Shown piece after piece: positions 1-44,927 of a DNA stretch of 44,927 nt. Source of the stretch: Candidatus Didemnitutus sp. (GTDB lineage Bacteria > Verrucomicrobiota > Verrucomicrobiia > Opitutales > Opitutaceae). Under the pieces are notes generated by a model. The model was not told the origin of the DNA, searched no databases, and saw nothing but the letters and a program-made list of their open reading frames with translations. Position numbers and translations under genes: made by a program. The stretch spans positions 1 to 44,927 of the forward strand of contig JAMPXH010000022.1 of assembly GCA_023701285.1 (NCBI GenBank). Direction: 5' to 3'. How positions within the stretch are numbered: the first letter of the stretch is position 1; every line of letters begins with the position of its first letter.

Positions 1-53
1 GCCGAACCCCGCCTGAATGGGAAAGCGCGGCAACGTTGTCGGCGGGGTTCGGC
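1..53. repeat. 13-bp perfect inverted repeat at window edge
   Basis: Bases 1-13 (GCCGAACCCCGCC) are the exact reverse complement of bases 41-53, with 27 bases between them. It lies 32 bases past the stop codon of the lolD-like gene. It could be a terminator-type hairpin for the minus-strand lolCD transcript, although no T-run follows, or one copy of a dispersed palindrome. It starts on the first base of the window, so the stem may continue outside. Confidence 0.6.
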
Positions 54-85
54 GACCCCGCCCTGCCCATTGCTGGCGTCCCGCC

Positions 86-752
<667 letters not shown>

Positions 753-760
<8 letters not shown>

Positions 761-1985
761 TGCGCAGGGCCTCCACGGGTTTGAGCCGCGCGGCGCGCCA
801 CGCGGGGATGAGGCCGGCCAGGGTCGCCGCGCCGAGCGAGAAGACGACGATGACGACGACGTCCTTCGTCTCCGTGTAGGCCGGCAGGGAGGTGAACTGG
901 TAGAACTTCGTGAACGCCTCCTGCCCCATCGTCATCCGCGCGATGAACTGCACCAGCAGGTCGCGCCAGTGCAGCAGCGCGAAGCCGAAGGCCAGGCCCG
1001 CGGCCGTGCCGCCGGCGCCGATGACAAGGCCCTGCGCGCAAAAGCACAGCGCGACGTCGCGCGCCCGTCCGCCCATCGCGGCGAGCAGGCCGATCTCGCG
1101 GGTCTTGCGCACGACCGACATCAGGAGCGAACTCGTGATGGAGAACGCCGCCACGATGATGATGAAGGTAAGCAGGAAGAAGATCATGTTGCGCTCGAAG
1201 CTGAGCACGGACTGGAAGTCGGCGTTGCTCTCGAACCAGGTCAGCGCGGAGGCGGAGGCGGGCAGCGCGGCGTTGAGCACGGAGGCCACGGTGTATTCGT
1301 CGAGCCCGGGCTTGAGCCGGACGTTGTAGCCGTGGATCGAGCGGCCGAGGCCGTAGAGATCCTGCATCAGGCGGAGCGAGCAGAGCACCGTCGAACTGTC
1401 GAGTTGCTGATGGCCGATCTGGAAGATGGCGGCGACGCGCACCTCGCGCGGGAGCAGCACCTCGTTGGCCTTGAGGCGCTCCATCATCAGCGGCGAGTAG
1501 ACGCTCACGGTGTCGCCGACGCCGACGCCGAGGTTGCGGGCGAGGATCGAGCTGAGGATGACGGAGTCGTCGTCGAGATCGTCGAGCGAGCCGGCCAGCA
1601 GGTAACGCTCGAGCGGGATGACGCGTTTCATGCGCTCGACGTCGAAGCCGGTGATCGTCGGGAACACCGGGCGCTTCTGGAATTCGATCATCACGAATCC
1701 CGCGGCATACGGCGCATAGCCGGCGACCGCGGTGTTGTCGCGCAGCGCCTGCTCGACGCGCGGCGCGGAGGCCTCGTTGAGCGGCAGGCGGGCGCGGACC
1801 TGCACCTCGCCCTGCGTGTCGATGATCATCTTTTTGATCTGGTGGCCGAAGCCGCCCATCACGCTCGTCGACACCAGCATCAACGCCACGCCCAGACCAA
1901 CACCGAGGATCGAGATCAGCGTGAAGAAGGACAGCCGTCCGGTGGGGAACAGCTGCTTCAACGCGAGATAAAGGGGCCAGGGCAT
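753..1985 (-). CDS. lolC: LolC/LolE-family lipoprotein-releasing permease
   Basis: This 410-residue inner-membrane protein has the LolC/E layout. One transmembrane helix lies near residues 17-41, followed by a large periplasmic MacB-like domain. Three C-terminal helices of the FtsX type lie around 268-293, 312-340 and 373-393, and the protein ends with the usual AARLKPVEALRSE tail. With the overlapping ATPase it would form the transporter that hands mature lipoproteins to LolA. Only one permease gene is seen, so the complex may be a homodimer (LolCD2-like), as in many bacteria outside the Enterobacteria. It starts at ATG 1985. Confidence 0.9.
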
Positions 1986-2060
1986 CGCAGGGAGTCGGAT
2001 TTCAGAGTGCGCGGCGCGGAAAGGGTTCCCGCAGCCGGCGCAAAATCAACAGTCCCCGGC

Positions 2061-2087
2061 CCGCTCCGCAATCCGCATTCCGCCCTC
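2061..2087. repeat. Short tandem-word repeat (ATCCGCATTCCGC type)
   Basis: CCGCTCCGCAATCCGCATTC and the bases after it consist of repeated 'TCCGCA/TTCCGC' words. They run up to the stop codon of the small gene that ends at 2086. A very similar string sits inside the RsmB-like methyltransferase gene at 37421-37465. I read this as a degenerate dispersed repeat; copy number in the genome is unknown. Confidence 0.45.
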
Positions 2088-2601
2088 AAGTCTCCGAATC
2101 CGGCGGGGCGACGAGGTCGTCGGCCGTGAACAGCCGGCGATCCGGCCCGGCGCTGCGCAGCTGGATGACGTCGCTCGACCACGGATGCACCAGCCACGGG
2201 CTGCCCCAGCGATCGACCAGCCGCCCGGCGCGCAGGGCCGGATGGTTGGCCGGCAGCGCCGCCCCGCCCATCAGGTCCGGATCGGCCAACGCGCGCGCCA
2301 GATCGGTGTCGAAGCCCAGCGGCGGCCGCTGCATCACCGGCACGGTCTGGAGCAGCGTGTCGACCAGATCGAGCAGCGCCGCCAGATCCTCGCGCGGGGA
2401 ACCGTCCGCCGCGAGCAAACGCGCCCCGGCCGAGTCCGCCGCTGGCGAGGCCGGACTGGCTGGAGGGGCCGTGGGGCGAACAGCCGCCGCCAGCGCTGGT
2501 GCCGCGGACGGTCGCGGCCACAGCCATCCCAGCGCGACGGCGAGGAGGCCGATCAACAGCAGGCCGGCGGCGAGCCGGCGGCTTTGCGAATGCGCCGTCA
2601 T
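2086..2601 (-). CDS. Small membrane-anchored protein with pseudopilin-like C-terminus
   Basis: This 171-residue protein has one N-terminal hydrophobic segment (residues 11-27, LAAGLLLIGLLAVALGW), a Pro/Ala-rich linker to about 60, and a soluble C-terminal domain. The last 45 residues contain DRWGSPWLVHP and AGPDRRLFTADDL. They resemble the C-terminal loop of type II secretion GspG pseudopilins (D-x-WG-x-P ... GPDG ... DD-I), where the acidic residues bind calcium. The cleavage motif of a true pseudopilin (G-F-T-L-x-E) is absent, so it would stay as an anchored periplasmic protein. The ATG at 2601 lies 8 bases after the DUF1501 gene stop, which suggests one operon. The GspG resemblance is inferred by eye and the function is unknown. 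Confidence 0.7.
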   Translation of the reverse strand: MTAHSQSRRLAAGLLLIGLLAVALGWLWPRPSAAPALAAAVRPTAPPASPASPAADSAGARLLAADGSPREDLAALLDLVDTLLQTVPVMQRPPLGFDTDLARALADPDLMGGAALPANHPALRAGRLVDRWGSPWLVHPWSSDVIQLRSAGPDRRLFTADDLVAPPDSET

Positions 2602-2609
2602 GCCGGACC

Positions 2610-4142
2610 TCAGAGCCGCATGAAGCCCACGGGCGGGGTCGCGCCGGGCGAATAGAACTCGCCGATGCGCGGCAACACGTCCGCGAGCTGATGCCGTTGC
2701 ACGCCGAGCCAGAGCGCCAGCTCCGCGAAATACTCCTCCACCGCGAGGCCGGGCAGCGTGATGCCGCGCGAGGTGACCACGCGCGGGCCGTTCAACGCGA
2801 GGTCGGGATATTCGCCGTAAACGCGCCCGCCCTGCACGGCGCCGCCGAGCACGAAGGCGTTGCCGCCCCACGCGTGATCGGAACCGGCGCCATTGGAGGT
2901 GAGCGTGCGCGCGAAGTCGGACGCCGTGTAGAGCGTGACCTGTTCCTGCAAACCGATCTCGCCGAGCGCCTGCCAGTAGCTGGCGAGGGCGCGGTTCACC
3001 ACGTCGATCATGGTGTCCATGGAGAGGATGACCTCATCGTGATGATCCCAACCGCCGTAGCTGACGAAGAAGGTCTGGCGCCGCAGGCCGAGCTGCTGGC
3101 GCATCTTGATGGTGCGCACGACGGCCTTGAGTTGCTGGCTGAGATTGCGCGCGGGATCGGTGGTGGCGGTCAGGCCCGCGGGATACGGGTAGTTGGCGTC
3201 GCCGGGAAAAAGCGTCGTGACGAGACTCTCTTCGAAGGCATCGCGGAACGCTGCGGCACCCTCGATCGAGTCGCGCGTGTGCTGCGCGTAGGTCTGATCG
3301 AGGAGGTGCTGGTGCTGCTGCTGCATCAGGCTCTCGACTGCGGCCGTGCGCGCAGCCTGCCGGAGCGCGGTGGAGCTGGTGGCACCGACGACCGGAGCCG
3401 CGTAGGGCGAAGCGTAATCGTGCGGCAGCGTGCTGCCCGTGCTGCTGATGGTGTAGTTGAAGACACTCCGTCCGGTCTGCCAGAGATTCTGCCCGCTGAG
3501 GGAGATGTTCATCGACACGCGCGCGTCCGGCGCATTGCCCGCGTGCAGCAGGTCGGCCGCGAGGCCGGCCCAGCCGACGCGGCGCACGTCGGTGGCGACA
3601 GAGGTGTGCCACTGCTTCACCTGATCCGAATGCGAGTAGAGGCTGCGGGGGAGCTTGGCGAGCGAGGCGCTGTAGGCGGCCTTGGTGGTCGGCTCCACGA
3701 GTGTGCCGACGTTGGCGAGGAAGGCGAGGTTTCCGGCGTTGTAGAGCGACTGGATGCCGGGCGTGCCCGCGTGGTCGCCGGCGCGCGGATGCACGCCGAA
3801 GGCGAAGGGATCGCTCGCCGCCGCGGCGAGCGGCAGCAGCGAGGCGCGCGGCAGGGCGAGCCCGTCCTCGTTGGTCACCGCATCGTAGATGCCGCCGCGC
3901 GTGGTGGTGTAGACGGCGTGCTGGGTGGCCGCGGCGGGCACGAGCAGGTTGTAGGAATCCATGCCGCCGGCGAAGAACAGGCAGACGAGCGCGCGGTAGT
4001 CCTCGCCTCCGGGCAGCGTCTGCGCCACGGCCGAGTTGGCCATGCGGAGGTTCAACAGCGTCGAGAGCAGGCCGAGGGAGCCGACGGCCGCACAGCTGGC
4101 CTGGCCGATGAAGTCGCGACGCGTGAGGGGACGTTTCGGCAT
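2610..4142 (-). CDS. DUF1501 family protein, Tat-exported
   Basis: This 510-residue protein begins MPKRPLTRRDFIGQ, a twin-arginine signal followed by a hydrophobic stretch and AVAQ, so it should be exported folded through Tat. The mature part has hallmarks of DUF1501 (a sulfatase/alkaline-phosphatase-like fold family): LVCLFFAGGMDSYNLLVP near the start, YGGWDHHDE in the middle, and TASDFARTLTSNGAGSDHAW with WGGNAFVLGG late. The Asp/His clusters are consistent with a metal site. DUF1501 genes usually sit beside DUF1800 genes, as here, with a 12-base gap. The biochemical role of the pair is not established. Family assignment is confident, function is not. Confidence 0.9.
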   Translation of the reverse strand: MPKRPLTRRDFIGQASCAAVGSLGLLSTLLNLRMANSAVAQTLPGGEDYRALVCLFFAGGMDSYNLLVPAAATQHAVYTTTRGGIYDAVTNEDGLALPRASLLPLAAAASDPFAFGVHPRAGDHAGTPGIQSLYNAGNLAFLANVGTLVEPTTKAAYSASLAKLPRSLYSHSDQVKQWHTSVATDVRRVGWAGLAADLLHAGNAPDARVSMNISLSGQNLWQTGRSVFNYTISSTGSTLPHDYASPYAAPVVGATSSTALRQAARTAAVESLMQQQHQHLLDQTYAQHTRDSIEGAAAFRDAFEESLVTTLFPGDANYPYPAGLTATTDPARNLSQQLKAVVRTIKMRQQLGLRRQTFFVSYGGWDHHDEVILSMDTMIDVVNRALASYWQALGEIGLQEQVTLYTASDFARTLTSNGAGSDHAWGGNAFVLGGAVQGGRVYGEYPDLALNGPRVVTSRGITLPGLAVEEYFAELALWLGVQRHQLADVLPRIGEFYSPGATPPVGFMRL

Positions 4143-4154
4143 GGCGGGAAAATT

Positions 4155-6869
4155 TCAGCGGAGCACCGCGGCCTCCGGCGTGAGCGCGATGAGGTGCGCC
4201 GCGAGGCGGACGCGGTGCAGGGCGCGCTGCTCGCGTTGCAACGTCGTCAGGCCGCTGGCCGCCGGATCGGAGACGCGGCGCACGGCGCGGGTGATGGCGC
4301 GGAACGTCTCCGGCGCCAGCGGTCGCGCGCAGAGGGCGCGGGCCAGCGTGGTGACGAGCACGTCGGGGTCGCCGAAACCGAGCGGCTGCCAGCCAGCCTC
4401 GTCCATGGAGGAGTTCCACAGGCTCTCGTCGACCGGGGTCGCGGCATCGTCACTCTGCGTGGTGCTGTTGAAACGCGTGAGCGCGGTGGTGCTGCTGGCG
4501 TTCAGCGCGGAGGAAATCCGGTTGGGGAGAGCGATGGCCGTGACGCTGTTGAGAATCTGGAACTCGGGGCCGACGAGGCCGTTGTCCTGCAAAACGCCAG
4601 GCGGAGCGTAGTCGGGCGTGTAGAAATTGAAGACCGAAGGCGCGCTGAGCGGGCGTTGCAGGAAATCGGCGTCGATGCCCGCGAAGCCGCGGTAGCGTCC
4701 ACCGGCCGCCGTCGCGTCGCGCGGTGCCACGCCGAGGGCCCGGGCGAGCGAGACGTAGCGGGTGTAGGGCTCGCGGAGCTGGCCGTGCTCGGGATCGAGG
4801 GCGGACGCGAAGTCGCGTGCCTCGGGATCGAGCAGCAAGGCGCGGATGACGGCCCGCAAGTCACCGCGCACGCCGGCGCCGTTGTCGGCGAACACGGCGG
4901 CGATGCGCGCGACGTAGGCGGGCGTGGGATTCGAGGTCACGAGCCGCTGGATGAGCTGGTGGCAGATGAAGGGTCCGGTGTTCGGATGGTTGGCGAGGTA
5001 GTCCAGCGCGGCGGCGAGATCCGCGTCGCCCGCGCTGGAACCGGAAGCGCTGCGCGCCGGGAGGTTGCGCACGGCGGCGCCGGGCAGCCACAGGCGCTTC
5101 GCCGCGAGATCGTGTTCGACATCGAACATCCGCATCGGCTGCCACGGCACGCCACGACTGTCCGTGAGCGCCGACGTGTTGATCTCGGTGAAGTTGGTCG
5201 AGCCGCTGAAACGCTTGGAGTAGCTCAGCCCCGTGAAGACGCGGGCGAACTCGGAGACCTGCTCCTGGCCGTAAGTCGGGATGGGCTGCCCGGCCGGGAT
5301 GATTTCGCCGTCCGGCCCGGCGGCGGTGCCGTCGGACAGGACCGGGGTGCCATCCGGGTTGAGCAACCACAGGCCGATGGAGAACAGCTGCATGACTTCG
5401 CGCGCGTAATTCTCGTCGGGGAAACGGTTGAGCGCGGGGTTGGCTTTCCGGTTGCGGAGCGCGCTCAGGTAAAGCCCCATCCACGGGTGACGCGTGACGG
5501 CTTCGAGCAACTGGCGATACGTGCCGAAGGCGTGCGTCAGCAGCGTGTCGTAGTAGGAGGTCATGCCGCGCTGGTCGTTGTTCAGCGACGACATGCGGTC
5601 GGAGATCACGAAGATCTGCGAAAGGGCAAAGGCGACGCGCTGGCGCAAAGGATCGGAGGTGGCGTCGTCGCGCATCACTTGCCGCCAAAACGCCTCGATG
5701 CGGTGCTCGGTGGAGATGACGGAATTGTCGATCACGAGTCCGTCGGTGTTTCGCTCCGCATACCACGTCTGCACGATCGGCAGGTGGAGCGCGACGGGGC
5801 GCTGAAACTGCGCATCGAGCCACGCGGCGAAGCCGAGGGCGCGCACGCGCGCGAGCTCCGCCGGGGTCGGGCCGAAACTGGCCTGCTGCAGGAAGCGCGT
5901 GGCCTCGATGGCCGACGGGCCGGCCGCGGCATCGGCGAGGGTGAAGGTCGCGGTGCGCGCCGCGGCGTCGATCGTGTAACCGGCGCAGGGTTCGAGCTGC
6001 ACCGTGAGGGTCTCGGTCCCCTCCTCCGCCGTGTCCGGCACCAGCGGAAGCTCAAGCGCGACCTGATCGGCCCCGAGCGGGATCGTGACGGCCAGCGTCG
6101 CCGGGGCGACGTAGTCCTGCCCGGCCGTCGCCGTGCCGCCGAGGGAGAGTTGGACGGTGCGCGCCGCGAAGCCGCCGTTGCGCCGCACGAGGAGGGTGGC
6201 CGGATGTGGCCAGCCTTCGGCGAGCTCCGGCTCGATTGCGACCAAGCTGACGGTGTCCGACGCGACGGCCAGTTGCGCGCGGAAACGATCGAGGTCGGTG
6301 ATGCGGGGATTGGAGACGGTGGGGCTGGCGGGGTTGCTGCCGAGGCCTTCCGAGAACACCCGGCGCGCATCGTAGCCGGCCTGCAATTCCTCCCAATCCG
6401 TCACGCCGTCGCCATCGGTGTCGGTCTCGCGCACGGCGACGCGGACGAAGAGGTTAGCCGCCGCGCTCATCGTCGCGACCGCCTCGAGTGTGGCATCGTT
6501 GCCCGGCAGGCTCGCCTGCGGCGTCCAGGTGACGAGATCGGGGCTGACCTGCACCTCGTAGCGTTTCGCGGTAACGCCGGGCCAGCGGAGCGCCAGCGTG
6601 CCGCCCGGGGCGGCGGTAAACTCCAGCGCCAGCGCCGAGCGGGCGGAGAAAGGATCGGTGCCGGCGAGCGCCTCGGCGGCGTTGGACAACCCATCGCCAT
6701 CGGCATCGCCGTCAGCCGCCAGTGCCTGGGCGCCGTGGCGCAATTGCCAGAGGTCGCCGAGGCCGTCCTGATTCACATCCACCGGCGAAACGGCCCACGC
6801 GGGCAGCAGCGCGCACAGGGACCAGCTGAGACCAAGCAGACGGCGGAGGTGACGGGGCAAGCGCGGCAA
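4155..6869 (-). CDS. DUF1800 family secreted protein with Calx-beta domain
   Basis: The predicted protein has 904 residues. A signal peptide (about 1-26) is followed by calcium-binding-type acidic repeats (DVNQDGLGD near 31, DADGDGLSN near 54, TDTDGDGVTD near 148). A Calx-beta-like domain with GTATAGQDY and EEGTETLTVQL lies around 205-312. The DUF1800 domain runs from about 318 to the end; it opens with FLQQASFGPTPAEL and includes NENYAREVMQLFSIG-type sequence (here DENYAREVMQLFSIG). The start appears to be TTG at 6869, with a second TTG at 6860; no ATG fits the signal peptide. It is first of a probable three-gene operon with the DUF1501 gene and the small anchored protein, located 84 bases after lysS. 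An extracellular or outer-envelope location is expected. The function is unknown. Confidence 0.88.
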   Translation of the reverse strand: MPRLPRHLRRLLGLSWSLCALLPAWAVSPVDVNQDGLGDLWQLRHGAQALAADGDADGDGLSNAAEALAGTDPFSARSALALEFTAAPGGTLALRWPGVTAKRYEVQVSPDLVTWTPQASLPGNDATLEAVATMSAAANLFVRVAVRETDTDGDGVTDWEELQAGYDARRVFSEGLGSNPASPTVSNPRITDLDRFRAQLAVASDTVSLVAIEPELAEGWPHPATLLVRRNGGFAARTVQLSLGGTATAGQDYVAPATLAVTIPLGADQVALELPLVPDTAEEGTETLTVQLEPCAGYTIDAAARTATFTLADAAAGPSAIEATRFLQQASFGPTPAELARVRALGFAAWLDAQFQRPVALHLPIVQTWYAERNTDGLVIDNSVISTEHRIEAFWRQVMRDDATSDPLRQRVAFALSQIFVISDRMSSLNNDQRGMTSYYDTLLTHAFGTYRQLLEAVTRHPWMGLYLSALRNRKANPALNRFPDENYAREVMQLFSIGLWLLNPDGTPVLSDGTAAGPDGEIIPAGQPIPTYGQEQVSEFARVFTGLSYSKRFSGSTNFTEINTSALTDSRGVPWQPMRMFDVEHDLAAKRLWLPGAAVRNLPARSASGSSAGDADLAAALDYLANHPNTGPFICHQLIQRLVTSNPTPAYVARIAAVFADNGAGVRGDLRAVIRALLLDPEARDFASALDPEHGQLREPYTRYVSLARALGVAPRDATAAGGRYRGFAGIDADFLQRPLSAPSVFNFYTPDYAPPGVLQDNGLVGPEFQILNSVTAIALPNRISSALNASSTTALTRFNSTTQSDDAATPVDESLWNSSMDEAGWQPLGFGDPDVLVTTLARALCARPLAPETFRAITRAVRRVSDPAASGLTTLQREQRALHRVRLAAHLIALTPEAAVLR

Positions 6870-6928
6870 GGGTGGACGGCCCCGGCCCGCACCGCAAGCG
6901 CAGGCCGGCCGGATTGCCGGACAAGACG

Positions 6929-6945
6929 CCGCGCGCCGCGCGCGG
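6929..6945. terminator. GC hairpin after lysS (weak terminator candidate)
   Basis: CCGCGCG and CGCGCGG pair across a three-base loop, eight bases after the lysS stop codon on the minus strand. The sequence beyond it is only modestly T-rich, so it may attenuate rather than stop transcription into the DUF1800 gene. Confidence 0.35.
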
Positions 6946-6953
6946 TTACCGGA

Positions 6954-8441
6954 TCACTTCGCCTCGGTGGGGCGCAGCGACGGGAACAGGATGACGTCGC
7001 GGATGCTCTCGGCGCCGGTGAGCAGAATGCAGAGGCGGTCGATGCCGACGCCCATGCCGCCTGCCGGCGGCATGCCGTGCTCGAGGGCGAGCAGGAAGTC
7101 GGTGTCCATCTTCTGGGTCTCCTCGCCGACCTGCTTCTCGAACATCTCGCGCTGCACGAACGGGTCGTTCTGCTCCGAGTAGGCGGGCGCTACCTCCATG
7201 CCGCCGATGATGAGCTCGAAGACGTCGATCAGGCCGGCGTCGTCGGCGTTCAGCTTGGCGAGCGGACAGAGTTCCTTGGGCAGGTGCGTGACGAAGGTCG
7301 GCTGGATGAGCGTGGGTTCGATCTTCTTGCCGAAGATCTCGTTCACCACCTCGTAGGTTTCCCAGCCGTCGTGCACCTCCAGGCCGAGTTTCCGGCAGGC
7401 CTCGACCGCCTTCTCGCGGTAGTCGGGCTTGCCGCGATGGGCGCTGAGGTTGAAGCCGACGGCCTCGTCGATGAGGGTGAAGTAGCGCACGGTCTTCCAC
7501 TCGCCGGCGAAGTCGATCATCTGGCCGCTCGCGGCGTGCTTGATCGTGGTGCTGCCGATGACATCGCGGCAGAGGTCGGCGAAGATGGCCTTGATGAGGT
7601 CCATCATACCGTGGAAATCCGAGTAGGCTTGGTAAACCTCGAGCATGGTGAACTCGGGGTTGTGTTTCCGGGAGATGCCTTCGTTGCGGAAGATGCGGCC
7701 GATCTCGAACACGCGGTCGTAGCCGCCGACGAGCAGGCGCTTGAGGCGCAGCTCGAGCGCGATGCGGAGGAAAAAGTCGGTGCCGAGCGCGTTGTGGTGC
7801 GTGACGAAGGGCCGCGCCGCGGCGCCACCGGCCACGCCTTCGAGCACGGGCGTCTCGACCTCGAGGAACTTGCGGCCCGCGAGCGTCGCGCGGATGCTCG
7901 CCACGATCTTGCTGCGCAGCATCAGGCGGGCGCGCGACTCGGGGTTGACGATCAGATCGAGGTAGCGCTGGCGGTAAACCTGCTCGGCATCGGTCAGGCC
8001 GTGCCACTTTTCCGGCAGCGGACGCAGGGCTTTCGAAACCAGCGTGTAGCGGTCGACCTTGACGGTGATTTCGCCGGACTTGGTTTTGAACAGCGTGCCC
8101 TCGGCGCCGATGATGTCGCCGAGATCGAGTTTCTTGAAAGCGGCGTAGGCCTCGTCGCCCACGAGGTCCTTCTTCAGGTAGAGCTGGATCTGGCCCTGTT
8201 GGTCGAGGATCTTGACGAACTGGCTCTTGCCCATGTCGCGGATGACGACGAGGCGGCCCGCGACTTTCACCGGCACGGTGTAGTCCTGGCCTTCGACGTA
8301 GGCGGCCAGCGCCTCGCCGGAGAAGTGCGTCTGCTCGCAGTTGGCCCGGAACGGGTCCGCGCCCGCGGCGCGCATGTCCTGCAGCTTCTTGAGCCGCACG
8401 GCATACTGGTCGTGGGTGATGTCCTGGGGAATGTCGCTCAT
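6954..8441 (-). CDS. lysS: Lysyl-tRNA synthetase, class II
   Basis: This 495-residue enzyme attaches lysine to tRNA-Lys. The N-terminal OB-fold anticodon domain includes VAGRLVVIRDMGKSQFVKI. The class II core has motif 2 as IFRNEGISRKHNPEFTMLE and motif 3 as GMGVGIDRLCILLT near the C-terminus. Length fits bacterial LysS. I chose the ATG at 8441 (MSDIPQDITHDQYAVRL). An upstream in-frame extension of 45 residues is unlike the family and probably untranslated. No strong Shine-Dalgarno sequence is visible upstream. Confidence 0.96.
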   Translation of the reverse strand: MSDIPQDITHDQYAVRLKKLQDMRAAGADPFRANCEQTHFSGEALAAYVEGQDYTVPVKVAGRLVVIRDMGKSQFVKILDQQGQIQLYLKKDLVGDEAYAAFKKLDLGDIIGAEGTLFKTKSGEITVKVDRYTLVSKALRPLPEKWHGLTDAEQVYRQRYLDLIVNPESRARLMLRSKIVASIRATLAGRKFLEVETPVLEGVAGGAAARPFVTHHNALGTDFFLRIALELRLKRLLVGGYDRVFEIGRIFRNEGISRKHNPEFTMLEVYQAYSDFHGMMDLIKAIFADLCRDVIGSTTIKHAASGQMIDFAGEWKTVRYFTLIDEAVGFNLSAHRGKPDYREKAVEACRKLGLEVHDGWETYEVVNEIFGKKIEPTLIQPTFVTHLPKELCPLAKLNADDAGLIDVFELIIGGMEVAPAYSEQNDPFVQREMFEKQVGEETQKMDTDFLLALEHGMPPAGGMGVGIDRLCILLTGAESIRDVILFPSLRPTEAK

Positions 8442-8643
8442 GGAACCGCGCAGGATTAAGTCCCCCGCCCGGCGGAGCAAACGGAAAGTGGGTGCCGCGG
8501 ACTCCCGGTGCGGGACGGCGCGCACGGCCTCGGAGCACGCTTGCACCAGCGCGCAAAGCAACCAGCTTGGCGTCACGGGTTTGGTGCCCGCCCGGCCCGC
8601 CCCCGGCTCTCAACCCAGCCTGTCGCAACCCCTTCCTGTCATC

Positions 8644-9906
8644 GTGCACACGCTCCTCCTCGCCATCATCGCCAGCGCGGGCTTCGGCGCCGTGATCGGT
8701 CTCATCCGCCAATGGAGCGACCAGACGGACAAGCCCGGCCTCGAAAACTATGCCGGGGTGCGCACCTTCACTTTCTGGAGCGTGCTGGGCTGCGTCACGG
8801 CCTTCCTCTCGACGGCTTACTCCGCCGCCGTCCTCCCGGTCACGCTGCTGTTGGTCGGCGCGCATTTCATCTGGCAGAGCCGCGCGCCGAACATGACGGG
8901 CCCGGGCAGCACCACGTTCGCCGCGACACTGCTCACACTCCTCGTCGGCGCGCTCGTGAGCTGGGGTCACGCCAAGGAGGCGGTGCTGGTGAGCGCCGTG
9001 ACCGTCGTCGTCCTCGGCCTGAAAACCCCGATCCACTCCTGGACGCGCCAATTCACGCACGAGGACATCCGCGCCACGCTGCAATTCGTCGCCATCACCG
9101 GCGTCATCCTTCCGCTGGTGCCGAACCAGAACCTCGGTCCGTATCAGGCGGTGAATCCCTTCAACGTCTGGATGATGGTCGTGCTCATCTCGGGGCTGGG
9201 CTTCTTTGGCTACGTGATGACACGCCTGTTCGACGCGCGCGCCGGCGTGCTGCTGGCGAGCCTGTTCGGCGGGCTGGCCTCGAGCACGGCAACGACGCTC
9301 TCCTTCAGCCGGCAGAGCCGGGACCAGCCGGAACTCTCCGAACCCTACGCGCTCGGCGTGGCGCTGGCCTGCACAGTGATGCTGCCGCGCACGCTGGTGC
9401 TGGTCGGCGTGGTGAACGCCGAGATGGCGGCCGACCTGCTCCTGCCGTTGGGCCTGATGGCGTTGCCGGCGGTGGTCTATGCGCTATGGTGCTTCTGGCG
9501 GCAACGCCGCGCGGAACCGGTCCCGCATCCGCCGCCGGGGAAAAATCCCCTGCAACTGCGCTCGGCCCTGCAGTTCGCCTTGCTCTACGCCGCCATCGTC
9601 CTGCTCGTGAAGGCCGCGGCGCACCATGGTGCGCTCGCCAGCAGCCTGCTGCCGCTGAGCTTCGTGTCCGGCCTCACGGACATGGCCGCGATTTCGCTGA
9701 GCATGGCGCGCAGCGTCGACGGCAACGGCGGGCTGACGTCGGCGCTCGCAGCGCAGGCCGTGGTGCTGGCCGCGATCGCCAATACGATCGTGAAGGCGCT
9801 CATCGCCGCGTCTGCCGGCTCCGACCGCCTGCGCTGGCACGTGGTCGTGGTGCTCGGCTCCACCTGCCTGACCGGCGCGGTCGCCTTCTGGCTCGCCGGA
9901 CGCTGA
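8644..9906 (+). CDS. MgtC/SapB-family membrane protein with DUF4010
   Basis: This is a polytopic inner-membrane protein of about 420 residues. The first half matches the MgtC/SapB pattern (GFGAVIGLIRQWSDQ then AGVRTFTFWSVLGC) and the second half matches DUF4010, with ARAGVLLASLFGGLASSTAT followed by LSFSRQSRD. Around ten or more hydrophobic segments are visible. Members are widespread, and a transport or ion-homeostasis role is often assumed but not proven for the DUF4010 type. The GTG at 8644 is chosen because it starts directly before the first hydrophobic helix; upstream in-frame codons give a Pro/Arg-rich stretch unlike the family. The gene is divergent from lysS and converges on prfB. 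Confidence 0.85.
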   Translation: MHTLLLAIIASAGFGAVIGLIRQWSDQTDKPGLENYAGVRTFTFWSVLGCVTAFLSTAYSAAVLPVTLLLVGAHFIWQSRAPNMTGPGSTTFAATLLTLLVGALVSWGHAKEAVLVSAVTVVVLGLKTPIHSWTRQFTHEDIRATLQFVAITGVILPLVPNQNLGPYQAVNPFNVWMMVVLISGLGFFGYVMTRLFDARAGVLLASLFGGLASSTATTLSFSRQSRDQPELSEPYALGVALACTVMLPRTLVLVGVVNAEMAADLLLPLGLMALPAVVYALWCFWRQRRAEPVPHPPPGKNPLQLRSALQFALLYAAIVLLVKAAAHHGALASSLLPLSFVSGLTDMAAISLSMARSVDGNGGLTSALAAQAVVLAAIANTIVKALIAASAGSDRLRWHVVVVLGSTCLTGAVAFWLAGR

Positions 9907-9908
9907 GC

Positions 9909-9936
9909 GCCGGCGGGCCGCGAGGCATCCGCCGGC
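9909..9936. terminator. Hairpin between convergent genes
   Basis: GCCGGCGG (9909-9916) and CCGCCGGC (9929-9936) are perfect complements with a 12-base loop. They fall in the 34-base gap between the stop codons of the DUF4010 gene and prfB. Position suggests a bidirectional terminator. There is no T-run on either side. Confidence 0.45.
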
Positions 9937-9940
9937 CGGC

Positions 9941-11087
9941 TCACTCGTCGTCCATCTGGATGTCCTTGTTGCGATGCCGCGGGCAACCGGCCCGCAGCCA
10001 CGCATAGACAAAGCGGTCGAGATCGCCATCGAGCACGCCCTGCGTGTCGCTGGTCGAGACGCCCGTGCGCAAGTCCTTCACCATTTGGTAGGGCTGGAGC
10101 ACGTAGCTGCGGATCTGACTGCCCCAGCCGATCTCGCCCTTTTCGCCGTAGAATTTCTCCATCTCGCTGCGCTGCTCGTCCTGTTTCTTCTCGTAGAGGC
10201 GGGCCTTGAGGACGTTCAGCGCGCTGGCGCGGTTCTTGATCTGCGAACGTTCGTTTTGGCAGACGACGACGATGCCGCTCGGGATGTGCGTGAGGCGCAC
10301 GGCGGAGTCGGTGGTGTTGACGCCCTGGCCGCCCTTGCCGGAGGAGCGGTAGACGTCGACGCGGATCTCGCTGTCGGGGATCTCGATGTCGATCTCCTCA
10401 TTGATCTCGGCGACCACGTCGACCGCGCAAAAGGAGGTGTGGCGGCGCTTGTTCGAATCGAAGGGGCTGATGCGCACGAGGCGGTGCACGCCGCGCTCGG
10501 CCTTGGCGTAGCCGTAGGCGTTCTCGCCCTTGATGAGGATGGTGGCCTTGGAGATGCCGGCCTGGTCGCCGGGTTGCACGTCCATCAGCTCGACCTCGAA
10601 GCCGCGGCGCTCGCACCAGCGCGAATACATGCGGAAGAGGATGTCGGCCCAATCGTTGGACTCGGTGCCGCCGGCCCCGGCCTGGATGCTGAAGATGGCG
10701 TTGTTGCGGTCGAACTGGCCGGTGAGGAAGGAGGCGATCTCGAGCTTGTCGAGTTCCTCCAGCATCGCGGTGACGTTGGCGTGGAGTTCCTTCGCGTAGG
10801 CTTCCTGCTCGGCGGGCTCGGCTGACTCGATCAGCTCCACCATGACGGCGGCGTCGTCGAGCTTGCGGTTGAAGGCGACCAGGCCGCCGATGACCTTCTT
10901 CAGGCCATTGAGCTTGCCGATGTGCTTCTGCGCCTTGTCGGAGTTGTTCCAGAAATCGGGCGCGCCCATCTGGGCCTCCATCGCCTCGATCTCACGCTGC
11001 TTTTGTTCGACGTCAAAGAAACCTCCACAAGTAGCCGGCGCGCTTCTTGATGAGTTCGAGGTGCGAAAAGGTTTCGGGAGCGATCAT
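9941..11087 (-). CDS. prfB: Peptide chain release factor 2 with programmed +1 frameshift
   Basis: RF2 ends translation at UGA and UAA. The gene is in two frames. Codons 1-24 run from ATG 11087 ([18 protein letters not shown]...) to CTT, followed by an in-frame TGA at 11015-11013. A +1 shift that skips T11015 continues with GAC, giving 381 residues. The stop-codon-recognition tripeptide SPF is at about 207-209 and the peptidyl-hydrolysis motif GGQ at about 252-254, almost the same as in E. coli RF2. The C-terminus has a short extra tail ([13 protein letters not shown]). The frameshift makes RF2 regulate its own level: low RF2 slows termination at the TGA and favours the shift. The coordinates given span both frames. 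Confidence 0.96.
11012..11027 (-). promoter_or_regulatory. RF2 programmed frameshift site
   Basis: Read on the minus strand, the site is TGG AGG TTT CTT TGA C. It has an internal Shine-Dalgarno-like GGAGG three bases before the slippery CTT, then the TGA stop followed by C. This matches the known E. coli arrangement (SD-like element, three-base spacer, CUU UGA C), so the recoding signal looks fully functional. Confidence 0.95.
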
Positions 11088-11191
11088 GGATGCGGCACAG
11101 GGTTGGGCCGGCACCGGGCGCCGCAAGCGGAAATTGTCTCCGGCGAGCGATCGGGGAAAGAAGGGTTGCCTCGCCCCGGGCAGCGCGGACC

Positions 11192-12613
11192 ATGCCGCGA
11201 CTCCGTCCGATGCACCGGCCCGTCCCAACCGTCTCCCGCCGCCTCACGGCCACCGCGATCGGTTGGATTATTGCCGGAGTCTTCATCGCTTGGCTGGTGG
11301 CGCACCGGGTGCACTTGGTGGCGACGGGCGCGGTGAACGTCCCGTTCTGGGACCAATGGGATTTCTACACGCCGCTCTTCCAGGAGCAGGGACCGTGGGC
11401 GTGGTTCATGCACCAGCACGGGCCGCACCGGCAGGGTTTGGGTGCGCTGCTCACGGGCGGCCTCGCGCAACTCACGGCCTGGGACCTGCGCGGCGACGCG
11501 CTGATCTCGCTCGCCGCGACGATCGCCAGCGCGGCGCTCGGGGTGCTGCTCGCGCGCCGCTGCGGCATCGGCGGCCCGGCGAGTGCGGCCGTGGTCTGCG
11601 CGCTGACGCTGACGACGCGGCAATACGAACTGTGGGTCGGCCCGGCCAATCCCGCGCACAGTCCCCTGCCCGTGCTGTTGCTGCTGCTCTACGCGTGGGC
11701 CTGGTTCATCGCCGCGCCGGGACGGCGGCTTGCGGCGCAGGCCGGGCTCGTGGGGCTGATGATCTTCACCGGCTTCGGGATCTTCGGCGGCGCGGTCGGC
11801 ACGGCGCTGCTGCTGCTCGAAGCGACGGCGCTCTGGCGCGAGCATAACCGCGCGGCAGCGTCGCGCGCCACGCTCGCGATGGCGGTGGTGGCGGCGGCGT
11901 GGATCGTCTTTTTCCACGGCTACGTGTGGCAGCCGGCGGAGCCGAACTTCCACTTTCCCCACGAACGCCCCTGGGAATACGCGGGCTTCATCGTGATGAT
12001 GTTCTCCAGTTATGCGGGCTGGAAAAACCCGCTCGCGCTCACGCTGCCGCTCGGCTCGGTGCTGCTGCTCGCGGTGAGCGCGGTCGCCGTGTTGCACGGG
12101 CGTCGTCTGCTCGACCGCGCCGTGAGCGACCGGCGTGTGCACCTGGCGCTGTTCGCACTCGCGGCGACGACACTGCTCTTCTGCCTCAACACCGCAGTCG
12201 GCCGCATCGGGCTCGGCTGGCGCGCCGGCGGTTATCCATCGCGCTATATCGCGATGCTGGTGCCGGGATTGCTGGCGGTCTATCTCACGCTGCAACGCGG
12301 GCCACGGCGCAACTGGCGGCATGCGACGACAGTGACGTTCGCCCTGCTCGCCAGCTGGAATGGCCTGCTGCCCTCCTCCGGCGATCGGCGCGCCATCGAC
12401 GGATTCCGACGCGGCCGCGAGACTTGGCGCGACGTTTACCTGCAAACCGGCAGCCAGGCCGAAGCCGACCGCGCCAGCATGGCCGTGAACGGCTATCCGA
12501 TTTATCCGGGCGATGTAGGTGCGCGGCTCGATTACCTGCGCCGGCACCAGCTGAGTTTGTTTTCGACGGAGCCGGCGATGACGGCCAAGCCGGAAGAGCG
12601 AACGGCACCGTGA
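11192..12613 (+). CDS. Polytopic membrane protein, glycosyltransferase-like, function unknown
   Basis: The predicted protein has 473 residues with about ten hydrophobic segments, the first at about residues 18-36. After it comes VPFWDQWDFYTPLF and then MHQHGPHRQGLG, an acidic and histidine-rich periplasmic loop. This layout recalls GT-C type lipid-linked sugar transferases, whose first loop carries an acidic pair, but the sequence is not one I can assign to a named family. The C-terminal 60 residues are soluble. ATG 11192 or ATG 11210 are both possible starts. The gene is divergent from prfB across 104 bases and convergent with fcl. Nearness to the GDP-fucose genes fits a role in glycan assembly, but that is inference. 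Confidence 0.7.
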   Translation: MPRLRPMHRPVPTVSRRLTATAIGWIIAGVFIAWLVAHRVHLVATGAVNVPFWDQWDFYTPLFQEQGPWAWFMHQHGPHRQGLGALLTGGLAQLTAWDLRGDALISLAATIASAALGVLLARRCGIGGPASAAVVCALTLTTRQYELWVGPANPAHSPLPVLLLLLYAWAWFIAAPGRRLAAQAGLVGLMIFTGFGIFGGAVGTALLLLEATALWREHNRAAASRATLAMAVVAAAWIVFFHGYVWQPAEPNFHFPHERPWEYAGFIVMMFSSYAGWKNPLALTLPLGSVLLLAVSAVAVLHGRRLLDRAVSDRRVHLALFALAATTLLFCLNTAVGRIGLGWRAGGYPSRYIAMLVPGLLAVYLTLQRGPRRNWRHATTVTFALLASWNGLLPSSGDRRAIDGFRRGRETWRDVYLQTGSQAEADRASMAVNGYPIYPGDVGARLDYLRRHQLSLFSTEPAMTAKPEERTAP

Positions 12614-12639
12614 GGCGGCAGGTTGACGCTGGACGCGGC

Positions 12640-12653
12640 GCGACCGAGGTCGC
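12640..12653. repeat. Short palindrome GCGACC-GA-GGTCGC
   Basis: A perfect 6-bp inverted repeat lies in the 84-base gap between two convergent genes. It may be a terminator remnant or a REP-like element. It shares the GACC/GGTC core with the two palindromes after mutY. Confidence 0.3.
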
Positions 12654-12697
12654 TGCCTACGGTGAAAGCTAAGCGAGCTGGAGAATGATGCGCGGCG

Positions 12698-13636
12698 TCA
12701 GCCGCGGAGCGTGCCGTCAGCCTGCTCGGCGAGGAAGGACGCGTAAGTCTGACGGAGGCCGTCGCGCAGCGAGATCCGCGCCTGCCAGCCGAGGGCGGCG
12801 AGGCGGGAGACGTCCATGAGCTTGCGCGGCGTGCCGTCGGGTTTGGTCGTATCCCACGCGATGCGCCCCGTGAAACCGACCGTCTCTGCGACGAGTTCGG
12901 TCAGTTCCTTGATCGTGACGTCCGTGCCCGAGCCGAGGTTGAGCCAGTCGGGCGGGTTGTCCTGCCGGAGGATGAACGCGCAACCGTCGGCGAGATCGTC
13001 GACGTGGAGGAACTCGCGGCGGGGCGAACCGGTGCCCCAGGCGACGACCTCGGGCTTGCCGGCCAGCTTCGCCTCGTGGAAGCGGCGGATGAGCGCGGGC
13101 AACACATGCGAGTTCTGCGGGTGGTAGTTGTCCGCCGGGCCGTAGAGATTCGTCGGCATCGCCGAGTGGTAGAGCACGCCGTATTGCTGGCGGTAGTATT
13201 GCGCGAGCTTCAGGCCGGCGATCTTGGCGATGGCGTAGGCCTCGTTGGTCGGTTCGAGCGCACTCGTGAGCAGGCAATCCTCGGTCATCGGTTGCGGCGC
13301 GTGCTTCGGGTAGATGCACGAGCTGCCGAGGAAGAGCAGGCGCTTCACGCCGGCGGCGTAGGCGCCGTGGATGCAGTTGGCGGCGATGGCGAGGTTCTCG
13401 TAGAGGAACTCGGCGGGGTAAGTGTTGTTCGCGTGGATGCCGCCGACCTTGGCGGCGGCGATGATCGCCACGTCGGGCTTCTCCGCGGCGTAGAAGGCCG
13501 CGACGGCGGACTGGCTCGTGAGATCGAGGCCGTCGCGGCGGGAACGCAATAGAAGCGTCACGCCCGGCTCGCGCTGGAAGCGCCGCACGAGCGCCGCGCC
13601 GACCATGCCGTGGTGACCTGCGATGAAGAGTTTCAT
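12698..13636 (-). CDS. fcl: GDP-L-fucose synthase
   Basis: This 312-residue short-chain dehydrogenase converts GDP-4-keto-6-deoxy-mannose to GDP-L-fucose by epimerisation and NADPH reduction. The N-terminal nucleotide-binding motif is GHHGMVG (7-13). The catalytic serine region is GSSCIYP (about 104-110) and the YxxxK pair is Tyr134/Lys138. Further family segments are [18 protein letters not shown] and [17 protein letters not shown]. The start is ATG 13636 ([10 protein letters not shown]); an 11-residue upstream extension is unlikely. It lies 81 bases downstream of gmd, the preceding pathway step, so fucose donor synthesis appears complete and probably feeds surface glycan. Confidence 0.95.
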
Positions 13637-13640
13637 GAAT

Positions 13641-13680
13641 GAAAAACCACGAAATACACGAACCAAACGAAAGAAAAGGA
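13641..13680. repeat. AT-rich intergenic repeat-like segment
   Basis: The gmd-fcl gap contains a low-GC string built around CCACGAAATACACGAA, unlike its GC-rich surroundings. The 11-base core AAATACACGAA recurs at 26142-26152 between rnhC and mutY. It is probably a degenerate dispersed repeat. Confidence 0.4.
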
Positions 13681-13717
13681 TAGGCTCACCGTCGTGCGTT
13701 GCGCGGTGAATAATCGC

Positions 13718-14752
13718 TCAGGCGAAGGGAGCCTTGGAGACGTCCGGCAGCTGCGCGATCTGGGCCTCGCGTTTGGCGAGTTCGAGGTCGTGCTCGACCA
13801 TGATCTTCACGAGATCCTTGAAACGGACCTTCGGCTCCCAACCGAGCTGGCGGCGCGCCTTGTCCGGGTTGCCGATGAGCAGGTCGACCTCCGCCGGGCG
13901 CTCGTAGCGCGTGTCGTGGCGGACATATTTTTCCCAATCGAGCCCGAGCAGGCCGAAGGTTTCCGCGCAGAACTCGCGCACGCTGTGCGTCTCGTTCGTC
14001 GCCACGACGTAGTCGTCGGGCTGCTCCTGCTGGAGCATGAGCCACATCATCTCGACGTATTCCTTGGCGTAGCCCCAGTCGCGCTTGGCATCGAGGTTGC
14101 CGAGGTAGAGCGAGTCCTGCAGGCCCAGCTTGATGCGGGTCGCGGCGCGCGTGATCTTGCGCGTGACGAAGGTCTCGCCGCGGCGCGGGCTCTCGTGGTT
14201 GAAGAGGATGCCGTTGGACGCGTGCAGGCCGTAGCTCTCGCGGAAGTTCACGGTCAGCCAGTAGGCGTAAACCTTGGCGCAGCCGTAGGGCGAACGCGGC
14301 CAGAACGGCGTCCGCTCCGTCTGCGGCACTTCCTGCACCTTGCCGAACATCTCGGACGACGACGCCTGGTAGAAACGGGTCTTCTTCACGAGGCCGGCCT
14401 CGCGGATGGCCTCGAGGATGCGGAGCGCGCCCTGGCCGTCGATGTCGCCGGTGTATTCGGGAATATCGAAGGAGACGCGGACATGCGATTGCGCCGCGAG
14501 GTTGTAGACCTCGTCGGGCTGGAGCTCGTAGAGCAGCTTCACCATCTGCACGGCGTCGGCGAGGTCGCCGTAGTGGAGCGTGAGCTGCGCGCCGTTGGCG
14601 TGGCGGTTGAAATTGAGGTGGTCGATGCGGCTCGTGTTGAACGTCGACGCGCGGCGGATGATGCCGTGGACCTCGTAGCCCTTGGAGAGGAGAAACTCGG
14701 CAAGATACGATCCGTCCTGCCCGGTGATGCCGGTGATGAGGGCCTTCTTCAT
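13718..14752 (-). CDS. gmd: GDP-mannose 4,6-dehydratase
   Basis: This 344-residue enzyme makes GDP-4-keto-6-deoxy-D-mannose from GDP-mannose, the first step to GDP-fucose and related sugars. The N-terminus is [20 protein letters not shown], with the NADP-binding GITGQDG at 8-14. The catalytic region SSSEMFG is at about 131-137, with Tyr156 and Lys160 in [21 protein letters not shown] and [18 protein letters not shown] are diagnostic for Gmd. ATG 14752 gives the classical start; ATG 14758 would add two residues. It lies downstream of valS on the same strand and upstream of fcl. Confidence 0.96.
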
Positions 14753-14868
14753 TCGCATTGCATTCAGCGCGGCGGCGAAAGGCTTGGCCAGCCCGATTAT
14801 TGCGGCCGGCACCGCAGGACGGGCCGGCCGCCAACAGGCAGGGTGTCTCGACTTGGGAGCGAGCAGAC

Positions 14869-17607
14869 TCAGCCGAGCGAGGCGAGCAGGCGCTCGACCT
14901 CGGCCTTCTTGGCCTTCTGGTCGGCGAGCTGCTTGCGCGCGCCTTCGAGCACGGCGGGCGGCGCCTTGGAGACGAAGGCTTCGTTCGACAGGCGCGCCTC
15001 GGTGCCGGCGATGTGCTTGGAGACGGTCTCGAGTTCCTTGGTCAGGCGGGCCTTCTCGGCGGCGGTGTCGCCGGCCTTGAGCTGGCGGATGAGGTTCCAC
15101 GAGCCGAGCGGCGTCACGCACACGGGCGCGTTGGGCGACATCTTGCCGCGCGCCACCTCGGCGGCGCCCATCATGCGCTTCAACTTGGCGAGGTTGGCCT
15201 CGAGCAACGCCCATTGCGCATCGCTGGCCTCGACGACGAACTGCGAATCCTTCTTCGCCGCCTCGCCGTTGTCGGCCTTGAAGGCGCGGACCTGCGAGGT
15301 GAGCTCCTTGAGGCTGCCGACCGCGGCGGCGGCGGCCGTGTCGACCTTCACCCCGCGCGCGGCGAGGGCCGCGACGAGCTCGGTTTCCTTTTCGATCCGC
15401 ACGTCGCGCATGAGGAACTGCGCGTCGGTGCCGTAGCCGAGCAGGTGCCAGAGTTCCTCCGTGATGAAGGGCGTGAACGGGTGCAGCAGCAGCAACGTCT
15501 GACGCAGCACGAGGTCCTGGATGGCGAGACAGTTGTCCTTGGTGGACGCGTCCTGCAGCTTCGCCTTGGAGACCTCGACATACCAGTCGCAGAAGTCATT
15601 CCAGAAAAATCCGTAGAGCGTCTGGACGGCGTTGCTGAACTCGAACTTGGCGAAGGCCTCCTCGACGGCGCGCGTCGTGGCGAGCAGGCGGTCGAGAATG
15701 GCGTGGTCGTCGGCGTCGAACTTCGCGGCGTCGAGACGCGCGAGCACGGCGGCAAGCGAGGAGTTGTCGGCGCTGTCGCCGCTCATCTGGCGGAAGCGGC
15801 AGGCGTTCCAGAGCTTGTTGCAGAAATTCTTTCCGGTCTCGATCCGGTCTTCCTGGAAGCGGATGTCCTGACCCTGCGGCGCGATGGAGACGATGCCGAA
15901 GCGCAGGCCGTCCGCGCCATACTTCGCGATGAGATCGAGCGGGTCGGGCGAGTTGCCGAGGGATTTCGACATCTTGCGGCCCTGCTGGTCGCGAATGATG
16001 CCGGTGAAATAGACGTCCTTGAACGGGATCCGTTTTTCGAGCGGCTGCCCCTCGTGGGTGTATTCGAGGCCGGCCATGATCATGCGCGCGACCCAGAAGA
16101 AGATGATGTCCGGGCCGGTCACGAGCGTGCTCGTCGGGTAGAAATACTCGTAGCCGCGCTCCTTCATCTTCGCCGCGTCGGGCCAGCCGAGCGTGGCGAA
16201 GGGCCAGAGCCACGACGACGCCCAGGTGTCGAGCACGTCGTCCTCCTGCACCCAGTTCTGCGGGTCGGCGGGGCCGGCGAGCGAGACGTGGACCTTCGTC
16301 GGATCGCGCAACTCGGCCTCGGTGAGCTTCTCCTTGTCGAGGCCCTTGCGATACCAGACCGGAATGCGGTGGCCCCACCAGAGCTGACGGCTGATGCACC
16401 AGTCCTGGATGTTTTCGAGCCAGTGCAGGTAGACCTTTGACCAGCGCTCGGGGTGGAACTTGATGTGCCCGTCGCGCACGGCGGCCTTGGCCTCCTCGAC
16501 GCGCGGATACTTCAACCACCACTGCCACGTGAGGCGCGGCTCGATCGGCACATCGGCGCGCTCGGAGAAGCCGACGTTGTTCTCGTAGGGTTCCTCCTTC
16601 ACCAGCGCCCCGCGCTCCTTCAGCAGCTCGGCGGCCTTCTTGCGGCCGGCGAAGCGGTCCAGGCCCGCGAGTTCGGGGCCGGCGAGGTCGTTGAGCGTGC
16701 CGTCGGCGTTGAGCACGTCGATCGGCGGGAGCTTGTGGCGCTGTCCGATCTCGAAGTCGACCTTGTCATGCGCCGGCGTGATTTTGAGCGCGCCGGAGCC
16801 GAAGTCCTTGTCCACCGCGCTGTCGGCGATGATCGGGATCTCGGCGGTCGGCCCGAGCGGACGGCGGACCTTCTTGCCGATCCAGCCGGCGTAGCGCGGA
16901 TCGTCGGGATGCACGGCGATGGCGACGTCGCCGGGAATCGTTTCGGGACGCGTCGTCTTGACGGTGATGAACTCGCCGGGCGCGTCGACGCGCTCGTAGC
17001 GCACCTGGTAGAGGAAGCCCTTCGCGGGCTTCATGATCACTTCCTCGTCGGAGAGCGCGGTGAGCGAGACCGGGCACCAGTTCACCATGCGCTTGCCGCG
17101 GTAGATGTGGCCCTTCGCAAAGAGATCGACGAACACGTTGAGGACCGCCTGCGAGTAGTGCGGGTCCATCGTGAACTGCGTGCGGCTCCAGTCGCAGGAC
17201 GCGCCGAGCGCCTGCAGTTGCTTGAGGATGATGCCGCCCTTCTCCTCGCGCCACGACCAGACCTTCTCGAGGAACTTCTCGCGGCCGAGGTCGCGACGGT
17301 GGAGCTTCTGCTTGCGCAACTCGCGCTCGACGACGGTCTGCGTGGCGATGCCCGCGTGGTCGGTGCCGGGGAGCCACATCGCCTCCTTGCCCTCGAGGCG
17401 CGCGCGGCGAATGAGGATGTCCTGAAGCGTATTGTTGAGCACATGGCCCATCGTGAGCACGCCGGTGACGTTGGGCGGCGGGATAACGATGCTGTAGGAC
17501 TGCTTCGCGGGATCGACGCGCCCCGCGAAACACTCGGCGGTCTGCCAGGCGGCATACCACTTGCCTTCAACGTCGCGCGGTTCGTAGCTCTTGGTGATCG
17601 AGGCCAT
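14869..17607 (-). CDS. valS: Valyl-tRNA synthetase
   Basis: This 912-residue class I synthetase charges tRNA-Val. The HIGH-type motif is GHVLN (about 54-58) after [12 protein letters not shown], and KMSKS is at 545-549 in [14 protein letters not shown]. Between them is the CP1 editing region ([17 protein letters not shown]). The anticodon domain follows, and the C-terminal 70 residues form a Lys/Glu/Ala-rich coiled coil ending in [13 protein letters not shown], as is usual for ValRS. It starts at ATG 17607. Nothing is unusual in length or motifs. Confidence 0.97.
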
Positions 17608-17732
17608 GGGAAAAGGTTAAGCCGCGCAGTGAAAGCCCCGCCCGCGCCCCTGACAAGGGGAGAAAACGCCCGGGCGCCGTCAGGCCGCCTCCCCGACCCC
17701 GCCGGTTGGAGCCCGGTCCGGCGCCGGCCGCC

Positions 17733-18617
17733 TCAACGCATCTCCTCGATCTCGAACACCAACTGGTTGCGCGCGGTGACCGGCAGCGGCAGGAAATGCG
17801 CCTGCTGGAGCGTGCCCGCGCACTCGTCGCTGAGCAGGAAGCGCAGGAACGGCAGCAACTCGGGCGCCGCCTCGCGGCGGAAGACGACGTAGAGCGGCAG
17901 GCGCAGCGCGTAGCTGCCTTGGTGCAGGTTTTCCTCCGTCGGCAGGGTGGCGGGATCGCTGACGCTGGTGGCCACGGCGAGCGCGCGCAGGCCGGAGCCG
18001 GCGGCCGGCAACGCGGGGCTGAGACCCAGCGCATGCGTGGCGCCCCGGAGGGCTTGTTCGAGGGCGACGGCCGAATCGGCCAGCTTCACGTCGCCGCGCA
18101 CGGGACCGTCATTGAGCAGCAGCCGGCGAAAGAGCGGCAGCGTAAGGCCGTGCGTCGGGGCGAGGGCGTGCAGTTCCACGGGACGCGAGCGGTCTTCGCC
18201 GCGCACGCCGAGTTCGCCCCAGGTCTTGATCGATTCGATGGCCCCGGTGCCGAACAACGCGCGCAATTGCGGAAAGGTCACCTGCGTGACGGCCGCGGCC
18301 TCGGGCGCCACGATCACCACCGGTTGATAGCCGATCACGCGCGCCGTCAGGCCGTCGAAGGCCGGCACCTCGCCCGGCGGCAACATGATCAACCCGACAT
18401 CCGCCGTGCCCGCGGCGAGTTTTTCCAAACCGGGACGCGTGCCGCGAAAATCCTGCTCCACCGCGATCGCGCTCTGCCGCGCATGCTCCGCGAGCGCGCG
18501 GCTGAAAGCTGCGCCGAGCAGGTCGGACCCCGTCACGCGCACGTCACGGGCACCCCAAGCGGGGGCCAGCACGCCGAGACCGGCGAGGAACAGCGCGGCG
18601 AAAAGGCGCAGGCTCAT
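17733..18617 (-). CDS. PstS-like periplasmic substrate-binding protein
   Basis: This 294-residue protein has a signal peptide ([22 protein letters not shown]) and a PstS-type periplasmic binding fold. The opening VTGSDLLGAAFSRALAEH and the glycine-rich region FRGTRPGLEKLAAGTADVGL correspond to the phosphate-loop region of PstS-like proteins. The canonical 'GSGAG' loop is changed to RGTRPG, so the ligand need not be phosphate. No pstCAB genes are present. The ATG at 18617 overlaps the stop of the upstream response-regulator gene in an ATGA, which indicates tight coupling. It may serve as a ligand sensor for the adjacent two-component system rather than for transport; this is inference. Confidence 0.8.
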   Translation of the reverse strand: MSLRLFAALFLAGLGVLAPAWGARDVRVTGSDLLGAAFSRALAEHARQSAIAVEQDFRGTRPGLEKLAAGTADVGLIMLPPGEVPAFDGLTARVIGYQPVVIVAPEAAAVTQVTFPQLRALFGTGAIESIKTWGELGVRGEDRSRPVELHALAPTHGLTLPLFRRLLLNDGPVRGDVKLADSAVALEQALRGATHALGLSPALPAAGSGLRALAVATSVSDPATLPTEENLHQGSYALRLPLYVVFRREAAPELLPFLRFLLSDECAGTLQQAHFLPLPVTARNQLVFEIEEMR

Positions 18618-19987
18618 GCGCGGCCGTAGACGTCGAGCTCGGGCCACTGCGCGATCTTGCGGTGGAGGGTGCGGCGGCTGATGCCGAGCATCTCGGCGGC
18701 CTGCGTGCGGTTGCCGCGGGCCTTGATCAGCGCCTCGCGAAGGAGGCGCTTCTCGTTTTCCTCGACGGAGAGCGGGTTGGCCGGCGCGGGCGAGCTGAGC
18801 ACGGGGCTGCCGGCGACCTCGCCGCGGAATTTCGGCTCAAGCTCGAACTCGTTGAGCGTGCCACCGCGACGGAGCACGACGACGTTCTCGGCGAAGTTGC
18901 GCAGCTCGCGGATGTTGCCCGGCCAGGCGTAGGCCTGCAGGAAACGCATCGCGCCCGGGTCGATCGAGACGGGCTCGTAGGCGTTCTCCTTCGAGAATTG
19001 CCGGATGAAATGATCGAGCAGCACCGGGATGTCGTCCGGACGCTCGCGCAGCGGAGGCGTGGTGATGCGCACGACGTTGAGGCGGAAGAACAGGTCCTCG
19101 CGGAACTTCCCGTCCTTCACCATTTGCTCGAGGTTGCGGTTCGTCGCGGCCACGAGACGCACGTCGACGGTCAGCGTCTTGGTGCTGCCGATGCGTTCGA
19201 AGCTCCGCGTCTCGATGAAGCGCAGGAGCTTCACCTGGATCTCGGGCCCGATCTCGCCGATCTCGTCGAGGAAGACCGTGCCGCCGTCGGCCGCCTCGAA
19301 GCGACCGATGCGCCGCTCCGTCGCGCCGGTGAACGACCCGCGCTCGTGGCCGAAGAGCTCGCTTTCCAGCAGCATCGGCGGGAGCGCCGCGCAATGCACC
19401 GGGATGAACGCCGCGCGCGCGCGCGGGCTGGCCTGATGAATGGCCTGCGCGACGAGTTCCTTGCCCGTGCCGGTCTCGCCCTCGATGAGAATCGTGGCCT
19501 TCGACGGCGCGACGAGCTTCACGCGCTCGATCACGTCCTTGAGCTTCTGCGAGTGGCCGACGATGCCGTCGGCGTTGAATTTCTCGTCGAGGCGGTCGTG
19601 GAGCTGCTTGACCTCGACCTCGAGCGTCCGGGTCTTGAGCGCGCGCTGGATGAGGATCTCGAGGCGCTCGATGTTGACCGGCTTGGTGAGGAAATCGACC
19701 GCCCCGCGCTTCATCGCCTCCACGGCGGAATCGATGCTGCCGTAGGCCGTCATCATGATCACGGCGGGCTTGTTCGCGAGGGTCAGCGCCTTGTCGATGA
19801 CCTTGAGGCCGCTTTTCCCGGGCATGCGGAGGTCGGTCACGATCACGTCGAACTCCTGCGCCTCCATGAGGTTGAAGCCCTCGTCGGCACTCGCGGCGAC
19901 GGACACGTCGTAGTTGTCCTGCAAGGCCTGCTGGAGCCCCTCGCGGGTGTGCTTCTCGTCGTCGACGATCAGAACGCTCGGCACCAT
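18614..19987 (-). CDS. Sigma54-dependent response regulator, NtrC/AtoC type
   Basis: This 457-residue regulator has a receiver domain (phospho-acceptor Asp52 in [11 protein letters not shown], Lys102 in TKPVN) and an AAA+ sigma54-activation domain. Walker A is GETGTGKE (170-177) and Walker B is [11 protein letters not shown] (235-245). It ends in a Fis-type helix-turn-helix with [18 protein letters not shown]. The sigma54-contact loop reads GSFTGA (217-222) instead of the usual GAFTGA; Ser at position 2 is a natural variant in some activators. It starts at ATG 19987. Its likely kinase is the soluble PAS kinase at 21824-22996, with the GltD-like gene between. No sigma54 promoter was recognised nearby. 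Confidence 0.93.
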
Positions 19988-20221
19988 GCCGGTATGAAGC
20001 CCCGCCCTGCGGCCCCGGTCAACGGGAAATGAGACGAGCTGTCACACTTCGGCTTTCATGGATCATCCACTTGCCGCCTCGTGCGCTCCGCCGAGCGTCA
20101 GCGCGGGACAGCTCCCTTGGCGGCGCCGCCTCGAAGCGAGGGACCGAAAAATCGCCATCCCACTGCACCGCTTAAAGATGAGACGGGTCTCGTGCGATTC
20201 CCGTGCAGCGGCGGCACCTCT

Positions 20222-21652
20222 TCAGACCGGTCGCAGCGGCGCGGTGGCGAGATATTGCTGGATACCGAGCGCGGCGCGGCGACCATCGCGCACGGCGTGG
20301 ACCACCAAGCTCGGACCGCGCACGGAGTCGCCGCCGGCAAAGACGCCGGGCAGGCTCGTCATCTGCTGCGCGTCGACCCGGATGCCGTCCCACTCGTCGA
20401 ACTCCAGCCGGTTGAAATCGCTGCCCTCCGGGAAAGGCACGGGATCGAAGCCGTAGGCGACGAGCACGACATCGGCCGCGAGCGTGAACTCCGAGCCGGG
20501 CACGGCGCGCGGTTTGCGCCGGCCGGAGGCATCGGGCGCGCCGAGTTCCATGCGCACGCAGCGCACGCCCGCCACGGCGCCGGAGCCGTCGTCGAGCAAC
20601 TCGGTCGGGTTGGTGAGGAACTGGAAACGCGCGCCCTCCTCGATCGCGTTGGCGTATTCCTTGCGGCTGCCGGGCATGTTGGCGAGGTCGCGGCGGTAGA
20701 GGCAGGTGACCTCGCTGGCCCCGCTGCGCAACGCGGTGCGGAGGCAATCCATGGCGGTGTCGCCGCCCCCGAGCACGGCCACGCGCTTGCCGGCGACGTC
20801 AATGGGGTCGCCCTCCGCGAGCGGCGAATCGACGTTCTTCGGCACGAGGAACGGCAGCGCGTCGACGACTCCGCGCAGACCCGCGCCGGGGATGTCGAGC
20901 GGCTTGGGTTTCTGCGCGCCGATGCCGAGGAACACCGCGTCGTAGCGCGCGCGCAACCCTTCGAGCGAGACGTCCCAGCCAACGCGCACACCGAGGCGGA
21001 ACTCGACGCCACGCCGGCTGAGCAAGTCCACGCGGCGGGAGACGATGTGCTTCTCCAGCTTGAAGGACGGGATGCCGTTCACGAGCAGGCCGCCGGGGAG
21101 CAGGAGCGATTCGAACACCGTGACGGCGCAACCGGCCTTCGCGAGCTCGTCGGCACAGGCGAGACCGCCCGGCCCCGAGCCGATCACGGCCACGCGCCGG
21201 CCGTTGGGCACGGCTTGCGCCAGCTCGGGTGTGGCGTGAAGGAAGGCGTATTCGTTGATGAAGCGCTCCACGGCGCCGATCGCGACGGGATCGCTGCGCG
21301 CGTTGAGGATGCACGACCCTTCGCAGAGTTTCTCCTGCGGGCAGACGCGCGAGCAGATCTCGGGCATGTTGCTGGTCGAGCGCGAGACGGCGGCGGCTTC
21401 GAGGAATTCGCCCGCCGCGGCGAGCGCCAGCCATTCGGGGATGCGGTTGTTCAGCGGACAGCCCTGCACGCAACCGGGCGTCGGGCACTGGATGCAACGC
21501 GCCGCCTGCGCGCGCACGGTCTCCTCGTCGTATTCGCGGTAGATTTCCTGATAATCGCCGACGCGCTCATCGGCGGCGCGCTTGGGGGGAGCGGCGCGAT
21601 GGATGAGGGACCAGCCGTATTTCTCCAACTGACGCTGGGACGGGGAAACCAT
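20222..21652 (-). CDS. GltD-like NAD(P)H-dependent oxidoreductase (glutamate synthase small-subunit family)
   Basis: This 476-residue flavoprotein has the GltD architecture. The N-terminal Fe-S domain has two cysteine clusters (Cys53, 56, 61, 65 and Cys100, 104, 110, 114), followed by an FAD-binding Rossmann fold (VIGSGPGG, 157-163) and an NADPH-binding fold (VAVLGGGDTAMD). The C-terminal FAD segment is PGVFAGGDSVRGPSLVVHAV. In glutamate synthase it feeds electrons from NADPH to GltB, but no gltB is in the window. It may serve a distant GltB or another partner, as GltD-like modules often do. Its position between a kinase gene and its probable NtrC-type regulator suggests a nitrogen-related link. 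Confidence 0.9.
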   Translation of the reverse strand: MVSPSQRQLEKYGWSLIHRAAPPKRAADERVGDYQEIYREYDEETVRAQAARCIQCPTPGCVQGCPLNNRIPEWLALAAAGEFLEAAAVSRSTSNMPEICSRVCPQEKLCEGSCILNARSDPVAIGAVERFINEYAFLHATPELAQAVPNGRRVAVIGSGPGGLACADELAKAGCAVTVFESLLLPGGLLVNGIPSFKLEKHIVSRRVDLLSRRGVEFRLGVRVGWDVSLEGLRARYDAVFLGIGAQKPKPLDIPGAGLRGVVDALPFLVPKNVDSPLAEGDPIDVAGKRVAVLGGGDTAMDCLRTALRSGASEVTCLYRRDLANMPGSRKEYANAIEEGARFQFLTNPTELLDDGSGAVAGVRCVRMELGAPDASGRRKPRAVPGSEFTLAADVVLVAYGFDPVPFPEGSDFNRLEFDEWDGIRVDAQQMTSLPGVFAGGDSVRGPSLVVHAVRDGRRAALGIQQYLATAPLRPV

Positions 21653-21823
21653 GACGTGGGGCGGGGAATGTCATAATGCCCGCAACCACCCCCGGAGGGC
21701 CTGCCACCTTTTGCCCAAGCCTGCGCAAGGGTTGCGCAGCGCACGCCACCGGCGGATCGGCGACGAACGGGCGGGCCAAGCGAGTCGCGCCGCTGGCGAA
21801 GCCGGGCGCACCGGGAAGACATC

Positions 21824-22996
21824 CTATTTGAGCATCCGGACGCGGCGGTGCTTCTGCGGGAATTGCAGGGTCACGACCGTGCCCACGCCTTCCTTGCTCT
21901 CGATGCCGACATGGCCGCCGTGGTCGCGCATGATGCGCTCCACGATGGTCAGGCCGAGGCCGTGGCCGCTGGGCTTGGTCGTGTGGTAAGGCGAGAAGAG
22001 CTTGGCCATGTCCTCCACCTTGATGCCGCTGCCGGTGTCGGCGAAGGCGACGAAGACCGAATCGTCGTCCGTGCGCACGCGCACGCGCAACCGGCCGCCC
22101 GGCTCCATGGCCTCCATGGCGTTCTTGATGAGGTTGAAGAAGACCTGCTTCAACTGGTCGCGGTCGGCGGAGATCACGGGCGCGGTGCCGGGCAGGTCGC
22201 CGTCGACCTCGATGCTCCGGTCCTCCAGCTCGCGCGCCTGGAAACGCAGCACATCCTCGAGCACCTCGATGAGGTTGGTGTCGGCCAGATCGGGCGGCCG
22301 CGGGCGGATGGCCTCGAGGAAATTCTTGATGATGCCGTCGAGCCGCGTGACCTCGTCCTGGCAGACCTTGATGGACTCGACGATCGCGTCCGTCTCCTTC
22401 GCGCCGCGGAGCTTCCGGAGCCGGCGGTCGATCAGTTGGAGGTGGATGGTGAGCGAGTTGAGCGGATTGCCCAGCTCGTGCGCCACGCCGGCCGCGAGGA
22501 GCAGGATGGACGAGACGCGCTCGTTCTCGATCAGCTCCTCGGTCGATTGTTTCTCGCTCGTGATGTCGGTGAGGATGATGGCGGAGCGAGCCTGGCCGTT
22601 GGCGCCGTCGTGGAACGGCACGCGGTAGAGGCGCACGACCCGCGGCTGCGGGTAAGTCAGCTCGAACTCGCGCGTGGCGACCGGCGCGCCGCGATCGAGG
22701 CCCGGCGACTCGGCGCCGCCGGCGAGCGAATCGCGCAGACCCGGCACGAGCCGCCAGAGCGAGGCGCCGGTGGCGCCGTCCTTCAGGCCGATGAGCTTGA
22801 GCGCGGACTCGTTGGCGTAGTCGATGTTGCCGTCGGCATCGATGACGAGGATGCCTTCCTGCAGCGTGTTGAACACCCCTTCGAGCAGCGCGCGCTCGCG
22901 CGCGAGACGCTGCACGAGGTTCTGCAGGTTGGCCTGGTCGAGCTGGTCGAGCCGGCCGAGGACCTTGTCGAGGGAACTGTGTTTCTTGCCCGCCAT
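21824..22996 (-). CDS. Soluble PAS-domain histidine kinase (NtrB-like layout)
   Basis: This 390-residue sensor kinase has no transmembrane segment. An N-terminal helical region (to about 38) is followed by a PAS domain (about 39-148, [19 protein letters not shown]). The dimerisation/phospho-acceptor helix has His173 in [15 protein letters not shown]. The ATPase domain has the N-box [10 protein letters not shown], the G1 box DTGSGI and the G2 box GHGLGLTI. Soluble PAS kinases of this shape (NtrB, AtoS-like cytoplasmic relatives) typically pair with sigma54-type regulators, and one lies two genes downstream. It starts 23 bases after the porin gene, so both are probably on one transcript. The signal is unknown. 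Confidence 0.92.
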
Positions 22997-23019
22997 GGTG
23001 GGTGCCGCCGCGGCGCGAC

Positions 23020-24213
23020 TCAGAACAACAGCTGCACGCGCGTCAACAGCCGGCCGGCCTCGCCGGTCGCCGCGGAGTCGCCGCGCAGGTAGTTGAGCTG
23101 GAATTTGAGGTCGTCGCCCTTGAGGTGGTAATTGAGGCCGAAGAGCCAGGTGTCGACCGCGTCGCCGGGTCGCTCCGAGTCGGGATCGAAGGCTTCGCGG
23201 CGGATCACCGCCTGCAACTTCGCCGGCCAGAGGAAATACGCCGCCGTGAGGTGCCAGCCCTCACCGTGGAAACGCGGCTCCGGCACGCCGTCCGTCGGCC
23301 GGTAAGTGGCGCGCAGCCACTCGGCGGAGAGGTCCAGCGCGCCGGCGGTGAACGCGACGTCGGCCCCCAGCCCCGAGCGCCGGCCGGCGAAGGTGTTGCC
23401 CGTGAAACCGAGCCCGCTGCGCGTCACGGCGTCGTCCTCGGTTTGCAGGCCGTTGACGGCGACGGTGAGCGTGCGGCCCGGCGCCGACCACGGGGAGAAT
23501 GCGACGCGCGCGGAACGCTGGAATTTGTTGTTGTCGTTCGCGCTGACGTTGGCGCCGTTGCCGTTGCCCACGACGACCATGTAACTCAGCCGCCGGTCGA
23601 AGAGTTCGCCGAGCACGGCGGCAGCGAGCTGGCGGCCGTCGGTGAGGCGGTCGTTGGCGAGGGAGCGCTCGATCGTGAGCATCTTCGCGTCGCTGCGCAG
23701 CTGCTCGCCGCCGAAGGCGGGCTTGAGCTGGCCGAAGCGCAGATTCGCCGCGGGGAACCGGCGCCAGTTGACATAGACCTCGTTGGCGCGGGCGTTGTGG
23801 CCGGTGCCACCGGCGAGCGTGTTGCCCTGGAGATCGAGCTCGGCCTTGAAATCGAAGTGCTCGGCCAGCTCGCCCGTCACATGGAGGCGCGCGCGGCGGA
23901 AGAAGAAGCGATCGTTGCCCGTGCTGCCGGACCAACGCGCGTCGGGCTGGCCGCCGAATTCCGCCTGCCCCTGCAACATGCCGCCCACGGCGAGACGCGT
24001 CGCCTTGCCCGCGGGCCGCACGGTCACCGGCGGAGGGACGTCCGCGGGCTTTGCCCCCAGCTCGCGACGCAGGTCGGCGTTCTCCTGCGCGAGACGCTGC
24101 ACCTGCTGTTCGAGCGCGCGCAGGCGCTCCTCGACGCTCGGCTCCGCGCGGGCGGACGGCACGACGGCGACCGCAGCCAGCAGCATGACGGCGAGTGGGA
24201 CGCGGGGTATCAT
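23020..24213 (-). CDS. OprO/OprP-type porin with periplasmic coiled coil
   Basis: This 397-residue outer-membrane protein has a signal peptide ([23 protein letters not shown]). A short coiled coil follows ([21 protein letters not shown]), then a beta-barrel typical of the phosphate-selective porin O/P family: [40 protein letters not shown], and a C-terminal aromatic residue (VQLLF). The N-terminal coiled coil resembles those that trimerise or tether such porins to peptidoglycan. Family members pass phosphate or other anions. The ATG at 24213 is preferred over a 12-residue longer start because it gives a clean signal peptide. It heads the probable operon with the kinase. Confidence 0.88.
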
Positions 24214-24276
24214 CGCCCGCAGCCAAAGGCATTTTCGCCGGCGGAGCACGCGGAAATTGCGCCCGCCCTCCCAGCC

Positions 24277-25041
24277 CTATTCGGTCAGGAAAGTGAGCTG
24301 TCCCTCGAGGTCGCGCGGCTGCGCGAAGAGCTTGCGGAGAAAACTGTCCCGATGCACGGGACTGCGCCCGAGCTTGAGCAACGCCTCGCGGTGTTCCTCG
24401 GTGCCGTAGCCCTTGTGCTGCGCGAAGCCGTAGCCGGGATGCACCTTGTCGAGCTCGTCCATCAAGCGGTCGCGCGTCACCTTGGCGACGATCGACGCCA
24501 TGGCCACGCAAAGCGAGCGCGCGTCGCCGCTGACGACGCCTTGATGGGGATACGGGAAATGGCGCAGCGGCAGACCGTCGATCAGGATCTGGCAGGACAC
24601 CGCGGGCTGGAACGCGCTGCGCTCCGCCTCGCTGGCGAAAAGATCCGGCTCCTCCTTCCGTTCGAAGGCCGTCGCGGGATAGATGCCTTCGAGCGCGCGG
24701 CGCATGGCGAGCTTGGTCGCGCCGAGGATGTTGACCGTCTCGATCTCGGCCACGTCGGCGAGGCCGAAGGTCGCGTGGATCTGCCCTTGCCGGGCCAGTT
24801 CCTCGAACTCGGTCCACAGCTCCGTGCGCTCCGCCGCCGAGAGTTGCTTCGAGTCGTTCACGCGGCCGGATTTGCCCACGGCCCAGCGCGACTCGAGGAA
24901 ATCGCGCGTCACGAGCACCGCGCCGGCCACGACCGGGCCGGCCAGCGCGCCGCGCCCGGCCTCATCCACGCCGATCAGGCCCTCGAAGCCCTGGATCTGC
25001 TTCAGGTCGAACCCCCGGAGTTGGCGGCGCTTCACCGGCAT
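24277..25041 (-). CDS. rnhB: Ribonuclease HII
   Basis: This 254-residue endonuclease cuts RNA in RNA-DNA hybrids and removes single ribonucleotides from DNA. The diagnostic GVDEAGRGALAGPVVAGAVL contains the metal ligands Asp26 and Glu27. A third Asp lies in QILIDGLPL and a fourth in SIVAKVTRDRLM, and HPGYGFAQHKGYGT follows. It is somewhat longer than E. coli RnhB because of an insert around TAFERKEEPDLFASEAERSA. It starts at ATG 25041. The RNase HIII gene lies immediately upstream, 61 bases away. Confidence 0.95.
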   Translation of the reverse strand: MPVKRRQLRGFDLKQIQGFEGLIGVDEAGRGALAGPVVAGAVLVTRDFLESRWAVGKSGRVNDSKQLSAAERTELWTEFEELARQGQIHATFGLADVAEIETVNILGATKLAMRRALEGIYPATAFERKEEPDLFASEAERSAFQPAVSCQILIDGLPLRHFPYPHQGVVSGDARSLCVAMASIVAKVTRDRLMDELDKVHPGYGFAQHKGYGTEEHREALLKLGRSPVHRDSFLRKLFAQPRDLEGQLTFLTE

Positions 25042-25102
25042 CAATCCGTTCCCCGGGAAGGTTTGCCGCCGGCGCCGGCGAAGCTCATTCGGATCGCCCT
25101 CA

Positions 25103-26113
25103 TCAGCGGCGCCACTCCGTCTTCTCCTTCGGCTGCTTCAGCGGCAGCTCGTCCAGCTTGCCCGCCGCCGCGACCACTTCGTAGCTCGTGCGGAAATGCA
25201 GCTTGGCAAAACGCCCCAACGCGCGCGCGCCCAGCGTGTCGACGATGCGCGCCGCCTGCGCCTTGGCCTGCGCGCCGGCGCCGAACTGCAGCTTCTCGCC
25301 GGCCTCGCGCGAGAGTTCCCGCATCGCGCGCACGAACTCCGCGCGCGCCACGACCGAGGCCGCGGCGACCACCGGGTCCGACTCGGCCTTGGTGCGCATC
25401 TCGAGGTTGAAGCGTTCGAGTCCGCGCTTCTTCAGCTCGCGCTGCACCAGCGGTTCCTTGGAAAACTGGTCGAGCAGGCCGCGGCCGACCCACTTCTTCT
25501 GCAACGCCGCCTCGAGCGCGCGTGCGTGCTGCCAGGCGAGCAGGCGGTTGAGGTTGGCGGCGGGCTTGAGCATGAGCTCGTTGTATTTCGCCATGCCGCA
25601 GGCGACGACTTCCACGACGACGCCGGGCGTGGCGCGGATGACCTCGTCGAGCTTCAGGATCTGCGAGTCCTCGATGCTCTTCGAATCGCGCACGCCGGCC
25701 TGGCGCCAGGCTTCGATCGCCGGACGCTCGGCGATGACGGTCGCCGCCACGACCGGACCGAAGAGATCGCCCTTGCCCGATTCGTCGAGGCCCGCATGCG
25801 GCTCGAACCACTCGGGATGGTGCACATCGTCGTAGCCGAGCTGCGCCAGGCCGGTGACCTCGGCCTCGATGACGTTCTGCACGAAATCCTCGGTCTCCTT
25901 GCCCGCCACGACGACCTTGCCGCTGGTGTAGGCGGTGACGTTGACCTTCGGGCCCTTGAACGCGAACCGCGCATACGGCACCTCGACCTCCTCCCAATAC
26001 TTCTTCGCCACCGCGGCACGCAGTTTTTCCATCTGCGCGTCGTCGAGCTTGATCGTGTAGGTGGTGAGCGCCTTGGGCTTCTCCTCCTCGGCGTCGTATG
26101 ACCGTTTGGGCAT
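25103..26113 (-). CDS. rnhC: Ribonuclease HIII
   Basis: This 336-residue protein has the RNase HIII layout. An N-terminal TBP-like substrate-binding domain (DUF3378, about residues 16-95, with NVTAYTSGKVVVAGKE) precedes a type 2 RNase H domain beginning GLDESGKGDLFGPVV, with ligands Asp110 and Glu111. The DESGKGD form distinguishes HIII from HII (DEAGRG). Further family segments are VRDSKSIEDSQIL and ASVVARAEF. It cleaves RNA of RNA-DNA hybrids. ATG 26113 (MPKRSYDAEE) is chosen; a 12-residue upstream extension reads through the AT-rich repeat-like segment and is unlikely. It is divergent from mutY. Confidence 0.94.
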   Translation of the reverse strand: MPKRSYDAEEEKPKALTTYTIKLDDAQMEKLRAAVAKKYWEEVEVPYARFAFKGPKVNVTAYTSGKVVVAGKETEDFVQNVIEAEVTGLAQLGYDDVHHPEWFEPHAGLDESGKGDLFGPVVAATVIAERPAIEAWRQAGVRDSKSIEDSQILKLDEVIRATPGVVVEVVACGMAKYNELMLKPAANLNRLLAWQHARALEAALQKKWVGRGLLDQFSKEPLVQRELKKRGLERFNLEMRTKAESDPVVAAASVVARAEFVRAMRELSREAGEKLQFGAGAQAKAQAARIVDTLGARALGRFAKLHFRTSYEVVAAAGKLDELPLKQPKEKTEWRR

Positions 26114-26122
26114 GGGCAGAGG

Positions 26123-26156
26123 TGGCCACAAAGAGGCGCAAAAATACACGAAAAAC
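26123..26156. repeat. AT-rich intergenic repeat-like segment
   Basis: The rnhC-mutY divergent gap holds a low-GC string (GCCACAAAGAGGCGCAAAAA and following) that includes AAATACACGAA, also found at 13652-13662. It could contain promoter elements for the two divergent genes as well as being a dispersed repeat. Confidence 0.4.
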
Positions 26157-26239
26157 TTGCCCCCACCGCCTGCGTCCGGCGCGCGTCCGTGCCTTCGCGC
26201 TTGTCAGCCGGAGCCTTCGGCGAAGGCTGGGGCCTTTTC

Positions 26240-27277
26240 GTGGCCCACCCCTCCACCCGACTCACCGCCTGCCGCGCCGATTTCCAAGCCGCCCTCCACG
26301 GCTGGTATCGCGTGCACCAGCGCCGCCTGCCGTGGCGCACCGCGCCCTCGCTCTACAAGACCGTCGTTTCGGAACTGATGCTGCAGCAGACTCAGGTCGC
26401 GACCGTGCTGCCCTATTTCGAGCGCTGGTTGCGGGAGTTGCCCGACTTCGCCGCGCTCGCCGCCGCGCCCGAGGCCAAGGTGCTGAAGCTCTGGGAGGGG
26501 CTCGGCTACTACTCGCGCGCGCGCAACCTCCACCGGCTCGCGCAAGCCGTGGCAGCCATGCCCGCCCCGCCGCGCACGCCCGCCGCGTGGCGCGAACTTC
26601 CCGGCATCGGGCCCTACACCGCCGCGGCGGTCACAAGCATCGCCTTCGACGAACCCGCGGCCGTCGTGGACGGCAACGTCGTGCGCATCCTTGCGCGGCT
26701 GACGGACGAGCGTCAGGCGTTCCGCGACGGCACGGCGGCCGTGAAGCACTTCACCCCGCTGGCCGATGCGCTGATCGTGGGCTCGCACCCGGGCACGCAC
26801 AATCAGGCGATGATGGAACTCGGGGCGACGGTCTGTTTCCGCCAGAAACCGCTCTGCCTCACCTGCCCCGTCGCGGCCTTCTGCGCCGCGCGCCGCGCCG
26901 GCGATCCGGAAACGCTGCCCCGGCTCGCGCCGAAGAAGATCGAACAGCGCACGATCGACCGCGCGTGGTGCACCCACAATGGCCGCCTGCTGCTGCGCCG
27001 CGGTGGCGCGGGCGCGAAACGGTTGGCGGGCTTGCACGAGCTGCCGGAGCTGGCGGACCTGGGACTGCCACCGGACGACCTCCCGCTGCTCGCCGTCAAG
27101 CGGCGCGCGATCACCCGTTTCCAAATCACCGAGCGGATCCATGCCGTGAAGGCCGACGCGCCGCTGCGCACGCGCCTCGCCAAGAACGCCGCGCTCGAAT
27201 GGGTGCCGCTCGCAGAGCTCGACCGCGTCACGCTCTCCGGTCCGCACAAGCGCTGGATCGCGGAATTGCGGAAGTAG
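26240..27277 (+). CDS. mutY: A/G-specific adenine DNA glycosylase
   Basis: This enzyme of about 345 residues removes adenine mispaired with 8-oxoguanine. Near the start, LPWRTAPS and SELMLQQTQV carry the catalytic Glu (about 45). The helix-hairpin-helix LPGIGPYTAAAV is followed by the catalytic Asp in VVDGNVVR. The 4Fe-4S cluster cysteines follow the rule C-X6-C-X2-C-X5-C in CFRQKPLCLTCPVAAFC. The C-terminal half is a MutT-like 8-oxoG recognition domain. No ATG fits: GTG 26240 starts close to the conserved core, while GTG 26189 would add 17 residues. It is convergent with the isomerase-like gene. Confidence 0.93.
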   Translation: MAHPSTRLTACRADFQAALHGWYRVHQRRLPWRTAPSLYKTVVSELMLQQTQVATVLPYFERWLRELPDFAALAAAPEAKVLKLWEGLGYYSRARNLHRLAQAVAAMPAPPRTPAAWRELPGIGPYTAAAVTSIAFDEPAAVVDGNVVRILARLTDERQAFRDGTAAVKHFTPLADALIVGSHPGTHNQAMMELGATVCFRQKPLCLTCPVAAFCAARRAGDPETLPRLAPKKIEQRTIDRAWCTHNGRLLLRRGGAGAKRLAGLHELPELADLGLPPDDLPLLAVKRRAITRFQITERIHAVKADAPLRTRLAKNAALEWVPLAELDRVTLSGPHKRWIAELRK

Positions 27278-27296
27278 GTCCGGTCTTTGACCGGAC
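27278..27296. repeat. Palindrome after mutY
   Basis: GTCCGGTC-TTT-GACCGGAC is a perfect 8-bp inverted repeat starting on the base after the mutY stop. It could act as a terminator stem, though no T-run follows. With the next palindrome it resembles a REP-type pair. Confidence 0.5.
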
Positions 27297-27346
27297 TGGA
27301 GACGGCGACGTCCGCACGGACGGACCGGAAGCTCTCACTCGACTGC

Positions 27347-27365
27347 CGCCGGTCGGAGACCGGCG
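27347..27365. repeat. Second palindrome between mutY and isomerase gene
   Basis: CGCCGGTC-GGA-GACCGGCG is a perfect 8-bp inverted repeat with the same GGTC-N3-GACC core as the palindrome at 27278. The pair sits 50 bases apart in a 92-base gap between convergent genes, and the second overlaps nearly to the stop codon at 27370. Confidence 0.5.
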
Positions 27366-27369
27366 CTGC

Positions 27370-28323
27370 TCACGCCCCGAAGCGCGCCTCGATCAGCGCC
27401 TCGACGCGTTTCTTCGAGACGAGGATGTCTTCCGGCGTGAGGCGCGGACTGAACTCGAGCACAAGCGTGTGCTCCGGGCGCCAGAAGCGGCTGATCATCT
27501 CGAAATCGATCTGCCCCGAGCCGATCGGCTGGTGGTCGCGTCCGTCGGCGCTGACGTCGTGCAAGTGGAACCCGATCGCTCGCGGCGCGTTTTTCTCCAG
27601 ATGCTCGCGGTGGTTGAGCAGGCCCATGCCCTGCTTGATCTGCGCGTGCCCGGCGTCATGCCAGTAGCCGGCGAGGGACTCGGGCGGCACGGTCGCGACG
27701 AACTCGGCGTAGTCCGCATCGAGCGGCAGTTCCTCGAAGGCTTCGCGGTTCTCGAAGCCGAGCGCGATGCCCTTGGACGCCGCATAGGGCAGCAGCTCCG
27801 CGATGCCGGCCCGGGTGTTTTCCCAGTAATCGGCCTTGCGCGCCCGCAGCTTGGCCAGAGCCGACGCGAGCAGCTTCTGGTAGGCGGGGTCCTGGGTCAC
27901 GTCCTGTCCGGCGCGCGCCTCGATGTAGTCGTCGAGCTTGCGGCCGGGGTTCGACCAGAAGAATTCCACGCTGCCCAGGTGCATCACCAATTTCTTGGCG
28001 CCGATCTGGCTCGCGAACTCGACCGAGCGCCGGCTGTTGCGCAGCCATTGCTCGCGCTCCCGGCGGTCCTTGGAGGACGGCATGTAGAGATTGGGCGCGG
28101 CGTGGGTGATACCGGTCGGCAACGGGCAGAAGTTATGGCAGGAAGCGACTTTGATCACGCCCTCCTCCACCGCGCGCATGATGCCCGGCACCAGCGTGAT
28201 CCGGATGCCGTGGCTGAGCTCGACATACTCAAAGCCCAGCCCGGCCATCTCCTTCAGCATTTCGTAGCCGTCCTGGTGCCGTGGCGAACACCAGCAACTG
28301 GACAGGGCGAGAATCGGCTTCAT
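27370..28323 (-). CDS. Sugar phosphate isomerase/epimerase-like TIM barrel
   Basis: This 317-residue protein of the xylose-isomerase-like/AP-endonuclease-2 TIM-barrel family has strand-end residues typical of a divalent metal site. They are VELSHG near 34, VASCHNFCPLP, VMHLGSVEFFW, the Glu in LGFENREAFEELP, YWHDAGHAQIKQG and IGFHLHDVSADG. No signal peptide is seen, so it is cytosolic. Such enzymes isomerise or epimerise free or modified sugars; the substrate cannot be read from sequence. It starts at ATG 28323. It stands alone between mutY (convergent) and rpsU. Confidence 0.85.
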   Translation of the reverse strand: MKPILALSSCWCSPRHQDGYEMLKEMAGLGFEYVELSHGIRITLVPGIMRAVEEGVIKVASCHNFCPLPTGITHAAPNLYMPSSKDRREREQWLRNSRRSVEFASQIGAKKLVMHLGSVEFFWSNPGRKLDDYIEARAGQDVTQDPAYQKLLASALAKLRARKADYWENTRAGIAELLPYAASKGIALGFENREAFEELPLDADYAEFVATVPPESLAGYWHDAGHAQIKQGMGLLNHREHLEKNAPRAIGFHLHDVSADGRDHQPIGSGQIDFEMISRFWRPEHTLVLEFSPRLTPEDILVSKKRVEALIEARFGA

Positions 28324-28420
28324 TGGGCAACGTGCACTAGGACAAGAGATTCAGCGGCTGGCAAGCATCCGTCCGCGTCACCGGCCCAGTTCCTGCAGCC
28401 GCGCCCCGGGGCGCGGACAA

Positions 28421-28456
28421 TAAAAAACCGGCCGCGCACTAGGCGTGCGGCCGGTT
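28421..28456 (-). terminator. Rho-independent terminator of rpsU
   Basis: Read on the minus strand, a 12-bp stem (AACCGGCCGCAC pairing with GCGCGGCCGGTT, one G-U pair) with a 7-base loop is followed directly by a run of T residues. It lies 22 bases after the rpsU stop codon. It is the clearest terminator in the window. Confidence 0.9.
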
Positions 28457-28478
28457 CGAAAACGGAGCGGCGCGGAAC

Positions 28479-28676
28479 TCAGTTCGCGTAGCGCGCGCGG
28501 AGCATCGCGGTGAAGGCAGCCACCTTGTTCTTGCGGCGGCGCTTCTCGCAGGGCTTCTCGTAGTAACGCTTGGCGCGCACGTCCTTGATGATGTTCTCGC
28601 GGTCGAGCTTCTTCTTCATGCGACGGATCGCACGATCGATGGGCTCGTTTTTGCGCATTTTGATCTCGATAGACAT
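28479..28676 (-). CDS. rpsU: 30S ribosomal protein S21
   Basis: This 65-residue small-subunit protein is needed for base-pairing of mRNA with 16S rRNA at initiation. It starts MSIEIKMRKNEPIDRAIRRM and continues with a basic region (KRYYEKPCEKRRRKNK), typical of S21. I chose ATG 28676; the longer in-frame version to 28742 adds residues not seen in the family. It is monocistronic with its own terminator and is divergent from dnaE across 283 bases. Confidence 0.95.
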   Translation of the reverse strand: MSIEIKMRKNEPIDRAIRRMKKKLDRENIIKDVRAKRYYEKPCEKRRRKNKVAAFTAMLRARYAN

Positions 28677-28770
28677 GGTAAAGGGACGGTTGGTAAAGGG
28701 ACGAAAGGCCAAAAAGAAGCCGGCCCGCCGCGCCGTCGTCAATGACTATTTTTAAAGGCCTCGTCAGGCA

Positions 28771-28794
28771 GGGGCGGCGGCCCTCTGCCGCCCC
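28771..28794. repeat. GC-rich hairpin in the rpsU-dnaE gap
   Basis: GGGGCGGC (28771-28778) pairs perfectly with GCCGCCCC (28787-28794) across 8 bases, about 95 bases upstream of the rpsU start and 166 upstream of dnaE. It could be a leader structure or a protein-binding site. Nothing else in this 283-base gap could be assigned with confidence. Confidence 0.35.
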
Positions 28795-28959
28795 AGGCTG
28801 AGAGCTGAAATTCAGGAGGCGCGAGGACCAGCGCCTCACCGCGAAACCTCGCCACCCCAAGACGGCCCGACCCGCGCAACCGCTGGCCCCGCAGAACTTT
28901 TCCCCATCCCGAGGAATGCTCTTGCGCGGTCCGGGGCACAGGCTTGCCATCACCTTCCA

Positions 28960-31900
28960 GTGGCCGCCTCCGACAACAGTTTCGTCCATCTTCACGTCCA
29001 CACCGACTACAGCCTGCTCGACGGCGCCTGCCGCATCGACCGCCTCATGGGCCGCGCCAAGGCGCTGGGCATGACCTCCCTCGCGCTCACCGACCACGGC
29101 AACATGTATGGCGCGATCGAGTTCTACAACGCCGCCAAAACCCACGGCATCAAGCCGCTCATCGGCTGCGAAATTTATCTGACCGAAGGCTCCGCGTTGG
29201 AAAAGAACGGCCGCGCCGAGGACGGCAAGAGCTACTACCACATGGGGCTGTTGGCGAAGAATCTTCAGGGCTACCAAAACCTCCTGAAGCTCGTCTCCTA
29301 CGCGCACCTCAAGGGCTTTTACTACAAGCCGCGCGCCGACATGGACACCCTCGCGCGCCACTCCGGCGGCCTCATCGGCTTCACCGGCTGCCTCGCTGCC
29401 ATCGTGCCACAGCACCTCCTCCACGATCGCTACGAACAGGCGCGGCAAGCCTGCGGCCGCTTCGTCGAGATCTTCGGTCGCGAAAACTTCTTCGTCGAGA
29501 TCCAGGACCACGGCATCCCCGAGCAGCGCAAGATCATCCCCGGTCTCCTCAAGCTCGGCGAGGAGTTCAACCTGAAGGTCATCTGCACGAACGACGTCCA
29601 CTACGTGAACCACGAGGACGCCGGCCCGCACGACTCGCTCCTCTGCATCCAGACGGGCGCCAAGGTCGCCGAGACGGACCGCATGAAGTTCGACGGCACG
29701 CAATTCTACCTCAAGTCGCGCGCCGAGATGGAACAGGTCTTCGGCGAAGTCCCCGAGTCGCTCACGAACACCCACGCCGTCGCCGAGATGTGCGAGACGG
29801 GCATCATCCCCTTCCCCAAGGGCTCCGAGCGTTACCCGCGTTACCCGCTTCCCGCCGAAATCAAAGACCAGGTCACGCCCGGCGATTACCTCGAACAACT
29901 CTGCCACGAAGGCCTGAAGAAGCGCTACGGCTTCGCCTACGCCGACGTGGCGGCGCGCCCCGCCGTCGCCGAGCGTCTCGCCAAGCTCACCAATCTCCCC
30001 GAGGGCCAGAAACCCACGGCACCCGACTACACCGGCCTGCCGCTCGAAGAGGAGTTGGTCGTGCGCCTCGCCTTCGAGCTCTCGATCATTCGCGTCACGG
30101 GCTTCATCGACTACTTCCTCGTCGTCTGGGATTTCATTCACTGGGCGAAGCAAAAGGGCATTCCCGTCGGCCCCGGCCGCGGCTCCGGCGCTGGTTGCCT
30201 CGTCGCCTACCTCCTCTCGATCACCAACCTCGACCCGATCCGCTTCAAGCTCCTCTTCGAGCGCTTCCTCAATCCCGAGCGCGTGTCGCCGCCGGACTTC
30301 GACATCGACTTCTGCATGCGCCGCCGCGGCGAGGTCATCGACTACGTCCGCCAGAAATACGGCCACGACTGCGTCGCCAACATCATCACCTACGGCACGC
30401 TCGGCGCGAAGATGGTCGTGCGCGACGTCGCGCGCGTGCACGACCTGCCCTTCGCCGAGGCCGACCGCCTCGCGAAGATGATCCCCGACGAGCTCAACAT
30501 CGCGCTCAAGGACGCGCTGGAAAAATCCGCCGAGCTAAAACGCGAATACGATACGAGTCCCGTTGCGAAAAAGATCCTCGACCAAGGCCTCGTCCTCGAA
30601 GGCATGGTGCGCAACACCGGCAAGCACGCCGCCGGCATCATCATCACCGACCAGCCGCTCGACGAGTTCGTCCCGCTCACGCTCCAGGAAGGCGACGTGA
30701 CCGTGCAATACGACATGAACGCCGTCGGCAAACTCGGGTTGCTGAAGATGGACTTCCTCGGCCTGAAGACGCTCACCGTCATCGACGACGCCGTGAAGAA
30801 CGTCCGCCGCACGGCGAAGCCCGATTTCGACATCGAGACCATCCCGCTCGACGACCCGAAGACCTACGCGATGCTCAACGCCGGCAAGACCGTCGGCGTG
30901 TTCCAGCTCGAATCTGGCGGCATGCAGAACGCCTGCAAGCAGGTCGGCGTCACCGACATCAACGACATCAACGCCATCTGCGCCCTCTACCGCCCGGGCC
31001 CGATGCAGTTCATCCCCGACTACGCCCGCGGCAAACGCGACCCGTCGACCGTCTCCTACCCGCACAAACTCCTCGAGCAGTCCCTCCAGGAAACCTACGG
31101 CATCATCGTCTACCAGGAGCAGGTCATGGAGTGCGCCAAGATCATCGCCGGCTACACGCTCGGCGGCGCCGACATGCTCCGCCGCGCCATGGGCAAGAAG
31201 GACGCCGAGGCCATGGCCAAGGAGCGCATCAAGTTCGTCGAAGGCGCCAAGCGCGTGAACGACATCAGCGAGAGCAAGGCCAACGAAATCTTCGACCTGC
31301 TCAACAAGTTCGCGAACTACGGCTTCAACAAATCCCACTCCGCCTCCTACGCGCTCGTCAGCTACCAAACCGCGTATCTCAAGGCGAACTACCCGGTCGA
31401 GTTCATGGCCGCCGTGCTCACCGCGGAGCTCGGCAACGCGGAAAAGGTCTCGCACTTCATCGCCGAGGCCGAGGCCATGGGCATCACGGTCCTCGGCCCG
31501 GACGTCAACGAAAGTCGCGGCGACTTCACTCCGGTTCCGGCTCAACAATCGAAAATCGAGAATCCCAAATCCAAAATCGCCGCCGATGGCGGCTCGATCC
31601 GCTTCGGCCTCGCCGGCATCAAGGGCGTCGGCGAACTCGCCGCCGCCAAGATCATCGAGGAACGCGAAGCCAACGGGCCGTTCGCCGACTTCGAGGACTT
31701 CGTGCGCCGCGTCGACGGCCGCGCCATCAACAAGCGCGTGCTCGAGCACCTCGTGAAGACCGGCGCGTTCGACTACAGCCACGCGCCGCGCAAGCCGCTC
31801 TTCGACGGTATCGACGCCGCCCTCGCCGGCGCCGCCGCGCACGCCCGGGACAAAGCCGCCGGCCAGCACAGCTTCCTCGACATGCTCGCCGACGAGAAGC

Positions 31901-32676
31901 CGAAGAAAAAAGGCGCCAAGGTGGCCGCCGCTGTCCCCAGCGGCGACACGCCCGCGACATTCGCCGATTCCGCCACCGACTTCACCTCCCACGAACGCCT
32001 CCAGTTCGAAAAAGAGCTCCTCGGCTTCTACGTCTCCGGCCATCCGCTCAACGCCTACTCCGGCCTCGCCGAGGCGCTGTGCACGCACACCGAGGAATCC
32101 GTCCTCCTCGAAGGCGACCGCGTCGAGTTCCGCCTCGCCGGCCTGATGAGCGGCATCACCAAGCGCCTTTCGAAACGCGACAACCGCCCGTGGGCCTTCT
32201 TCAATCTCGCGAGCAAGCGCGCGACAATCTCGGTCAACATGTATGCCGACGCCTACGAAGCCTACGGCAAGCTCCTCGGCGAAAACCTGCCCGTCGTCCT
32301 CCTCGGCTCCGTCATGAAGGGCAACGACGGCGCGCGCCTGAACATCAAGGAAGTCTACCCTCTCGACGCCTACCTGCCGTCGAACATCCGCAAGGTCACC
32401 TGGCTCCTCCAGCCCGACCACCCGGGCGTCGCCGACTTCCTGCCCAAGCTCCGCCAAGCCATCGACGCCGCCAACGGCGACACGAAGGTCGAGATCGCCT
32501 TCCTCTTCGAAGGCCGCGTCGCGCCGATCGCCGAGACGTCCTTCGCGTTGAAGTGGCGCGTCACCGGCGCGGCCTTCCAGGAATTGCGCCGCCACGCCGC
32601 CTGCGTCGGCGCGCTCATCGAGACCCGCGCCCCCGAGTTGAAGGAAGTCCGCCGCTGGGGTAGAAAATCGGGCTGA
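28960..32676 (+). CDS. dnaE: DNA polymerase III alpha subunit
   Basis: This 1238-residue replicative polymerase has an N-terminal PHP domain (FVHLHVHTDYSLLDGA, SLALTDHGNMYGAIEFY). The polymerase core has GPGRGSGAGCLVAYLL and the catalytic PDFDIDF (Asp446, Asp448). A helix-hairpin-helix region contains IRFGLAGIKGVGELAAAKI, an OB-fold follows, and a C-terminal tail ends the protein. The GTG at 28960 starts the protein (V/M-AASDNSFVHLHVH). Near residue 865 it carries about 15-20 extra residues (AQQSKIENPKSKIAA) encoded by an AT-rich repeat-like string, where homologues run directly from DVNES..DF to IRFGL. The reading frame is intact, so it should be functional. Confidence 0.97.
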   Translation: MAASDNSFVHLHVHTDYSLLDGACRIDRLMGRAKALGMTSLALTDHGNMYGAIEFYNAAKTHGIKPLIGCEIYLTEGSALEKNGRAEDGKSYYHMGLLAKNLQGYQNLLKLVSYAHLKGFYYKPRADMDTLARHSGGLIGFTGCLAAIVPQHLLHDRYEQARQACGRFVEIFGRENFFVEIQDHGIPEQRKIIPGLLKLGEEFNLKVICTNDVHYVNHEDAGPHDSLLCIQTGAKVAETDRMKFDGTQFYLKSRAEMEQVFGEVPESLTNTHAVAEMCETGIIPFPKGSERYPRYPLPAEIKDQVTPGDYLEQLCHEGLKKRYGFAYADVAARPAVAERLAKLTNLPEGQKPTAPDYTGLPLEEELVVRLAFELSIIRVTGFIDYFLVVWDFIHWAKQKGIPVGPGRGSGAGCLVAYLLSITNLDPIRFKLLFERFLNPERVSPPDFDIDFCMRRRGEVIDYVRQKYGHDCVANIITYGTLGAKMVVRDVARVHDLPFAEADRLAKMIPDELNIALKDALEKSAELKREYDTSPVAKKILDQGLVLEGMVRNTGKHAAGIIITDQPLDEFVPLTLQEGDVTVQYDMNAVGKLGLLKMDFLGLKTLTVIDDAVKNVRRTAKPDFDIETIPLDDPKTYAMLNAGKTVGVFQLESGGMQNACKQVGVTDINDINAICALYRPGPMQFIPDYARGKRDPSTVSYPHKLLEQSLQETYGIIVYQEQVMECAKIIAGYTLGGADMLRRAMGKKDAEAMAKERIKFVEGAKRVNDISESKANEIFDLLNKFANYGFNKSHSASYALVSYQTAYLKANYPVEFMAAVLTAELGNAEKVSHFIAEAEAMGITVLGPDVNESRGDFTPVPAQQSKIENPKSKIAADGGSIRFGLAGIKGVGELAAAKIIEEREANGPFADFEDFVRRVDGRAINKRVLEHLVKTGAFDYSHAPRKPLFDGIDAALAGAAAHARDKAAGQHSFLDMLADEKPKKKGAKVAAAVPSGDTPATFADSATDFTSHERLQFEKELLGFYVSGHPLNAYSGLAEALCTHTEESVLLEGDRVEFRLAGLMSGITKRLSKRDNRPWAFFNLASKRATISVNMYADAYEAYGKLLGENLPVVLLGSVMKGNDGARLNIKEVYPLDAYLPSNIRKVTWLLQPDHPGVADFLPKLRQAIDAANGDTKVEIAFLFEGRVAPIAETSFALKWRVTGAAFQELRRHAACVGALIETRAPELKEVRRWGRKSG
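31544..31579. repeat. AT-rich repeat-like insertion inside dnaE
   Basis: The string consists of repeated AAAATC/AAATC/GAATC words (for example GAAAATCGAGAATCCCAAAT) and is markedly A-rich inside a GC-rich gene. It is in frame and encodes QQSKIENPKSKI between conserved DnaE blocks. Confidence 0.6.
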
Positions 32677-32752
32677 GTGAATTGACCGTGTCTCGGTGTT
32701 GAATCCACGCGGCCCCGTCCGGAACAATACACCCCACCGCTCAAGCTTCTCC

Positions 32753-34720
32753 ATGAGTCGCATTTCTCCGGCCGGCCGCTTCGGTTCGCTCGTTATCGCT
32801 TTCGGCATCATGTCGCTGGTCTATGTGTTTCCGACTTCCGCGGGCGGCCGTCCCACCCGCCCGGCGGACATCCCGATTGAAGATTTTTTCCGCCCGGCGG
32901 CCTTCGGGGTCCCTCTTTTGAATCCGAGCGGCACGCACGTTGCCCTCAGCTTTCACGAGCGCAAGAATGACGCCGTTGGCCTCATGTTCTACGACGTCGG
33001 CACGGGAAGGCATCGGGGCATGCGCGGCGACAAGGACTACGACATTTCACAGTTCAGATGGGTCAGCGACGAGCGCATCGTCTATTCGGTCTCCACGGAG
33101 AAACGCTTCGCGTGGGGATTGTTTGCGATCACGCTGAAAAAACCTGAGCAGGTGACGATGCTGAATCGGTTCGACGCGCTTGCCCTGCTTGGCAGTCCCC
33201 GCGCGCGACCGAACCATGTCCTTGTCGCTTATCACGACGTGGCCGATGAAGGGGCTGTCGTCGGCAAGGTCCTCGAATTCGACACCCGCCGGGGCAATTA
33301 CACCAAGAACGGCAATTACGAGGACAACGCCGTCAAACATATCGCCCCTCCGACCGGCAAGGACGGCGTGCTGAACTGGTGGACGGACCAGCAGGGCGAG
33401 CTGCGCTATATCGTGATGCACACCAAGGCGACCCGGGAGCTGTTTCGCCGCGACGGCGACCGCTGGGTCGCCTGCCCGGCAGCCGAGCTGGATCGCCACG
33501 CCTTGCTCGACGTGGATGCCGATCCATATCACTTCCTGGTGGCGCGGAGCCTCCCGGCAGGTGGCGGCGAAGTGGTTCGCATGGACACGCGCACCGGCGA
33601 GATCCGCGAGACCATCCATCGCGAGGCCAAATATGCCCTGACGGACGCAGAGCCGCATTTCTCTTCGGACGGAACGACGCTCATCGGCCTCACTTACGAA
33701 CATCAGGCACCTCTCCAGGTTTGGTTTCAACCGGACGACGTTGCGTTGCAGCAATCGCTCGATGCCGCCCTACCCGAGAACCATGTGAATCTGATCATCG
33801 GGCGGAGCCGGGACAGTCGGCGGATCCTCGTTGACAGCTATTCCGATCGCCACCCGACCACCTATTATATTTTCGACCGCGAGGCCGGTGAGCTTTCCCC
33901 ATTCGCACAAACCAAGCCGTGGTTGCCCCCGGAACTCATGGCCCCCATGCGGGCCATGCAGTTCAAGACACGCGACGGTCTCACGCTCGACGGTTACATC
34001 ACGCTGCCGCTCAGCTACGATAGCAAGACACCGTTGCCGCTCATTGCGCTGCCGCACGGCGGACCTTGGGTGCGGGATAGCTGGGGCTTCGATGCGCGGG
34101 CCCAATTCTTCGCCAGCCGCGGCTATGCGGTCTTCCAACCTAATTACCGCGGCTCCACCGGTTACGGACGCACGATCAGCGTCGAACCCCAATACGATTT
34201 CCGCAAGATGCACGATGACGTCACTGACGGCGTGAAGGCCTTGATCGCCTCGCGCATTGCCGATCCACACCGGGTCGCGATTGTCGGTGCCAGCTTCGGC
34301 GGCTACCTTGCACTCGCCGGCGTCGCTTTCGAACCTGATCTTTATCGCTGCGCAGTGACGATTTCGGGTGTCTTCGACATCGAAAGCCTGATCGAGGACG
34401 ACCGCCGCAACGCCAACCATTATCGGCGGGCGGAATTTCAGGATGCTTTCGGCGACCCGCGGGTGAATCGGGAGAAATTCGAGGCGATTTCACCGCTCCG
34501 TTCGGTCGCGCTCATCAAATCACCGGTCTTCGTGGCACACGGCGAGGATGACCGCAACGCCGCCACCGCCCAGTCACGCCGGCTCGTGCGCGCCTTTGCC
34601 TCCGTTGGCGTGGAGAATGAATCTCTTTTCCTGAAATATGAAGGGCACTCAATCGCGGCGCTCAAAAACCGCGTCGAGCTCTACACGCGCATCGAGGCCT
34701 TCTTGAAGAAGCACCTCTGA
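32753..34720 (+). CDS. S9-family prolyl-oligopeptidase-like peptidase (copy 1)
   Basis: This 655-residue predicted secreted serine peptidase has a signal/anchor segment (about residues 9-28), a beta-propeller-like N-terminal half and a C-terminal alpha/beta hydrolase domain. The domain opens KTRDGLTLDGYITLPL and LPHGGPWVRDSWGFD. The nucleophile is Ser514 in GASFGGY, the acid is probably in HGEDDRN and the base in YEGHSI. The PIEDFFRPAAFGVPLLNPSGTH start is typical of acyl-aminoacyl-peptidase-like S9C members. I chose ATG 32753, which gives a signal peptide. Base use is visibly less GC-rich than in the next gene. It lies 76 bases after dnaE and is a tandem paralogue of the following gene. Confidence 0.9.
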   Translation: MSRISPAGRFGSLVIAFGIMSLVYVFPTSAGGRPTRPADIPIEDFFRPAAFGVPLLNPSGTHVALSFHERKNDAVGLMFYDVGTGRHRGMRGDKDYDISQFRWVSDERIVYSVSTEKRFAWGLFAITLKKPEQVTMLNRFDALALLGSPRARPNHVLVAYHDVADEGAVVGKVLEFDTRRGNYTKNGNYEDNAVKHIAPPTGKDGVLNWWTDQQGELRYIVMHTKATRELFRRDGDRWVACPAAELDRHALLDVDADPYHFLVARSLPAGGGEVVRMDTRTGEIRETIHREAKYALTDAEPHFSSDGTTLIGLTYEHQAPLQVWFQPDDVALQQSLDAALPENHVNLIIGRSRDSRRILVDSYSDRHPTTYYIFDREAGELSPFAQTKPWLPPELMAPMRAMQFKTRDGLTLDGYITLPLSYDSKTPLPLIALPHGGPWVRDSWGFDARAQFFASRGYAVFQPNYRGSTGYGRTISVEPQYDFRKMHDDVTDGVKALIASRIADPHRVAIVGASFGGYLALAGVAFEPDLYRCAVTISGVFDIESLIEDDRRNANHYRRAEFQDAFGDPRVNREKFEAISPLRSVALIKSPVFVAHGEDDRNAATAQSRRLVRAFASVGVENESLFLKYEGHSIAALKNRVELYTRIEAFLKKHL

Positions 34721-34903
34721 ACGGCCTCGCGGCCCAGCCTGCACCGCCCGCGTGGCCACCGCGCGGCCTTGCAAATTCGCGATGAGGCAAACACGCGGCG
34801 CGCGTTAGCGACGGTTCTAAGCCCGTCCGCCCGCGGAGCGGCGATTGACGCTCGCTTCGCCGGCGCGTCTGCTGCCGCTGCGGGCCACGCACGTCACTCC
34901 AAC

Positions 34904-36958
34904 ATGCCCATCGTTCGCTTCGCCTGTGGCCGCGGTCCACTCCGACCCGCGCCGGTTCCGCCTCACCGCGGGAAACCCCATTGCCCGCGCTCGCCCGGAA
35001 ATGCGTGCCGCTTCACGCGCCCGCCTCTGGGCGTGAGTCTCGCGCTTCTCTGCGCGCTGACTCTCCTCACACCCGCCGCGCCCGCCCGCCAGCCCTCCGC
35101 TCCGCCCACCAGTCCGGCCGAATTGAGCATCGAGGATTTCTTCCGCGCGCCACAGCTGAAAGCCCCGCAACTGAACCCCGCGGGCACCCACCTCGCCATG
35201 ATGGTGCAGGACGCGAAGCTCGACTCACGCGGCCTCTCGATCGTCGACATCAAGACCGGCGAAGCCGCCGGCCTGCGCCCGTCGCGCGAGCTCGACATTT
35301 ACAGCTTCTCGTGGGCGGGCGACGACCGTCTCGTCTTCAGCGTCTCGCAGGACCGCCGCTACGCCTACGGCGTTTACGCCATCCCGCGCGACCGGCCGGA
35401 CAAGATCACCGTGGTGAACCGCTACGACGTGGTGCAAATCCTGGGCATTCCTCATGCGCGGCCGGACAACCTGCTCGTCTGGGTGCGCGACGCCGCCCTC
35501 GACGAGGAGGACAACGGAACGCCCGAGGGCCTCATCGAACTCGACCTGCGCCAGGACAGCGAGAACATCCACATGAGCAACGCCAACCTCGCCGCCTACA
35601 TCCCGCCACCGCCCGGCGAGAACATGATCCGCTGGCTGCGCGACCGGGACGGCGAACTGCGCTACATCATCACCCACACCGGCGCCAAGACCCGGCTCTT
35701 CCGTCGCGACGGCAAACAATGGGTCCCCACACCCGTCAAACTGAATCAGGTCCGACTGCTCGCCGTGGATCGCGACCCCGCCGTCGTCTTCGCCGCCCGC
35801 ACCTCCGACACCGGCCAGCACGAAATCGTCCGCCTCAACACCGTGGACCTCTCCGTCAGCGCTCCCTTGCTCACGGCCAAGCGCTACAGTTTCGACTACG
35901 CCACGCCACTGTTCCAACACGATGAATTCGTCGGCGTGGACCACCATCGCGAAGGCCTGGTGCAAATGTGGATCGACGACGCGATCGCCGCGCGCAAGCA
36001 GCGCATCGATGCGATGCTTCCGCAGGGACGCATCAACCGCATCGTCGACGACAAGGGCAACGTCGTGGTCGTGCACAGCAGCACCACGCGGCATCCCGGC
36101 GAATACTTCGTCGTCGAGCTCACGGCCAACCGGGTCCGCCGCCTCGGCAATCTCGCCCCTTGGCTCCAGGACCGGCTGCTCGCGCCGATGCACCACGCCA
36201 CCTATCGCACCCGCGACGGCTTGCAGCTCGACGCCTACCTCACCTACCCCCTCGGGCACGATCCCAAGCGCCCCGCACCCGTCATCGTGCTTCCCCACGG
36301 CGGCCCGTGGGTGCGCGACTCGCTCGATTTCGACCCGGAGGCCCAGTTCTACGCCAGCCGCGGCTACGTGGTGTTCCAGCCGAATTACCGCGGCTCCGCC
36401 GGCTACGACGCCTCCATCAGCGATCGGGATGCGTATGCCTTCCGCAAGATGCATGACGATGTCACCGACGGCGTGCGCATGCTCATCAAATACGGCGTGG
36501 CCGACCCCAAGCGCATCGCGATCGTCGGCACCAGTTTTGGCGGCTATCTGGCCGTCTGCGGCGCCGCCTTCGAACCCGAACTCTATCGTTGTGCGGTCAC
36601 CGTCGCCGGCGTCTTCGACTGGCAGCGCCTGATCCGCGACTGGCGCGACGATGCGTCCTACACCATCGCCCTGTTGCGGCGTCGGATCGGCGACCCGAAA
36701 TCCCAGAGCGCCAAGTTCGCCGCCCTGTCCCCCATGAACGCGGTGGGCGACATCCGCATCCCGGTGTTTGTCGCGCACGGCGATGAGGACGCCATCGCCG
36801 ACATCGCGCAATCGCGGCGCCTAGTGAAGGCCCTCGCCGCCAACCGCGTGCCGCACGAGACCCTGTTCCTCAAGGAAGTCGGCCACGGCATCGCCCGGGT
36901 GGAAAACCGCGTCGAGCTCTACACGCGCATCGAAGCGTTCTTGAAGAAGCACCTCTGA
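34904..36958 (+). CDS. S9-family prolyl-oligopeptidase-like peptidase (copy 2)
   Basis: This is a tandem paralogue of the preceding gene with the same architecture: hydrophobic export signal (LGVSLALLCALTLLTPAAPA), IEDFFRAPQLKAPQLNPAGTH, beta-propeller, then hydrolase domain with LPHGGPWVRDSLDFD. The nucleophile is Ser544 in GTSFGGY, with HGDEDAIA and VGHGIA for the acid and base. The start is uncertain. ATG 34904 leaves about 45 residues before the signal, while GTG 35033 starts inside the hydrophobic core without a basic n-region. The last 66 bases, including the stop and the bases after it, are nearly identical to the end of copy 1. The predicted location is periplasmic or secreted and the substrates are unknown peptides. 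Confidence 0.88.
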   Translation: MPIVRFACGRGPLRPAPVPPHRGKPHCPRSPGNACRFTRPPLGVSLALLCALTLLTPAAPARQPSAPPTSPAELSIEDFFRAPQLKAPQLNPAGTHLAMMVQDAKLDSRGLSIVDIKTGEAAGLRPSRELDIYSFSWAGDDRLVFSVSQDRRYAYGVYAIPRDRPDKITVVNRYDVVQILGIPHARPDNLLVWVRDAALDEEDNGTPEGLIELDLRQDSENIHMSNANLAAYIPPPPGENMIRWLRDRDGELRYIITHTGAKTRLFRRDGKQWVPTPVKLNQVRLLAVDRDPAVVFAARTSDTGQHEIVRLNTVDLSVSAPLLTAKRYSFDYATPLFQHDEFVGVDHHREGLVQMWIDDAIAARKQRIDAMLPQGRINRIVDDKGNVVVVHSSTTRHPGEYFVVELTANRVRRLGNLAPWLQDRLLAPMHHATYRTRDGLQLDAYLTYPLGHDPKRPAPVIVLPHGGPWVRDSLDFDPEAQFYASRGYVVFQPNYRGSAGYDASISDRDAYAFRKMHDDVTDGVRMLIKYGVADPKRIAIVGTSFGGYLAVCGAAFEPELYRCAVTVAGVFDWQRLIRDWRDDASYTIALLRRRIGDPKSQSAKFAALSPMNAVGDIRIPVFVAHGDEDAIADIAQSRRLVKALAANRVPHETLFLKEVGHGIARVENRVELYTRIEAFLKKHL

Positions 36959-36976
36959 ACGGCTTCGCTGCGCGGC

Positions 36977-38143
36977 GTGTCCACCTCCGCCGTCCTCAAC
37001 GAAACCGCCCGCGTCCTGAAGCTTGTCCAAGGCGGCCAGCCCGCCGATGCCGCCCTGCGCGAGACACTAGGACGCACCCGCCACGGCTCCGCGCCCGCTC
37101 TGCGCCGGGCGGTCAGCCAGGCGGTGTTCGCCACGTTCCGTTGGTGGCGCTGGCTCGACTCCCAGCAATCCCTGCAAAAACAGGCCGCCGCCGCGCTCGA
37201 ACTCCAGGCCCGCTTCGACCGCACGCCCGCCTCCTTCAAGGCCGAAGCCCTCGCCGCCCGCGCCGTTCCCGAGTGGGTGAAGGACGAGATGGACGTGCCT
37301 GCCGACTGGCTCCGCCAACTCCAGCGCCCGCCCGTCCTCTGGCTCCGCGCCAAGCAAAACGAAGCGCCCAACCTTCCTGCCCGGCTCGGCGATCTCACGC
37401 CGGCCGCTCCTGCGGCCACTGGCGTTCCGCATTCTGCATGCAGCGTTCCACCTTCCGCCTTCCGCTACACCGGCACCCGCGACCTGTTCCTCACCGACGA
37501 GTTTCGCGACGGCCTTTTCGAGATCCAGGACCTTGCCTCCCAACTCGTCGGCCACGCCTGCGCCCCGGCGCCGGGCCAGACGTGGTGGGACGCCTGCGCC
37601 GGCGAAGGCGGCAAGACCCTGCACCTCTCCGACCTCATGCAGAACAAGGGCATGATCTGGGCCAGCGACCGCTCCGTGCGCCGCCTCGACCACCTGAAGA
37701 AACGCGCCGCGCGCGCCGCGATGTTCAACTACCGCACCGCCCCGTGGGACGGAGGCGCCAAGCTCCCGACCAAGACCAAGTTCGACGGCGTCCTGGTCGA
37801 CGCCCCCTGCAGCGGCGTCGGCACTTGGCAGCGCAACCCGCACGCCCGCTGGACCACTTCGCCCGACGACGTGCGCGAACTCGCCGCCGTGCAACAGCGC
37901 CTCCTCGACCACGCGGCCCCCGCGCTCAAGCCCGGTGGGCGACTCGTCTACGCCGTCTGCACGCTCACTCGCGCCGAGACGACCGCCATCGCCGCAACCT
38001 TCACCGCCGCGCACCCCGAGTTCGAACCCGCGCCCGTGTTCGCCGGCACGCCCGCCGCGACACCCGGCACCGCCCAGCTCTTCCTCTGGCCGCACGAACT
38101 CGACGCCAACGGCATGTTCCTCGCCGCCTGGACGAAAAGGTAG
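36977..38143 (+). CDS. RsmB/NOP-family RNA (cytosine-5) methyltransferase
   Basis: This 388-residue SAM-dependent enzyme has an N-terminal helical RsmB-like domain (about 1-90) and a catalytic domain with ACAGEGGKT (SAM loop). Motif IV is DAPCSGVGTWQRNP with its conserved Cys, and motif VI is YAVCTLTRAE with the catalytic Cys. It probably methylates cytosine in 16S rRNA. GTG 36977 lies 18 bases after the peptidase stop. The linker before the catalytic domain contains a repeat-like stretch (residues about 149-163, GVPHSACSVPPSAFR) encoded by TTCCGCATTCTGC-type words. This looks like an in-frame insertion. Confidence 0.9.
   Translation: MSTSAVLNETARVLKLVQGGQPADAALRETLGRTRHGSAPALRRAVSQAVFATFRWWRWLDSQQSLQKQAAAALELQARFDRTPASFKAEALAARAVPEWVKDEMDVPADWLRQLQRPPVLWLRAKQNEAPNLPARLGDLTPAAPAATGVPHSACSVPPSAFRYTGTRDLFLTDEFRDGLFEIQDLASQLVGHACAPAPGQTWWDACAGEGGKTLHLSDLMQNKGMIWASDRSVRRLDHLKKRAARAAMFNYRTAPWDGGAKLPTKTKFDGVLVDAPCSGVGTWQRNPHARWTTSPDDVRELAAVQQRLLDHAAPALKPGGRLVYAVCTLTRAETTAIAATFTAAHPEFEPAPVFAGTPAATPGTAQLFLWPHELDANGMFLAAWTKR
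37421..37465. repeat. Repeat-like insertion inside the RsmB-like gene
   Basis: GGCGTTCCGCATTCTGCATG and the following CCTTCCGCCTTCCGC are built of near-identical 'TTCCGC-N' words, like the string at 2061-2087. The segment is in frame and falls in a linker between domains. Confidence 0.5.
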
Positions 38144-38215
38144 GGCGAGTTCTCCGCACGAGCCGCGCCACGCCACCGGTCGTTGCACACGAATCGCAGC
38201 CCTGTTTCGCCACCG

Positions 38216-39094
38216 ATGCCCGCCCCCGACTCCCAACAGAAAATCTCCGGCGACACCGTTCGCGCGGACTTCAACGCGCTCGAATCCGTCGTGCACTACT
38301 CGCGCGCCGCCGAGCGGCTCGGGCTCTGGGCTTCGGAGCGGAAGCTGATCGAGCAACATTTTCCCGACCTCCGCGCCCCGCTCCTCGAGGCCGGCTGCGG
38401 CACCGGCCGCGTGACGCTCGCGCTGGCCGAGCTCGGCTACACCCGCATCACCGCGTTCGACTTCGCCGAGGAACTCCTCGCCCAGGCCCGCGCCTTCGCC
38501 CGCGAGAAAAAAGTCACCCGCCGCATCCGTTTCCACCACGCCGACGCCACCCGCCTCGACGCCACTGGTAACCTATTAGGTTACCAAACCGCCTCGCCAC
38601 GCGACCGGGACGCACGGCCCAAGCGTCGCGCAGCTGGCGACAAGACGCGGGACGACGGCGAGGGCGCGACGACGGTTGGATACGCCGGCGTGCTTTTTCT
38701 CTTCAACGGCCTGATGCAGATCCCCGGCCGCGAGAACCGCCGCGCGGCGCTGCGCGGCCTGCTCGCGCTCGCCCGACCCGGCGCGCCGCTCCTGTTCACC
38801 ACCCACGACCGCGACGACGAGCCGGCCGAACGCCGGCATTGGAAACGGCAGGCCGAGCTCTGGGCGCAGGACAAGCAGGACCCGGCGCTGGTCGAGTTCG
38901 GCGACCGCTACTTCGTCGACGACGATCACTACCGCGTCTTCATGCACCTGCCCGATCGCGCCGAGATCCTCGAAGACCTCGCTGCCACCGGCTGGAAACA
39001 CGAGTGGGACGAGATGCGCCGCCGCATTGCCGTCGAGCCGAAGGCCGTGAAGGACTTCTCCGACGAGTGTCGCTTCTGGGTCGCTCGCAAATAG
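38216..39094 (+). CDS. Class I SAM-dependent methyltransferase with palindromic insertion
   Basis: This 292-residue Rossmann-fold methyltransferase has motif I LLEAGCGTGRVTLALAELGY, an acidic residue after strand 2 (TAFDFAEELL) and a post-motif region FHHADATRLD. After that comes VLFLFNGLMQIPGRENRRAAL, as in small-molecule (biotin/ubiquinone-type) methyltransferases; the substrate is unknown. Between ADATRLD and VLFLFNG, where relatives have roughly ten residues, about 40 Arg/Asp/Gly-rich residues are inserted (starting TGNLLGYQ). They are encoded by a segment that begins with a perfect 9-bp palindrome. ATG 38216 is chosen over an upstream TTG at 38183. Confidence 0.82.
   Translation: MPAPDSQQKISGDTVRADFNALESVVHYSRAAERLGLWASERKLIEQHFPDLRAPLLEAGCGTGRVTLALAELGYTRITAFDFAEELLAQARAFAREKKVTRRIRFHHADATRLDATGNLLGYQTASPRDRDARPKRRAAGDKTRDDGEGATTVGYAGVLFLFNGLMQIPGRENRRAALRGLLALARPGAPLLFTTHDRDDEPAERRHWKRQAELWAQDKQDPALVEFGDRYFVDDDHYRVFMHLPDRAEILEDLAATGWKHEWDEMRRRIAVEPKAVKDFSDECRFWVARK
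38566..38586. repeat. Perfect palindrome inside methyltransferase gene
   Basis: TGGTAACCT-ATT-AGGTTACCA is a 9-bp perfect inverted repeat with a 3-base loop. It sits at the left end of a roughly 120-base apparent insertion (about 38563-38683). Further in, GCCTCGCC (38591) can pair with GGCGAGG (38657), so the whole insertion could fold as a branched hairpin like a REP/MITE element. Confidence 0.65.
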
Positions 39095-39216
39095 GTCCCG
39101 TGCGCACGGAACGCACACAAACGGGGAGCATTCACGTGTTTCTCCTGACTTCCCGGGTCGCGCCCCGTCGTTCTCTCCAACTTTCGTAAGTTCCCTGACG
39201 CGCCGCCACTAGACGC

Positions 39217-39249
39217 AAAGAACCGCATCTCGTCGCCAAGATGCGGTTC
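39217..39249 (-). terminator. Terminator after tRNA-Pro
   Basis: On the minus strand, GAACCGCATCT pairs perfectly with AGATGCGGTTC (11 bp, 8-base loop), followed by TTT. It begins nine bases after the tRNA CCA end. Confidence 0.8.
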
Positions 39250-39257
39250 GGGGAAAA

Positions 39258-39334
<77 letters not shown>

Positions 39335-39503
39335 ATTGTTCATCGGAACGACGAAGAAGTCCCACGGCCCGGCGCGAGGCAAGTCATTATTTTTGCCCGT
39401 GCCCGGGTGCCCGTTCCGGGAGAGACCTACTTAACTCGCGCGGCGACAAATCCTCCTCCCATTTCGCTCGAAACCACCGGCTGCCAGGATTTCCATTCCG
39501 CCC

Positions 39504-40829
39504 GTGAATACCCTGCGACGCCTCCCCCTCCTGACGTTCGTTTCCTGCCTGTTCGCGGTCAGCGCCTTCGCTGCCGATGAGGTCGTGCAACGTGCCGCCG
39601 ACCACGCCCGCTCCCACCCCGCCGGCGAGGCACCTGCCTCCTTCGTCGCGGCCGATTACCACGGCGACCTGCGCGACCTGCCCATCGGCGTGTTCGATTC
39701 CGGCGTGGGCGGCCTCACTGTGTTCGAGGCGATCAAGACCTTCGACGGCTTCAACAACGCCACCGGCCAGCCCGGCGCCGACGGTGTGCCGGACTTCGTC
39801 CACGAGCGCTTCGTCTATCTCGGCGACCAGGCGAACATGCCCTACGGCAATTACCCGGCCGTGCAGAAAACGGATTTCCTCCGCGAACTCATCCTCAAGG
39901 ACGCCGCGTTCCTCCTCGGCCGCCGTTACTGGCGCGCGCCGGGCGACGCCGCCCCTGCGTTGGACAAGCCGGCGGTGAAAGCGATCGTCATCGCCTGCAA
40001 CACCGCCACGGCCTTCGGGCTCGAGGACATCCGCGCGGCCGCCCAAGCCTGGGGCGTGCCCGTCATCACGGTCGGCGTCGTCGAAGCCGGTGCGCGCGGC
40101 TACGCGGAATCGCGTGGCGAATCGGCCGGCAGCATCGCTGTCTTCGCCACCGTCGCCACCTGCGCCAGCCAAGCCTACCCCACCGCGATCACGCGCGTGC
40201 TCGGCGAAAAATCCCCCGCCGTCTGGCAACGCGGCTCCGTCACGCTCGCCGCCGCCATCGAAGGCGAGCCGTCCGTCAAGCAGACCATCCCCGAGATCGT
40301 CGACTACGAGATCCGCGGCCTGCTCGATGAGCGCCTCAAGGCCGGCTCCGCCAGCGCCGCCCTCGACAGCGTCATGCTCGGCTGCACGCATTACCCGCTC
40401 GTCGAACAGGAGATCGTCGACGCGCTCGCCAAGTGGCGCGATTACACCACCGCGGATGGCACCAAGCCCTACGCCGCGCTCGTCACGGACGGCAAGATCC
40501 ACGTCGTCGATCCCGCGAAGTGGACGGCGCAGGACCTCTGGCGCTCGCTCGCGCAGGCCGGCCTGTTGCGTCCCGCCACGGGCACCGCGCCCGCGGGCGG
40601 CGACCAGTTCTACATCTCGGTGGCCAACCCGCAATGGCCCGGCGTGAAGCTCGACGCCGATGGCGGACTCGACCGCGCCTACAAATACGGCCGCACCGCC
40701 GGCGACCTCAGTCGCGAAGACACCGTCGTCGTCCCGCTCACGCCCGCGCGTCTGCCCACGAGCAGCGCCAAGCTCGTGCGCGAGCGCCTGCCCGCCACTT
40801 GGGCCAGCCTCACGGCGGCAGCTCGCTAG
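39504..40829 (+). CDS. Glutamate-racemase-like protein with signal peptide
   Basis: This 441-residue protein of the Asp/Glu racemase superfamily is close to MurI in motifs. FDSGVGGLTVFEAI begins near 64 and PYGNY lies at 113-117. The first catalytic Cys165 is in ACNTATAFG, followed by VGVVEAGA, and the second catalytic Cys294 with His296 is in MLGCTHYPLVE. Unlike MurI it begins with a convincing signal peptide (MNTLRRLPLLTFVSCLFAVSAFA). It is about 150 residues longer, with loops such as NNATGQPGADGV and an extended C-terminal part. It should act in the periplasm or outside. Racemisation of D/L-Glu or Asp is inferred from the two cysteines; MurI proper is cytosolic. It starts at GTG 39504 and is followed by a terminator, so it is monocistronic. 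Confidence 0.85.
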   Translation: MNTLRRLPLLTFVSCLFAVSAFAADEVVQRAADHARSHPAGEAPASFVAADYHGDLRDLPIGVFDSGVGGLTVFEAIKTFDGFNNATGQPGADGVPDFVHERFVYLGDQANMPYGNYPAVQKTDFLRELILKDAAFLLGRRYWRAPGDAAPALDKPAVKAIVIACNTATAFGLEDIRAAAQAWGVPVITVGVVEAGARGYAESRGESAGSIAVFATVATCASQAYPTAITRVLGEKSPAVWQRGSVTLAAAIEGEPSVKQTIPEIVDYEIRGLLDERLKAGSASAALDSVMLGCTHYPLVEQEIVDALAKWRDYTTADGTKPYAALVTDGKIHVVDPAKWTAQDLWRSLAQAGLLRPATGTAPAGGDQFYISVANPQWPGVKLDADGGLDRAYKYGRTAGDLSREDTVVVPLTPARLPTSSAKLVRERLPATWASLTAAAR

Positions 40830-40856
40830 GTTTTCCGCGTCTTCGTTTCTACCTCA

Positions 40857-40883
40857 GGGCGCGTGACTGCACGCGCTCTTTTT
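40857..40883 (+). terminator. Terminator after racemase-like gene
   Basis: GCGCGTG-ACTG-CACGCGC forms a perfect 7-bp stem, extendable by two pairs, followed by CTCTTTTTCC. It lies 27 bases after the stop codon. Confidence 0.85.
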
Positions 40884-41148
40884 CCTTTTTACTGCCCGCA
40901 GGACGCGCCGTCCGCGCTTCACGCCGACCACGCCGGCACCAAACGGCCTTGCCACGCATCGAGGTCAACCGGCCCTAGGTCCACGCCGAGCAATAACACA
41001 AGAAGTGCGGAGCCGCGCGCGCGCGGCGGCGTTACACTACGGCCCATGCCTCGTGCAGCGCCGGATCAACTCTGATCCGTCGCCCCATCGGCAGCGCGAC
41101 CATCGAACGACGAGCGATGCGCTGCACGTCACCTCGCCGCCGCTGACC
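40884..41148. other. Upstream region of the RCC1/Ig giant gene
   Basis: This is the noncoding remainder of a 319-base gap. I see no gene in it. It contains an alternating GC tract (GCCGCGCGCGCGCGGCGGCG near 41012), a possible -10-like TACACT at about 41034 without a matching -35, and a hairpin at 41062-41079. It presumably carries the promoter and leader of the downstream gene. Confidence 0.4.
41062..41079. promoter_or_regulatory. 7-bp inverted repeat upstream of RCC1/Ig gene
   Basis: CGGATCA-ACTC-TGATCCG is a perfect inverted repeat 69 bases before the ATG at 41149. It could be an operator or a leader hairpin. No regulator can be assigned. Confidence 0.35.
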
Positions 41149-44100
41149 ATGAACCTCCTGGATGCCGGACCGGCCCGACCCGCAACGAAATCGCGTTCCT
41201 CACGCTCGCTCGCCGCTGCACCTGCGCGGCTGCCTGATGTTGCCCGCGCCCCGCGAGGTCGCTGCGCCGGAGCATGCCTCGCGCTTGTTGTCGGGGCGCT
41301 GTTCGCTGTCGCCACCGGCACCGCAACTGAGACACCGCTTGGCTACGTCGTCGGCTGGGGCTACAGCTCCTACGGCGTGACCACACCGCCCGCGGGCCTC
41401 GGCGCCGTGATCGCCGTCGAGACTGGAAGCATGCACACGATCGCACTGCGCGCCGATGGAACCGTCGTGGCGTGGGGCTACAACAGCAACGGCCAGGCCA
41501 CTGTGCCGACCGGGCTCGCCGGCGTGCGCGCCATCGCCGCGGGCAACTGGCATAATTTGGCGGTGCGCTCCGATGGCACGATCGTCGGCTGGGGCACGAA
41601 CAGTTGGGGCGAACTCAACATTCCCGCCGGCCTGAACAACGTGACCGCCGTGGCGGGCGGCGTCGCGCATTCCCTCGCGTTGAAGGCGGACGGCACCGTC
41701 GTCGGTTGGGGCGGTGTCGGAGGCTACGCTTATGGGCAGGGCAATCCGCCGGCCTGGCTCAATAATGTCACCCGGATCGCCGCCGGTGCCGTGCACTCCC
41801 TCGCCATCCGGGCGGACGGCAGCCTCGTCGCGTGGGGCAACAATGCCAATGGACAATGCAACGTGCCCAGCGACCTCGGCCCGGTCGCGGCGGTCTCCGG
41901 TGGAGGCGGTCACACCGTCGCGTTGAAAGCCGACGGCACTGTGGCGGCGTGGGGCGGAAACTACTACGGACAATGCAACGTTCCGCCCAACCTCACCGAC
42001 GTCGTCGCGGTTGCCGCCGGCAACATGCATAGTGCCGCGATCCGCCGCGACGGCACCGTAGTCGTCTGGGGCAACAACAATTATGGCCAGCGCGTCGTGC
42101 CCGGCTCCGCGACGCACCTCTTCGCCATTTCCTCGCGCAACGACTTCCTCATCGCTCTCGTGCGCATCGTCGCACCGGGCGTCACGACGCAGCCGGTGAG
42201 CCTCACGGTCACGCCGACCGCAGCGGCCTCGTTCACCGTGGCCGCGAACGGCACGCCGCCTTTCACCTATCAATGGCTGAAGGACGATCAACCCATCGCC
42301 GGCGCAACCGGCGCGACCCTCGACCTCGGTCCGGTGAGCCTCAGCGACGCCGGCAGCTACCGCGCCGTCGTCAGCAACCCCGCAGGCAGCGTCACGAGCG
42401 ATCCCGCCACCCTCACCGTCAACCGCCTCGCGCAAACGATCACGTTCCCTGCCATCGACCCGCTGCGCATGGACGCTGCGCCGGTGACCTTGCAAGCCAC
42501 GGCCACCAGCGGCCTGCCCGTGAGCTACACGAGCGCGAATCCCTCCATCGCCTCCGTGACCGACGGCGTGCTGACCGTGCACAACGCCGGCTACGTCGTC
42601 ATCACGGCCACGCAGGCCGGCGACGAGATCCATCTCTCCGCGCCGAGCGTGCGGCAGATCCTGCGCGTCACCGGCCTGCCGGGCAATGTCGTTGCCTGGG
42701 GCGCCAACAACGCCGGCCAGACGACCGTCCCCGCCGGCCTCAGCGGCGTCGTCTCCATTTCATCCTGCTTCGCCCACACGCTCGCCCTGAAACAGGACGG
42801 CACCGTCGCCGCCTGGGGACTCAACTCGAACGGCCAAACTTCCGTGCCCGGCGGACTGACCGATGCGGTCGCCATCGCCGCCGGCGGCTATCACAGCCTC
42901 GCCCTGCGCAGCAACGGCAGCATCGTCGGCTGGGGGCACAACGGTTACTATCAACTTTCGCCGCCACCGACGTTGAACAACGTGATCGCGATCGCCGCCG
43001 GTCTCTATCACTCCGTCGCGCTGAAGAGCGACGGCACCGTCGTTGCGTGGGGGCAAAACAGTTCCGGCCAGACCGCCGTGCCCGCAGGCCTCAGCGGAGT
43101 CATCGCCATCGCCGCCGGCCAATACCACAGCTTGGCCTTGAAGAGCGACGGCACCGTCGTCGCCTGGGGCCTCAACAACTACGGGCAGTGCACCGTCCCC
43201 GGCAGCGTCACGCACGCCATCGCGATCGCTGCCGGCGGCTACCACAGCGTGGCGCTCGTCGCGGACGGCGCCACGGCCGTGGGTTGGGGCGCGAGCAACT
43301 ATGGCCAGCTTAGCTCCGGCCCCAGTTGGGCGCGCCTGATCGCCGCCGGCGAAGGCCACACGCTCGCCGTGCAACCAAGCGGCACGGTCGTCGGCTGGGG
43401 TCTGAACAACAGCGGCCAGACCTCGCCACCCGGAGGTGTGATCAACGTCAGCGCGCTCGCCGCCGGATCGATGCACTCCGTCGCGCTGGTCTCGCCGCTC
43501 CTGCCCGTCATCACCACGCAGCCGGCCGACGCCACGACGGACGCCACGGCCAGCGTCACCTTCAGCGTCGCCGCCACCGGCACCGCGCCGCTTTCCTACC
43601 AATGGACGAAGGACGGCGCGGAACTCGCCGGCGCCAACGCCGCCGCGCTCACGATCGCGCGCGTGCACGCGCTGCACGCCGGCGAATACCGCGTCACCAT
43701 CACCAATGCCGCCGGCAGCGTCACGAGCCGTGCCGCGATCCTCACGGTCAACCGCCTGCCGCAGACGATCGTGTTCGCGGAGTTCGCGTCGAAGCGCATC
43801 GATGACGAGCCCTTCACCTTGCAAGCCGCTGCCAGCAGCGGACTGCCGGTGCTCTTCGCCAGCTCCGATCCTGCCATCGCCACGACGGAACTCGCCACGG
43901 TCACGCTCCGCGGCATCGGCGAGACGATCCTCACCGCCAGCCAGCCGGGCGATGAATTCTATCTGCCCGCCGAGCCGGTGAGCCGCACGCTCGTGGTCGC
44001 GCCCGCCCCGCCCGGCATCCTCGCCGCTCCGACCGACCTCGTGGCCGACGCGCTCACCGACGCCGCTTTCAGTGTCACCGCCAACGGCACTCCGCCGCTG

Positions 44101-44927
44101 CGCTACCAATGGTATTTCGAGGAACAGCCCATCGAAGGCGCCACGACCGACACGCTCACATTCACCGCGGTGCGCACGACCGCCATGGGCAACTACCACG
44201 TCGTCGTCACCAACGACGTCGGCCACGTGATCTGCAGCCCCGTCACCCTCTGGGTCCACCGGCTGCAGCAAACCCTCACCTTCGGGGAGCTTCCGGCCGT
44301 CACGACTCACGCGGCGCCGTTCACCCTCGCCGCATCTGCCAGCAGCGGGTTGCCCGTCGCCTTCAGCAGCGACAACCCCGCCGTCGCCACGGTCGACGGC
44401 ACCACGGTCACGATCACCGGCGCCGGCACCGCCACGATCACCGCCAGTCAGTCCGGCGACACAGCCTGGCTGCCCGCGGACAGCGTGTCCCGCACGCTCA
44501 CTGTCACCTCGGGCAACACCGGTCCGCTCGTGCTTGTGGCCGACGATTTCAACCTCGCGGCCGGAGCCTCACCCGATGCCGCGCTGTGGGACTGGGCCGG
44601 CCAGGTCACTCACACCGGCACCGGTGCGCTCAACCTTCTGACGCAGTCCGTGCAACATTCCTGGTTGCGCTCCAAGAGCGGTGTGACCGTCGCCGCGGAT
44701 CAGACGCTCCGGTTGCAGTTCCGCGGCTACGCCTACGCCGAGAACTGGAATCCCGGCGTCTACGGCAACAAGCAGCCGCGAGGGCTGCGCGCCGGCAACG
44801 ACACGGCCAACGTCGCCGAATTCTACTCCGCCTCGCGCACCTCGCTCGGCCTGCGCGTGCGCCGCGCCGGCGTGGAATCGGCGCTCACGGTCGCGTTCCC
44901 CGCCGGCGTCGATTCGATGCAGGATTA
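41149..44927 (+). CDS. Secreted protein with two RCC1 propellers and Ig-like modules (3' end outside window)
   Basis: At least 1259 residues are visible and the gene runs off the window. The N-terminal export signal is unusual: about 38 basic residues precede a hydrophobic core (LALVVGALFAVATGTA, about 44-59). Residues 65-340 hold seven RCC1-type repeats (pattern AxGxxHSLALxxDGTVVxWG). An Ig-like domain follows to about 424, then a bacterial Big-like module (QTITF...SGLPVSYTS...). A second run of seven RCC1 repeats spans about 514-781, then Ig, Big-like, Ig and Big-like modules to about 1123. A carbohydrate-binding/LamG-like region opens VADDFNLAAGASPDAALWDW. ATG 41149 is the only fitting start. 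A surface or adhesion role is inferred from the modules. Confidence 0.88.
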   Translation, partial: MNLLDAGPARPATKSRSSRSLAAAPARLPDVARAPRGRCAGACLALVVGALFAVATGTATETPLGYVVGWGYSSYGVTTPPAGLGAVIAVETGSMHTIALRADGTVVAWGYNSNGQATVPTGLAGVRAIAAGNWHNLAVRSDGTIVGWGTNSWGELNIPAGLNNVTAVAGGVAHSLALKADGTVVGWGGVGGYAYGQGNPPAWLNNVTRIAAGAVHSLAIRADGSLVAWGNNANGQCNVPSDLGPVAAVSGGGGHTVALKADGTVAAWGGNYYGQCNVPPNLTDVVAVAAGNMHSAAIRRDGTVVVWGNNNYGQRVVPGSATHLFAISSRNDFLIALVRIVAPGVTTQPVSLTVTPTAAASFTVAANGTPPFTYQWLKDDQPIAGATGATLDLGPVSLSDAGSYRAVVSNPAGSVTSDPATLTVNRLAQTITFPAIDPLRMDAAPVTLQATATSGLPVSYTSANPSIASVTDGVLTVHNAGYVVITATQAGDEIHLSAPSVRQILRVTGLPGNVVAWGANNAGQTTVPAGLSGVVSISSCFAHTLALKQDGTVAAWGLNSNGQTSVPGGLTDAVAIAAGGYHSLALRSNGSIVGWGHNGYYQLSPPPTLNNVIAIAAGLYHSVALKSDGTVVAWGQNSSGQTAVPAGLSGVIAIAAGQYHSLALKSDGTVVAWGLNNYGQCTVPGSVTHAIAIAAGGYHSVALVADGATAVGWGASNYGQLSSGPSWARLIAAGEGHTLAVQPSGTVVGWGLNNSGQTSPPGGVINVSALAAGSMHSVALVSPLLPVITTQPADATTDATASVTFSVAATGTAPLSYQWTKDGAELAGANAAALTIARVHALHAGEYRVTITNAAGSVTSRAAILTVNRLPQTIVFAEFASKRIDDEPFTLQAAASSGLPVLFASSDPAIATTELATVTLRGIGETILTASQPGDEFYLPAEPVSRTLVVAPAPPGILAAPTDLVADALTDAAFSVTANGTPPLRYQWYFEEQPIEGATTDTLTFTAVRTTAMGNYHVVVTNDVGHVICSPVTLWVHRLQQTLTFGELPAVTTHAAPFTLAASASSGLPVAFSSDNPAVATVDGTTVTITGAGTATITASQSGDTAWLPADSVSRTLTVTSGNTGPLVLVADDFNLAAGASPDAALWDWAGQVTHTGTGALNLLTQSVQHSWLRSKSGVTVAADQTLRLQFRGYAYAENWNPGVYGNKQPRGLRAGNDTANVAEFYSASRTSLGLRVRRAGVESALTVAFPAGVDSMQD

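Follow-up and report, generated by a model that had tools for sequence, protein, structure and literature searches.

A putative exported MurI-type racemase in Candidatus Didemnitutus and its relatives

We report that Candidatus Didemnitutus sp. (Verrucomicrobiota; Opitutaceae) carries a gene for what is probably a Sec-exported, cofactor-independent racemase of the MurI fold with two catalytic cysteines, its most likely role being a catabolic one, on the D-glutamate (D-Glu) of peptidoglycan outside the cytoplasm. An export signal, the full set of catalytic residues, a separate clade, an accessory distribution and, in relatives, fusions to other enzymes can all be read from the sequences, and the MurI fold of the protein is predicted by a structure model. 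The gene lies in a stretch of 44,927 nucleotides of contig JAMPXH010000022.1 that was analyzed as a whole (hereafter, the window; Table 1).

Table 1. Features of the racemase gene, its product and its immediate surroundings (positions in the window)
Feature	Position	Strand	Basis
tRNA-Pro(GGG), flank of the slot holding the racemase gene	39258..39334	-	tRNA comparison
Exported MurI-like racemase gene, 441 aa, GTG start	39504..40829	+	ORF; Pfam, NCBIfam and PDB matches
Putative Sec-type signal peptide, residues 1-24, presumed cleavage site at its end	39504..39575	+	sequence and counterparts
N-terminal helical segment, residues 25-58, before the MurI fold (predicted)	39576..39677	+	model of mature protein
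MurI fold (predicted) with family-specific insertions (e.g., 81-97, 141-156, 305-323, 379-394)	39678..40826	+	
Asp65 of DSGVGG, catalytic Asp position of MurI	39696..39698	+	105/105 rows
Cys165, first catalytic Cys (ACNTA)	39996..39998	+	82/82 and 105/105 rows
Cys220, third Cys, main exported clade only	40161..40163	+	66/66 vs. 0/36 canonical and 0/3 sister rows
Glu253, aligned with the conserved MurI Glu	40260..40262	+	105/105 rows
Cys294-Thr295-His296, second catalytic Cys and His	40383..40391	+	104/104 ungapped rows
Intrinsic terminator, 10-bp stem and T tail	40856..40879	+	terminator scan

Results

Export signal and family

The N-terminus of the protein, MNTLRRLPLLTFVSCLFAVSAFA|ADEV, shows by eye the n/h/c pattern of a Sec signal peptide; a counterpart is present in genome G012 and, in diverged form, in G003, and a 73%-identical orthologue retains the signal, though diverged. 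There is no further in-frame start upstream of the GTG, back to the stop at 39432, and the sole in-frame ATG, GTG or TTG within residues 2-60 is the GTG at residue 28. No strong ribosome-binding site precedes either GTG (for the first, AGGA lies about 15 bases upstream), which counts against the assigned start. The mature form would have 417 aa, about 150 aa more than MurI, with only three cysteines (165, 220 and 294), and the motifs DSGVGG, PYG, ACNTA, TVATCAS, IEG and GCTHYP follow the signal peptide in this order.

Scanned in full against Pfam at E 0.001, the protein matched only PF01177 (40.5 bits vs. a gathering cut-off of 31), with no alanine racemase domain. The best NCBIfam match was TIGR00067, glutamate racemase, at 94.9 bits, i.e., under its equivalog cut-off of 146.65, and each of the 23 distinct PDB sequence matches at E 0.001 is labelled glutamate racemase.

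When genomes were scanned with a 4-row alignment as the query, at least 543 relatives (tblastn, E 0.001) were recovered among at least 589 pattern hits; the best 80 relatives were examined. As labelled in their records, these 80 belong to Verrucomicrobiota and Planctomycetota, apart from two Acidobacteriota, one Latescibacterota, one Glassbacteria and one 'uncultured bacterium', and the nearest named ones among them are the Candidatus Didemnitutus MAGs L052 (95%) and L040 (74%). A home-made signal-peptide rule was passed by 75 of the 79 testable family rows (L021 plus 78 of the best 80, the window not included; L050 and L108 start past the motif), the failing rows being L065, L104, L109 and L119; among the controls, 5/36 canonical MurIs and 124/424 neighbor genes (29%) also pass, the latter rate counting against our explanation. 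In 30 of the 36 canonical rows, the DSG motif is preceded by its closest Met at a distance of 5-15 aa, and translation from that Met would leave no space for a signal. Nine rows were flagged by a loose lipobox pattern, and the putative lipobox appears convincing by eye in L114, L116 and L118. Export of the window protein is supported by its signal peptide together with the family-wide rule, and neither the start-codon scan nor the rule gave any sign of a true start farther downstream, the possibility that an earlier, sequence-only reading of this DNA had raised against itself.

That reading had also proposed to test whether exported members form a clade, and the tree recovered one: the 69 exported rows form one clade, separated from 36 canonical Verrucomicrobiota MurIs by a branch of 2.55 (SH-aLRT 100), in a quick tree for which the program flags long branches, the stem included. 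Because the canonical rows come only from Verrucomicrobiota, the exported clade could nest within the wider MurI diversity. The tree comprised 105 rows, after 18 near-copies or fragments (including L043) as well as L124, L125, L130 and L131 had been dropped. Cys220 is carried by 66 of the 69 exported rows, which group together (98), and L127, L128 and L129, without this third Cys, are their sister group. L127 and L128 have signal peptides by eye; L129 is a 777-aa frame with about 440 residues ahead of the racemase.

Catalytic residues and predicted fold

The protein has both catalytic cysteines of MurI within their flanking motifs, as well as the conserved Asp, Glu and His; the catalytic roles are those known from MurI. 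Throughout the 105-row set, Asp65, Ser66, Cys165 and Glu253 do not vary, and each of the 36 canonical rows has Ile, Val or Leu at position 220. In a separate 82-row alignment (the window, L021 and the best 80 of the at least 543 relatives, near-copies kept), Cys220 is present in 82/82 rows, Cys294 in 80/80 ungapped rows and Asp65 in 79/80, the exception being a Glu in L043, which is outside the 105 rows. By alignment to MurI, Cys165 and Cys294 would be expected to face one pocket.

An AlphaFold2 model of the mature protein, computed from an alignment of 59 rows, had a mean pLDDT of 95.9 and a pTM of 0.94, and its top 48 Foldseek matches are glutamate racemases. VIA-align superposed the model on 2gzm over 259 residues (Z 28.0, rmsd 2.5), i.e., a complete predicted two-domain MurI fold, vs. 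Z of at most 17.7 for aspartate racemases, and structure comparison scored MurI far over aspartate, hydantoin and allantoin racemases. Relative to MurI, the window protein has insertions of 16-19 residues. An appended C-terminal domain was considered and rejected, the MurI fold covering model residues 32-416. The signal peptide ahead of MurI motifs, the two catalytic cysteines and the roughly 150 extra residues described by the sequence-only reading were all recovered, the first with Sec-type shape and counterparts in relatives, the second as Cys165 in IACNTA and Cys294 in GCTHYP, and the third as insertions plus the N-terminal helical segment.

A locus with an accessory gene

The gene has its own terminator and no wall-synthesis neighbors, as had been noted before; terminator-like sites number 6 within 2 kb, vs. 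1.4 in shuffles. Pfam scans of three upstream proteins identified two methyltransferases and an S9 peptidase. Downstream, positions 41005-44925 (+) hold a 1307-aa frame that runs off the contig and contains RCC1-like repeats as well as Ig-like stretches (read by eye); its product is probably exported to the cell surface. The racemase gene of the window has neither a deacylase nor a wall hydrolase gene beside it, and this counts against a role in wall scavenging.

A close homologue is found in 3 of the 13 genomes of the genus. The tRNA-Pro(GGG) is 99-100% identical in 12 of these genomes, and within flanks of 896-1500 bases the racemase follows it in 3 of the 12 loci. Genome G003 has tRNA-Pro, the racemase, tRNA-Arg and tRNA-Ala in succession, with tRNA-Arg as the other flank of the slot. 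The tRNA-Pro to tRNA-Arg spacing is as short as 65 bases in G011 and 96 in G001 and G007 (412 in G008 and 789 in G004), which indicates that the slot is nearly empty in some relatives; in G006, one of six other loci scanned, an inverted tRNA-Arg lies 196 bases from tRNA-Pro. Exact copies of the 3' end of tRNA-Pro(GGG) were observed in G007 (30 bases, C2:15112-15141, about 2.8 kb from the intact tRNA) and in G003 (27 bases, C182:28628-28654), and these look like att-site traces of integration. No close plasmid relative was seen: all 56 plasmid records matched were below 60% identity and none spanned 80% of the query, and the 15 matches listed were ordinary MurI or unannotated.

Fusions and neighbors in relatives

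Among the best 80 of the at least 543 relatives, 11 loci encode fusions; their frames span 850-1062 aa, and the extended N-terminal portion is a D-aminoacylase domain in three and a GH5-like region in eight. The former (L099, L109 and L119) all matched Amidohydro_3, the closest model being NF006560/PRK09061, at scores below its cut-off; this model was once named D-glutamate deacylase. The best PDB match of the L099 domain is a D-aminoacylase (E 3e-75), and the metal and catalytic ligands of D-aminoacylase are aligned. GH5 (PF00150) was matched in five of the six GH5-like fusions scanned (L060, L063, L082, L090 and L106, not L104), and L061 and L105 have the same N-terminal look by eye; the L063 region had no match among PDB sequences at 0.001.

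In L093, a deacylase-like gene (Amidohydro_3) starts at the racemase stop codon, with 9g5m (4.7e-80) and the N-acyl-D-glutamate deacylase 3gip (1.9e-77) as its best PDB matches. OngB-type entries match both this neighbor and the L099 domain more weakly, and D-aminoacylase homologues can be carbohydrate deacetylases, which weighs against reading them as evidence of scavenging. A sodium:dicarboxylate symporter (SDF) begins 93 bases past the racemase in L096, and a GH3 gene stops 52 bases ahead of it in L074. In 7 of the 80 loci (L041-L047), alr, with no signal by eye, ends 1-2 bases before the racemase (identified by Pfam for L041 and by BLAST cluster for L042-L047), and in L113 alr is about 3 kb away; this pairing would also fit a wall-synthesis role and speaks against scavenging. 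Of the 20 neighbor proteins scanned, 6 can be tied, if at times loosely, to the wall or to D-amino acids, i.e., Alr (L041), Gate (L059), an amidohydrolase (L055), GH3 (L074), Amidohydro_3 (L093) and the SDF symporter (L096). For the other 14, no clear connection to either theme is apparent, another point against scavenging: a lactonase, MoeA-like, PS decarboxylase, DUF1552, DUF6807, NAD-binding dehydrogenase, MFS, two hydrolase or BNR proteins, Sel1, a glycosyltransferase, FKBP, a cytidine deaminase and one hitless protein.

A Gate-domain (nucleoside recognition, spore-maturation-like) gene was also observed near the racemase in a 12-locus Prosthecobacter-type cluster (L053, L057-L059, L066, L067, L070, L072, L077, L081, L085 and L108), based on the BLAST cluster and on Pfam for L059.

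Sources of D-Glu in the genome, genus and order

The window genome (G000; 4.02 Mb in 220 contigs, 95.41% complete) contains no second TIGR00067 match, even at E 1, so that the exported gene is the only MurI-like gene found in it. Within the genus, TIGR00067 matched at E 0.001 in 3 of 13 genomes (8 of the 13 being at least 90% complete), always at the exported gene and never over the cut-off, and the remaining 10 have neither the exported gene nor any MurI match, which makes a housekeeping D-Glu role unlikely. At the level of the order, 22 of 177 genomes have a TIGR00067 match (E 0.001), 15 of them over the cut-off, and 155 have none; the matches include a canonical MurI in G014-G016 and G018, which a protein search misses.

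Across 387 genomes of the phylum, the exported profile matched with at least 274 bits in seven (G374, G000, G102, G406, G500, G454 and G358), and G003 and G012 bring the carriers to nine. A canonical MurI (TIGR00067 over the cut-off) is present at a second place in five of the nine (G374, G406, G500, G454 and G358; that of G454 has one in-frame TGA), and hence the exported gene is no replacement for MurI in most carriers. No canonical MurI was found in G000, G003, G012 and G102, i.e., all four carriers of the window's order, in which the exported gene is the sole MurI-like gene, a finding that counts against scavenging. MurI matches with one in-frame TGA each were seen in G014, L019 (on a very long branch) and G454 (C73:10399-11109), and may represent pseudogenes or sequencing errors. 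G495 (94.2 bits, 545-aa frame) and G402 (88.1 bits, 548 aa) have no readable motif and were left out of the counts.

DapF scored 232.3 bits in G000 vs. a cut-off of 114.65; according to one report, the DapF of Chlamydia racemizes Glu and most PVC members are without MurI (PMC5885031). An essential cytosolic D-Glu source is thus an unlikely role for the exported gene, given the 10 of 13 genus genomes and 155 of 177 order genomes without a match, DapF in G000 and the five of nine carriers with MurI. The sequence-only reading had specified that its proposal would fall if this were the only MurI in the genome and essential in the cytosol; the first half of this statement is what we found for G000, and the second is improbable. 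The D-amino acid transaminase TIGR01121, which matched in 45 of 57 relatives (G000 not among them) and over the cut-off in 1 of the 57, was set aside as a D-Glu source, the G003 match resembling a branched-chain aminotransferase by eye. The alternative route via MurD2/MurL, as outlined in PMC8788868, was not seen in G000, where one MurD scored over the cut-off.

Discussion

We favor, on balance, the explanation that the enzyme would be exported through Sec and, its signal peptide removed, would work in the periplasm or on the cell surface, where Cys165 and Cys294, placed on either side of the substrate as in MurI, would remove and return its alpha-proton. D-Glu or a closely related D-amino acid, once freed from peptidoglycan, would be equilibrated with L-Glu, and the latter would be imported and used; in other bacteria, the fused or adjoining D-aminoacylase would free the D-amino acid. 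With partner enzymes expected to yield D-amino acids, the net flux probably runs from D to L, and the fusions, together with some of the neighbors, lean toward wall scavenging rather than signaling. Alongside the export signal and the intact catalytic residues, the role apart from the cytosol that the sequence-only reading had envisaged is supported. It is important to note that free catalytic thiols outside the cytoplasm would face an oxidation hazard, which counts against our explanation. It is tempting to hypothesize, tentatively, a broader exported D-Glu salvage route in the PVC group and others, in which secreted, cofactor-free two-cysteine racemases, some fused to a D-aminoacylase or glycoside hydrolase, would convert D-Glu freed from peptidoglycan to L-Glu ahead of uptake, and the third, clade-specific Cys would tune or protect the thiol active site outside the cytoplasm.

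As the main alternative, the exported racemase might run in reverse and convert L-amino acids beyond the membrane to D-Glu or D-Asp, which would serve wall editing, signaling or, as re-imported D-Glu, peptidoglycan. This is unlikely in our view, even though the exported gene is the only MurI-like one in G000, G003, G012 and G102, alr is paired with the racemase in 7 of 80 loci, and the racemases BsrV, BsrF and RacK (PMC12502697) and the Alr of P. putida (PMC6034422) are described as active in the periplasm. According to PMC12502697, an exported racemase of V. fischeri relieved D-Glu auxotrophy only when its signal was removed, which argues against the window gene as a source of wall D-Glu; further, the 10 of 13 genus genomes without the gene or a MurI match must have another D-Glu source, and the D-aminoacylase fusions point to D-amino acids as the input. 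Less probable still is an exported MurI-fold isomerase with another substrate, such as a peptide-linked or N-acylated amino acid or another D-amino acid: the long stem branch (2.55), the insertions plus the third Cys, and the GH5-like fusions, which suggest glycan substrates, would fit, but the MurI motifs are retained and MurI far outscores the aspartate, hydantoin and allantoin racemases. Finally, an ordinary cytosolic MurI, whose apparent signal is a wrong-start artefact or is bypassed by an internal start, is very improbable and was rejected on the signal rule and on the non-conserved internal starts (among 78 members, 48 have any ATG, GTG or TTG, 10 an ATG and 5 one with a 4-base SD-like stretch), with signals recurring across phyla, some lipobox-like and some ahead of fused enzymes, although a short form might conceivably begin at the GTG of residue 28 and no other MurI-like gene was found in G000.

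Compared with known systems, the window protein shares with MurI/RacE (TIGR00067; 1zuw, 2gzm and 2vvt) the predicted two-domain fold, both catalytic cysteines and the motifs DSG-GG, PYG, CNTA, T..T..S, the conserved Glu and GCTH, but differs in its signal peptide, a mature form that contains insertions and exceeds MurI by about 150 aa, the third Cys, a sub-cut-off TIGR00067 score, a separate clade and an accessory distribution. Membership in the Asp/Glu/hydantoin racemase superfamily is secure, whereas filing the protein as MurI proper is not, since it scores under the equivalog cut-off, carries by sequence a signal at odds with cytosolic location and groups apart from canonical MurI (Verrucomicrobiota rows only). 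The aspartate racemases and the cysteate racemase CuyB belong to the same PF01177 superfamily, with lower structural and profile scores. Like BsrV, BsrF, RacK and the P. putida Alr, which are PLP enzymes of the alanine-racemase type, the window protein appears to be an extracytoplasmic amino acid racemase with an N-terminal secretion signal; unlike them, it is assigned by Pfam to the Asp/Glu racemase family only and, by analogy with MurI, would need no cofactor. The D-aminoacylase and N-acyl-D-glutamate deacylase (1m7j and 3gip), fused or adjoining in some relatives, would catalyze the likely partner reaction but are different enzymes, outside the window. We found no report of an exported MurI-type enzyme in the open-licence literature and, as far as this literature shows, the exported D-Glu salvage route is unreported.

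If our explanation is true, a cofactor-free thiol racemase beyond the membrane would represent a second, independent solution beside the Bsr/Alr type, to which the exported amino acid racemases of the cited papers belong, and it might account for the use of D-Glu from dead cell walls by environmental bacteria. These results also bear on genome annotation, as PVC genomes, largely without MurI according to PMC5885031, could be scored MurI-positive through the exported relative. Further, the finding of the exported gene sharpens the question of where D-Glu comes from in the window's order.
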